Part shown: piece by piece, positions 1-41,147 of the stretch | How the letters are laid out: every line of letters starts with the position of its first letter | How positions within the stretch are numbered: position 1 is the stretch's first letter | Assembly: GCF_900188395.1 (NCBI RefSeq) | Contig: NZ_FZOB01000015.1 | Location: forward strand, 1-41,147 | From: Desulfurobacterium atlanticum | Lineage (GTDB): Bacteria > Aquificota > Aquificia > Desulfurobacteriales > Desulfurobacteriaceae | DNA: 41,147 bases | Reading direction: 5' to 3' | Notes under the pieces: model-generated | What the model saw: only the letters and a program-made list of their open reading frames with translations | Database searches by the model: none | Told to the model about the DNA's origin: nothing | Translations under genes and position numbers: made by a program

Positions 1-267
1 GGTATGAATGGGAGAACGCCTTTTGAGGTTTTAAAGAGTAAGTTGGATTGTTTGTTTAATCTTAATGTTGCTTGTTTCCCTGTTGTGCTGCTTGAGGATG
101 TTTTTGTGGTGGCTAATAGGCTGGGGGTATTGGAAAAGGGTGGGGAGAATGTGCTCACCCCCTACCGTCAACCCTTCAAAACAAAACATGAATTAGTATT
201 ATTAGAAATGCAATCTGTAAAACTGATGCTGATATTCCGAAAAGTAATGCAAGAGGTCCTTCTTTAA
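1..267 (+). pseudogene. C-terminal remnant of a probable transposase, cut by window start
   Basis: An open frame enters from the left edge and stops at 265-267. Its start reads NGRTPFEVLKSKL, like the segment near the C-terminus of DDE integrase-core (IS481/IS3-like) transposases, where an RTP-x-E-V-L block follows the catalytic core. The middle (NVLTPYRQPFK) looks like a usual tail, so the genuine end may be near 180. The last 92 bases overlap the transporter on the other strand, which argues that this frame runs past the element's true end. The catalytic residues would lie outside the window. The identification rests on one motif and is tentative. The IS family cannot be fixed. Confidence 0.4.
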
Positions 268-1153
268 GAAGCTCTGAAAATTTTATTCTCATTCCGATTC
301 CTGCTATTGCCACTACAAGAAGATACTCACTTGCAAGTTTTATAAGATGAATAACACTAACTGGAAGATATCCGGAAGAACCTATTACGCTTAGAAGGAA
401 AAAAGCGATTATAAATGGAGGAACTGAAAATTTCTTTTTTGTGCTCTCTGTTCCCTCTCCTGCAAAAATATAGGAGAAGACGACTGCTATGACACCAATC
501 ATCAGAACTCTTGCCATTTTAAACAAAATTGCATATCTTGCTGCTTCAATACTTACAAATGAACCGGCCACAACAACCTGTCCAACGGATTGAAGACCAC
601 CACCAATTAACGCTCCTGTTTTAATAACATCATAATGAAAAACTTTCAGAGCAAGAATGGGAAGAAGGAACATGGATATTGTTCCTACAAGATTTACAAC
701 TGCAACAGGAATACCAACTTCATCCTCTTCAGCCTTTAAAATTGGGGCAACTGCTGCTATAGCCGAAGAGCCACATACCGCATTTCCTGTTCCCATAAGA
801 AGTGAAAACTTTTCAGAAAATCCAAGTAACCTGCCTATTATGTAGTTGGTCAGGATAACAAAGGGAACAAGTAAAAGGACAAGAAGGATTCCTTTAATTC
901 CCACTTTTATAAGGGCATTTAGATTTAGACCTATACCAAGCAGGGCTATTGCAAGGGCGAGAATTTTACTTTCGGCAAACTTTACTCCCGGTTGAAACCT
1001 TTTGTCCTTTGCCAGTGTATTTCCTGCGATAATTCCGAGAAGGATTGCAAAACTGTCAGCACCAAGTGATGGAAGTAATTTTCCAAACAAAATTGAGATA
1101 ACAGCCACGATAACACACGCTGTCAATCCGTCAATTATCTTTCTGTCAATCAT
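176..1153 (-). CDS. YeiH/UPF0324-family inner-membrane transporter
   Basis: A 325-aa integral membrane protein with about ten hydrophobic helices. Family features visible are an N-terminal segment containing FAILLGIIAGN, the loop MGTGNAVCGSSAIAAVAP (about residues 120-137) and GGGLQSVGQVVVAG (about 185-198). The length is normal for UPF0324 (YeiH). Members are annotated as putative sulfate/sulfonate exporters, but the substrate is poorly established. The start ATG overlaps the end of the helicase gene, with GAGG six bases upstream, so it is probably the last gene of a recO-helicase-yeiH transcript. The C-terminus ends where the transposase-like frame begins, so the insertion seems to lie just downstream without truncating the gene. 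Confidence 0.8.
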   Translation of the reverse strand: MIDRKIIDGLTACVIVAVISILFGKLLPSLGADSFAILLGIIAGNTLAKDKRFQPGVKFAESKILALAIALLGIGLNLNALIKVGIKGILLVLLLVPFVILTNYIIGRLLGFSEKFSLLMGTGNAVCGSSAIAAVAPILKAEEDEVGIPVAVVNLVGTISMFLLPILALKVFHYDVIKTGALIGGGLQSVGQVVVAGSFVSIEAARYAILFKMARVLMIGVIAVVFSYIFAGEGTESTKKKFSVPPFIIAFFLLSVIGSSGYLPVSVIHLIKLASEYLLVVAIAGIGMRIKFSELLKEGPLALLFGISASVLQIAFLIILIHVLF

Positions 1154-3905
1154 TGTTAACCTCTAAGATGCTCTTCTCGTCTATAAAGAGAAGTTTCAGA
1201 GCTTTTACTTTTAAACCGTAAGCTTCAAAAATGCGCTTATAAAAATTAAGCTGTTTCTTGTATTCTTCAATACTGTTTTCGTTGATATATCCTGTTTTAA
1301 TGTCCCATATTTCAACTGAATCTTTTTCTTTTAAAATGATGTCAACTCTACCTGATAAGAACTCTTTGCTGTTAAAGTGTTTTACGTCAACTTCTGTTTG
1401 TGCATTTTTTAAAAAAGACAGTTCATTTTCAAGGTAATCAAATATTTCGTTAAGTCTTGGGATTAATATATTTTTTACAGCTTGAAATTTGGTTGTTGCA
1501 TAGGAGATAGCTTTTTTCCTATCAGCACCTTTTATAAATGCTTCACATAAAAGGTGGACTGCTGTTCCATAATCTTTAGGAGATATTCCGTAAGGAGCTG
1601 GAGTTCCTCTTTCATTTGTAAACTTTTCCTTATTTTCTTTTCTGGTAGGATAGGTTACCGGGATTGTTTTAATCTCCTTTTCTGCTACAACTTCAAATGT
1701 TTCGTCTTCTCTTTTTTTCTCTTCAATTTCTGGAAATTTATCAACCACAAAGTTTTTAAATATCTCCACCGGAGAGTTGTCGCTACCGTAAGGGAATTTC
1801 AGCTCCTTTTTTGTTTGTAATAGTGCAGTTATAAGTCTGTTTTTAGCCCTTGTCATGGCAACATAAACAAGGTTTTTTGATTCTATCTCATCAAGATACT
1901 GGTCAACCTTTTTAAGCATATAGAAAAATGGACTGCTTTCAAATTTTTCCTCTTCTGTTTCCCTATCCTGTGAAGGGATGTGAAACAGCTTAACTCCAAA
2001 TCCAACACTGGTGTAAAGGAATTTTCCTGTGGGTGGATTTCTTCCCCAGGGTAGAAGGATAACGGTGTCAAATTGAAGACCTTTAGCGGCGTGTATTGTC
2101 ATAAGAAAATAGCCGTTTCTCTTTTCAGGGCTTTTCTGAACAGCTTTTTCCCGAGAATTCATAAGTTTTTCTATCTCTTCAACCATTTTATCAAAAGATA
2201 GGTAGTTTTCTTTTTCAAATCGGGAAACTTCTTTTATAAGTTCAAGAATGCTAAAGTAAGATTCGCTATCAATTACCGACAGGATATCCATATATCCTGT
2301 TATTTCAAGAAGTTCTGTTAAAAGAACAGAGTGGAGCTCTCTGTCTTTTTTATTTCTTATGACTTCAACAGTATCCAAAAACTTTTTTACCTTTTCGTCA
2401 AGGGAGAGATTTCCTGTAGTTCCCTCTTTTATAAAGGAAAGTGTCTGATAGTGGTCAAGTCCGCAAAATCTTGATGATAGTAGCAGAAATAGAGATTTCT
2501 TATCTTCTTTGTCCTTAAGCCATTTTAAAAGATTTAAAAACTCCTTCATTCCGTAAGTGTTAAAAGGATTTGTTCCTACTGTTGAGTAAGTTATACCGTG
2601 TTCTCTTAGAACTTCCTCAAACTTCTCAATGTCCCGCCTTTTTCTTCCTATGACAGCAACCTGTCCTTTTAAAGAATCTTCATAAGTAAGTTTTAGCGCT
2701 TTTTCTGCAAATTCTCTCTCGTTGTAGGTTTCATAGATTATGGTTTCAACTTTACCACCTTCTATTACTCCCTCAAAAGGTTCAAAAGATAGCTCCACTC
2801 CAAGGGGTTTATCACTTTTATTGTAGAGAATGTCAAAGGTTTTGTTGAAAATCTCTAAAAGATTTTTTCCGCTCCTATAGTTGGTTGTTAAGTAAAATTT
2901 GTTCTTAATTTTTTCTGTTGCTTCTTTCCATATTGAAATGTCCGCTGACCGGAATCTATAAATTGACTGTTTCGGGTCTCCAACGACAAAAATTTCAGGT
3001 GGTGAGGAAGTTTTTTCTTTTAACGTTTCTATAATTTTCCATTGAAGAGGGTCTGTATCCTGAAACTCATCAACAATTATCACTTTGAAATTTTCTGCAA
3101 TCTCCTCTCTTATGTTATCTTCATCTTTAACCATTTTGTATGTGAGTTCAAGAAGGTCGTTGTAACCTATTTTTCTGTTCTCTTTTTTAAGAAATTCATA
3201 CTTTTCAAACGATTTTTTAAGGAGATACACAAGATTTTCGGCTATCTCTTTCTCTTTTTTCATATTTTTAAAAGCTTTTTCTGAGAAGGAAAAATCTCTG
3301 ACTATCCGCCTGTAGCTTTCTATTACAGATTCAAACATTTTGTCAACAGAAAAACTTTCTCTGAAAATAGCGTATCTTGTTCTGTGTTTTATGCTGGTTT
3401 TAATAAAATTGACAACCGTTTTGAGCCCATCAACGTAATCTGATGATATTTTATTTATAAGATTTTTAAGAAATTTAAGGTCTGTTTCTCCAATTATAGA
3501 GTAAACAGCTTCATCAAGAAGTTCTTCAATCTCTATATCTGTAATCTGTTCACAATCTATGTCAAGATACCCGTTTCTTATTCCAAATCTTTTAAGGAGA
3601 TCGTAGCAGAAAGAGTGGATTGTGCTTATGTGGGCAGAAGGAAGGTATAAAAGAGCTTTTTCAAAATTCTGTTTTCCCTTGTTTATCTCTTCATATATTC
3701 TGTTTTTAACACGGTCTTTTAGCTCTTTGGCTGCTGCTTCTGTAAAGGTGATAAGAACTATCTCATCTACCGAAATGCCTTTCTCAAGATATGTGATAAA
3801 TTTTTCAACTATAAGTTTTGTTTTTCCTGTGCCGGCGTTTGCTTCTACGATAGCATCTTTGTTGAAGTTGAGAACAGCTATCTTATCTTCTGATAGTTTT
3901 TTCAT
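1146..3905 (-). CDS. AddA/UvrD-like ATP-dependent helicase-nuclease
   Basis: A superfamily-1A helicase of about 919 aa with a C-terminal nuclease domain. Visible are Walker A (ANAGTGKTKLI, near residue 25), the helicase II motif VIIVDEFQDTDPLQWKII (about 280), GDPKQSIYRFRSAD (about 310), TTNYRS, the motif-V segment MTIHAAKGLQFDTVIL, YVAMTRAKNRL and a terminal WDIKTGY, which fits the D...(D/E)xK core of PD-(D/E)XK nucleases. This order is that of AddA/RecB, which resect DNA ends before RecA loading. No AddB partner is visible in the window, so it could also be a stand-alone UvrD-like repair nuclease. The internal ATG at 3905 is chosen because GGTGG lies just before it. It overlaps recO by 23 bases. 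Confidence 0.8.
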   Translation of the reverse strand: MKKLSEDKIAVLNFNKDAIVEANAGTGKTKLIVEKFITYLEKGISVDEIVLITFTEAAAKELKDRVKNRIYEEINKGKQNFEKALLYLPSAHISTIHSFCYDLLKRFGIRNGYLDIDCEQITDIEIEELLDEAVYSIIGETDLKFLKNLINKISSDYVDGLKTVVNFIKTSIKHRTRYAIFRESFSVDKMFESVIESYRRIVRDFSFSEKAFKNMKKEKEIAENLVYLLKKSFEKYEFLKKENRKIGYNDLLELTYKMVKDEDNIREEIAENFKVIIVDEFQDTDPLQWKIIETLKEKTSSPPEIFVVGDPKQSIYRFRSADISIWKEATEKIKNKFYLTTNYRSGKNLLEIFNKTFDILYNKSDKPLGVELSFEPFEGVIEGGKVETIIYETYNEREFAEKALKLTYEDSLKGQVAVIGRKRRDIEKFEEVLREHGITYSTVGTNPFNTYGMKEFLNLLKWLKDKEDKKSLFLLLSSRFCGLDHYQTLSFIKEGTTGNLSLDEKVKKFLDTVEVIRNKKDRELHSVLLTELLEITGYMDILSVIDSESYFSILELIKEVSRFEKENYLSFDKMVEEIEKLMNSREKAVQKSPEKRNGYFLMTIHAAKGLQFDTVILLPWGRNPPTGKFLYTSVGFGVKLFHIPSQDRETEEEKFESSPFFYMLKKVDQYLDEIESKNLVYVAMTRAKNRLITALLQTKKELKFPYGSDNSPVEIFKNFVVDKFPEIEEKKREDETFEVVAEKEIKTIPVTYPTRKENKEKFTNERGTPAPYGISPKDYGTAVHLLCEAFIKGADRKKAISYATTKFQAVKNILIPRLNEIFDYLENELSFLKNAQTEVDVKHFNSKEFLSGRVDIILKEKDSVEIWDIKTGYINENSIEEYKKQLNFYKRIFEAYGLKVKALKLLFIDEKSILEVNND

Positions 3906-4548
3906 CTTCCACCCGGTAAAATAGATGATTTTCAAAAACTGTTTTTATCTTTTTAAGTTTACCTGTATCTTTTACAGGAAAGGCTTTAAACGGTTTTTTA
4001 AGCAGCAGTTCTGCCTGATAACTTAACCTTCTATCCCAGATTATATCATCAGTTTTTTTACACATTTTACAAACAGTTCCCCCTTTCTCTAAAGAGAAAG
4101 CGACAATTTTGGAAGAACCGCAGGAAACGCACTGTTTTAAAACAGGAAAAATTCCTTCAAAGTATGAGAATTTTACAAGAAACATTGTAGCAGCAAGAAG
4201 ATATTTTTCATCTATACTGAAATAAAATTTTGTTAGCTGGTAGATTTTTTTGTTTGGAGCAAGCACCGCTTTGTCAAGATAAGTAGATAATAGAGAAAGG
4301 TATTTAAATTTACTAAAATTTTCTGGAAAGTGGTGTTTTATAAGTTTTATATTTTCTGCTTCTGCTTTCTCTTCAAAAATCTTTAGTTTGAAGATAGATA
4401 TGGAAAAAGGTTCAGCGGCAAGAGGAAACTCTTTTAAAGACGGCTTATAAAGAATGTTGATTTTCCCAAGTTTTAAAGTGAAAACTGTTAAATGAGAAAG
4501 CTTTTCTGACAAAATCTTTCTTTTTAGAACAATTCCTTCAGTTTCCAT
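3883..4548 (-). CDS. recO: DNA repair protein RecO
   Basis: A 221-aa protein that opens METEGIVLKRKILSEKLSHL, the typical RecO OB-fold start. A helical middle follows, then a zinc-finger region with CVSCGS and GGTVCKMC near residues 139-160. RecO works with RecR to load RecA on SSB-coated DNA in gap repair. It is slightly shorter than the Escherichia coli protein, as in many thermophiles. It heads a transcription unit with the helicase-nuclease, so two recombinational-repair genes appear co-expressed. No Shine-Dalgarno sequence precedes the ATG. Instead a TATAAT hexamer ends seven bases upstream, so the mRNA may be leaderless. Confidence 0.85.
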   Translation of the reverse strand: METEGIVLKRKILSEKLSHLTVFTLKLGKINILYKPSLKEFPLAAEPFSISIFKLKIFEEKAEAENIKLIKHHFPENFSKFKYLSLLSTYLDKAVLAPNKKIYQLTKFYFSIDEKYLLAATMFLVKFSYFEGIFPVLKQCVSCGSSKIVAFSLEKGGTVCKMCKKTDDIIWDRRLSYQAELLLKKPFKAFPVKDTGKLKKIKTVFENHLFYRVEDEKTIRR

Positions 4549-4555
4549 AGTCGGA

Positions 4556-4583
4556 ATTATAATTTATAAACATGTGAAGGCAA
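4556..4583 (-). promoter_or_regulatory. recO promoter, probable leaderless transcript
   Basis: On the minus strand TTGCCT (4583-4578) is followed after 16 bp by TATAAT (4561-4556). Seven bases separate this -10 from the recO ATG, so the predicted transcription start falls on or beside the A of the start codon. That matches the missing ribosome-binding site. Confidence 0.55.
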
Positions 4584-4589
4584 GTGAAG

Positions 4590-6212
4590 TTATGAAAATC
4601 TTCTTACAACGTTTTCTATCTCCCTTATAGATACAGGTTTTGAAAAGTAATATCCCTGCCCTTCCTTTACCTTAAAACTTTTAAGGAGTTCTACAACTCT
4701 ATCGTTTTCTATATACTCTGCTATTATATCTATATTAAAAACTTCGGTCATAAAAGAGATAAGGGAAACTACTTTTTTTAGGTTTTCATCATTTTCTATA
4801 TTTTTTATTAAGGAACCGTCTATTTTTATTCCTGCAAGCATACCTCTTTTCACAAGTTCAGCTACAAGACGGAATGAAGAGTAGCCACTTCCAAAATCGT
4901 CTATATAAATAAGAAAGTCAAGGTCTCTACTTGCTATTTCAAGGATTTTAAAGTTGTCAAAAAGGACCTGCTCAGTTATTTCAACATTTACTTTTATGCC
5001 AGCATTTTGAAGAAACTGAACGGTTTTTGAGAAAGCATCTCTGTAAAGTGCTGAACCGAGAGATCTGTGGGAAATGTTTATGTTTATCGGGCACTTTAAC
5101 TGAGCAAGTATTTCTCTGTATGTTAGAAGCTTTTGAAGCACTTTTAAATCGCACTCTATACTTAAATTGTTTTCATAAAGTTCGTCTATAAAGTAACCGG
5201 CTGATATTACTTTATCATCCTGTATTACTCTCATAAGCACTTCAAAATGGTTTATCTTTCCAGTTCTAAGGTCAACTATCGGCTGGAAATAAACATCTAT
5301 TTTATCTTCTCTCAGACTTTCCAGAATAAGTTTCAGCTTTTTTCGCTTTTCCTGTATGAATTTCTCAAGTTCAGCAATGGTTTCAAGACTTGCTTTCTTC
5401 TCATTTACAAGAGACAGTTTTGATTTTGTTAGTAACATGGAGGAGATAAGGTCAGAAGTTGTGCTGAATTCTTCCTTTTTTAGCTGAAGTGTTACAAGGA
5501 TTGTTGTTAAAAGTATATTTTCATCGGCAGCTTCAATCTCAAAATCTGAAAGCATGGACATAATTTTTTCTTCAATCTCTATAATTTCTCCGATTGAGAA
5601 GCCATTTTTGAAAAGAATAACAAGAGAACCGTTTGTAACAGATAAACATTCACTACCATGGGTTAAATTCATGTTTACAAGCAATTCTTTCACTTTAGCT
5701 TCAAGTTTTCCAAACATTACAATTGCTGTTTCAATCCCGTAAATTTTTACAAGCTCATCGTAGTTTCCTATGGATATTAAGGTTAAAAATGTTTTTTCAT
5801 TATTTTCCACTTCTTTTATAAGAGCGTCAGAAAATCTTTTGATATCTTCAACTTTTTGTTTTCCGAACTCTTTGACTATTTCTGTAACGTCTGTGAATAT
5901 AAAAACTACTCCTTCTCTTTCCTTAAAGCATTCTATTAAATAATCTTTCTCATTTATGGTTTTTAAGATGGTGCACGAATACCTGTTTTCAGGTTGAAGG
6001 ATTGTTAAAGGACAGTTAATGGAATCATCTTCACACTCAAGTTTTCCAAATATTATCTGACTGCAGGTTCCATTTGATGGATTTTCAGTATTGAAAATTT
6101 CTCTGAAAGCTTCATTTGAATAGATGATTTCTCTATCTGGTTTTACTACAAGGACAGGTTTTTTTAGTTTTTCCCAGACCTTTAATTTTTCTTCTGTCAT
6201 CCTATTCTCCAT
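4590..6212 (-). CDS. PAS-(degenerate GGDEF)-EAL cyclic-di-GMP phosphodiesterase
   Basis: A 540-aa signalling protein. The N-terminal ~110 residues look like a PAS sensor (PVLVVKPDREIIYSNEAFREIF) that also holds several cysteines. A GGDEF-like middle without a recognisable GGDEF signature follows. The EAL domain (about 300-540) looks complete: FEVLMRV carries the first metal-binding Glu, followed by NINISHRSL, VEITEQ, YIDDFGSGYSS, GIKIDGSLI, IIAEYIEN and GQGYYFSKP. An active c-di-GMP hydrolase is therefore likely, with the GGDEF-like part perhaps allosteric. The ATG at 6200 (GGAG six bases upstream) is an alternative start. A Fur-box-like sequence covers its promoter. No transmembrane helix is seen, so it should be cytoplasmic. 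Confidence 0.85.
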   Translation of the reverse strand: MENRMTEEKLKVWEKLKKPVLVVKPDREIIYSNEAFREIFNTENPSNGTCSQIIFGKLECEDDSINCPLTILQPENRYSCTILKTINEKDYLIECFKEREGVVFIFTDVTEIVKEFGKQKVEDIKRFSDALIKEVENNEKTFLTLISIGNYDELVKIYGIETAIVMFGKLEAKVKELLVNMNLTHGSECLSVTNGSLVILFKNGFSIGEIIEIEEKIMSMLSDFEIEAADENILLTTILVTLQLKKEEFSTTSDLISSMLLTKSKLSLVNEKKASLETIAELEKFIQEKRKKLKLILESLREDKIDVYFQPIVDLRTGKINHFEVLMRVIQDDKVISAGYFIDELYENNLSIECDLKVLQKLLTYREILAQLKCPININISHRSLGSALYRDAFSKTVQFLQNAGIKVNVEITEQVLFDNFKILEIASRDLDFLIYIDDFGSGYSSFRLVAELVKRGMLAGIKIDGSLIKNIENDENLKKVVSLISFMTEVFNIDIIAEYIENDRVVELLKSFKVKEGQGYYFSKPVSIREIENVVRRFS

Positions 6213-6231
6213 AGGTTTTTCCTAATTTTGA

Positions 6232-6261
6232 ATTATAATATTTTTTGATGATGATTATCAA
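6232..6261 (-). promoter_or_regulatory. Promoter of the EAL-domain gene
   Basis: Read on the minus strand, TTGATA (6261-6256) and TATAAT (6237-6232) are separated by 18 bp, and the start codon of the EAL gene lies about 20 bases downstream. The -35 and spacer overlap the Fur-like palindrome at 6246-6260. Confidence 0.5.
6246..6260. promoter_or_regulatory. Fur-box-like palindrome between divergent genes
   Basis: TGATGATGATTATCA matches the 7-1-7 Fur consensus TGATAATnATTATCA with one mismatch. It lies between the EAL gene (minus) and the BioH-like gene (plus), over the -35/spacer of the EAL promoter, where a bound repressor would block polymerase. No fur gene is in the window, so this rests on the motif alone. 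Confidence 0.4.
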
Positions 6262-6297
6262 TCTTGGGAACTATCTAAAATGAACTCAGGAGAAGGA

Positions 6298-6900
6298 ATG
6301 TTTACTATTCATGGCTGGTCTTTTGATAAAAGTGTATGGAGAAATACAGAGTTTGAGAAATTTCACCATTTTGAACTTCCAGGTCACGGGGAATCTCCGT
6401 TTAAAGAGACCGATTTAGAGAAACTTGCTTTTGAAATGGGTGAAGTGGTTTCCGGTGGGACTGTTGTAGGATGGTCTATTGGTGCAACGGTAGCTTTGCT
6501 TTTAGCGTTCTATTTTCCTGCAAAGATTGAGAGACTTGTCCTTTTTTCTCCTACTCCATCTTTTTGTAAGGTTTCTCAAAATCCAATTGTTTGTAAAAAT
6601 TTTTTAAGAAAACTGAGAAGGGATTATGAGAGAACTGTTAAGTGGTTTAGAAAGGAGTGCAGGTTTGATGGAGATGTTCCACTTCCTGAGAAAGAAAAAG
6701 CTATAACACTCCTTGAAAGTTTCATGAAACTTGATATTTCTGATATTCTTCCTAAGATAAACGTTCCCGTTTCAATTTATGTTGGTCAGAAGGATAAAAT
6801 TACAACTTTACAGGGAGCGTTCCAGGTGTTTAGGTATCTTCCAAAAGCCACTTTGAAGGTTTATCCTGGAAAAGAGCATTATATTTTTGGTGGTATTTAA
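6298..6900 (+). CDS. Alpha/beta hydrolase, BioH-like pimeloyl-ACP methyl esterase
   Basis: A roughly 200-aa single-domain alpha/beta hydrolase. The oxyanion-region motif HGWSFDKSVW is at the N-terminus, the nucleophile elbow GWSIGA (Ser in G-x-S-x-G) near residue 68, the acid in VGQKDKI near 165, and the catalytic His in KEHYIF near the C-terminus. This layout fits BioH, which hydrolyses pimeloyl-ACP methyl ester at the end of the BioC-BioH pathway. The window also carries bioC (20985-21728), which supports the role, although the genes are 14 kb apart. The internal ATG is chosen because AGGAG lies five bases before it. Another small esterase function cannot be excluded. Confidence 0.65.
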   Translation: MFTIHGWSFDKSVWRNTEFEKFHHFELPGHGESPFKETDLEKLAFEMGEVVSGGTVVGWSIGATVALLLAFYFPAKIERLVLFSPTPSFCKVSQNPIVCKNFLRKLRRDYERTVKWFRKECRFDGDVPLPEKEKAITLLESFMKLDISDILPKINVPVSIYVGQKDKITTLQGAFQVFRYLPKATLKVYPGKEHYIFGGI

Positions 6901-6991
6901 GTGTGGGCTTTAGAAGATTTTTCGGTTGAAAAGCAACTTTAATAGGAGATTTTACATACAAACTCAACATCTTTTTGGAAAGGATTGATTC

Positions 6992-8287
6992 ATGAAAAAA
7001 GTAGCGTTTTACACACTTGGTTGTAAGATGAATTTTCATGAGACCGCCTATATGCAGGAACAGTTTAAAAATAAAGGCTATCAGATAGTTCCTTTTGATG
7101 AGGTGGCAGATATTTACATCATAAATACCTGTACGGTAACTTCAACAGCAGATGCAAAATCAAGGAAGGCTGTAAGAAAAGCAAAGAGAAAAAATCCTGA
7201 AGGAGTTGTGGTTGTTACGGGATGCTACAGTGAAGTTTATCCTGAAGAGGTAGAGAAAGTTAAAGAAGCTGACATAATTACCGGAAATGTTGAAAAGTTT
7301 AGAATGGTTGAAATTGTGGAGAATTTTAGAAAGCAAAAGTTGGTTTGCGGTGTATGGAATGAGGTAAAATTTTTCCCGCTTGTTAATCTTGATTACGGCA
7401 GAAAGAGCAGAGCTTTTGTTAAAATTCAGCAGGGGTGTGAATCTTTCTGTTCCTACTGCATCATACCTAAAGCAAGAGGAAAGTATCTCAGCGAACGTCC
7501 GGAAAAAGTGATAGAACACATTAAACTTTTAATAGAAAGGGGATACAGTGAAATAGTTTTAACCGGCACACACCTTGGAGCTTACGGTAAAGATATGGAT
7601 TATTCACTTGCTAAACTTCTGAAAGAGTTAATAAAGATTCCTGGAAGGTTTAGAATAAGGTTAAGCTCTATAGAACCACAGGAGTTTACTGAAGAATTGA
7701 TAGAAGTTGTAACTTCTGAAAAGATAGTTTCGCATTTTCATATACCCCTTCAAAGTGGTAGTAATAAAATTCTTCAGCTTATGAGAAGAAGATACACCAG
7801 AGATTATTTCTTTTCACTTGTTGAAAAGTTGACTCAGATTAAAAAAGATGTTTGTATCGGGACAGATGTGATGGTAGGTTTCCCTGGAGAAGAGGAGTGT
7901 GATTTTATGGAAACGTTTTCCTTGCTGAACGATTTACCTGTCGGATATCTTCATGTTTTTCCATACTCTGAAAGAAAGGGAACCAGGGCGTATTTTATGG
8001 AAGGTAAAGTAAAAGACAGTATTAAAAAAGAGCGGTCGGAAAAACTTATAGAGCTTGGCAGGGATAAAAGTTTCAAATTTAGAGAGAGATTTAAAGGAAA
8101 ATTCCTTGAATGTGTGCCTCTTGGAGAGGAAGGGGGAACTGTTGTTTTAAGCGGTAATTACATCCATATTAAAGTTGATAAGCCTGCGGGCAACGAAAAA
8201 TTTTTAAAGGTGAAGCTAACGGAAGTTGGAAAGGAGAGGGAAGATAACAGAGGAGTCATTGTTTCTGAAGATGCTTTAAAAACATAG
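6992..8287 (+). CDS. mtaB: MtaB-type tRNA ms2t6A37 methylthiotransferase
   Basis: A 431-aa radical-SAM methylthiotransferase. The N-terminal MTTase domain has Cys11 (TLGCKMN), Cys47 (NTCTVTS) and Cys78 (TGCYSE), which bind the auxiliary [4Fe-4S] cluster. The radical-SAM motif C149-x3-C153-x2-C156 lies in GCESFCSYC. The segments HFHIPLQSGS and VGFPGE are typical, and a short C-terminal TRAM-like region follows. The opening YTLGCKMN and the IIPKARGK segment fit the MtaB (YqeV) branch, which methylthiolates t6A37 in tRNA, rather than MiaB or RimO. The start has AAAGGA seven bases upstream. The 3' end overlaps truD on the opposite strand by 32 bases. Confidence 0.85.
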   Translation: MKKVAFYTLGCKMNFHETAYMQEQFKNKGYQIVPFDEVADIYIINTCTVTSTADAKSRKAVRKAKRKNPEGVVVVTGCYSEVYPEEVEKVKEADIITGNVEKFRMVEIVENFRKQKLVCGVWNEVKFFPLVNLDYGRKSRAFVKIQQGCESFCSYCIIPKARGKYLSERPEKVIEHIKLLIERGYSEIVLTGTHLGAYGKDMDYSLAKLLKELIKIPGRFRIRLSSIEPQEFTEELIEVVTSEKIVSHFHIPLQSGSNKILQLMRRRYTRDYFFSLVEKLTQIKKDVCIGTDVMVGFPGEEECDFMETFSLLNDLPVGYLHVFPYSERKGTRAYFMEGKVKDSIKKERSEKLIELGRDKSFKFRERFKGKFLECVPLGEEGGTVVLSGNYIHIKVDKPAGNEKFLKVKLTEVGKEREDNRGVIVSEDALKT

Positions 8288-9128
8288 TGGCGTAAGCTCC
8301 TTTTGGCAAATAGAAAAAAATGTGATTGCCAATTTTTTTAAGTTCTTTTACATTTATATAGGTCATTCTGTAATCCCCTTTTATTTTCAGATGTTTAAGA
8401 AGGCTTAAAAATTCATTTAGCGAAAAACCTTCTTTCTGAAGAACGGTACTGTAATAAAGTTCTGATTCAAGAAGTTTCTTTTTATATCCCAGTATAGTCC
8501 AGAATTTTGGTAATTTTGAGATGTCAATGTTTTCTGGAATGAAGAATTCTTCTTCCGCTTCTGCAATAAAGTATCCTTCGGTTTTCTCTTTTAAATATGT
8601 TTCAAGGCTTTTGTTCCAGAGAAAGCTCAGATAAGAATCTATGTAAAAGTTTTCAATCCATTTCAGTTTTTTTTCAGGAGAACCGATTAACTTTCTCAGT
8701 AGTTCCTTTCCTTTATCTTTGTTTCTTTTCAATCTTTGAATATCATAATAGTTTATGAACCAGCTTTTTTCGGATATTTCAAGGTTTTTAAGATTAATGG
8801 CAAATCTATTCCCTTTTAGCTGTCCCACTTTTAGTTTCTTGCTTTTTCTACCGATGAATTTTAGAATAAACCAGCTATCTTTTTTTAAAGTTTTTTTTAA
8901 AAAATCTCCTTTAAATGTTTCAAAAGTTATAAACTGTGAAGAAATAGAGATTTTATCTTTCATTCCCGCATAGCTGAAGTTAAGCTTTCTTGCCAGCTCT
9001 TTGGTTGTAAGGTTTCTTTTTACGAGAAGATAAAGAAAATGCTTTCCGTTTTCGCTTATCTCATGTTCAGCAATCTCTTTAACTATAAAGTCTTCCGGCT
9101 CTGTTCGTTTCCAGTTAAATTTGATCAT
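8256..9128 (-). CDS. truD: tRNA pseudouridine(13) synthase, TruD family
   Basis: A 290-aa protein. The N-terminal FNWKRTEPEDFIVKEI and the motif YAGMKDK (family AGxKD, containing the catalytic Asp) are TruD signatures, as are GNRFAINLKNL, FINYYDIQR and the terminal GAYATMFLKHL. TruD makes pseudouridine 13 in tRNA-Glu. It is shorter than E. coli TruD (about 350 aa), with a compact insertion domain, as in related thermophiles. The start ATG overlaps the rlmN stop as ATGA, so the two RNA-modification genes are translationally coupled. The 3' end converges on mtaB. Confidence 0.82.
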   Translation of the reverse strand: MIKFNWKRTEPEDFIVKEIAEHEISENGKHFLYLLVKRNLTTKELARKLNFSYAGMKDKISISSQFITFETFKGDFLKKTLKKDSWFILKFIGRKSKKLKVGQLKGNRFAINLKNLEISEKSWFINYYDIQRLKRNKDKGKELLRKLIGSPEKKLKWIENFYIDSYLSFLWNKSLETYLKEKTEGYFIAEAEEEFFIPENIDISKLPKFWTILGYKKKLLESELYYSTVLQKEGFSLNEFLSLLKHLKIKGDYRMTYINVKELKKIGNHIFFYLPKGAYATMFLKHLQKQ

Positions 9129-10162
9129 ACAGCTTTGTCCTTCTCTTTTGCCCTTAACATACCGCAAGCGGCTGATATGTCCTGTCCCCTTGAGTCTCTT
9201 ATAAATGTTGCTATTCCTGCATCCCAGAGAGTCTTCTGGAAAACCTCTATCTTTTCTCTGGGAGGCCTTTTAAACGGCGAACCGGGATACTCATTAAACG
9301 GAATAATGTTTATCTTTACAGGAATTCCTTTAACAAGTTTAATCAGTCTTTTTGCGTCTTCTACAGAATCGTTTATTCCCTCCATTATAAGGTATTCAAT
9401 CATTATTCTTCTTACGTTGTTTGCCGGGTAATTTTTAAGCTCTTTCATTATCTCTTTTATTGGATAGCGTTCATTTAACGGTATAAGCTTGTTTCTTGTA
9501 TTATCATCGGTTGCGTGAAGAGAGAGGGCAAGCTTTATTTTTGGAAGTTCTTTTGCCATTTTTCGTATTCCCGGTATTATTCCGCAGGTAGAAACTGTTA
9601 TTTTCCTTGTTGAAAGTCCGAGCATTCTGTCATCTGTGAAAATCTCTATACTTTTTTTAAGATTTTCAAAATTAAGCAAAGGTTCTCCCATTCCCATGAA
9701 GACTATGTTGGAAATTCTTTTCTCTGCACCAATATCCCTTTGAACACTTATATACTGGTCAACAATCTCAGAGGTTGTTAAGTTTCTTGTAAAGCCATCT
9801 TTTGCTGTAAGGCAAAAGGCACATCCGACAGGACATCCAACCTGAGTTGATATACATATTGTGTTCCATCCTTCTTCTGGAATAAAAACCGATTCTATTC
9901 GGTTTCCATCTTCAAGTTCAAAGAGATATTTTACCGTGCCGTCTGAAGATTTTTCCTTTTTTAGAATTTTAAGATTATATATTTTTGCTTTCTTTTTTAG
10001 TTTTTCTCTGTCTTCTTTTGATATATCTGTCATCTGGTCAAAGTCTGTAACAAGTTTTTTATAAAGCCACCTTGCTATCTGAACGGCGCGGTATTTTTTT
10101 AAACCTTCAGAAAGCACAAATTTTTCAAGTTCTGGAAATGTAAGGGATTTAAGGTCGGTCAC
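9125..10162 (-). CDS. rlmN: Dual-specificity 23S rRNA/tRNA adenine-C2 methyltransferase RlmN
   Basis: A radical-SAM methylase of about 345 aa from the GTG at 10162. The cluster motif GCPVGCAFC gives C-x3-C-x2-C near residues 110-117. Other family blocks are FMGMGEPLLN, STCGIIPGI, LALSLHA and INIIPFNE, and the C-terminal conserved Cys is in SAACGML. RlmN methylates A2503 of 23S rRNA and A37 of some tRNAs. A longer frame begins at 10246, but the upstream 28 residues are unlike the family. GTG with AGGGAG seven bases before it begins the protein at TDLKSLTFPELEKF, as expected. It overlaps the preceding 42-aa membrane ORF by 14 bases and truD by four. Confidence 0.88.
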   Translation of the reverse strand: MTDLKSLTFPELEKFVLSEGLKKYRAVQIARWLYKKLVTDFDQMTDISKEDREKLKKKAKIYNLKILKKEKSSDGTVKYLFELEDGNRIESVFIPEEGWNTICISTQVGCPVGCAFCLTAKDGFTRNLTTSEIVDQYISVQRDIGAEKRISNIVFMGMGEPLLNFENLKKSIEIFTDDRMLGLSTRKITVSTCGIIPGIRKMAKELPKIKLALSLHATDDNTRNKLIPLNERYPIKEIMKELKNYPANNVRRIMIEYLIMEGINDSVEDAKRLIKLVKGIPVKINIIPFNEYPGSPFKRPPREKIEVFQKTLWDAGIATFIRDSRGQDISAACGMLRAKEKDKAV

Positions 10163-10277
10163 CTTTGTTCTCCCTGTAGGTTCTATGTAGTTTGTAAGTC
10201 TTGTATATGCCCCAGGATGTGGCAGTGATGAATAGAACGGCAACAATAACTACAAGTAGAAGATTTAACCAGAACAT
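10149..10277 (-). CDS. Small single-span membrane protein, 42 aa, unknown
   Basis: The frame starts at ATG (10277-10275), has a weak AAGG upstream, and ends at TAA inside the start region of rlmN. The first ~25 residues are strongly hydrophobic (MFWLNLLLVVIVAVLFITAT). A polar basic tail ending ENKGDRP follows. One transmembrane helix with a cytoplasmic tail is likely. Its size and shape resemble small haem-export or oxidase-assembly proteins (CcmD/CcoS type), but no family was recognised. The overlap with rlmN suggests translational coupling. Confidence 0.45.
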   Translation of the reverse strand: MFWLNLLLVVIVAVLFITATSWGIYKTYKLHRTYRENKGDRP

Positions 10278-10342
10278 TCTTAACCCTTAATAAAATTTAC
10301 TGAGAAGGAAAATATAGCTGAGAAGCTCTTGAGTCAATAAGC

Positions 10343-10363
10343 GGAAGGGAAAAAATCCCTTCC
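10343..10363. terminator. Hairpin downstream of the lipoprotein gene
   Basis: GGAAGGGA (10343-10350) and TCCCTTCC (10356-10363) form a perfect 8-bp stem with a 5-base loop, just after the lipoprotein stop on the minus strand. The downstream U-run is weak, so it may be an inefficient terminator or an mRNA-stabilising hairpin. Confidence 0.55.
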
Positions 10364-10374
10364 TATTTTGTAGT

Positions 10375-10995
10375 TTATCCTTTAAGAACAGCTTTTACAC
10401 CAAGCTCATATTTAGGATTGTTGATTGTGAAAATCTGGAATTTCTGGTATATAGGACCTTCATAGGTCACTTTGCCGTTTTCTTTTGCTCTTACGATGAC
10501 CGCAGGGTTGTTCGGTTCGTTTGTAGCGGAAGTGTATTCGTTGTTCATGAGTTTAAGGTCTGGAACGATGTAGAGAATATCTATTTCTGTGTTTCCTATT
10601 TTTATTTTATCGCCAGCTTTTACCTTTGCTTCTTTTACAACTTTTCCGGTTGTTTTATCAATAATCACAACATCGGCAAATTTCCATGTTTTTTTCACCT
10701 CTTCAGGTATGTTGACCGGTTTTGTAAGCTTTGTCATCGTTTCAGGATGCATTCCAGGTTGCATCTGCCCCATTCCCATCATTCCCTGAGGAGGCATACC
10801 CATGGTTCCGTTTATTGGTGGGTGTCCTGGCGGAAGCTGTGTTTGATTTCCGATTGGTGGGTGCCCCGGTGGAAGTTCTCCTGCAGGCATATTCATTGAA
10901 GTTGTTTCTTTCTCCTGAGTTTCACTTTTTTTTCCACATCCTGCAACTGCAACAGAGGCAGCAAGACACAGAAAAAGAGCTGTCTGTTTTTTCAT
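10375..10995 (-). CDS. Met/His/Pro-rich lipoprotein with DUF2155-like domain
   Basis: A 206-aa secreted lipoprotein. The signal peptide ends in the lipobox AVAGC, with the lipidated Cys at residue 20. Residues about 38-88 are low-complexity, with two copies of PPGHPPI and a stretch very rich in Met and Gly (GMMGMGQMQPGMHPETM). Such Met/His-rich segments are often periplasmic copper-binding sequences, which is an inference here. The C-terminal ~100 residues (ADVVIIDKTTGKVV onward) form a beta-rich domain like DUF2155. It has its own promoter inside the end of hcgG and a hairpin after it, so it is probably expressed separately from the hydrogenase operon. Confidence 0.65.
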   Translation of the reverse strand: MKKQTALFLCLAASVAVAGCGKKSETQEKETTSMNMPAGELPPGHPPIGNQTQLPPGHPPINGTMGMPPQGMMGMGQMQPGMHPETMTKLTKPVNIPEEVKKTWKFADVVIIDKTTGKVVKEAKVKAGDKIKIGNTEIDILYIVPDLKLMNNEYTSATNEPNNPAVIVRAKENGKVTYEGPIYQKFQIFTINNPKYELGVKAVLKG

Positions 10996-11030
10996 CCTTA
11001 CACTCCTTAAAAGCTTTTATTTGAAATTTG

Positions 11031-11058
11031 ATTATATACCACACAGGCTAATCTTCAA
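11031..11058 (-). promoter_or_regulatory. Promoter of the lipoprotein gene
   Basis: On the minus strand TTGAAG (11058-11053) and TATAAT (11036-11031) are 16 bp apart. The -35 lies within the last codons of hcgG, so this would be an internal promoter separating the lipoprotein from the operon. Confidence 0.5.
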
Positions 11059-12571
11059 GGGTTAACACACCTTCCAACTTTCTAAACTTCTTTATAAGAG
11101 AAGGGATAAAAGATGCTAAAACCGTTAATTGAGAACGATTTACACATAGTTTATCATCTCCGTAACATCTCTCAATTTTTACAGAAAAAAGTTTCTTTAG
11201 ATGTTCTACTGTGAATTTTTCAACATCCTGATTTTTATCGCTTATGTATATACTATCAACAAATCTGGCTACTTTCTCCGCTATTACCCAGCTAATAAAC
11301 CTTCCACCGATAATTCCGAGACTCTTTATTTTCTTATCTTTAATCCGGTCAGCCAGTTCATCAACGGTCATTTCAGGTTTATTCTTTTCGCCAAGAGGTG
11401 AGTTTAGAAGTAGAAACCAGTGGGCATCTCCTACAAATACTCCACCTATCTTCTTAAGTGGATAGATGTTTTCCTTTCCGAGAAAATTGGCAGATTTTAC
11501 TATTACTTCAGAGACAGTCCTGTCAGCAGGCACAGGAAACGGAGAATCTTCAATTTCTTCTGCCATTATTTCCATAACTTTCGGTAGTCCAAATTTTTCA
11601 ACTGTTGCTTCATAAGGCATGTAGCCTGACATATACGCGTGGTGATTTCCGGGAAATCCACTGATAACACTGTTAAGCCCACATTTCAAACCAAATCTTA
11701 ACTCATCTTCATACTGTCCATTTGTGGCAACTATCTTTCCTTTTGAAACAATCCTAGCCATAACAACAGCTTCACCAAAGGCTCTTACTCTGTTTTTTGC
11801 ACAGTTATAAGGTCCACCTTCTATAACTATTTCATCAATTTCGTAATCAATACACGCTTTCAATCCTTTTATAAGCTCATCTTTCCCGTCTCCAACACAT
11901 ATTATTGCACCTACTCCTTTTCCAGAACTTCTGGCTTTCTCTATTACATAAAGAGTTTCGTCCGGCGGAGCGGCATGAGAGGTGTTTTTCTGAAAACTCA
12001 TAAAACTTACACTTATAGACTGGCAGATTGAGAACCACTTTTCCATCTCTTCTTCGTTTGCTTTTTCCTTTTCAATCAATCTTTTATGGATTCTGCCTCT
12101 TGGACATCCATTAAAAGGCTTTCCGGTTCTGTAACAATCAGCAGGACAGTTTACAATCTCTTCAGGATATCGCATCGGTCCATACTTTCCAAAATGATCA
12201 ACATCAATTGGCATATCTGTTAGTTTTCTTAACTCTTCCATAAGAGCGAAAGGAGTTTTTTCAAGCTTTTCCGCTATATCAGCAATGGCGTAAGAGCAAA
12301 CATGAACAGGAAAACCCAGCCTGTCAACTAACCTAAAACTGCCCTTTATCTCTGCAAGGGACTGCTTGCTGCTTATTACATCCACAAGGATTTCATTTAA
12401 ATCACATCCAAACGGAAAGGATTTGTAAATCTGCCCCAATTTTGAAAGTTCCTGATCAGTGAGCATTTCTATATTTTCTTTCAATTCATTAAGATTTTGT
12501 TTTCCTTCAGTTTCAAGGTTTAAAATAGCTGAACAATCTCCATCAAGCACTCTGTCTATCAGCTCTCTCAT
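11048..12571 (-). CDS. hcgG: HcgG (HmdC), [Fe]-hydrogenase cofactor biosynthesis protein
   Basis: A 507-aa protein with the blocks of the HmdC/HcgG family: VDHFGKYGPMRYPEEIVNC, a cysteine-rich NCPADCYRTGKPFNGCPRG near residue 155, EIVIEGGPYNCAKNRVRAFG near 260, and a C-terminal Rossmann-like segment SLGIIGGRFISWVIAEKVA. The family is found with Hmd and belongs to FeGP-cofactor assembly. Its chemical step is not settled as far as I know. It is the last gene of the hmd-hcg run, and its ATG overlaps the hcgE stop as ATGA. The identification comes from co-occurrence with unmistakable hcg genes plus the motifs. Confidence 0.82.
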   Translation of the reverse strand: MRELIDRVLDGDCSAILNLETEGKQNLNELKENIEMLTDQELSKLGQIYKSFPFGCDLNEILVDVISSKQSLAEIKGSFRLVDRLGFPVHVCSYAIADIAEKLEKTPFALMEELRKLTDMPIDVDHFGKYGPMRYPEEIVNCPADCYRTGKPFNGCPRGRIHKRLIEKEKANEEEMEKWFSICQSISVSFMSFQKNTSHAAPPDETLYVIEKARSSGKGVGAIICVGDGKDELIKGLKACIDYEIDEIVIEGGPYNCAKNRVRAFGEAVVMARIVSKGKIVATNGQYEDELRFGLKCGLNSVISGFPGNHHAYMSGYMPYEATVEKFGLPKVMEIMAEEIEDSPFPVPADRTVSEVIVKSANFLGKENIYPLKKIGGVFVGDAHWFLLLNSPLGEKNKPEMTVDELADRIKDKKIKSLGIIGGRFISWVIAEKVARFVDSIYISDKNQDVEKFTVEHLKKLFSVKIERCYGDDKLCVNRSQLTVLASFIPSLIKKFRKLEGVLTLED

Positions 12572-13227
12572 TTCTTTCTCCTGTAAAACTCTCTCAAAAT
12601 TTCTACTGCCATGGTATCAGCTATTCTGTCAAGGATTACAGATGAAATTGGTAATTTCTCTTTTATTAAAATCCCCGTTCCTATAAAAAGTACATTTTTC
12701 AGGTTTTCAGGAAGGTTAAATTTCTTTAGAAAAAGTGCCGGTCCTTTTTCCACAGATGAAAGTCCTCTGTAAACTCCAATTTTTTCATCTCCAAAACCGA
12801 AAACTCCGTTTGTTGTAATAAACGGAATTTCCAATTTGTGGCAAAATTTTATAATTTCAGAAATAAGAGGGAGAGTGTTTCCTCCTGCTATTGTTGAAAC
12901 GACTATATCCGCTCCTTTAAGTTCTTTAAGGTTTTCAGCAGAAAAGTTGAAAGGGTATGCTTCTATCTCTTTATATTTTGTATCGGGAGTTAGAAATTTT
13001 CTTTTTAGAAAGGATGCTTTGTTTTCTTTTGGAATAGCTCCTTTTTCTATGTGGTAGTAATCGTTTTCCTCTATTGTCCCACCATCGTAAATCACAATGT
13101 GTCTAAATCCTCCCCGATGGGTCATTAAAATTCTTTCAAACACTCTGATTCCAAGTCTTCCAGCTCCTAAGAAAACGATTTTTCCAGAAGGTATCAGTGT
13201 TCTTTCAAGTAATTCAACTTTATCCAT
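12568..13227 (-). CDS. hcgE: HcgE, E1/ThiF-like adenylating enzyme of FeGP-cofactor synthesis
   Basis: A 219-aa ThiF/E1-fold protein. The nucleotide-binding start KIVFLGAGRLGIRVFERIL is near residue 17, followed by IVIYDGGTIEENDYYH with the acidic residues that bind Mg-ATP in E1 enzymes, and VVSTIAGGNTLPLI near 110. HcgE activates the carboxylate of the guanylylpyridinol precursor by adenylation before transfer to HcgF. The length fits the family. AAGGAG precedes the ATG, only four bases separate it from hcgF, and it overlaps hcgG as ATGA. Confidence 0.88.
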   Translation of the reverse strand: MDKVELLERTLIPSGKIVFLGAGRLGIRVFERILMTHRGGFRHIVIYDGGTIEENDYYHIEKGAIPKENKASFLKRKFLTPDTKYKEIEAYPFNFSAENLKELKGADIVVSTIAGGNTLPLISEIIKFCHKLEIPFITTNGVFGFGDEKIGVYRGLSSVEKGPALFLKKFNLPENLKNVLFIGTGILIKEKLPISSVILDRIADTMAVEILREFYRRKK

Positions 13228-13231
13228 AAGT

Positions 13232-13711
13232 TTACTCCTTCATAAGCTCTTTTAAAAATTTAATTGTTTTTTCCACAGCTTCCTTCTTTCGCCGCTCTAT
13301 CTCTTTTAAAGTAGCTTTTGCAAAGTCTTCTATCTGTGTTTCAGTTTCTATCGTGTAAAACTTATCTTTAAAAAGAATTGTAACAATACCCTTTCCGTTT
13401 CCTGCACTTGAAGCAACGCAGATATCTGCTTTTGTCTTTATTTTCAGCGCCGTTGAGAGTTCACGGGTTACTTTTATGTTTTCCTGTTCATTGTAAACTT
13501 TAATACCCTTTAACGTAAAAGAAGGTTTTGGAAGTTTTGCATCTAAAAATATCTTTGCTGTTTCAACAGAAGGGATGAAAAGAACGGAAATAACAGATAT
13601 TGGAAGTGGATTTCTAACATAGGGAGCGGAAAGTTTATGAACGGTCATTCCTATTTCGCAGTGGGTAAAGCATTCAGCAGAGACAAAGGTGAAATTGTGG
13701 GATTTTGGCAT
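13232..13711 (-). CDS. hcgF: HcgF, thioester carrier of the guanylylpyridinol precursor
   Basis: A 159-aa protein matching HcgF in size. The N-terminal motif SAECFTHCEIGMTVH contains Cys14, equivalent to the catalytic Cys near residue 9 in methanogen HcgF. That Cys forms the thioester with the activated pyridinol so that the acyl-iron unit can be built. The core (ICVASSAGNGKGIVTILF) and helical C-terminus complete the domain. The start overlaps hcgD by 38 bases, with GGAG eight bases upstream. The slightly longer N-terminus leaves a few residues of uncertainty about the start. Confidence 0.85.
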   Translation of the reverse strand: MPKSHNFTFVSAECFTHCEIGMTVHKLSAPYVRNPLPISVISVLFIPSVETAKIFLDAKLPKPSFTLKGIKVYNEQENIKVTRELSTALKIKTKADICVASSAGNGKGIVTILFKDKFYTIETETQIEDFAKATLKEIERRKKEAVEKTIKFLKELMKE

Positions 13712-14363
13712 CTACAAACTCCGCTGTTAATTTTCTCTGAATTCTTTTTATGAACTCTTTTATTCCAGGAATTTCGCTTTTATAATGTCCTATATCTATG
13801 TAACCGATTTTATTAACAGAAAATCTAACAGCCGTGTGGTGAACGAGGTCTCCGGATATCACCATATCAATATTTTCTCCAATTACTTTCTCAATGAACA
13901 AAGGAAAATTGAATCCACAGCCGCTAAAAAAGGCGATTTTTTTTACTCTTTCAGACGGGAAATAGTAGTTTATAGGTTCTGGAGATAAGGTTTTTATCGC
14001 ATTTTCAAGAAGCTCTTTTACATCCGTCTCTTTTTCAACGTAAACTCCTATGCTGGAATCAAACTTTTTAATTTCAGTGAATCCGAAATTTTTCGCAAGC
14101 TGAAAATGACATCCCCATTCTATAAAGTCAAGTGGTGTATGAACAACAAAAACCGGAAAATCGGGTGTAAAAAAAGGTTTATGGTGAGAAATAACAACAT
14201 CGTAGCTGGAAAAATTGCAAAACGGTAAAAGGTCAACAACAACAGCTACTTTGTTTATTTGTTCAGGCTTCTTCTTCCCGTACCAGCCGTAAAAATCCCC
14301 TTTCATTTTATAATTTTCAGGAACAAGTTCTCTAATGAAATTTTCAAACTGATACCAGTTCAA
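13674..14363 (-). CDS. hcgD: HcgD, NIF3-like iron-binding protein of FeGP-cofactor synthesis
   Basis: A 229-aa NIF3-family protein. Metal-binding motifs expected of the family are visible: VISHHKPFF near residue 60, the central block VKKIAFFSGCGFNF, DMVISGDLVHHTAV near 185, and IDIGHYKSEIPGIKEF near 202, which supply His, Asp and Glu ligands. HcgD binds iron and is proposed to deliver it to the guanylylpyridinol. Ordinary NIF3 proteins are longer and stand alone. This one sits between the hcgBC fusion (20-base overlap) and hcgF (38-base overlap). Confidence 0.85.
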   Translation of the reverse strand: MNWYQFENFIRELVPENYKMKGDFYGWYGKKKPEQINKVAVVVDLLPFCNFSSYDVVISHHKPFFTPDFPVFVVHTPLDFIEWGCHFQLAKNFGFTEIKKFDSSIGVYVEKETDVKELLENAIKTLSPEPINYYFPSERVKKIAFFSGCGFNFPLFIEKVIGENIDMVISGDLVHHTAVRFSVNKIGYIDIGHYKSEIPGIKEFIKRIQRKLTAEFVDAKIPQFHLCLC

Positions 14364-15522
14364 ATTTAAGCTCCTCTATGGTCTGGTTTATTACCTTATC
14401 TATATAATTCCCATCTACTTCTGCGTTGGAAACACAAGATACGGTAATTACCGGAAACATCGTTGTTATCTCAAGAAATGAATTGCCATTTTTAAAATTG
14501 AAAAGAATATTTTCAGAAAAAAGCAGGTTTGGTACTGCGTAAAGAACTCCGTTTTCCTCTTCAATCCTGTCGGCTGTTTTCCTTGCAATTTTCACCGAAA
14601 GAGTCATAGTTCCAGAAGTTTTATAATTTTCACTTTTAAGTTTTATCTTAAAATCTGCTTCTTTTTCTGCAGGTAGCAGCATATCAGCTGAAGGTTCTTC
14701 ACAGATCACGATTTTTCCTTTAAATCCTTCAACCTTTCTGCGGTTAACCTTTGCACCACCAAAACCGGTAAGGTCAATAATCAGGTCAAATACAGTTTTT
14801 CCACACGGTTTTTTGAAAGGTGAAATCTTCTCAACTTCTTTCTCTTTATCTATAAGAAAGATGTTTTCAAAGTTCTTTTTGAGAAATTCTCCTATAAAGA
14901 TACCGTCAAGGTATCCTCCGACGATTAGGAGATTTTTTCCTCTGAAGTTTTTTAAAGTTTCTGCTTTTTTTCTTGAAATTTCTCTGGCAATATCTAAAAA
15001 AGATAGATTTGAGTAAACGGTTTTTGTTTTCCTTGTGATTCCACGATGAGATGGGGTTATTCCCACCCTTTTTAAGAGATTGATAGTGTCAAGGAAAATT
15101 GCAGTTTCTGTTGAAAGCCGGTGAAAGTGGTGGGGAGGAGAGGAAACAGCAGAAAGTATGTTGCTGTACCTGTCAACAATAACGGTAAAAGCCCCCGAAC
15201 CAGGCAGGCCAAGTCTTCCCCTTGCAATAAAAAGTTCACAGTCTGAGACATATTTCCCGGAAAGTGCCTTTGAAAGAGCCGGAATTTGTGTTAAATCAAA
15301 GTATTCTGTAGGTATGGATATTTTTTCAACCTTTTTTATCCCAAACATTGAAAGTGCGTGCTTAAAAGCTTTAAACTTTTCTACGTTATCTGTTACTATT
15401 CCAATTTTACTGTTTAGTATCAGTTTTTTAATAGCTGCTGTTTCCTCTTTTTTATCGCCTTTTCTGTTTCCCGAGATTGACTCAAGAAACCCTTTCTTAA
15501 ACGGATAGAGGTTTTCTGACAT
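14344..15522 (-). CDS. hcgB-hcgC: HcgB-HcgC fusion: guanylyltransferase plus pyridinol C-methyltransferase
   Basis: A protein of about 392 aa that appears to join two enzymes usually made separately. The N-terminal ~155 residues carry the HcgB (DUF3236) signature RGRLGLPGSGAFTVIVDRYS and SPPHHFHR. HcgB attaches GMP to the pyridinol. The rest, from GITPSHRGITRKTKTV, looks like HcgC (DUF1188): a Rossmann core NLLIVGGYLDGIFIGEFL, a second strand FDLIIDLTGFGGAKV, and CEEPSADMLLPAE. HcgC is the SAM-dependent methylase of the pyridinol ring. The combined length matches ~160 plus ~240. A TTG at 15531 is an alternative start. The gene overlaps hcgA and hcgD. Confidence 0.75.
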   Translation of the reverse strand: MSENLYPFKKGFLESISGNRKGDKKEETAAIKKLILNSKIGIVTDNVEKFKAFKHALSMFGIKKVEKISIPTEYFDLTQIPALSKALSGKYVSDCELFIARGRLGLPGSGAFTVIVDRYSNILSAVSSPPHHFHRLSTETAIFLDTINLLKRVGITPSHRGITRKTKTVYSNLSFLDIAREISRKKAETLKNFRGKNLLIVGGYLDGIFIGEFLKKNFENIFLIDKEKEVEKISPFKKPCGKTVFDLIIDLTGFGGAKVNRRKVEGFKGKIVICEEPSADMLLPAEKEADFKIKLKSENYKTSGTMTLSVKIARKTADRIEEENGVLYAVPNLLFSENILFNFKNGNSFLEITTMFPVITVSCVSNAEVDGNYIDKVINQTIEELKFELVSV

Positions 15523-16363
15523 CTGTTTCAAAGCCCTCTTTTTCTAAGATTGGTAAAATCTCTTCCAGGATGCCAACGGTAGGAGAACCAACTCCTTTAA
15601 TCAGCAGGGGATAATCTTTTGGAACTACTGTGGCTATGTTTGTTGCTCCGCTTTTTACAGCCGGAATTACTCCATCTTTTCCGATAGTTGGAAATGGAAC
15701 GGTAAGTCTTTTAAGATTAGGTATAATTTCTTTTACCTCTTTTATAACCTTTAATTGAAGTTTTAAAGGTGCAAAGGGGGAATCTTCCATTGGCGTATTT
15801 TTGTAAGGATGAAAACCCATTACAGGAACTTCATCAACCTCTATCTCTTTCAAAAACTGAATATGGATTTTTCTATCTTCATCACTTTCACCTATACCGA
15901 CAAGAATACCGCTTGAAAGTTCAATGCCAGATTCCTTTACAAGAAAACATACCTTCATACGTTGCTCTAAAGAATCATCAGGTTTTAGTTTTTTAAACAG
16001 ATTTTTATTCATCGTTTCAAGATTGCAACATATTGTATCAACGCCCGTAATTTTAAGAAGTTTTATCCTTTCTTTATTTAAATCACCGCCAATGTTTATT
16101 AAAACTTTTAGCTTTGTGAATTCTTTTATTATTTCAAGGGCAGAGAGAACCTTTTTAAAGTTTCCGTAACCAGCAGATACGCTTACTCTTTTAATTCCGC
16201 TTTTTTCAATGAAAATCGCTGCTTCTTTTATCTCTTTTCTTTTTTTCTCTGTAAGGAAAAAATATCCATCAAAGGATGTACCTACTGCAAATCCACAGTA
16301 GGCACATCTGCATATAAAAGAACAGTAATTGCTAACATGAATAGTTGACGTTATCTCTATCAT
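15497..16363 (-). CDS. hcgA: HcgA (HmdB), radical-SAM enzyme of FeGP-cofactor synthesis
   Basis: A 288-aa radical-SAM protein related to BioB/HydE. The cluster region NYCSFICRCAYC shows the unusual C-x5-C-x2-C spacing (Cys14, Cys20, Cys23) known for HcgA, with an extra Cys18. The core has VSVSAGYGNF, LINIGGDL, CNLETMNKNLF, GILVGIGESDEDR and a C-terminal barrel segment VPFPTIGKDGVIPAVKSGATN. HcgA acts early in building the pyridinol ring. It begins 13 bases after the Roadblock gene and overlaps the hcgB-hcgC start, which places it firmly in the operon. Confidence 0.87.
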   Translation of the reverse strand: MIEITSTIHVSNYCSFICRCAYCGFAVGTSFDGYFFLTEKKRKEIKEAAIFIEKSGIKRVSVSAGYGNFKKVLSALEIIKEFTKLKVLINIGGDLNKERIKLLKITGVDTICCNLETMNKNLFKKLKPDDSLEQRMKVCFLVKESGIELSSGILVGIGESDEDRKIHIQFLKEIEVDEVPVMGFHPYKNTPMEDSPFAPLKLQLKVIKEVKEIIPNLKRLTVPFPTIGKDGVIPAVKSGATNIATVVPKDYPLLIKGVGSPTVGILEEILPILEKEGFETDVRKPLSV

Positions 16364-16376
16364 AAAACTTTTACTT

Positions 16377-16757
16377 TTAAGCTCCCAACACAGATTTAAT
16401 ACGTTCTATCGCATCTTCAACTTCAATGTTTAAAAGTCCTATATTGGCATCGGCTTTAATTACACATACAAGAATAGCTCTTCTTCCAGCCTTCTTTGAA
16501 AGAATGTTCTGTTTTGAGCACCTTATAAGGGCATCTTCAAAATCACCGGCCTCAACAACTTTAGAAAGTCTTTCAGATGTACCTACCACAGCAGCTGACA
16601 TGGCAGCAAGTTTATCAGCACTCAGTCCTCCTTTAAGCATTGTTGATACAACGACCTGACCATCAGGAGTTGCAACAAGAGCACCGAGCATATCAGCGCC
16701 AAGAGCGTCTGCAAGGTCGGATAATATTTCTTCAAGCATTTCCCTTTTACTTGCCAT
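16377..16757 (-). CDS. Roadblock/LC7-domain protein inside the hmd-hcg operon
   Basis: A 126-aa single-domain protein. The sequence MLGALVATPDGQVVVSTM, the helix LAAMSAAVVGTSERLSKVV and the strand RRAILVCVIKADANIGLLNIEVEDAIERI follow the alpha-beta-beta-alpha-beta pattern of Roadblock/LC7. Such proteins are usually small dimerising partners of Ras-like GTPases (MglB type). No GTPase is in the window. It has the strongest ribosome-binding site of the operon (GGAGGT), lies 33 bases after hmd and 13 before hcgA, and is not one of the standard hcg genes. Its role here is unknown; a scaffold or regulator of cofactor assembly is speculation. Confidence 0.8.
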   Translation of the reverse strand: MASKREMLEEILSDLADALGADMLGALVATPDGQVVVSTMLKGGLSADKLAAMSAAVVGTSERLSKVVEAGDFEDALIRCSKQNILSKKAGRRAILVCVIKADANIGLLNIEVEDAIERIKSVLGA

Positions 16758-16790
16758 AATTACCTCCGGAATACTGTTTCAGTAAAAATT

Positions 16791-17858
16791 TTAATCTCTT
16801 TCAGATATACCTTCATAGAACTTTTTCCATGATTCTCTTAAAATTCCTTTTAAAACATCGTCTCCTACAAGGTCTTCCATATATTCAACAAGCATTGGTG
16901 ATGGAGCGGACATATAAACAGAGTCGGAAGGTTCAAATTTTTCCGCTTCTTCAAGAACTTCCGGGATAAGTTCTCCTATTTTTTCAAGAATATCAACAGC
17001 TGTTACTGTAAGTGGTTGCTCATTTTTTTCAAGAATCATTGATTTAAGGGAATCTTTCATGGCATCAACATTTAATAGTTTTATAAGACCTGCAAACCCG
17101 TATCTTGCAACAATGCTTGAAACAACCTGAAGTGATTGGGCTATTTGAAACTCTGTCATTGAACGCTTTGTCTTTAAAACATCCCTTGCTATCCTGTAGT
17201 ATTCAACAGCACCGGTAAATGCTATCGCCGTGGTAATGATTCCCATATCTCCAACAGCGGATACAAGTTCTGCAGGGAGAAGATATACCTTCTTTCCAGC
17301 ATCAATGGCAAGATTTTTCAGGTTATCTATCTGTTCCTGTGTTACTATCGGTTTTTTAAGAAGTTCATTTGTAGCTATAAGATAATGCTTGTGCTGTGGA
17401 GTGCCTGGAATAGCAGCAGGATGCATTGTTGAAAATCCTATATCTTCTCTTCCTTCCATAAATATTATATTTTGAAGATAAGAGTTAAGAACAAGAATTG
17501 ACATTGTACATGTTGTGCAGATTACTGCGTTCTCTGCAAGATGTGGGACTATTGTTTCAGCAACTTTAAAAGTTATTCCACTTCTGAAAGGGGTAAAAAG
17601 GATTGCAACTTCAGCACCTTTAGCCGCTTCAACATCATCTGTTGTAAGTTTCACTCCCGCTTTTTCAACCTTATCAACTATTTCACGGGGGAGTTTCTCA
17701 AGGTGTGGGTCAGCGAGAGTTACGTCATACCCGGCTTTTGCAAATTCTATTGCCATTGCTGAACCGCCGTAAGGAGGTTCGCCTCCAAGCCTTTCAGGCA
17801 CCCTTAGCTTGTTTAAATAATAATTAAGACTCCCAAATCCATAAACTGTAACCTTCAT
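16791..17858 (-). CDS. hmd: [Fe]-hydrogenase paralogue HmdII (Hmd family)
   Basis: A 355-aa Hmd-family protein. The N-terminal Rossmann start MKVTVYGFGSLNYYLNKL leads to RLGGEPPYGGSAMAIEFAKAG, typical of the HmdII branch. The iron-ligand Cys is expected in CTTCTMSILVL (numbered from the GTG six bases earlier: Cys116, Cys119; the latter aligns best with the CTxP Cys of Hmd), then STMHPAAIPGTPQHKHY, and a helical dimerisation domain from VSAVGDMG onward. The catalytic His14 of HmdI has no counterpart at the N-terminus, as in HmdII. From memory, the Desulfurobacterium HmdII was reported to act on tetrahydrofolate derivatives. ATG at 17858 is preferred because the GTG at 17864 lies within the AGAGGTG ribosome-binding site. 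Confidence 0.87.
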   Translation of the reverse strand: MKVTVYGFGSLNYYLNKLRVPERLGGEPPYGGSAMAIEFAKAGYDVTLADPHLEKLPREIVDKVEKAGVKLTTDDVEAAKGAEVAILFTPFRSGITFKVAETIVPHLAENAVICTTCTMSILVLNSYLQNIIFMEGREDIGFSTMHPAAIPGTPQHKHYLIATNELLKKPIVTQEQIDNLKNLAIDAGKKVYLLPAELVSAVGDMGIITTAIAFTGAVEYYRIARDVLKTKRSMTEFQIAQSLQVVSSIVARYGFAGLIKLLNVDAMKDSLKSMILEKNEQPLTVTAVDILEKIGELIPEVLEEAEKFEPSDSVYMSAPSPMLVEYMEDLVGDDVLKGILRESWKKFYEGISERD

Positions 17859-17892
17859 AGGCACCTCTTTAAAATAAGGTTAATATTACTTC

Positions 17893-17898
17893 ATTCTA
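17893..17898 (-). promoter_or_regulatory. Possible extended -10 promoter before hmd
   Basis: On the minus strand TGGTAGAAT gives an extended -10 (TGn then TAGAAT at 17898-17893) in the 60-base gap between queH and hmd. No clear -35 is visible. It would allow hmd-hcg expression independent of ispG-queH. Confidence 0.3.
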
Positions 17899-17918
17899 CC
17901 ACAATTATTAAGAATGTT

Positions 17919-18479
17919 TTATACAAGCTTAGATTCTTTCAATTTTTTACAAAACCGCTCTTTCTCTGAATATATACATCCGCAGTACTGTTGTCTGTAT
18001 AAGTTAAGTTCTTTGGAAATCTCTATTCCTTTTTTCCATCCTTCTCTAAAGTCCTTATATAAAAAAGGAATATTAAATTTTCTACCTGCAAATTCTCCTA
18101 TCTCTTTTAGTTTGTCATGGTACTGAAATTTACTGAAAAGTAATGTGGAAGTGAAAAAATCAAATTTTCCTTTTTTCGCAACACTTGCTGCAGTTTCAAG
18201 TCTTGTTTGATAGCATAAATAGCACCTGATAGGTTTTATTTCTCTAAAAGCTACCATCCTGAACCACTCTTCAAGATTGTATCTATCCAGATATATCGCC
18301 TTAATCTTCTCTTTATCTTCCAATTGCCTTACTGTTTCCATTCTTTTTAAGTATTCTTGATATGGATGAATATTTGGGTTAAAAAAAAGCCCTGTAATTT
18401 CAAAACCTTCATCTTTTAACAGCCTGATAGGATAACATGCACATGGCGCGCAGCAGATATGCAGAAGGAGCCTTTTCAT
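17919..18479 (-). CDS. queH: Epoxyqueuosine reductase QueH
   Basis: A 186-aa protein of the DUF208 family. It begins MKRLLLHICCAPCACYPIRLL, has RCYLCYQTR near residue 100, and ends with YRQQYCGCIYSEKERFCKKL. These cysteine pairs bind the [4Fe-4S] cluster and second metal site of QueH, which reduces epoxyqueuosine to queuosine in tRNA and is unrelated to QueG. The length is normal. The ATG overlaps the stop of the GGDEF-like gene as ATGA. Confidence 0.85.
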   Translation of the reverse strand: MKRLLLHICCAPCACYPIRLLKDEGFEITGLFFNPNIHPYQEYLKRMETVRQLEDKEKIKAIYLDRYNLEEWFRMVAFREIKPIRCYLCYQTRLETAASVAKKGKFDFFTSTLLFSKFQYHDKLKEIGEFAGRKFNIPFLYKDFREGWKKGIEISKELNLYRQQYCGCIYSEKERFCKKLKESKLV

Positions 18480-19555
18480 GACTCAAGCTCCACATCAAGG
18501 TCTGTCTTTACAGTGTTTCCGCCGGCTTTTTCTGAAAGTTCTACCGCTTTAAGTGCTCTATCTATTATTTCATCCTCATGCATATCAGACCTTGCAACTG
18601 AAATTCCAACGCTTACAGTTGTTTTAAACCCGCTTTCTCCGACTTTAATAATCAACTCCTCCACAGATTTTCTTATACGCTCTCCAATTCTTATGGCATG
18701 TCCAAATGTTGTTCCTGGAACGATAATTCCAAATATACCGTCGTCGTAGTAGCAAATCACATCATTGGCTCTGAGAAGTTTTTTTAACTTTCTTGCAATT
18801 TCATCAAGAATAGTATCGGTGATCTCTTTGGAGTATTCTTTTACAAGATTCGGAAAGTTATCTATTTTTATCATTAAAACAGCAAAAGGATAGTTTCTTT
18901 CCCTGTAATCTCTAAATATATCTTTTAAAACTTTTTCAAAACTACTCTTTGTGGCTATTGATGTTAGGAATTCTATTAGTGCATTTTTTTCGGTCTCTTT
19001 TAATTTTTCAGAAAGTTTCTCTACCTGCGCTTTTGATTCTTGCAGTTTTTCCTTTAAAGAGCAGTTCTGTTTTTTTATCTCTTCTATGTTTTTTAGAACA
19101 GATTCCAGGAGAAGTTTTATACCCTTAGTATCTGCAGTTTCTATTGTTTTTTTAAATTCTCTGCTCTTTTTTTCAAGCAGCTTGTTGTGATTTTCAAGAC
19201 TTTTTAGAACTTCTGAAAGTTCTTTCTCTATTTCTGAAGCTATTTTAGAAACGATTTCCCTATCTGCCTTATTTATTTTGAGTATGGTTTCTTTGATTAT
19301 ATCCTCATCAGGATATTTCTCTTTGAAGAGCCCTATGATTTCAGGGTCTGAATATTCTTTTCCAGATTCATAAATATAGCAGAAGATTTCAAACCACATA
19401 TAATAATTAAACGGAGTTAGGGGAATGTTGTTTCTTGATAAAAATTTTATCTCTTCTTTTGCTATTGCTGTTATATTTTGAAAGTCCTTTGAAGTTAAAG
19501 GTTCTCCGTTGTTTATTTTTTCCATAAGTTTGCAGGATATTCTTTCTTTACTCAT
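18476..19555 (-). CDS. Diguanylate-cyclase-like protein with degenerate GGDEF site
   Basis: About 359 aa. The N-terminal half is helical and charged, with a coiled coil (residues ~100-190, rich in EKL/KE heptads). The C-terminal ~160 residues are a GGDEF fold (FLTSIATKSSFEKVLKDIF, NYPFAVLMIKIDNFPNLV, FGIIVPGTTFGHAIRIGERIR, TVSVGISVA). The catalytic motif RYGGDEF is replaced by CYYDDGIF, so the GTP-condensing residues are changed and cyclase activity is unlikely. It may bind c-di-GMP or GTP or act as a scaffold. ATG at 19555 is chosen because GGGAGAAG precedes it. It overlaps folB by eight bases and queH by four. Confidence 0.75.
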   Translation of the reverse strand: MSKERISCKLMEKINNGEPLTSKDFQNITAIAKEEIKFLSRNNIPLTPFNYYMWFEIFCYIYESGKEYSDPEIIGLFKEKYPDEDIIKETILKINKADREIVSKIASEIEKELSEVLKSLENHNKLLEKKSREFKKTIETADTKGIKLLLESVLKNIEEIKKQNCSLKEKLQESKAQVEKLSEKLKETEKNALIEFLTSIATKSSFEKVLKDIFRDYRERNYPFAVLMIKIDNFPNLVKEYSKEITDTILDEIARKLKKLLRANDVICYYDDGIFGIIVPGTTFGHAIRIGERIRKSVEELIIKVGESGFKTTVSVGISVARSDMHEDEIIDRALKAVELSEKAGGNTVKTDLDVELES

Positions 19556-19883
19556 TGTTCTTCTCCCATACAACGTTTATACCGGCTGCTTCCATAGAGT
19601 TCTGGAAGGGTAAACTTCTTTTTGAAACTGTTATTTCAATCTTTTCGCAATTCCATTTTCTATTAATATTATTAATAACTGTTTCTGTAAAATCTTCAAG
19701 GTAGATAAACTCTTCGTTAGAAGTTCTTACAAGAAGGTTGTAAAGCTCCTGATAATCAACAAATTTTTCCGATAAAACTTTTATATCAACTTCAACTTCA
19801 ACTCCAAGTTTTCTCTCCTCCTCATATACGCCACATCTGATATGTAATTTACATTTTCTAATAAATACAGTTACTTTTTTCAA
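19548..19883 (-). CDS. folB: Dihydroneopterin aldolase, FolB family
   Basis: A 111-aa protein with the FolB outline: strand-turn LHIRCGVYEEERKLGVEVEVDI (substrate-binding Glu region), VDYQELYNLLVR, a helix with YLEDFTETVINNI, and ITVSKRSLPFQNSMEAAGINV, which contains the conserved Lys. FolB cleaves dihydroneopterin to 6-hydroxymethyl-dihydropterin in folate synthesis. It starts at TTG with GAGAGG upstream, overlapping ispG by 26 bases. Its place four genes before hmd, whose likely substrate is a folate derivative, suggests a functional link, although co-transcription all the way is an inference. Confidence 0.75.
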   Translation of the reverse strand: MKKVTVFIRKCKLHIRCGVYEEERKLGVEVEVDIKVLSEKFVDYQELYNLLVRTSNEEFIYLEDFTETVINNINRKWNCEKIEITVSKRSLPFQNSMEAAGINVVWEKNNE

Positions 19884-20940
19884 CTGCTACCCTCTCAACC
19901 TCTTTTATCAATTTTTCTACAACTTCTTTTTCGGGATATTTTCCTATTATTTTACCCTGTGAGAAAAGAATAAAAGTGTTTCCCGCAGCTGCAATCCCTA
20001 CATCTGCAAAGGATGCTTCTCCAGGCCCGTTCACTGCACAGCCCATTACTGCAACAGACACAGGAGCTTTTATATGTTCAAGAGCTTCTTCAATTTTAAG
20101 TGCCAGCTCTGGAAGATTAACAACACACCTTCCACAAGTAGGGCATGAAATAACATCTACCCCTACTTTTCTTAAGCCGAGGGAAGATAGAATTTTAAAA
20201 GCTACTTTGACTTCCACTTTTGGATGAGATGAAAGAGATACCCTTAATGTGTCACCTATTCCTTTATAAAGAAGTATTCCTATGCCTGTGGCGGATTTAA
20301 CCGCTCCAGAGAGAACTGTTCCCGCTTCTGTAATGCCTATATGTATGGGATATTTACACTTTTTTGCAAAAAGCTCATTTGCAATCACAGTTGTTCTTAT
20401 GTCAGAACCTTTAAGAGAGAACTTCATGTTTGTGAAGCCTTCATCTTCAAAAAACTTCATGTAATTTAGAGCGGTTTCAACAACTGCCTCAGGCGAAGGA
20501 TGTCCATATTTGGCAAGTATGTTTTTTGGTAAAGACCCTGTATTTACACCTATTCTTATAGGAATGTTTCTCTCGGTAGCTACTTTTATAATTTCTCTTA
20601 CCTTATCCTGACTTCCTATGTTTCCCGGATTTATTCTTATTCCATCTGTACCTTTTTCTATTGAAAGAATTGCAAGTTTATGGTCAAAATGGATATCTGC
20701 AATAAGAGGTATAGAGATCTTTTCTTTTATTTTCTTTATATTTTCTGCAGCTTCTTTTGTCGGAACCGCCACCCTGACAATCTCACAACCAACCTTTTCA
20801 AGTTCCTTTATCTGATTAACCGTTGCCTTAACATCTTCTGTAAAAGTATTTGTCATTGATTGAACAACAATGGGATTCTCACCGCCGATAGGCACATTGC
20901 CTACATATATTACTTTACTTGTTCTTTTTTTTATCCACAC
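19858..20940 (-). CDS. ispG: 4-hydroxy-3-methylbut-2-en-1-yl diphosphate synthase IspG
   Basis: A 360-aa IspG (GcpE) of the bacterial short form. Hallmarks are VGNVPIGGENPIVVQSMTNT near the N-terminus, PLIADIHFDHKLAI, RINPGNIG, RIGVNTGSLP, and the cluster-binding end VISCPTCGRC with VMGCAVNGPGEASFADVG. It converts MEcPP to HMBPP in the MEP isoprenoid pathway using a [4Fe-4S] cluster. The start is GTG with GAGGAA six bases upstream. It leads the folB-GGDEF-queH run and is divergent from bioC. Confidence 0.93.
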   Translation of the reverse strand: MWIKKRTSKVIYVGNVPIGGENPIVVQSMTNTFTEDVKATVNQIKELEKVGCEIVRVAVPTKEAAENIKKIKEKISIPLIADIHFDHKLAILSIEKGTDGIRINPGNIGSQDKVREIIKVATERNIPIRIGVNTGSLPKNILAKYGHPSPEAVVETALNYMKFFEDEGFTNMKFSLKGSDIRTTVIANELFAKKCKYPIHIGITEAGTVLSGAVKSATGIGILLYKGIGDTLRVSLSSHPKVEVKVAFKILSSLGLRKVGVDVISCPTCGRCVVNLPELALKIEEALEHIKAPVSVAVMGCAVNGPGEASFADVGIAAAGNTFILFSQGKIIGKYPEKEVVEKLIKEVERVAVEKSNCIY

Positions 20941-20984
20941 TTTTTCCTCTTCACAAAAGCTTTTAAGGGGTTAAATTTTTCTGT

Positions 20985-21728
20985 ATGAAAAAGATTATAG
21001 CTAAAAATTTCTCCACAGGTGCGAGAGATTATAAAAAATTTGCAACCATCCAGAAACTTTCCGGAGAAAATCTCGCCTTTTCTCTTGGAAAAATATCCGG
21101 TTCTGTTCTTGACATTGGAGCGGGAAGGGGAGAGCTTTCCCGTTTTTTTGAAGATTATGTAGCCCTTGATATTTCGCCTAAAATGTGTGAACTTGCGAAA
21201 GAGAATGGGGTTAAGAAAGTTGTCTGCTGTAATGCTGAAAATTTACCTTTTGAGGACAGCAGTATAGACAATGTTGTTTCAAATTTTGCACTACAGTGGA
21301 TGGATGTTGAAAAAGTTATAAAAGAGGTGGCAAGAATCATTAAAAGCGGTGGGATTTTTGGGTTTGCCGTTCCTGTAGAAGGTAGTTTATCAGAGCTTTT
21401 TACCGCCTGGCAGAAAAGTTTTATTATTTATAAAGGAAAGCAGGATAAACTTTTCCAATTTCCTTCTGCCAATCTTTTTATCTATTGTCTGCGAAAGTAT
21501 AACTTCAGGGTGTTGAAAAGAGAAATCAAAACTTACACAGTTTTAAAAGACTCTCCTTCTGAAGCTTTAAAGCTGATTACAGGTATAGGTGCAAGAAATC
21601 CTTACAGAAAAACTTACTTTTATCCAGGAAAGGAGTTCTACAAAACTTTTAAAATGTTTTTTGGGAAGCAAAGCAGAAAATTTCCGATAACTTACAACGT
21701 TTTGACAGTAATTTCCATTGCAAATTGA
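20985..21728 (+). CDS. bioC: Malonyl-ACP O-methyltransferase BioC
   Basis: A 247-aa class-I SAM methyltransferase. SAM-binding motif I is VLDIGAGRGELSRFF, with ALDISPKMCELAK next and NLPFEDSSIDNVVSNFALQWM, which holds the LPF...S.ALQW signature of BioC. The C-terminal lid is helical. BioC caps malonyl-ACP so it can enter fatty-acid synthesis for biotin; the BioH-like esterase at 6.3 kb would remove the methyl group. No ribosome-binding site is visible before the ATG. A TTAAAT hexamer ends eight bases upstream, so translation may be leaderless. Its TGA stop lies close to the hrcA reading frame. Confidence 0.82.
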   Translation: MKKIIAKNFSTGARDYKKFATIQKLSGENLAFSLGKISGSVLDIGAGRGELSRFFEDYVALDISPKMCELAKENGVKKVVCCNAENLPFEDSSIDNVVSNFALQWMDVEKVIKEVARIIKSGGIFGFAVPVEGSLSELFTAWQKSFIIYKGKQDKLFQFPSANLFIYCLRKYNFRVLKREIKTYTVLKDSPSEALKLITGIGARNPYRKTYFYPGKEFYKTFKMFFGKQSRKFPITYNVLTVISIAN

Positions 21729-21790
21729 GATACTTTCTAAAAAGGTATAAATTAATAAATCGGGAAAATAAAATTAATGCAGGTATAAGG

Positions 21791-22825
21791 ATGACTCCAA
21801 GAGAAAGAGATATTTTACTTAAAATAATTGAACTTTATATAGAAACAGGAGAGCCTGTTGGTTCAAGAACACTGCAAAAGAAGTATTCTATGAGTATCAG
21901 TCCGGCAACTATAAGAAACGTAATGGCAGACCTTGAAGATAAGGGTTTTCTTTATCAACCTCACACTTCTGCTGGCAGGCTTCCGACAGATGAAGGGATT
22001 AAATACTACATTAACTATCTTCTTTTTTCTACAGGAGAAACTGATACCGGGATAACAGCCCAATTGATAGATTATCTCAAATCTTCAAAAAAGCACTCCT
22101 TTGAAGATATATTTAATGCAGTTCTTAAGTTTTTGACAAAATCAACAGGTTATGTGAGTCTTGGAATCAATTTTGCCATAGATGCTTTAATTGTAAAAGA
22201 GATTTCTATGGTGAATGTTGCGTCTTCAAAGGTTTTAATAATTATCGCCTGTGAGCCCGACTATGTAATCCATCAAATATTTCCGATAAATGTTGAAACA
22301 TCCCTTTTATCTAAAATCTCAAGAGAGCTTACGGCAAAGTTTAAAGGAAAACCGCTATCTTCGGTGAAAAAAGAAATCATTGAGGAGATGGATAAAATAC
22401 AGAATGAGTTTATTGAACTTTCCTTTACTCTTAAATCACAGATATTAAAAATGGTAAATAGTGTAAATGACGTTAAAATTACAGGAACTTCAAACGTTTT
22501 TAATGTTATAGATGATGATTTAAAGAGACTTCAAGAATTGATAAAAATTTTAGAAGAAAAAAAGACTTTGCTTGAAACTTTTGAAAAACTTATTGATACT
22601 ACCAACAAAATAACAGTTATTCTTGGAACAGATACAGAGATTGAAGCTCTTGAACCTTTCAGTATTGTTGCTGCAAAATATTCTGTCCGCTCAAAAGATG
22701 CAGGACTTGTTGGAATAATGGGGCCAAAGAGAATGGATTATTGTAAGATAATCCCTGTGGTTGAAAACGTTTCAAAGGCTCTATCTCACATTTTAAGCAA
22801 ATCAAACGGCAATCAGGTGTTATAA
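21791..22825 (+). CDS. hrcA: Heat-inducible transcription repressor HrcA
   Basis: About 344 aa from the ATG at 21791. The N-terminal winged helix (MTPRERDILLKIIELYIETG, GSRTLQKKY, ISPATIRNVMADLEDKGFL, PHTSAGRLPTD) is diagnostic of HrcA. The C-terminal GAF-like and dimerisation regions follow, ending near VGIMGPKRMDYCKIIPVVE. HrcA represses chaperone operons by binding CIRCE inverted repeats. No CIRCE element or dnaK/groEL gene is seen nearby, so its targets lie elsewhere. The open frame extends upstream to 21725, but the internal ATG with AGG/AAGG before it and the canonical N-terminus set the start. Confidence 0.9.
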   Translation: MTPRERDILLKIIELYIETGEPVGSRTLQKKYSMSISPATIRNVMADLEDKGFLYQPHTSAGRLPTDEGIKYYINYLLFSTGETDTGITAQLIDYLKSSKKHSFEDIFNAVLKFLTKSTGYVSLGINFAIDALIVKEISMVNVASSKVLIIIACEPDYVIHQIFPINVETSLLSKISRELTAKFKGKPLSSVKKEIIEEMDKIQNEFIELSFTLKSQILKMVNSVNDVKITGTSNVFNVIDDDLKRLQELIKILEEKKTLLETFEKLIDTTNKITVILGTDTEIEALEPFSIVAAKYSVRSKDAGLVGIMGPKRMDYCKIIPVVENVSKALSHILSKSNGNQVL

Positions 22826-22853
22826 TTTTTCATCTTAAATTTTCGGAGGCGTA

Positions 22854-24311
22854 ATGTCAGTTAGAGTAAGATTTGCTCCAAGTCCTACAGGGTATATGCA
22901 TGTTGGTAATGCGAGAACCGCTCTGTTTAATTATCTTTTTGCAAGGCATCACAACGGAACATTTATTTTAAGAATAGAAGATACAGATGTAGAAAGGCAC
23001 AGTGAAGATGCTGTAAATGTTATATATGACGCTTTAAAATGGATGGGACTTGACTGGGATGAAGGGCCCTTAAAAGGTGGAGATTTTGGTCCCTACAGGC
23101 AATCTAAAAGGATGGATATATATCAAAAGTATATAGAGATTTTGAAAGAAAAAGGGCTTGTTTATGAGTGTTTCTGCACAAAAGAAGAGCTTGATAAGAT
23201 GAGACAGGAGCAGCTTAAAAGAGGGCTTCCTCCAAAATATTCCGGTAAATGTCGCCATCTAACAGATGAGGAGAGAGAAAAACTTAAAAAAGAGGGAAGA
23301 AAACCTGTATTGAGGTTTAAAGTTCCTCAGGATAGAACTGTTATATGGAAAGACCTCGTTAAGGGAGCTATCTCCATAGGTGCTGACCAGCTTGGTGGAG
23401 ATTTTGTAATTGTTCGTTCAAACGGAATGCCGGTTTACAACTTTGTGGTTGTCATAGATGATGCCCTGATGGAAATTACTCATGTTATAAGAGGTGAAGA
23501 CCACATCTCAAATACTCCAAAACAGATACTTCTTTATGAAGCTTTTGGTTTTAAAGTTCCAGAGTTTGCCCATCTTCCAATGATACTTGGTGAAGATAGA
23601 AGTAAACTTTCCAAGAGGCACGGTTCAACTTCTGTTGCAGAGTTTAAAGAAAAAGGTTATCTGCCTGAAGCATTTACAAACTTCATTGCTCTTCTTGGCT
23701 GGTATCCAAAAGATGGAAAAGAGATTCTCTCAAGAGATGAGCTTATAGAAAGATTTGATATAAAAGATGTTAACAGTTCTCCTGCAATTTTCAATTTTGA
23801 AAAGTTAAACTGGATGAACAGAGAATATATAAAAGCTTACGATATTTCAAAGTTAACAGAGCTTATAATTCCCTATCTTGAAAAAGCCGGTTTTGACATT
23901 GAAAAATTTGATAGAAAATGGCTTGAAAAGGTTGTAGAAGTAACAAGGGATTATCTTACCGTTTTATCCGATGCTCCAACTTATATGGAAACCTTCCTTA
24001 AAGATGAGTTTGAGATTGAGAAAGATGCTGCCGAGTTTATGGATGAAGATAGGTTAAATGTTGTTGAAAAGTTCCTTGAGAAAGTTGAATCTCTTGATGA
24101 GATAGACGGAGATATTTTTAAGAAGATTGTTAAGGAAACTGGAAAAGAGTTGAAAGTTAAAGGGAAAAATCTTTTTATGCCGATTAGAGTGGGACTTACA
24201 GGTAAAATGAAAGGTGTTGAGCTTGATATACTGGTTTCCCTCCTTGGTAAGGATAGGGTTATAAAAAGGCTTCATCATGCAATATCAAAACTTAAAAGGA
24301 GAGAACCATGA
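22854..24311 (+). CDS. gltX: Glutamate-tRNA ligase
   Basis: A 485-aa class-I aminoacyl-tRNA synthetase. The HIGH-like motif is in FAPSPTGYMHVGNARTALFN, the tRNA/ATP block in FILRIEDTD, and the KMSKS-like motif in KLSKRHGSTSV near residue 250. The C-terminal anticodon-binding helical domain is complete. A zinc-type Cys insertion is mostly absent (CFCTKEEL and CRH remain near 104-130). The ribosome-binding site GGAGG is well placed. Its stop overlaps the next gene's start as ATGA. It could charge tRNA-Glu only or also tRNA-Gln; the sequence does not decide. Confidence 0.93.
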   Translation: MSVRVRFAPSPTGYMHVGNARTALFNYLFARHHNGTFILRIEDTDVERHSEDAVNVIYDALKWMGLDWDEGPLKGGDFGPYRQSKRMDIYQKYIEILKEKGLVYECFCTKEELDKMRQEQLKRGLPPKYSGKCRHLTDEEREKLKKEGRKPVLRFKVPQDRTVIWKDLVKGAISIGADQLGGDFVIVRSNGMPVYNFVVVIDDALMEITHVIRGEDHISNTPKQILLYEAFGFKVPEFAHLPMILGEDRSKLSKRHGSTSVAEFKEKGYLPEAFTNFIALLGWYPKDGKEILSRDELIERFDIKDVNSSPAIFNFEKLNWMNREYIKAYDISKLTELIIPYLEKAGFDIEKFDRKWLEKVVEVTRDYLTVLSDAPTYMETFLKDEFEIEKDAAEFMDEDRLNVVEKFLEKVESLDEIDGDIFKKIVKETGKELKVKGKNLFMPIRVGLTGKMKGVELDILVSLLGKDRVIKRLHHAISKLKRREP

Positions 24312-24583
24312 GAAAGAAGCTACTTTTAGGAGCGGTGGTTTTAGCTGTCGGAGTCATCGCCGGCTGCGGTCAAAAACAGGAAACTACAACAAAAGCAACA
24401 CCTTTGTGGGACAGAAACTGTGCCCACTGCCATAACGGTAATATGGCAGTAACAAAAGATACGATTCTTGCAAAACACAAGGACAAAGAGCAGTTCCTGA
24501 ATGCTGTAAAGGAATTTGTAAGTGCTGGAAGAATGCCTCCAAACCTTCCTTACGGTCAGGTTGCTGACGAGCTTTATAAGTAA
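24308..24583 (+). CDS. Monohaem c-type cytochrome lipoprotein
   Basis: A 91-aa exported protein. A hydrophobic signal peptide ends in the lipobox GVIAGC (Cys20). The haem-binding motif CAHCH follows near residue 39, and RMPPNLP near 75 supplies a likely distal Met ligand. This is a minimal class-I cytochrome c anchored by lipid on the periplasmic side, suited to small electron-transfer steps. Its ATG overlaps the gltX stop, and a strong terminator follows, so it ends the bioC-hrcA-gltX transcript. Confidence 0.8.
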   Translation: MRKKLLLGAVVLAVGVIAGCGQKQETTTKATPLWDRNCAHCHNGNMAVTKDTILAKHKDKEQFLNAVKEFVSAGRMPPNLPYGQVADELYK

Positions 24584-24589
24584 TTTGCT

Positions 24590-24626
24590 AAGGATAAAGG
24601 GATATCCCCTTTATCCTTTGTTCTTT
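24590..24626. terminator. Bidirectional intrinsic terminator
   Basis: AAGGATAAAGGG (24590-24601) and CCCTTTATCCTT (24607-24618) form a 12-bp stem followed by TGTTCTTTTT on the plus strand. It ends the cytochrome transcript and, read in reverse, the convergent zinc-ribbon gene. Confidence 0.8.
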
Positions 24627-24802
24627 TTATTTCCTTGAAAATAAGTATTTTTGCCTTTCTCTTCATAGGAACATAAAGGATTTTTGCACACGATTTTAAA
24701 TCCGCTTAAAGTTATCCTTGCTTCAAGAGAAGAACCGCATTTTGGACACCTACCATCAGTGGGTATTTTAAAAAGACCGTCAAAAAGAAACTTTTTAATC
24801 AT
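24611..24802 (-). CDS. Small zinc-ribbon protein, unknown
   Basis: A 63-aa protein with two Cys pairs, CPKC (about residue 19) and CKNPLC (about 39-44), a classic four-Cys zinc ribbon, and a lysine-rich tail. No specific family was recognised. It overlaps the stop of the winged-helix gene by eight bases (ATGATTAA), so the pair is co-translated. Part of its 3' end forms the terminator shared with the cytochrome gene. Confidence 0.6.
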   Translation of the reverse strand: MIKKFLFDGLFKIPTDGRCPKCGSSLEARITLSGFKIVCKNPLCSYEEKGKNTYFQGNKKNKG

Positions 24803-25241
24803 CCTTTTCCTCCTTTAGAATATCTGCAAAAAGTTCTTCTATTGTAAGGCTGAAAAAAGGTGGTTCAAATTGTCTGTCGGGTGTAAAGAAAAATTTTATT
24901 TCAATGGTTGAAACTAACGGATAGATAAGAATTTTTCGTTCTTTTTTCTCAAGTTTTATAAAACCAAAACTTTCAAGGATTTTAACGTCGTTATAAACAT
25001 TTTTGTAGTTTCTGTTTAATCCTTTTGCAAGCTCGGATATGCTAATGCCTTCTTTATATCTCAAAAAGTAAAGTATATCTATTCTTTCTGGCGAAAACAC
25101 CCTATAAAATTCACGGTAATCGTTAAATACTAAAAAGTGACTCTCCTTTGAAGAAACACTTTTCTTCCATCTTTTTTTTAGCAGTTCTGCCCTTCTCAAT
25201 GTTGAAAAAAAGAAAAACTTAAAATGTTTTAACTTTCTCAA
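24795..25241 (-). CDS. Winged-helix transcriptional regulator
   Basis: A 148-aa basic protein. The segment RIDILYFLRYKEGISISELAKGLNRNYKNVYNDVKILESFGFI (residues ~54-96) is a winged helix-turn-helix with a recognition helix around NYKNVYNDVKIL, followed by a wing with LEKKERKILIYPL. It resembles small MarR/ArsR-type regulators. It starts at TTG with AGGAG eight bases upstream. Repeated AACCAT/ATGGTT half-sites lie 66-104 bases before the start codon and are possible autoregulatory operators. It is divergent from the cassette at 25.8 kb, the usual arrangement for a local regulator. Confidence 0.65.
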   Translation of the reverse strand: MRKLKHFKFFFFSTLRRAELLKKRWKKSVSSKESHFLVFNDYREFYRVFSPERIDILYFLRYKEGISISELAKGLNRNYKNVYNDVKILESFGFIKLEKKERKILIYPLVSTIEIKFFFTPDRQFEPPFFSLTIEELFADILKEEKDD

Positions 25242-25836
25242 CTTATGAACTCCTGAAACATTTTATTGTTTCTACATTAATTTTATACGGATAAATTGTA
25301 TTGTTCAATGGTTTTGCAACCATAATAGAGTTATTTAATGGTTTTAAATTTCAAACAATCATCTGAAAAATTAAAGGAGATATTCATTGCTCTACAACTT
25401 TTCTAGGGGTAGTGCATTTTTTAAATTTTTCAAATGAAGTTTTATGAAATCATGAAGTTATTTTTACAAAAAATCCGATTTTAGTTACAGCCTTAAGTTT
25501 AACTGCATGTAGCTTAAAGAGTTTCAATGTTTGATTTCCATTTTAAAACCATAACAAAACATTATGGTTTCAAAGCTATACCAGCATCTGCTTTATTACT
25601 GGATATACAAGGCACTAATTGATATTTGGCTGCTAAAAAACCGATAAAATGAAGGTTAGTCCATAAATAGAAATAAGAATCCTATATATTATAGGGGTAG
25701 GATGCTTCAAGCACCGTGTAATCAATCTCTATCCTGCATCAGACTTTATAGTGGCTGAATTTTCCGAAAAAGAGTGAAATTTTTGCTTGTTAAAATCTCT
25801 ACAGACTCTAAAAAAAACTGTCTAAAGGAGGTAACC
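25242..25836. promoter_or_regulatory. 595-base intergenic region with AACCAT/ATGGTT half-sites
   Basis: No coding frame is convincing here. It holds CAATGGTTTT at 25306-25315 and AATGGTTTT again at 25337-25345, exactly 30 bp apart. Between them is AACCATAA (25318-25325), which makes ATGGTT-TTGC-AACCAT (25308-25323) an inverted repeat. A second perfect inverted repeat, AAACCATAA (25546-25554) and TTATGGTTT (25562-25570) with a 7-base spacer, lies further right. The same half-site recurs in the dif-like palindromes at 29.8-31.4 kb with different spacing. They are probably operators, and the region presumably carries the divergent promoters. I could not place those promoters firmly. Confidence 0.45.
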
Positions 25837-26394
25837 ATGGTGGACAAAGTTGAGGAAAAGAAAAACTGTGAAATGGTAGAAGATGTAACTGTCCTAAAAG
25901 TTCCAAAAGATGAAATACCGGAGCTGATTCTCAGTAGTATGGAAGAACGGGTAAAAGTTATTGAAAAACTAATAGAGGAAAGTGAAGAAGGGGAAAAGGA
26001 AAAATTGGTGGAGAAAATTAAGACGGCAAGCTATTCAATTGATACTCTTGCTCAAATTTTTCAAAACACAAGACTTCTTATAGGGGATTTAAAAGAGCTG
26101 GTTCAGATTACCGGAGAACATGAACTTAAAAAACTTCAGATTGAAGGAGAAATGGAAAAGATTATAAAAGACACCGAATTCCGAATCACCCATGTGAAAG
26201 AAATTACAGAAACTGTGAGAATTCAGGTATCGGTTCTCAAGGAAATAGCCTTAAAGCTTATTGACTGGGCTATGAATTACAGCTTTTCAGAAAACGAGCA
26301 GGAAAATTTCTCAAGGAAAATGGAGATAGTTGATAGAGCCAACACCATAATTGATAGATCAACTTCAATAATAGAGAAGCTAATTACATCTTGA
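25837..26394 (+). CDS. Unassigned cassette gene 1: helical, coiled-coil protein
   Basis: A 185-aa acidic, almost wholly helical protein. Stretches such as ILSSMEERVKVIEKLIEESEEG, TLAQIFQNTRLLIGDLKELVQ and EIVDRANTIIDRSTSIIEKL have heptad-like spacing. There is no signal peptide, transmembrane helix or recognisable catalytic motif. The start at 25837 follows AAAGGAGGTAACC, an excellent ribosome-binding site; the longer frame from 25774 has none. It is the first of four closely packed genes (7-13 base gaps from here to 28323). I do not recognise the family. Its lack of enzymatic motifs suggests a structural or regulatory subunit. Confidence 0.6.
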   Translation: MVDKVEEKKNCEMVEDVTVLKVPKDEIPELILSSMEERVKVIEKLIEESEEGEKEKLVEKIKTASYSIDTLAQIFQNTRLLIGDLKELVQITGEHELKKLQIEGEMEKIIKDTEFRITHVKEITETVRIQVSVLKEIALKLIDWAMNYSFSENEQENFSRKMEIVDRANTIIDRSTSIIEKLITS

Positions 26395-26404
26395 TGGGGT
26401 AGTG

Positions 26405-27256
26405 ATGATGACAAAGACGGAAAATGTAAACATCCGTGAAAAGATGGAGGAACTTGACTTTCTACTCCAGGAGATAGAAGAGAAGCTTGAAGTTTACTCG
26501 TCTGTCTATTTTACTCTATTTGACCGGTTTAAATCTGTTGTTTTTACGACTCAGAAGCTTCAGGAGAAGGTAAATAAACTGATAGAGATGGGACTTGACT
26601 TTACAGTTACGAAAGAGGCGTTTAAATCCTCTAAAAAAGAGGGTTTTTTTACAGCTATTATCAACAATGTTCTTCCTTTGGGATTTGCATTTTACTACAG
26701 TTATAAAGCACAAAAAGAGCAAGAAGATTGGGAAAAATACCTGAATGAGAAGCTTTCCACAATAAAACAGTGTCGTGAGCAGCTTATGAACCTAAAAGAT
26801 GAGCAGATAACTTTTGCCAGAAATTATGCTGATGAAATGATGAAAAAACTTACCGATAGTTATCCCTATTTCTATCAGTATGAGATAACTGCGGAAAATT
26901 TCTACTTTTTTGAGGAAAGGGTAAAACCTTTCCTTATGAAATCAACAGGAACTTACTATAAGCTTTTAAGATTGAGAGCTTTAACATCCTACGTAAAGGT
27001 GCTTGTGGAGAATGTAAGGAACGGTGAATTTCTGGACAGGAAAACAGCTTCTGAAAGGTTTATTGCAGAGATTGCTGAATTCCCTTATAAGATGTTTGAA
27101 CTGTCAGGTGGTGAAGAACCGATTAAAAGGAAGATTTTAAATTCCGGACTTCTGTTCTTTTCATTAAACGAAGATTTTTCTGCCTCTTTTGATCCCTGGA
27201 GAAATTACAGAAAAAAGATAGTTAAACTTGCCAGGAAAAGAGGTATAAAGATTTGA
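26405..27256 (+). CDS. Unassigned cassette gene 2: helical protein with one hydrophobic segment
   Basis: A 283-aa protein. The N-terminal ~75 residues are helical and charged (MEELDFLLQEIEEKLEVY, TQKLQEKVNKLIEMG). A glycine-proline-containing hydrophobic stretch follows (FTAIINNVLPLGFAFYYSY, residues ~79-97), perhaps a membrane-associated hairpin. The remainder is helical and rich in Tyr, Phe and Lys. No family or catalytic motif was recognised. GGGGT precedes the adjacent ATGs at 26405 and 26408, so the exact start is uncertain by one codon. It begins 10 bases after gene 1 and ends 13 bases before gene 3. Confidence 0.6.
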   Translation: MMTKTENVNIREKMEELDFLLQEIEEKLEVYSSVYFTLFDRFKSVVFTTQKLQEKVNKLIEMGLDFTVTKEAFKSSKKEGFFTAIINNVLPLGFAFYYSYKAQKEQEDWEKYLNEKLSTIKQCREQLMNLKDEQITFARNYADEMMKKLTDSYPYFYQYEITAENFYFFEERVKPFLMKSTGTYYKLLRLRALTSYVKVLVENVRNGEFLDRKTASERFIAEIAEFPYKMFELSGGEEPIKRKILNSGLLFFSLNEDFSASFDPWRNYRKKIVKLARKRGIKI

Positions 27257-27269
27257 ATTGGGAGAAGAA

Positions 27270-28064
27270 ATGGAAGCTTTAAAAGAGTTTTTTAACGATG
27301 TGGAAGTTGCTTTTAAAGAAACATCTAAGGATATAGGGAATAAAGAGCATTTTGAATATGTTTATAATCACATTAAATCTCTTATAAGGTATCCTGTTGA
27401 TCCGGAAACGAAAAAGAAGATAACAAAAATTCATTCCCTTTTTAAAACCGTTGTGGATAACTTTCCGCGGATATCTGATAAAAATTTTATAATGGCACTT
27501 TTGATAACAAAGTTTTTTGTTGAACAATATAAAAAAGAGAAAAAAGAGATTATCTCGCAGGCGTTTGGACAGTTTCTTCTTCTTACAGTTCCGTCAATAC
27601 TTCTGGCTCACATTGTTCTTTTTATACCGACTGATTTCAAATTAAAGATTCAGGATGTAGTGTTTACCCAGATTCCATCGCTGTTATGGACAAAATTTAT
27701 AGAATTTAAAAATCTAATTTTCCAGAAGTTTTATTTCCTTTACAGTAATCTTCTTGCTCATCAAATAGATAAACAGTTTTTTATAGAACTTGGAATACTG
27801 TTGATAATTTTAGCAGTTGTTTATTTTTTAATTTCTCTGCTGTTAGGATTTCTGCTCCGGGATTTTTATATAAAACTTCTTTTCTTTGGTTACATTTTTT
27901 TGATTTTAAAATTTATGGCTTCAAGAAACTTCTCTTTTATAATAATCTCTTACTGTGTTATCGTTTTTGGAATATTGATAGGTTTTGATGTGGTAAATGC
28001 TTTAAGGAATGAGAAGATAAAGATACTCGTTGTGGTTTACGAATACATCAAATCTTTTCTGTAA
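27270..28064 (+). CDS. Unassigned cassette gene 3: multi-span membrane protein
   Basis: A 264-aa protein. About 85 hydrophilic residues come first (MEALKEFFNDVEVAFKETSK...). Four likely membrane helices follow: FLLLTVPSILLAHIVLFI, ELGILLIILAVVYFLISLLL, YIKLLFFGYIFLILKFM and FIIISYCVIVFGILIGF. A short lysine-containing C-terminus faces the cytoplasm if the first segment is inside. No transporter signature is visible. The start at 27270 has GGGAG five bases upstream; the TTG at 27258 is less likely. It would anchor the cassette's products at the membrane, by inference from position only. Confidence 0.6.
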   Translation: MEALKEFFNDVEVAFKETSKDIGNKEHFEYVYNHIKSLIRYPVDPETKKKITKIHSLFKTVVDNFPRISDKNFIMALLITKFFVEQYKKEKKEIISQAFGQFLLLTVPSILLAHIVLFIPTDFKLKIQDVVFTQIPSLLWTKFIEFKNLIFQKFYFLYSNLLAHQIDKQFFIELGILLIILAVVYFLISLLLGFLLRDFYIKLLFFGYIFLILKFMASRNFSFIIISYCVIVFGILIGFDVVNALRNEKIKILVVVYEYIKSFL

Positions 28065-28077
28065 AAAGGGGGAGAAG

Positions 28078-28323
28078 ATGAAGCTTTACATGTGCAGAAA
28101 ATGTGGAACAGTAATTGAAACAGCTTCCGGACCGTCAGGAAGTTCGTGTCCGCAGGGAGGTAACCATATCTGGAATCTTTTAACGAACGACGGAAGTACC
28201 GTTGCAAAGCCTGGATTGATTCCTTTTATGTGTAAAAAGTGTGGAACTCTTGTTTATGCAAAGCAAAGGCCCAATGCAACCCAGTGCCCTTCAGGTGGAG
28301 GACATGTATGGAACAGGGTGTAG
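28078..28323 (+). CDS. Unassigned cassette gene 4: tandem zinc-ribbon protein
   Basis: An 81-aa protein built of two copies of one ~29-residue module. Each copy reads M-C-x2-CG-T-...-C-P-x-GG-x-H-x-WN: first MCRKCGTVIE...CPQGGNHIWN, then MCKKCGTLVY...CPSGGGHVWN. The Cys2/Cys-His pattern suggests one zinc per module. The ribosome-binding site GGGGGAGAAG precedes ATG. Module function is unknown to me; tandem ribbons often bind proteins or nucleic acid. The reading frame continues in phase, past the stop, into the decayed beta-propeller-like sequence downstream, so this may be the surviving N-terminal part of a once longer protein. Confidence 0.65.
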   Translation: MKLYMCRKCGTVIETASGPSGSSCPQGGNHIWNLLTNDGSTVAKPGLIPFMCKKCGTLVYAKQRPNATQCPSGGGHVWNRV

Positions 28324-28347
28324 AAAGGTAATAGAAAAGCTTGCTGA

Positions 28348-28713
28348 TTCAAAAAACAGGGAGGGGGAAATCATTTTTTTCCGGATAAGGGATTTGAAAT
28401 AAAACTCTTGCTTTACAGTAAAGAACATGATTTACTGCTCGTAAGTGGTGGTAAAGAATTGAAAACTTTTGACAAAAATGGAAATTTAAAGTGGGAGTTT
28501 CAATAGTATATAGAATGTTAAATAATTGATGATATTGTTCATTTGCGAAATAGGTATTACATTTATATACTTGACAAAGACGGAAATCTAAAGTGGGAGT
28601 TGGAAGTAGAAAATGAAATAAAAGGTTTAATATTTATAGGTATCAATACTGTTTATCTCATTGCCGGTTAAAATATAGTGACTGTATATACCGATACTTT
28701 CTTGGAAGAATAA
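28348..28713 (+). pseudogene. Decayed beta-propeller-like repeat gene
   Basis: One reading frame across this interval keeps protein-like sequence despite in-frame stops at 28504 (TAG), 28519 (TAA) and 28669 (TAA). It contains two blade-like repeats 34 codons apart, TFDKNGNLKWEFQ and ILDKDGNLKWELEVE, the DxxGNLxWxx signature common in PQQ/WD-type propellers. IKGLIFIGINTVYLIAG lies between stops. The frame is in phase with the tandem zinc-ribbon gene just upstream, and its first residues (GGGNHFF) resemble the GG-N-H part of that module. It is a broken gene or a broken 3' half of one. Confidence 0.6.
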
Positions 28714-28732
28714 GAATAGGAGGACTTTTAGA

Positions 28733-29782
28733 ATGGAGCTTGTTGATTATCTCAAAAAACTTTCTCTTTTAACTGGAATTTCAGGAAGAGAGAATTCTGT
28801 CAGAGAATATATGAAAAAGGAGTTTGAGAAATATTGTGAGTCTGTTGAGATTGATAGGTTTGGAAATCTCATAGGAAGAATCGGAAGTGGAAATAAGAAG
28901 CTTATGATAGCGGCTCATATGGATGAGATAGGTTTAATGGTCAAGTATATTGATGATAAGGGATTTTTAAAGTTCGTGAAGATAGGGGGGATAAACGACC
29001 AGATGCTTTTAAATCAAAAGGTTATAGTTCATACGGAGAAAGGAGATTACATAGGAGTTCTTGGTTCTAAACCGCCTCATAAGATGAAAGGAGAAGAGAA
29101 GAATAAACTGATAAAAGCGGAAAATATGTTCATAGATGTTGGAGCAAAAAGCAGAGAAGACGCAGAAAAAATGGGAATTGAGATAGGTTCGTGGATAACT
29201 TTTAAAACAGACTTTGACGTTCTGGCAAATAACAGAATAACATGCAAAGCTTTTGACGATAGGGTGGGATGTGCTATTTTACTTTACCTTGCGAAAGAGC
29301 TTTCGGAGAGAAAGCCTGATTGTGAAGTTTATCTTGTTGGGACTGTTCAGGAAGAGGTTGGATTAAAAGGAGCGAGGACTTCCGCTTTTGGAATATATCC
29401 GGATATGGCATTTGCTGTTGATGTAACTATCTGCGGCGATCATCCCGGAATTTCAATGGAAGATGCTCCTGTTGAAATGGGAAAAGGACCTGTTTTTGGC
29501 ATTGTTGATGCTGCAGGAAGAGGATTAATCTCCCATCCTGATGTTGTAAAACTTGTTAAAAAAGCTGCTGAAGAAAGCGGTATCTCTGTTCAGTATGAAG
29601 TAGGAGACGGCGGAACAACAGATGCAACAGCTATTCAGCTTACAAAAGAAGGTATTCCAACAGGTGTTATTTCTGTTCCTGCAAGATATATTCATACTCC
29701 TGTGGAAGTGATAGAGATATCCGACCTTGAAAATACCGCAAAGCTGTTTTTAAAAGTAATAGAGAAGTTCACTAAAAATTAA
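28733..29782 (+). CDS. M42-family metallo-aminopeptidase (FrvX/PepA-like)
   Basis: A 349-aa M42 peptidase. The di-metal ligands appear in order: [11 protein letters not shown] (His, Asp), CKAFDDRVG (bridging Asp), [11 protein letters not shown] (catalytic Glu and metal Glu), [14 protein letters not shown] (Asp) and RYIHTPVEV (His). M42 enzymes form large tetrahedral particles that trim peptides in the cytoplasm of thermophiles. The length is standard. AGGAGG precedes the ATG at 28733. A dif-like palindrome overlaps its stop codon, and a strong terminator follows. Confidence 0.85.
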
Positions 29783-29802
29783 CCATAAAAACAAATGGTT
29801 AA
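29779..29802. repeat. dif-like palindrome 1
   Basis: TTAACCAT, eight bases, then ATGGTTAA: perfect 8-bp arms. The left arm overlaps the stop codon of the M42 gene. Extended two bases each side it gives the 11-6-11 geometry of Xer sites. It is the best copy of five. Confidence 0.6.
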
Positions 29803-29829
29803 CAGGAGAGGGCTTCTCTCCTGCTTTTT
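29803..29829 (+). terminator. Intrinsic terminator after the M42 gene
   Basis: CAGGAGAG (29803-29810) pairs perfectly with CTCTCCTG (29816-29823) across a 5-base loop, followed by CTTTTT. It directly abuts dif-like palindrome 1. Confidence 0.8.
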
Positions 29830-29887
29830 GGATTTTTACTTTAGGAAGTCGTTATTTAGGAAAGTTGTTTTAAGTTTCCAATAGTTG

Positions 29888-29911
29888 TTAACTATAGATT
29901 TTAATGATTAA
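29888..29911. repeat. dif-like palindrome 2
   Basis: TTAACTAT, eight bases, then ATGATTAA. It shares the 8-8-8 layout of copy 1 with one change in each arm. The stretch from here to copy 3 holds no gene. Confidence 0.5.
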
Positions 29912-30068
29912 TAGCAAAGGAGAAGCAACTTTCCCTTTCAATGTTGAAAAAAAAGCATCTTGGGATCACCTGACTTGTTTATTTGAAAGGAATGATATTG
30001 CTAATATTCTGCAAGTCTTATAGATAGGATTATAGCTCTAATAGAGTTTCTTCTATCTCCTAAAATAG

Positions 30069-30092
30069 TTAACTATAAAATTAAATGGTAAA
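30069..30092. repeat. dif-like palindrome 3
   Basis: TTAACTAT, AAAATTAA, then ATGGTAAA. The left arm equals that of copy 2 and the right arm differs from copy 1 at one base. Confidence 0.5.
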
Positions 30093-30212
30093 CAATTATT
30101 GACTAAAATACTAAAACAGCTTTTTATTTGCCCTTTATTTAAAATTTAACTTTTCATAGTATATTTGTATTCCTGGAATAGAAATAGAGGAAATATATTG
30201 TTATCGCAACAG

Positions 30213-30236
30213 TTAACCATAAAATATTGCGGTTAA
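30213..30236. repeat. dif-like palindrome 4
   Basis: TTAACCAT, AAAATATT, then GCGGTTAA. The left arm is identical to copy 1 and the right arm is changed at its first two bases. It is the last copy before the MITE-like element and the recombinase gene. Confidence 0.5.
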
Positions 30237-30365
30237 TTATACTAAAATTATCAGTTTAACTTTCAGGTTATACTAAATTTCAAGATAGGGTGTTCGGTTT
30301 GTTCCTTTATAAATGATTGATTTTTTTCTGATCAAAAAAGTGAGATTTAGCCGACTATAGAAAAT

Positions 30366-30510
30366 GAGGCTGTTTGAAAAATGGCTATGAACTTTAAGAG
30401 ATCCTTCGGGCTTTGCCCTCAGGATGACTTTCTTCGTCATTCTGAGGCTGCTTTGCAGCCGAAGAATCTCAATACCTTTTAGAAACAAATGAGAATTTTC
30501 AAACACTCTC
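30366..30510. mobile_element. 145-bp MITE-like element with 12-bp direct repeats
   Basis: Perfect 12-bp direct repeats ACTATAGAAAAT flank it (30354-30365 and 30511-30522), like a target duplication. Its ends are inverted repeats of about 15 bp, GAGGCTGTTTGAAAA on the left and TTTTCAAACACTCTC on the right (13 of 15 match). Inside, 30398-30470 is a long palindrome from GAGATCCTTCGG to CCGAAGAATCTC, with ATGAC/GTCAT near the centre and smaller hairpins (GGGCTTTGCCC, GGCTGCTTTGCAGCC). No gene is encoded. It resembles dispersed palindromic repeats that spread non-autonomously. Confidence 0.65.
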
Positions 30511-30521
30511 ACTATAGAAAA

Positions 30522-30550
30522 TTGACATTTGTTATAGTGAGTGGTAAAAT
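30522..30550 (+). promoter_or_regulatory. Strong sigma-70-type promoter of the recombinase gene
   Basis: TTGACA (30522-30527) and TAAAAT (30545-30550) are separated by exactly 17 bp. The -35 shares its first base with the right-hand direct repeat of the MITE-like element, so the element's boundary touches this promoter. The position rules out the longer coding frame that starts at 30489. Confidence 0.7.
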
Positions 30551-30596
30551 CCTGTTAAAGGGAGTAGCCATTGATACACAATACTCTGGAGGGTTG

Positions 30597-31415
30597 ATGC
30601 TTCTTTCAAAGGCTGTGGAGCTATTTTTAAACTTTAAATCAAAAGAGCTGTCTGAAAGAACCATTAAGGAGTATAAAAAAGACCTTGCCCTTTTCATAAA
30701 TCTTATAGGAGATAAAGATGTAGAATTTGTCAAAACTGCTGACATTATGATTTTCAGAAGTAATATGGACTGCAGTCCATCCCTTATAAACAGGAGAATT
30801 TCTGCTTTAAACTCTTTTTTCAATTTCCTTGTTGATATGGAGATGATAAAGACAAATCCTGTAAAGAATTCTTTGAGAATAAAAAAGGTAAACCAAAAAG
30901 TTCCTGAAGCTCTTACTGATGAAGAAGTTGATAAAATCCTTTCTGCTGCCAGAGAAAGATGTTATAGAGACTATTTAATGGTGAAAACCATTCTCTACTG
31001 CGGTTTGAGGATTTCAGAACTTCTTTCTCTTAAAAGAAGCGATATTTTGAAAGTTAAAGGGTATAAAGTTTTAAGAGTGATTGGAAAAGGTGGAAAAGAG
31101 AGATTTATCCCTCTTCCGTCAAAGTTTGCAGAAGAGCTTGAAACTTACGCAAACTCTATAGAGAAAGAGATACTCTTTCCTTTAACCTATCAGGGAGCAA
31201 AGTATATTTTTAATAAAATCGCCGAAAAAACGGGAATTAAGCTTCATCCTCATAAATTAAGACACACTTTTGCCACTATTCTTGTTGATAAAGGAGTTGA
31301 TATAAGGGTGATTCAGGCTTTTCTCGGACACGCTTCACCAAATACAACTGCAAGATATGCTAAAGTTAGAGACGATGTTATGTTTAAAGTAGCAGAAACT
31401 GTATTTGGTGGTTAA
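30597..31415 (+). CDS. Xer-family tyrosine recombinase
   Basis: A 272-aa tyrosine recombinase. The N-terminal SAM-like core-binding domain covers about residues 1-90 (SERTIKEYKKDLALF, RRISALNSFFNFL). The catalytic domain has Arg in YCGLRISELLSLK, Lys in GKGGKERFIPL, H-x-x-R in HPHKLRHTFATIL, His in FLGHASPNTTARYAKV, and the nucleophilic Tyr in that last motif. It resembles XerC/XerD and single-protein XerA/XerH. The start at 30597 follows GGAGGG. Five dif-like palindromes flank it, one overlapping its stop. Whether it resolves chromosome dimers or moves local DNA cannot be told from the sequence. Confidence 0.82.
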   Translation: MLLSKAVELFLNFKSKELSERTIKEYKKDLALFINLIGDKDVEFVKTADIMIFRSNMDCSPSLINRRISALNSFFNFLVDMEMIKTNPVKNSLRIKKVNQKVPEALTDEEVDKILSAARERCYRDYLMVKTILYCGLRISELLSLKRSDILKVKGYKVLRVIGKGGKERFIPLPSKFAEELETYANSIEKEILFPLTYQGAKYIFNKIAEKTGIKLHPHKLRHTFATILVDKGVDIRVIQAFLGHASPNTTARYAKVRDDVMFKVAETVFGG

Positions 31416-31435
31416 CTGTATGTTTTTATGGTTAA
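31412..31435. repeat. dif-like palindrome 5
   Basis: TTAACTGT, ATGTTTTT, then ATGGTTAA. The right arm with its flank reads TTATGGTTAAT, close to the E. coli XerD arm TTATGTTAAAT. It overlaps the recombinase stop codon, as copy 1 overlaps the M42 stop codon. Confidence 0.55.
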
Positions 31436-31498
31436 TAATCGTAAATGTTGCGACACTGCTATTGTATTTTTTAAATTATAAAATTTTAGAGTTAACAA

Positions 31499-32485
31499 AT
31501 GGAAAGACTAAATAGAGAAATTCGCTACAACTATCTTTTTGATAGATGGACATTAATCTCTGCCGACAGAGGTAAAAGACCTACAGATTTTAAGAAACTT
31601 TACGCCGAAAAATCTTCGGAATCTTTTATCTGTCCTTTTGACGCTGGAAATGAACACCTTACGCCGAGAGAGAAACTGGTATTAAAGAAGGGAAACAGAT
31701 GGATTGTAAGAGTTGTTGAAAACAAGTTTCCTGCTGTTGAAAACGGTTTACTTTTGGATAATGGAAAGGGATTTTTCAAAAGATTACCTGCTTACGGATA
31801 TCATGAAGTTGTTATAGAAACTCCAGAACACAGTTTACAGCTACAGGATATGAGTGTTGAGAATATTTTTTACATTCTTAAAGCGTGGAAAAACAGGATA
31901 GTTTACATAAAAAAAGATAAAAAAATTAAACATGTCCAGATTTTCAAAAATTATAAAAAAGAAGCAGGTTGCAGTCTTTCCCATTCCCACTCTCAAATAG
32001 TTGCAACCTCTTTTATTCCTTCGGTTCAGAAAACGTTGTGTAAACAGTTTGAAAACTATAACGGTTGTTATCTGTGTGATGAGATAGAACAGGAAATTTC
32101 TGAAGAAGAGAGAATGTTTTTCAAAACTGAAAATGTTGTTGCTTATCTGTCGTTTGCACCTCAGTTTGAGGGAGAATTTATTGTTGCACCATTAAAGCAT
32201 ATACACTCATTTGAAGAGACTGAAGATACTTTTCTGGTAGAGGTTGCAAGAAGCGTAAAAATCGCTATCAGCGCTCTTGTATCGGTTTTTAACAACCCGC
32301 CTTACAACCTTGCTCTTTTTATTCCACCTTTTAACTATGATGGAATATTTCACTGGCACATAAGAGTTTTTCCAAGAATCTCCTTTCATGCAGGTTTTGA
32401 AATATCAACGGGCACACTGATCTCCTCCCGATATCCAGAAGAGATTGCTAAACTTTTTCGTTCTCATATTCAACAGCTGCTTTAA
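31499..32485 (+). CDS. galT: GalT-like nucleotidylyltransferase (HIT superfamily)
   Basis: A 328-aa protein of the galactose-1-phosphate uridylyltransferase family. The opening RYNYLFDRWTLISADRGKRP and CPFDAGNE (zinc Cys) are typical, and GCYLC near residue 187 offers further zinc ligands. The catalytic motif is SLSHSHSQI, where the nucleophilic His sits in H-S-H-S-Q (the usual HPH is HSH). The second half has FHWHIRVFPR. Members include GalT and ADP/UDP-sugar phosphorylases, so the true substrate may differ. No ribosome-binding site precedes the ATG. Its 3' end overlaps gpgS on the other strand by 38 bases. Confidence 0.75.
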   Translation: MERLNREIRYNYLFDRWTLISADRGKRPTDFKKLYAEKSSESFICPFDAGNEHLTPREKLVLKKGNRWIVRVVENKFPAVENGLLLDNGKGFFKRLPAYGYHEVVIETPEHSLQLQDMSVENIFYILKAWKNRIVYIKKDKKIKHVQIFKNYKKEAGCSLSHSHSQIVATSFIPSVQKTLCKQFENYNGCYLCDEIEQEISEEERMFFKTENVVAYLSFAPQFEGEFIVAPLKHIHSFEETEDTFLVEVARSVKIAISALVSVFNNPPYNLALFIPPFNYDGIFHWHIRVFPRISFHAGFEISTGTLISSRYPEEIAKLFRSHIQQLL

Positions 32486-33668
32486 GTCTGTCAACAAAAT
32501 CAGGAATAGCCGCTCTTACCCTTGTCCACGCAGGCAGAAAAGGAATATCTATAGGATCATCAATAAACTCAGCTTCAGCGTTTTTTATAGCATCAACGAA
32601 TATTTCAACAGCTTCTATTTCAGAATGTCTATCGTAAGGAAGGCCGTTCAAAAGAGCTACTGCGTTATAACGCTCTATAGCTCTTGCAGCTTCTTTAAGA
32701 TATGTTGTTAATAATGTTCTGAAAAACGCTTCAGATAAAACAAGTCCACTTTCAGAAAGGCATAAAAAAAGTGTTTTAGCAATGTCGTTCGCCATTTTAC
32801 CAAGGCCTTCTTTGACACTCCTTTTAATTTTCTGATGTTTATGCTCATAGTTTTCTACAATTTCAACCTGACATATTCTCTCTACAGATGTGACACCGTA
32901 AACTTTTGAAAGAATTGAAACCTCAAGTCCCCACGTTGAGGATATTTTAAGTCCCCTTGCAAGGGATCGGAGCATGGCAAACTCTCCAGAAAGAGGATAT
33001 CTAAAACTGTCAAGGTACTCAAGAAACTCATTATACTTCCCGTCCATAAGCTTTAAAGCTTTTATCAAAGGTGTAAAGAAAAGTCTCGTTACCCTGCCGT
33101 AAAGTTTATCATGAACACGGGCATAAAACCCTTTTGAAAACTCATAATTCAGAGAAGAAAGAACGATAGGATAAAAAAGTCTTGCAGGAATTTCTCTGGT
33201 GTAATTTACAATATCACAGTCGTGTAAAGCCATAGCATAAACATCTTTATCAGAAAGAACATATCCTATACTGAGCCATACCGCTCTACCTTTTCCTCTT
33301 ATATCTACCGGAAATCCGGCTTCTTCCAGTTCTTTATAAAGTTTCTTAATTTCAGGACTGTCTTGCCAGATAACAACCGATTCCTGCGGAAGTTCTGAAA
33401 CTATGGATTTAACCTTTTTAAACTGTTCAAAATCTGCTTTATCAAGGGAAAGAACTATTTTATCTATGTAAGTGGCTTTTTTCAGTTCCTCCAGGATTGT
33501 GTAAACAGCTTCTCTTTCAAATTCACTGTAAAGTGCAGGAAGGATTAAAGCAAGCTTTCTTCTTGCAATCTCCATCTGTTTCTGTATTTCAGCTTCAATT
33601 TCTTCAACAGGTCTCTCTTTGAGTTTGGTTATAGTTGTAATTATCCCGTTTTGAAAGAAATCAGCCAC
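32448..33668 (-). CDS. gpgS: Glucosyl-3-phosphoglycerate synthase-like glycosyltransferase (GT81)
   Basis: A 406-aa GT-A protein. The metal-binding DxD is in ALHDCDIVNYTREIPARLF. RVHDKLYGRVTRLFFTPL, SFRYPLSGEFAM, STWGLEVSILSKVYG and CQVEIVENYEHKHQ follow, the blocks I associate with the archaeal/Persephonella-type GpgS. GpgS transfers glucose from a sugar nucleotide to 3-phosphoglycerate, the first step to glucosylglycerate, a compatible solute for salt, heat or nitrogen stress. It is the last gene of the minus-strand operon and overlaps the upstream glycosyltransferase by eight bases. The exact donor is inferred. Confidence 0.72.
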   Translation of the reverse strand: MADFFQNGIITTITKLKERPVEEIEAEIQKQMEIARRKLALILPALYSEFEREAVYTILEELKKATYIDKIVLSLDKADFEQFKKVKSIVSELPQESVVIWQDSPEIKKLYKELEEAGFPVDIRGKGRAVWLSIGYVLSDKDVYAMALHDCDIVNYTREIPARLFYPIVLSSLNYEFSKGFYARVHDKLYGRVTRLFFTPLIKALKLMDGKYNEFLEYLDSFRYPLSGEFAMLRSLARGLKISSTWGLEVSILSKVYGVTSVERICQVEIVENYEHKHQKIKRSVKEGLGKMANDIAKTLFLCLSESGLVLSEAFFRTLLTTYLKEAARAIERYNAVALLNGLPYDRHSEIEAVEIFVDAIKNAEAEFIDDPIDIPFLPAWTRVRAAIPDFVDRLKAAVEYENEKV

Positions 33669-34923
33669 TCTTTCCTCCTTTCTCCCATACTTTTATTAAA
33701 TACGGTTTTAAATCTTCAAACCGCTTTGCCTGTTTCTCAAAATAGTTTTCAGCAGCAGCATCATCTTTATCTTTCAAATTACACACTATTGTTGCAACTC
33801 TTGCGTTATAAAGGGGTATCATCATGTTTAGAAGTTTAAACTTCTGTCTCGGTGTTTTGTGAAATGCCGCGGCAAATCTGTAAACTATTCTTACCCATGA
33901 ATCAGTTGGAAGATTAAAGCTATCAGATTGTGCAGTTAAAAGAGACTCAACTACCTTAAAATCTTCCGGTTCAAGTATGTTTTTCCACACGCCAGCAAAA
34001 TTTTTAAAGCCCAACCTGAAGTAATCTATAAGAGCTTCAACATCTATCTCAAATGGCGGAGGTTCTTCGTCAATTTCCTCTCCAAAGGTTGGTACAGGAA
34101 CAGAACCTTTAACCTTTTTCCAGTATTCTTGATAATCTTCCATAAGCATAAAAATTGTTCCAACAACCTGTCTGAACATATCACTTAAGTCTGCTGCCGG
34201 ATCTTTCTCATCGTGAATCTTAGCTCCAAGTCTTGTCTGACAGATTTTAAATCCGTTAACTATTGCAAATATTGTCATCCATGAGTCAACTCCAAATTTT
34301 GCAACAGGTGTTTCCCACACTTCATCGTCAAGGTATGAGTGAATTAAATTATAGGAAAGTCCGAAATCTCCACCGATAGGCTGACGAATTCTATATCCGT
34401 ATAAAGCTCTTACAAGGTTATAAGCTATTGTATTTGTTATTGTTCCGTCAAACTTAAATCTTTTATAGTCCGGTGCTACAAAATCGTAACCTTTAAACAC
34501 AGGAGAAAGAACAGATTTAACCCATTCAGGTTTGATTGACCTTAAATCAGCATCAAATAGAGCGGTTGCTTTAACTTTTAAAAACTTTGAGGCTTCAAAG
34601 ATAGCCCTTAAAGCTGAACCTTTACCCGGGACACCTCTATATATTGATACAAGTTTCGTTATATTTTTTGAGGGAATTTCAGCTTCCCAGGCAATCTCTC
34701 TTGTATCGTCTGTTGAACCACCGTCAGATACAAAAATAATAGAGCGAAAATCGGGATAGTAGAGATGAAGTCCCTTCGCTACCGTTTCAACCACATGCTT
34801 AATGGAATCTGAATTGTTATAACTTGGAATGCCAACCATTATATCAGCTTTAACTATTTTTTCTATTTCTCTTCTTACAGGCTCTCTTAAAGCTGTTGAA
34901 AATCTTTTGAAAATTTTTATCAT
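33661..34923 (-). CDS. GT-A glycosyltransferase of the solute operon, possible mannosyltransferase
   Basis: A 420-aa protein. The GT-A core begins DIMVGIPSYNNSDSIKHVVE, continues FVSDGGSTDDTREIAWEA and GKGSALRAIFE, and has the DxD in ALFDADLRSIKPEW. RIRQPIGGDFGLSYNL and a long helical C-terminal half follow. Its neighbours are a GpgS-like enzyme and a mannosyl-3-phosphoglycerate-phosphatase-like protein. A second sugar transfer giving mannosylglucosyl-3-phosphoglycerate (as in Petrotoga) would fit, but a related GpgS activity cannot be excluded. It overlaps glycerate kinase by four bases and gpgS by eight. Confidence 0.65.
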   Translation of the reverse strand: MIKIFKRFSTALREPVRREIEKIVKADIMVGIPSYNNSDSIKHVVETVAKGLHLYYPDFRSIIFVSDGGSTDDTREIAWEAEIPSKNITKLVSIYRGVPGKGSALRAIFEASKFLKVKATALFDADLRSIKPEWVKSVLSPVFKGYDFVAPDYKRFKFDGTITNTIAYNLVRALYGYRIRQPIGGDFGLSYNLIHSYLDDEVWETPVAKFGVDSWMTIFAIVNGFKICQTRLGAKIHDEKDPAADLSDMFRQVVGTIFMLMEDYQEYWKKVKGSVPVPTFGEEIDEEPPPFEIDVEALIDYFRLGFKNFAGVWKNILEPEDFKVVESLLTAQSDSFNLPTDSWVRIVYRFAAAFHKTPRQKFKLLNMMIPLYNARVATIVCNLKDKDDAAAENYFEKQAKRFEDLKPYLIKVWEKGGKSG

Positions 34924-36211
34924 CGGACTGCTCCTACAACCATAATAAGTATATCCATAACGTTTGTTCCCGTTTTTCCTGTTTCTATAACCCCGCCTGT
35001 CCTTTCAAAAAAAGTTGAAGAGTCGTTATTCTCAATAAATTTATCAATATCAAGGTTTAATTTATGAGCATTTTTAAATGTTTGGCTATCACAAACTGCA
35101 CCGGCATACGGAGAGTTACCGTCTATTCCGTCAGTTCCGCCTGACAAAATAGCTATTCCCTTTCTATCACCTATAATCTTTAATGCGGAAAGAACAAGTT
35201 CCTGGTTTCTTCCTCCCTTTCCCTTCCCTTTGAGAGTGACTGTTGTTTCTCCTCCTGCAAGAATAACAGCTGGAGCGGGAGCGGGCGTTCCATAATCTGC
35301 AGATTCCGTAGCGATAGAAGCCATAACTTTTCCCACTTCTTTCGCTTCACCCTGTAAATAAGAGGTTAAAATGCAGGTGTTAAATCCCTTTTTTTTGCAA
35401 GGTTTTTTATATGCATCAGGGCTTTTCTGTTGTTTCCAATAATAAAGTGTTTGATGTTGGGATTCTCAGTTTTTGGTGTTTCCTCAATTTTAGCTGAAAC
35501 TCCTTTCTCTATTACATTTTTTACTTTTTCCGGAACAGAGTTGTAAATCCCATACTTTAAAAGAATATTTTTTGCATCTTTAAAGGTTGTACTGTCTTTA
35601 TACAGAAGTCCTGAACCTATGGTTTCAAGGTCATCACCGATAACATCTGAAATAACAAGAACGATTCCTTTTGCTTTTGTATAACGGGATAATCTTCCGC
35701 CTTTAATCAGTGATAAATGCTTTCTTACAGTGTTTATCTCTTTTATCTCCGCTCCACAGGCAAGAAGAAGTTTTGTGGTGATTTTTATATCTTCAAAGCT
35801 GAGCGGTGAAACTGGGACTTCAACCATAGCTGAAGCACCACCTGAAAGAAGAAAAATAAACTGCTGGGAAGGTTTCAGCTGTTTAAACATTTCTATCATT
35901 CTTTTTCCAGCTTCTATACTTCTACTATCTGGAACAGGATGGGCGCTCTCAAATATTTCTACATTATCAAGTTTTCCCCCTTCAGATGAAACAATAAAAC
36001 CGCCTTTCACACAGGATGATATAAAAGGAAAGACAGCTTCAGCCATCTTTTTTGATGCTTTACCACATCCAAATAGATAAACTTCATTTTTGAGTGGAAT
36101 ACCACAGATAGAAAGGGGAAATTGCGATACCGTCTCAGGTATTAAAGTTTCCGGTAAGACTGCCTTTATACCTTCTTTAAAAAGTTCAACTGCTACCTGC
36201 TTCAAGTTCAT
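34920..36211 (-). pseudogene. Glycerate 2-kinase (GckA/MOFRL family) interrupted by one frameshift
   Basis: Two frames make one kinase. The first (36211-35366, 281 aa) has the DUF4147 domain: FGCGKASKKMAEAVFPF, ESAHPVPDSRSIEAGKRM, LSGGASAMVEVP, NTVRKHLSLIKGGRLS. The second (ending 34920) carries the MOFRL domain: AVILAGGETTVTLKGKGKGG, RNQELVLSAL, ILSGGTDGIDG. They meet at a run of eight A (35389-35396). Nine A would restore LAKKKGFNTCILTSYLQGEAKEVGK. The run begins A-AAA-AAA in zero frame, so -1 ribosomal slippage or transcript slippage could still yield full protein. A sequencing error is also possible. The enzyme phosphorylates glycerate, perhaps recycling that of the solute. Confidence 0.75.
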
Positions 36212-36947
36212 TAAGAATCTCCTTTATACTGTAATCCCATCCCAAAGGTGCGGGATACGGAGAAAGTCTTACATTTTCAACATCAAGTTTCTCATAGATT
36301 CCGATCTTTTTAGGAATTAATACAGGAATATCCATGATTTTAAGAAAAGGTTCGTCAACTTTACTGTCCCCAAGACCTATGGTTAAGATAGAACCGTATT
36401 TCCTCTTTAATTTATCAATGAGAAACTTAACAGCTTTCCCTTTATCACACTCTTTATCAACTATGTGGTAAAACCTTCCTCCCCTGTAAATCCTGTAGCC
36501 GTAGCGTTCTGCTATTTGCTCTGCTTCCTGTAAATCAAACTCTCCCAGCGGTATAAAAGGTTCTGTGTATTTTCTCTTTTTTGCCTTTTTGCTGTTTTCA
36601 AGAGAAAGCCCTGTTATTTCAGATATTTCCTTTTCACTCATATCTCCGAATCCTTTTACAGGAAACTTTTCTTTTATTTTTATAAGAACTTCCCTTGCAT
36701 GTCTGTATCCTTTTCCGAGTTTGAAACATTCATCAGGTGCAATTATTTCGCAGCCTGTTTCAACAATGAAGAATTCTCCTATTTCCTGTCTTTTAAAATC
36801 CTCTATTTCATCGGCTGTTTTGGTTGTTACCACTATAAGCGAAACGTTTTTTGACTTTAAAAGTTCTATGGAGGTTTTCGCTTTATCAAAGGAGTATGTT
36901 TTATTATCAAGAAGAGTCCCGTCAAGATCTGTGAAAACAGCAATCAT
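36186..36947 (-). CDS. Mannosyl-3-phosphoglycerate phosphatase-like HAD phosphatase
   Basis: A 253-aa HAD phosphatase (Cof type) from the ATG at 36947, with GGGG before it. Motif I is FTDLDGTLLD, motif II VVTTKTADEIE, the Lys region DKGKAVKFLIDKL, and motif IV GLGDSKVDEPFL. The cap segment with YRIYRGGRFYHIV matches the mannosyl-3-phosphoglycerate phosphatase family, which removes the phosphate from glycosyl-3-phosphoglycerates. In this operon the substrate could be glucosyl- or mannosylglucosyl-3-phosphoglycerate. It overlaps the glycerate kinase by 26 bases and leads the operon. Confidence 0.75.
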   Translation of the reverse strand: MIAVFTDLDGTLLDNKTYSFDKAKTSIELLKSKNVSLIVVTTKTADEIEDFKRQEIGEFFIVETGCEIIAPDECFKLGKGYRHAREVLIKIKEKFPVKGFGDMSEKEISEITGLSLENSKKAKKRKYTEPFIPLGEFDLQEAEQIAERYGYRIYRGGRFYHIVDKECDKGKAVKFLIDKLKRKYGSILTIGLGDSKVDEPFLKIMDIPVLIPKKIGIYEKLDVENVRLSPYPAPLGWDYSIKEILNELEAGSS

Positions 36948-37054
36948 AAATTCCCCTTTGCTTTCTGTTTCATTTTTCTTAATTCTATCATAATTCATAT
37001 TCAGGAAATTTCTAATATGTGTGTTATGGAGATTGCGGTAATTTCTGGATATTT

Positions 37055-37083
37055 TTGACAGGATACGTAATAAGTATTGTAAT
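37055..37083 (+). promoter_or_regulatory. Promoter-like sequence reading into the CRISPR trailer
   Basis: TTGACA (37055-37060) and TGTAAT (37078-37083) are 17 bp apart. Transcription would begin about 20 bases before the diverged CRISPR repeat and read antisense to the predicted crRNA. It could drive the phage-gene fragments, which are on the same strand. Confidence 0.5.
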
Positions 37084-37111
37084 AGCTTTTTTATGGTTGC
37101 TATCTATTAAC

Positions 37112-37141
37112 GTTTCAATTCCTTAAAAGCACGCTTAAAAT
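37112..37141. repeat. Diverged CRISPR repeat at the distal (trailer) end
   Basis: It matches the 30-bp array repeat in 26 positions: it starts GTTTCAATTCCTTA and ends ACGCTTAAAAT, with changes at positions 15, 17, 19 and 30. It lies 2 kb left of the main array, as expected of an old trailer repeat. Confidence 0.8.
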
Positions 37142-37197
37142 TGCATCTTCCCCTAATCATTTCAACTGCTGCTCAACTGTTATCGGCAAGAAAATGA

Positions 37198-37869
37198 AAA
37201 CCGAAAAACATTCCGCCGGTTCCTGAAGGATTTACGACAAGTCCGTTAAATAGCTGGTGGAAGTTAGCAGACTCTATGGCAAAAAGGGCTGTTAATTACG
37301 GAATTCACGAGGAGATTCTTGAAAAGGCTAAAAACCCCTGCCAGAATAACTTTGCTGATGAGTGTCCAGAGTGGGAGGAAGTAAAAGAGTTGATTGAAAA
37401 GTGGGAAGAGGTAGAGAAAGCAGAAAAGCTTTTGTTGGAAAGATTAGAAGACTTGTCTTTTACTTCAAAGGAATCTTTTCTTTCTTCGTTTTCCAAGCTG
37501 TGGAAGAAAGGAAGCTTTGAACACCATGTTGAAGAAAGATTAGAGAAAGGGCATCTTCCTTCTAAAGAGCCTGCATTAGCTTATGCTGTTAAAATTTGTC
37601 AAATACTTTCTGAGCATGAAGTAAGGCTGATTGGATTCAAGAAAGGGAAACTCCACAGAGTCCATTACGTGATAGCAAAGGATTGGCTTGTTGCTATTGA
37701 TTCTAAGGGTTTCTTCAGAACTGCTTTTCCATTGGTAATTCCCTTGCAAAAATGGCTGGAAGTGCGTAAACTTAAAATGGAAGAAATTAAAAGGATGAAG
37801 GCAAATGAGGAAGTTAAAAGAGCTTTTGAAGGAATACTCCGTAGGATTAAAGTATTTCAGACCAGATGA
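37198..37869 (+). pseudogene. 5'-truncated Mu-like phage head gene, possible PBECR-type C-terminus
   Basis: The frame opens straight after a TGA at 37195 and runs in phase through the first ATG at 37276. Residues before that ATG (IPPVPEGFTTSPLNSWWKL) already look coding, so the 5' end of the gene is missing. After an acidic, helical middle, HRVHYVIAKDWLVAIDSKGF and RTAFPLVIP resemble the phage-borne Barnase/EndoU/RelE-like (PBECR) domain seen on Mu-type head proteins. The identification is tentative and strengthened by the Mu-like protease downstream. There is no proper ribosome-binding site. Confidence 0.5.
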
Positions 37870-38083
37870 AGAGGATGACGCAGCTTTCCTCTATGCAGTA
37901 AGAAAGAGATTAGAAGAAAAGAAGAGTGAACTCACTCCTGATGAACTTCAACAACTTATAGAGGCCGATAACTTTGCTCGTGAGCTACTGAGAAAACACG
38001 AGGGAAGTAGCAAAGAGGGTATCTTTTATTTGGAGCTTCTCGTTAAGAACTTTGCTTTTGAATCTACCCAAACTACAGCTTAA
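37805..38083 (+). CDS. Small phage-derived ORF, unknown
   Basis: A 92-aa acidic, helical protein (RPDEEDDAAFLYAVRKRLEE, LTPDELQQLIEADNFARELL). It overlaps the end of the head-gene fragment by 65 bases, AAGG lies a few bases before the ATG, and it is followed by the protease fragment. Its position between head gene and protease fits the morphogenesis block of Mu-like phages. No function recognised. Confidence 0.4.
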   Translation: MRKLKELLKEYSVGLKYFRPDEEDDAAFLYAVRKRLEEKKSELTPDELQQLIEADNFARELLRKHEGSSKEGIFYLELLVKNFAFESTQTTA

Positions 38084-38184
38084 TCCTGCCAATCTCTGCT
38101 TTTCTCTCCTTTTTCCCTTGAATCTTAAACTAACCCCCGTTTTTCGCCTCAAAATTTCCTCTGATTAAACCAATCCTGCCACTT

Positions 38185-38768
38185 TTGTTTTCATTTCGTT
38201 CTATTCTCAACCAAAAGCCTTTGGAGGCTGCATTGAGGATAGAACTTGCCAGAGCTGGAAACTGGAACGGTCAGATTCTAAAAAAAGAACATCTAAAACA
38301 AGTTGCCAAGAATTTTAAAGATGAAGTTCCTATTGTCTTAGGACATCTTAAAGCCGACCATATGCCTGCTTTTGGCTGGATTAAAAGTGTTGAACTTTCT
38401 GATATTCTCAAAGAGGCATACGACCTGGGCTTTATAAAAAGTGGTCAATAGAATTAAGACCAAACGATAAGGGAGAGTGGTATCTTCACCACCTTGCGTT
38501 CTTAGGCGCAGTTCCGCCGAGAATTAAGGGCTTAAAAGTTCTTGAGATGTCCGACATTAAAAATTTAAAAACTTTTGAATTTTCGGAAAGTTCAAAGTGG
38601 AAATCCTTTGCTAAAACAGGTTACCTGATAGCTCCTCCTGATACAAGCTGGAATCCAGAAGAGGCTAAAAAGAGAATAGTTGAGAAATACGGTTGGGAGA
38701 AACTTAAAACCTGTGTTGGAGCTGTTGATGTTTCAAAAGAAGAAACCTATCAAAGCTTTTCTGAATAA
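38185..38768 (+). pseudogene. Mu gpI-like phage protease/scaffold, frameshifted and 3'-truncated
   Basis: The first frame (to 38451) reads LARAGNWNGQILKKEHLKQV and VPIVLGHLKADHMPAFGWIK, typical of Mu-like protein I, the prohead protease with internal scaffold. Near 38435 a run of five A, where six would keep the frame, shifts it. The second frame continues KKWSIELRPNDKGEWYLHHL, AFLGAVPPRIKGLK, and ends KEETYQSFSE two bases before a CRISPR repeat. The normal C-terminal scaffold is missing. One frameshift and an abrupt end at the repeat mark it as dead. Confidence 0.65.
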
Positions 38769-38770
38769 AT

Positions 38771-38800
38771 GTTTTAATTCCTTAGAGGTACGCTTAAAAC
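38771..38800. repeat. CRISPR repeat isolated between phage slice and membrane gene
   Basis: It has one change (C5 to T) from the array repeat. It stands alone: 1629 bases of phage-like DNA on its left back to the diverged repeat, and 320 bases on its right before the regular array begins. Confidence 0.9.
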
Positions 38801-38847
38801 TTCGCAATTCCTTACACAGTTTTTCAGAAAACGGGCTAAGTCTCCTT

Positions 38848-39105
38848 TTAGGGGCATTGTTGCGATGAGGGAGTTGAAAATTTCTTACGGTGAATTTCTA
38901 AACATTCCTTTAAAGAGGCTTCAGTTTCTTCTTGAGAAGCTGAGAGATTACCAGCAGAAGATTTATTCTCGTACCAATCAGCTATGAGGTATATAACGCC
39001 GATAACAGGAGAAAGAGCAATGCTTAAAATGGCTACAAAAAGAGCTATTACTACAGCTATCACGCATCCAGCCAGAAAATATCCAAAAACAGTTTCAAGT
39101 CCCAT
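38848..39105 (-). CDS. Small membrane protein in a CRISPR inter-repeat interval
   Basis: An 85-aa protein. Residues about 5-42 are hydrophobic (FGYFLAGCVIAVVIALFVAI then LSIALSPVIGVIYLIADW), probably two helices in a hairpin. A polar tail of about 40 residues follows. GGAGGAG lies three bases before the ATG. The gene and its ribosome-binding site fill the space between two CRISPR repeats. It reads in the predicted crRNA direction, so it could be translated from the end of the pre-crRNA transcript. Function and origin unknown; holin-like or phage-derived is a guess. Confidence 0.5.
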   Translation of the reverse strand: MGLETVFGYFLAGCVIAVVIALFVAILSIALSPVIGVIYLIADWYENKSSAGNLSASQEETEASLKECLEIHRKKFSTPSSQQCP

Positions 39106-39120
39106 AGCTCCTCCATCATT

Positions 39121-41147
39121 GTTTCAATTCCTTAGAGGTACGCTTAAAACATGGTACTGATAATCTTACGGAATTGTCAAAATCGAGTTTCAATTCCTTA
39201 GAGGTACGCTTAAAACCTTTCATTGGTAGCGAGGAAAACGACAACGTGAGCAGTTTCAATTCCTTAGAGGTACGCTTAAAACTCGCTGGTGCTGTTGCCG
39301 TCATAAAAACTGCAACAGAGGATGTTTCAATTCCTTAGAGGTACGCTTAAAACCATCGTCAAAAAAGAATACACCATCACTATTGTTATAGTTTCAATTC
39401 CTTAGAGGTACGCTTAAAACCTCAGAGAGCTAAACTTATATGAGGAATTCCTTATATGTTTCAATTCCTTAGAGGTACGCTTAAAACTTAATAGAAGGTA
39501 AACTGCAGCAGGATAAGTGGGAAGAGTTTCAATTCCTTAGAGGTACGCTTAAAACCTTGCTGAATATGAAATAAGAGCACAAAGACAAAAGTGTTTCAAT
39601 TCCTTAGAGGTACGCTTAAAACTCCCCGAATAACACCATTCACCACTCCCCAATAATATTCGTTTCAATTCCTTAGAGGTACGCTTAAAACCTCTTTTCC
39701 ATCTTTTCCATCTTTTACCTCCTTTGTTTGTTTCAATTCCTTAGAGGTACGCTTAAAACCTTTTCTTCACACCAAGCCATCTCTGAGCCTCATCTAGTTT
39801 CAATTCCTTAGAGGTACGCTTAAAACTTTTGCAATGAAAAAGTAGTTTGTTCAACAAAAGGAGTTTCAATTCCTTAGAGGTACGCTTAAAACAAGAAGTT
39901 GTTTTTACTTTTGATTACCATCGTCACTGTTTCAATTCCTTAGAGGTACGCTTAAAACTTGCGGAAAATGAAACTTTGTCAATATATATCCAGCGTTTCA
40001 ATTCCTTAGAGGTACGCTTAAAACATATAATAATATATGGAAAAGTTATTATAGTTATAATTGTTTCAATTCCTTAGAGGTACGCTTAAAACTCATTTTG
40101 ATATATCCTGTCTTGCTGAATATGAAAGTTTCAATTCCTTAGAGGTACGCTTAAAACTATTTGCATTACTATGTCCCAAGTCCTTGAAACAAGTTTCAAT
40201 TCCTTAGAGGTACGCTTAAAACTTGACGGATGTCTTGACTGTTTACTTGAATATATAGTTTCAATTCCTTAGAGGTACGCTTAAAACTATTGATTATCTT
40301 GATGATTACCTTCACAGAGATGAGTTTCAATTCCTTAGAGGTACGCTTAAAACAAGGAAGGATAGAAAAATAGTTTTTGACTATATGGAGTTTCAATTCC
40401 TTAGAGGTACGCTTAAAACTATTGATTATCTTGATGATTACCTTCACAGAGATGAGTTTCAATTCCTTAGAGGTACGCTTAAAACAAGGAAGGATAGAAA
40501 AATAGTTTTTGACTATATGGAGTTTCAATTCCTTAGAGGTACGCTTAAAACTATTGATTATCTTGATGATTACCTTCACAGAGATGAGTTTCAATTCCTT
40601 AGAGGTACGCTTAAAACAAGGAAGGATAGAAAAATAGTTTTTGACTATATGGAGTTTCAATTCCTTAGAGGTACGCTTAAAACTATTGATTATCTTGATG
40701 ATTACCTTCACAGAGATGAGTTTCAATTCCTTAGAGGTACGCTTAAAACTTTTGGGCACCATTTGTTTACAGATTTGAAGGGCAAGTTTCAATTCCTTAG
40801 AGGTACGCTTAAAACATAGAAATTTTTATGCACTTTTTCACCTTCAGGGTCAAGTTTCAATTCCTTAGAGGTACGCTTAAAACATGAATATGAAAATATT
40901 ATTATATGCAAAAATTGTTAGTTTCAATTCCTTAGAGGTACGCTTAAAACCCCTTCCCCTTCATGCAGGAAGGGAGGTTTTCATTATGTTTCAATTCCTT
41001 AGAGGTACGCTTAAAACTATTATCGTTGAAGCAGTTTTTTGCTGCCTCAACGATAGTTTCAATTCCTTAGAGGTACGCTTAAAACTATACAAACATATTA
41101 CCAACAACAAAAAATCCAAATAGTTTCAATTCCTTAGAGGTACGCTT
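39121..41147 (-). CRISPR. CRISPR array: 30 full repeats plus a partial one, 30 spacers
   Basis: The 30-bp repeat begins GTTTCAATTCC and ends TACGCTTAAAAC. All 30 full copies are identical, and the last (41123-41147) is cut by the window edge. Spacers are 35-41 bp, mostly 36-38. Read on the minus strand, the repeat ends GGAATTGAAAC, giving the AUUGAAAC 5' handle of Cas6-processed type I-B/III systems; the same repeat class occurs in Clostridium thermocellum. So crRNA is predicted on the minus strand, with the leader beyond the right edge. Consistent with that, the worn repeats (37112, 38771) are on the left. No cas gene is in the window, so the subtype is unproven. Confidence 0.97.
40258..40749. 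repeat. Spacer-pair amplification A-B-A-B-A-B-A within the array
   Basis: Eight repeats enclose seven 36-bp spacers of only two kinds. A starts TATTGATTATCTTGATG and fills 40288, 40420, 40552 and 40684. B starts AAGGAAGGATAGAAAAATAG and fills 40354, 40486 and 40618. The 132-bp unit (two repeats, two spacers) is present 3.5 times with no base change, so the expansion is recent or is a clone/assembly artefact. Confidence 0.95.

Follow-up and report, generated by a model that had tools for sequence, protein, structure and literature searches.

CRISPR spacers are known to recombine homologously with phages (Watson 2018 and Varble 2019, cited in PMC8616872), and the CRISPR loci of Streptococcus pyogenes have been reported as sites of prophage integration (Varble et al., cited in PMC9071438). 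The structures described here resemble the former in that spacers may provide homology arms for recombination with the phages they target; however, as PMC8616872 presents those studies, CRISPR loci are exported in phage particles, whereas the natural genomes studied here retain phage genes within the array, between repeats. With the S. pyogenes case, as outlined in PMC9071438, they share phage DNA resident in a CRISPR locus, but the streptococcal elements are prophages and ours are internal slices of 0.3–1.6 kb without phage ends. A third related system is represented by the MuF polymorphic toxins that temperate phages encode (Jamet 2017, PMC5576092), whose MuF core precedes a variable C-terminal domain, with a small gene downstream. 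The same order was observed in our locus, except that the core at the N-terminal side is incomplete and the block is located inside a CRISPR array. A limited literature search returned no description of phage slices that have the size of genes, are bounded by repeats and recur at the ends of arrays. Beside the known spacer-phage recombination and prophages in CRISPR loci, what appears to be new is the gene-sized, repeat-bounded and recurrent capture.

Phage slices between CRISPR repeats

The window (the whole stretch of DNA analyzed, 41,147 nucleotides) is contig C15 of the vent bacterium Desulfurobacterium atlanticum (Desulfurobacteriaceae) in full, part of a 1.74-Mb draft genome. The following features were identified:

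37112..37141, plus strand: degenerate CRISPR repeat with 4 mismatches, the last one at the trailer end
37142..38770, plus strand: oversized spacer 1, a 1,629-bp phage slice with the 3' part of a MuF head gene, a small gene and the 5' part of a protease gene
37198..37869, plus strand: MuF C-terminal ORF, 223 open codons with an in-frame stop just upstream, candidate polymorphic-toxin domain
37805..38083, plus strand: small ORF of 92 aa, intact, occupying the immunity-gene position
38185..38768, plus strand: pseudogene of a head-maturation protease, with a frameshift near 38450 and cut off by the repeat
38771..38800, plus strand: CRISPR repeat, 1 mismatch
38801..39120, plus strand: oversized spacer 2, a 320-bp slice of a second phage type with a tail-assembly-chaperone-like 3' part and an antisense small membrane-protein gene
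38848..39105, minus strand: membrane-protein gene, intact, 85 aa
39121..41147, plus strand: regular CRISPR array, 30-nt repeats, spacers of 35–41 nt, runs off the contig, crRNA strand minus

The array repeat is GTTTCAATTCCTTAGAGGTACGCTTAAAAC, with perfect copies from 39121 onward. The array resumes on C14, the sole other contig with a terminal copy of this repeat, and leads there to the leader and cas2. When the minus strand is read, the 3' end of the repeat is ATTGAAAC, the usual 5' handle of crRNAs; crRNAs therefore run from right to left, which places the trailer end at 37112. Since the leader and cas2 are at the far end, on C14, the window slices occupy the trailer, that is, the oldest part of the array. 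The C14 operon encodes Cas8b, Cas7b, Cas5b, Cas3, Cas4 and Cas1 (type I-B) and is located beside Cas10 and Cmr4-like genes (type III-C). Ordinary units are 30–42 nt long, mostly 35–39 nt, as compared with 1,629 and 320 bp for the oversized units, neither of which has the length of an ordinary CRISPR spacer (~36 nt). Spacer duplications were also observed: a two-spacer unit is tandemly duplicated at 40251–40750, two spacers on C14 are each present in five consecutive copies, and one spacer on C2 is present in four. C2 carries the second array of this genome, which terminates on the trailer side (L032, 5424–5444) in half a repeat, without a phage slice. Outside the array, a glycerate-kinase-like gene (34920–36211) is found in two ORFs, with an apparent frameshift near 35350.

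The initial annotation had described a Mu-like phage fragment flanked by two CRISPR repeats, and its main features were confirmed. The 1,629 bp of phage DNA lie exactly between two repeat copies, a diverged one extending to 37141 and another starting at 38771. The former had a score of 22 of 30 against the array repeat in a gapped alignment, as compared with at most 11 in shuffles of a related 2.7-kb region; a chance origin of the repeats was ruled out by these alignment scores. An assembly artefact is unlikely, as comparable structures are present within 1.4-Mb and 1.7-Mb contigs of relatives. The fragment is indeed cut at both ends: MuF has lost its N-terminal part and retains only its C-terminal part and the last portion of the core, and the protease lacks its 3' end, its last stop codon (38766–38768) being two bases from the repeat as had been noted. 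The Phage_Mu_F core (PF04233) was matched via an intact relative (2.3e-22), and the protease showed family matches to phrog_976 (2.4e-7 and 3.5e-8); its cut 3' end and frameshift make it a pseudogene. Homology of slice 1 to intact phages reaches within ~5 bp of each repeat. It had also been stated that no phage end is visible, and this agrees with our analysis, in which the window slices are internal gene fragments and no phage ends, integrase or transposase were found at the joints. The Mu-like label stands for the head genes only, because the genes upstream in an intact relative from G010 are terminase- and helicase-like. DNA and protein searches of INPHARED revealed no close match except one 28-base hit. 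In IMG/VR, relatives were present for MuF, and none were found for the protease part or the slice-2 chaperone. Prophages of G001 and G008 also have the gene arrangement of slice 2, located between their tail-tube and tape-measure genes.

Recurrence of phage slices in related genomes

The window fragment is not isolated and is part of a recurrent pattern in the family. Among 22 genomes of this family, the block of MuF head gene and small gene was identified at CRISPR trailer ends in seven loci of five genomes including the window, with four repeat families. These blocks occur in G000 (the window genome), G011 (L043), G018 (L044), G015 (L047 on C34 and L049 on C10) and G008 (L050), and a later search revealed a second C10 locus of G015 (L117) with a junction identical to that of L049. 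Gene orientation varies among the blocks. The MuF search also returned prophage copies, as well as one copy (L048) that stops at a contig edge and was left unplaced. Queries with portal, protease, decoration and major-head genes, used against a bias toward MuF alone, matched mainly prophage contigs and the window; the portal query also revealed L067, a flush end in a portal gene in a second array of G010. When MuF homologues in other families of the phylum were examined by k-mer scan, no array was detected, the exception being L106, a weak partial match near repeats.

Two more phage genes recur as oversized "spacers": the small membrane-protein gene and an 85-aa partner of a HEPN-like gene (HEPN label assigned by eye). 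All three recurrent slice genes have intact copies in prophages; in those of G000 (contig C9) and G017, the HEPN-like gene follows its partner. The G010 trailer consists, in order, of a small-gene fragment, a repeat, a 365-bp membrane-protein slice, a repeat, a 522-bp slice with the 85-aa gene and the normal array. In G011, the order is the 85-aa gene, a degenerate repeat, a 1,235-bp MuF slice, a degenerate repeat, a 573-bp slice with the 85-aa gene and the normal array. The membrane-protein gene was also detected at array ends of G003, G004, G006 and G021, which have other repeats there. Repeats are present on both sides of six units in three species (G000, G010 and G011), most of them with flush phage homology, and all oversized units are at trailer ends. 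The far end lacks a visible repeat at L044, L047, L049 and L050; in the first three, the slice abuts the last repeat and gives way to host DNA or tRNA genes. At L044 (8340–10320) and L047 (3915–5800), tRNA genes adjoin the phage block at its far end. Slices within one genus may be related by common descent, at least in part, although their orientation and boundaries differ, and the number of independent events is inferred rather than counted. Separately, many repeats in the leader-near half of the G011 array (L043, 3455–5380) have indels and uneven spacing, due to either sequencing error or real decay, whereas those in the trailer-near half are perfect.

PAM-like triplets at slice edges

At the leader side, phage DNA is flush with the repeat wherever it could be compared with an intact phage, and a TYA triplet (TCA or TTA) precedes this edge in intact phages for four of the five testable slices, a count that leaves out window slice 2, whose edge is in diverged non-coding DNA. 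TCA was found in three phages and TTA in one for the portal slice (L067), and TCA in three and TTA in two for the MuF slice of L043; as the local aligner began further in, the first bases of the latter were placed by eye. The G010 slice with the HEPN partner has TTA, and the G010 membrane-protein slice TTA in one phage and ATA in the other. Window slice 1 has AAC, not TYA, in three phage homologues. At the far edge, four of six slices have an internal TYA at a distance of 36, 36, 38 and 35 nt, and counting phage homologues raises this to five of six, the TYA of window slice 1 (38 nt) being present only in homologues; in the sixth slice it is at 30 nt, outside the spacer range. With the orientation reversed as a control, TYA occurred in one of six slices at 35–38 nt and in two of six at 34–41 nt. 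The chance probabilities of these counts (binomial, ~9e-6 for four of five leader-side edges with a background of 0.037 per position; for the far edge, 0.005 for four and 0.0003 for five of six at 35–38 nt, and 0.04 and 0.006 at 34–41 nt) are optimistic because the TYA motif was chosen after the first junctions and one ordinary protospacer were seen.

Upstream of ordinary protospacers of these arrays, represented by approximately ten diverged matches, TYA is enriched as well, with four cases (TCA, TTA, TTA and TTA); the others have TGA, TCC, ATA, TTG, TTG and TAG, and the PAM is not firmly fixed by them. The C2 array has one spacer that matches an IS605-type TnpB-like gene of relatives (L075 and L076), where TCA is found upstream. 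Judging from their edges, the slices look like phage DNA spanning one protospacer to another.

Origin of the slices

We regard it as slightly better than an even guess that the slices arose by homologous recombination between spacers and an infecting phage, with two spacers taking part and the intervening repeat being replaced. Two neighboring spacers matching the same phage would serve as homology arms, and the rest of spacer A, the repeat and the start of spacer B would be swapped for the phage DNA between both protospacers. The product would contain a repeat, protospacer A, phage genes, protospacer B and a repeat, in this order. The slices, which are old and leader-distal, may owe their retention to the small complete phage gene in each, of the immunity/antitoxin or membrane-protein type. 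The arrays of G000 and G011 each have several spacers that resemble parts of the MuF prophage, which is the starting state required for such an event. Points against this model are the AAC at the leader-side edge of window slice 1 and its far-edge TYA that is present only in homologues, the loosely fixed PAM, the TYA at 30 nt in the sixth slice, the hits in the reversed control and the possible common descent of slices within a genus. The phage origin and recurrence of the slices, their flush junctions and, in relatives, their PAM-like edges were observed directly, whereas the recombination event and any benefit to the host are inferred.

The initial annotation had left the choice between a very long prespacer and recombination or deletion. 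Integration of very long prespacers by Cas4-Cas1-Cas2 at the leader, followed by aging to the trailer, is in our view unlikely. Such aberrant adaptation would account for repeats on both sides and for the PAM-like triplet beside the leader-side edge, and cas4, cas1 and cas2 are present at the locus. However, no oversized unit was found near the leader, and Cas1-Cas2 is known to measure prespacer length. In addition, a far edge that resembles a spacer with its own PAM is predicted by two-spacer replacement and not by a single long prespacer. Recombination is favored over a long prespacer on this ground, the far-edge evidence being moderate.

Decay of prophages in or beside arrays, with deletions leaving internal fragments and selection keeping the small genes, is more doubtful still. 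Pseudogenes (protease and MuF) within the slices and the position of the slices among the oldest repeats are consistent with it, as is the reported integration into S. pyogenes CRISPR loci, as cited in PMC9071438. Yet flush, PAM-adjacent edges are not what decay would be expected to leave, and the repeats on both sides as well as three different phage regions in successive repeat-bounded units also count against it. The recurrence of six such units in three species, most of them flush, speaks against plain prophage decay, and the full prophage inside an array that would have indicated it was found in none of the relatives examined. The least probable reading, in which a single spacer was the homology arm, the other phage end joined the chromosome illegitimately and the older part of the array was replaced, fits the slices at L044, L047 and L049 that are followed by host DNA or tRNA genes but leaves unexplained those with repeats on both sides, including the window. 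For two-spacer recombination, the missing far repeat at L044, L047, L049 and L050 requires a second, illegitimate joint or a one-sided variant.

If recombination between two spacers is the source, spacers would be both guides and landing pads for host uptake of phage genes, and the old end of an array would be a record of phage-gene capture. All genomes could be searched for its signature: an oversized unit, a PAM at the leader-side edge and a second PAM set in from the other edge by the length of one spacer.

Possible functions of the small genes

The small genes are intact where their neighbors are cut or frameshifted. In L043, the small gene has a pN/pS of 0.11 and no stop, as compared with 0.28, one stop and four indels for the toxin part of the same slice, part of this divergence having arisen in the phage. 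Constraint on the membrane-protein gene is weak (pN/pS 0.55–0.70). These values are no more than suggestive of selection on the small gene after capture, and retention of small genes for protection is plausible. Profile searches gave no family match for the MuF C-terminal domain or the small gene. MuF C-termini vary between loci, with differing downstream genes. The C-terminal domain in the window is a candidate polymorphic-toxin domain and the downstream ORF, from its position, a putative immunity gene. It is conceivable, if rather speculative, that arrays are gene-capture sites, where pairs of spacers against one phage would guide, by homologous replacement, the import of whole small phage genes (immunity, antitoxin or exclusion) that selection would then keep, complementing RNA-guided immunity with inherited protection from phage toxins. 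If so, it would be testable whether phage-derived immunity genes stay beside CRISPR as protection from phage-carried toxins. A phage MuF head gene of G015 (L046, 1–2077) also has an apparent intein at a conserved NHFNC motif.
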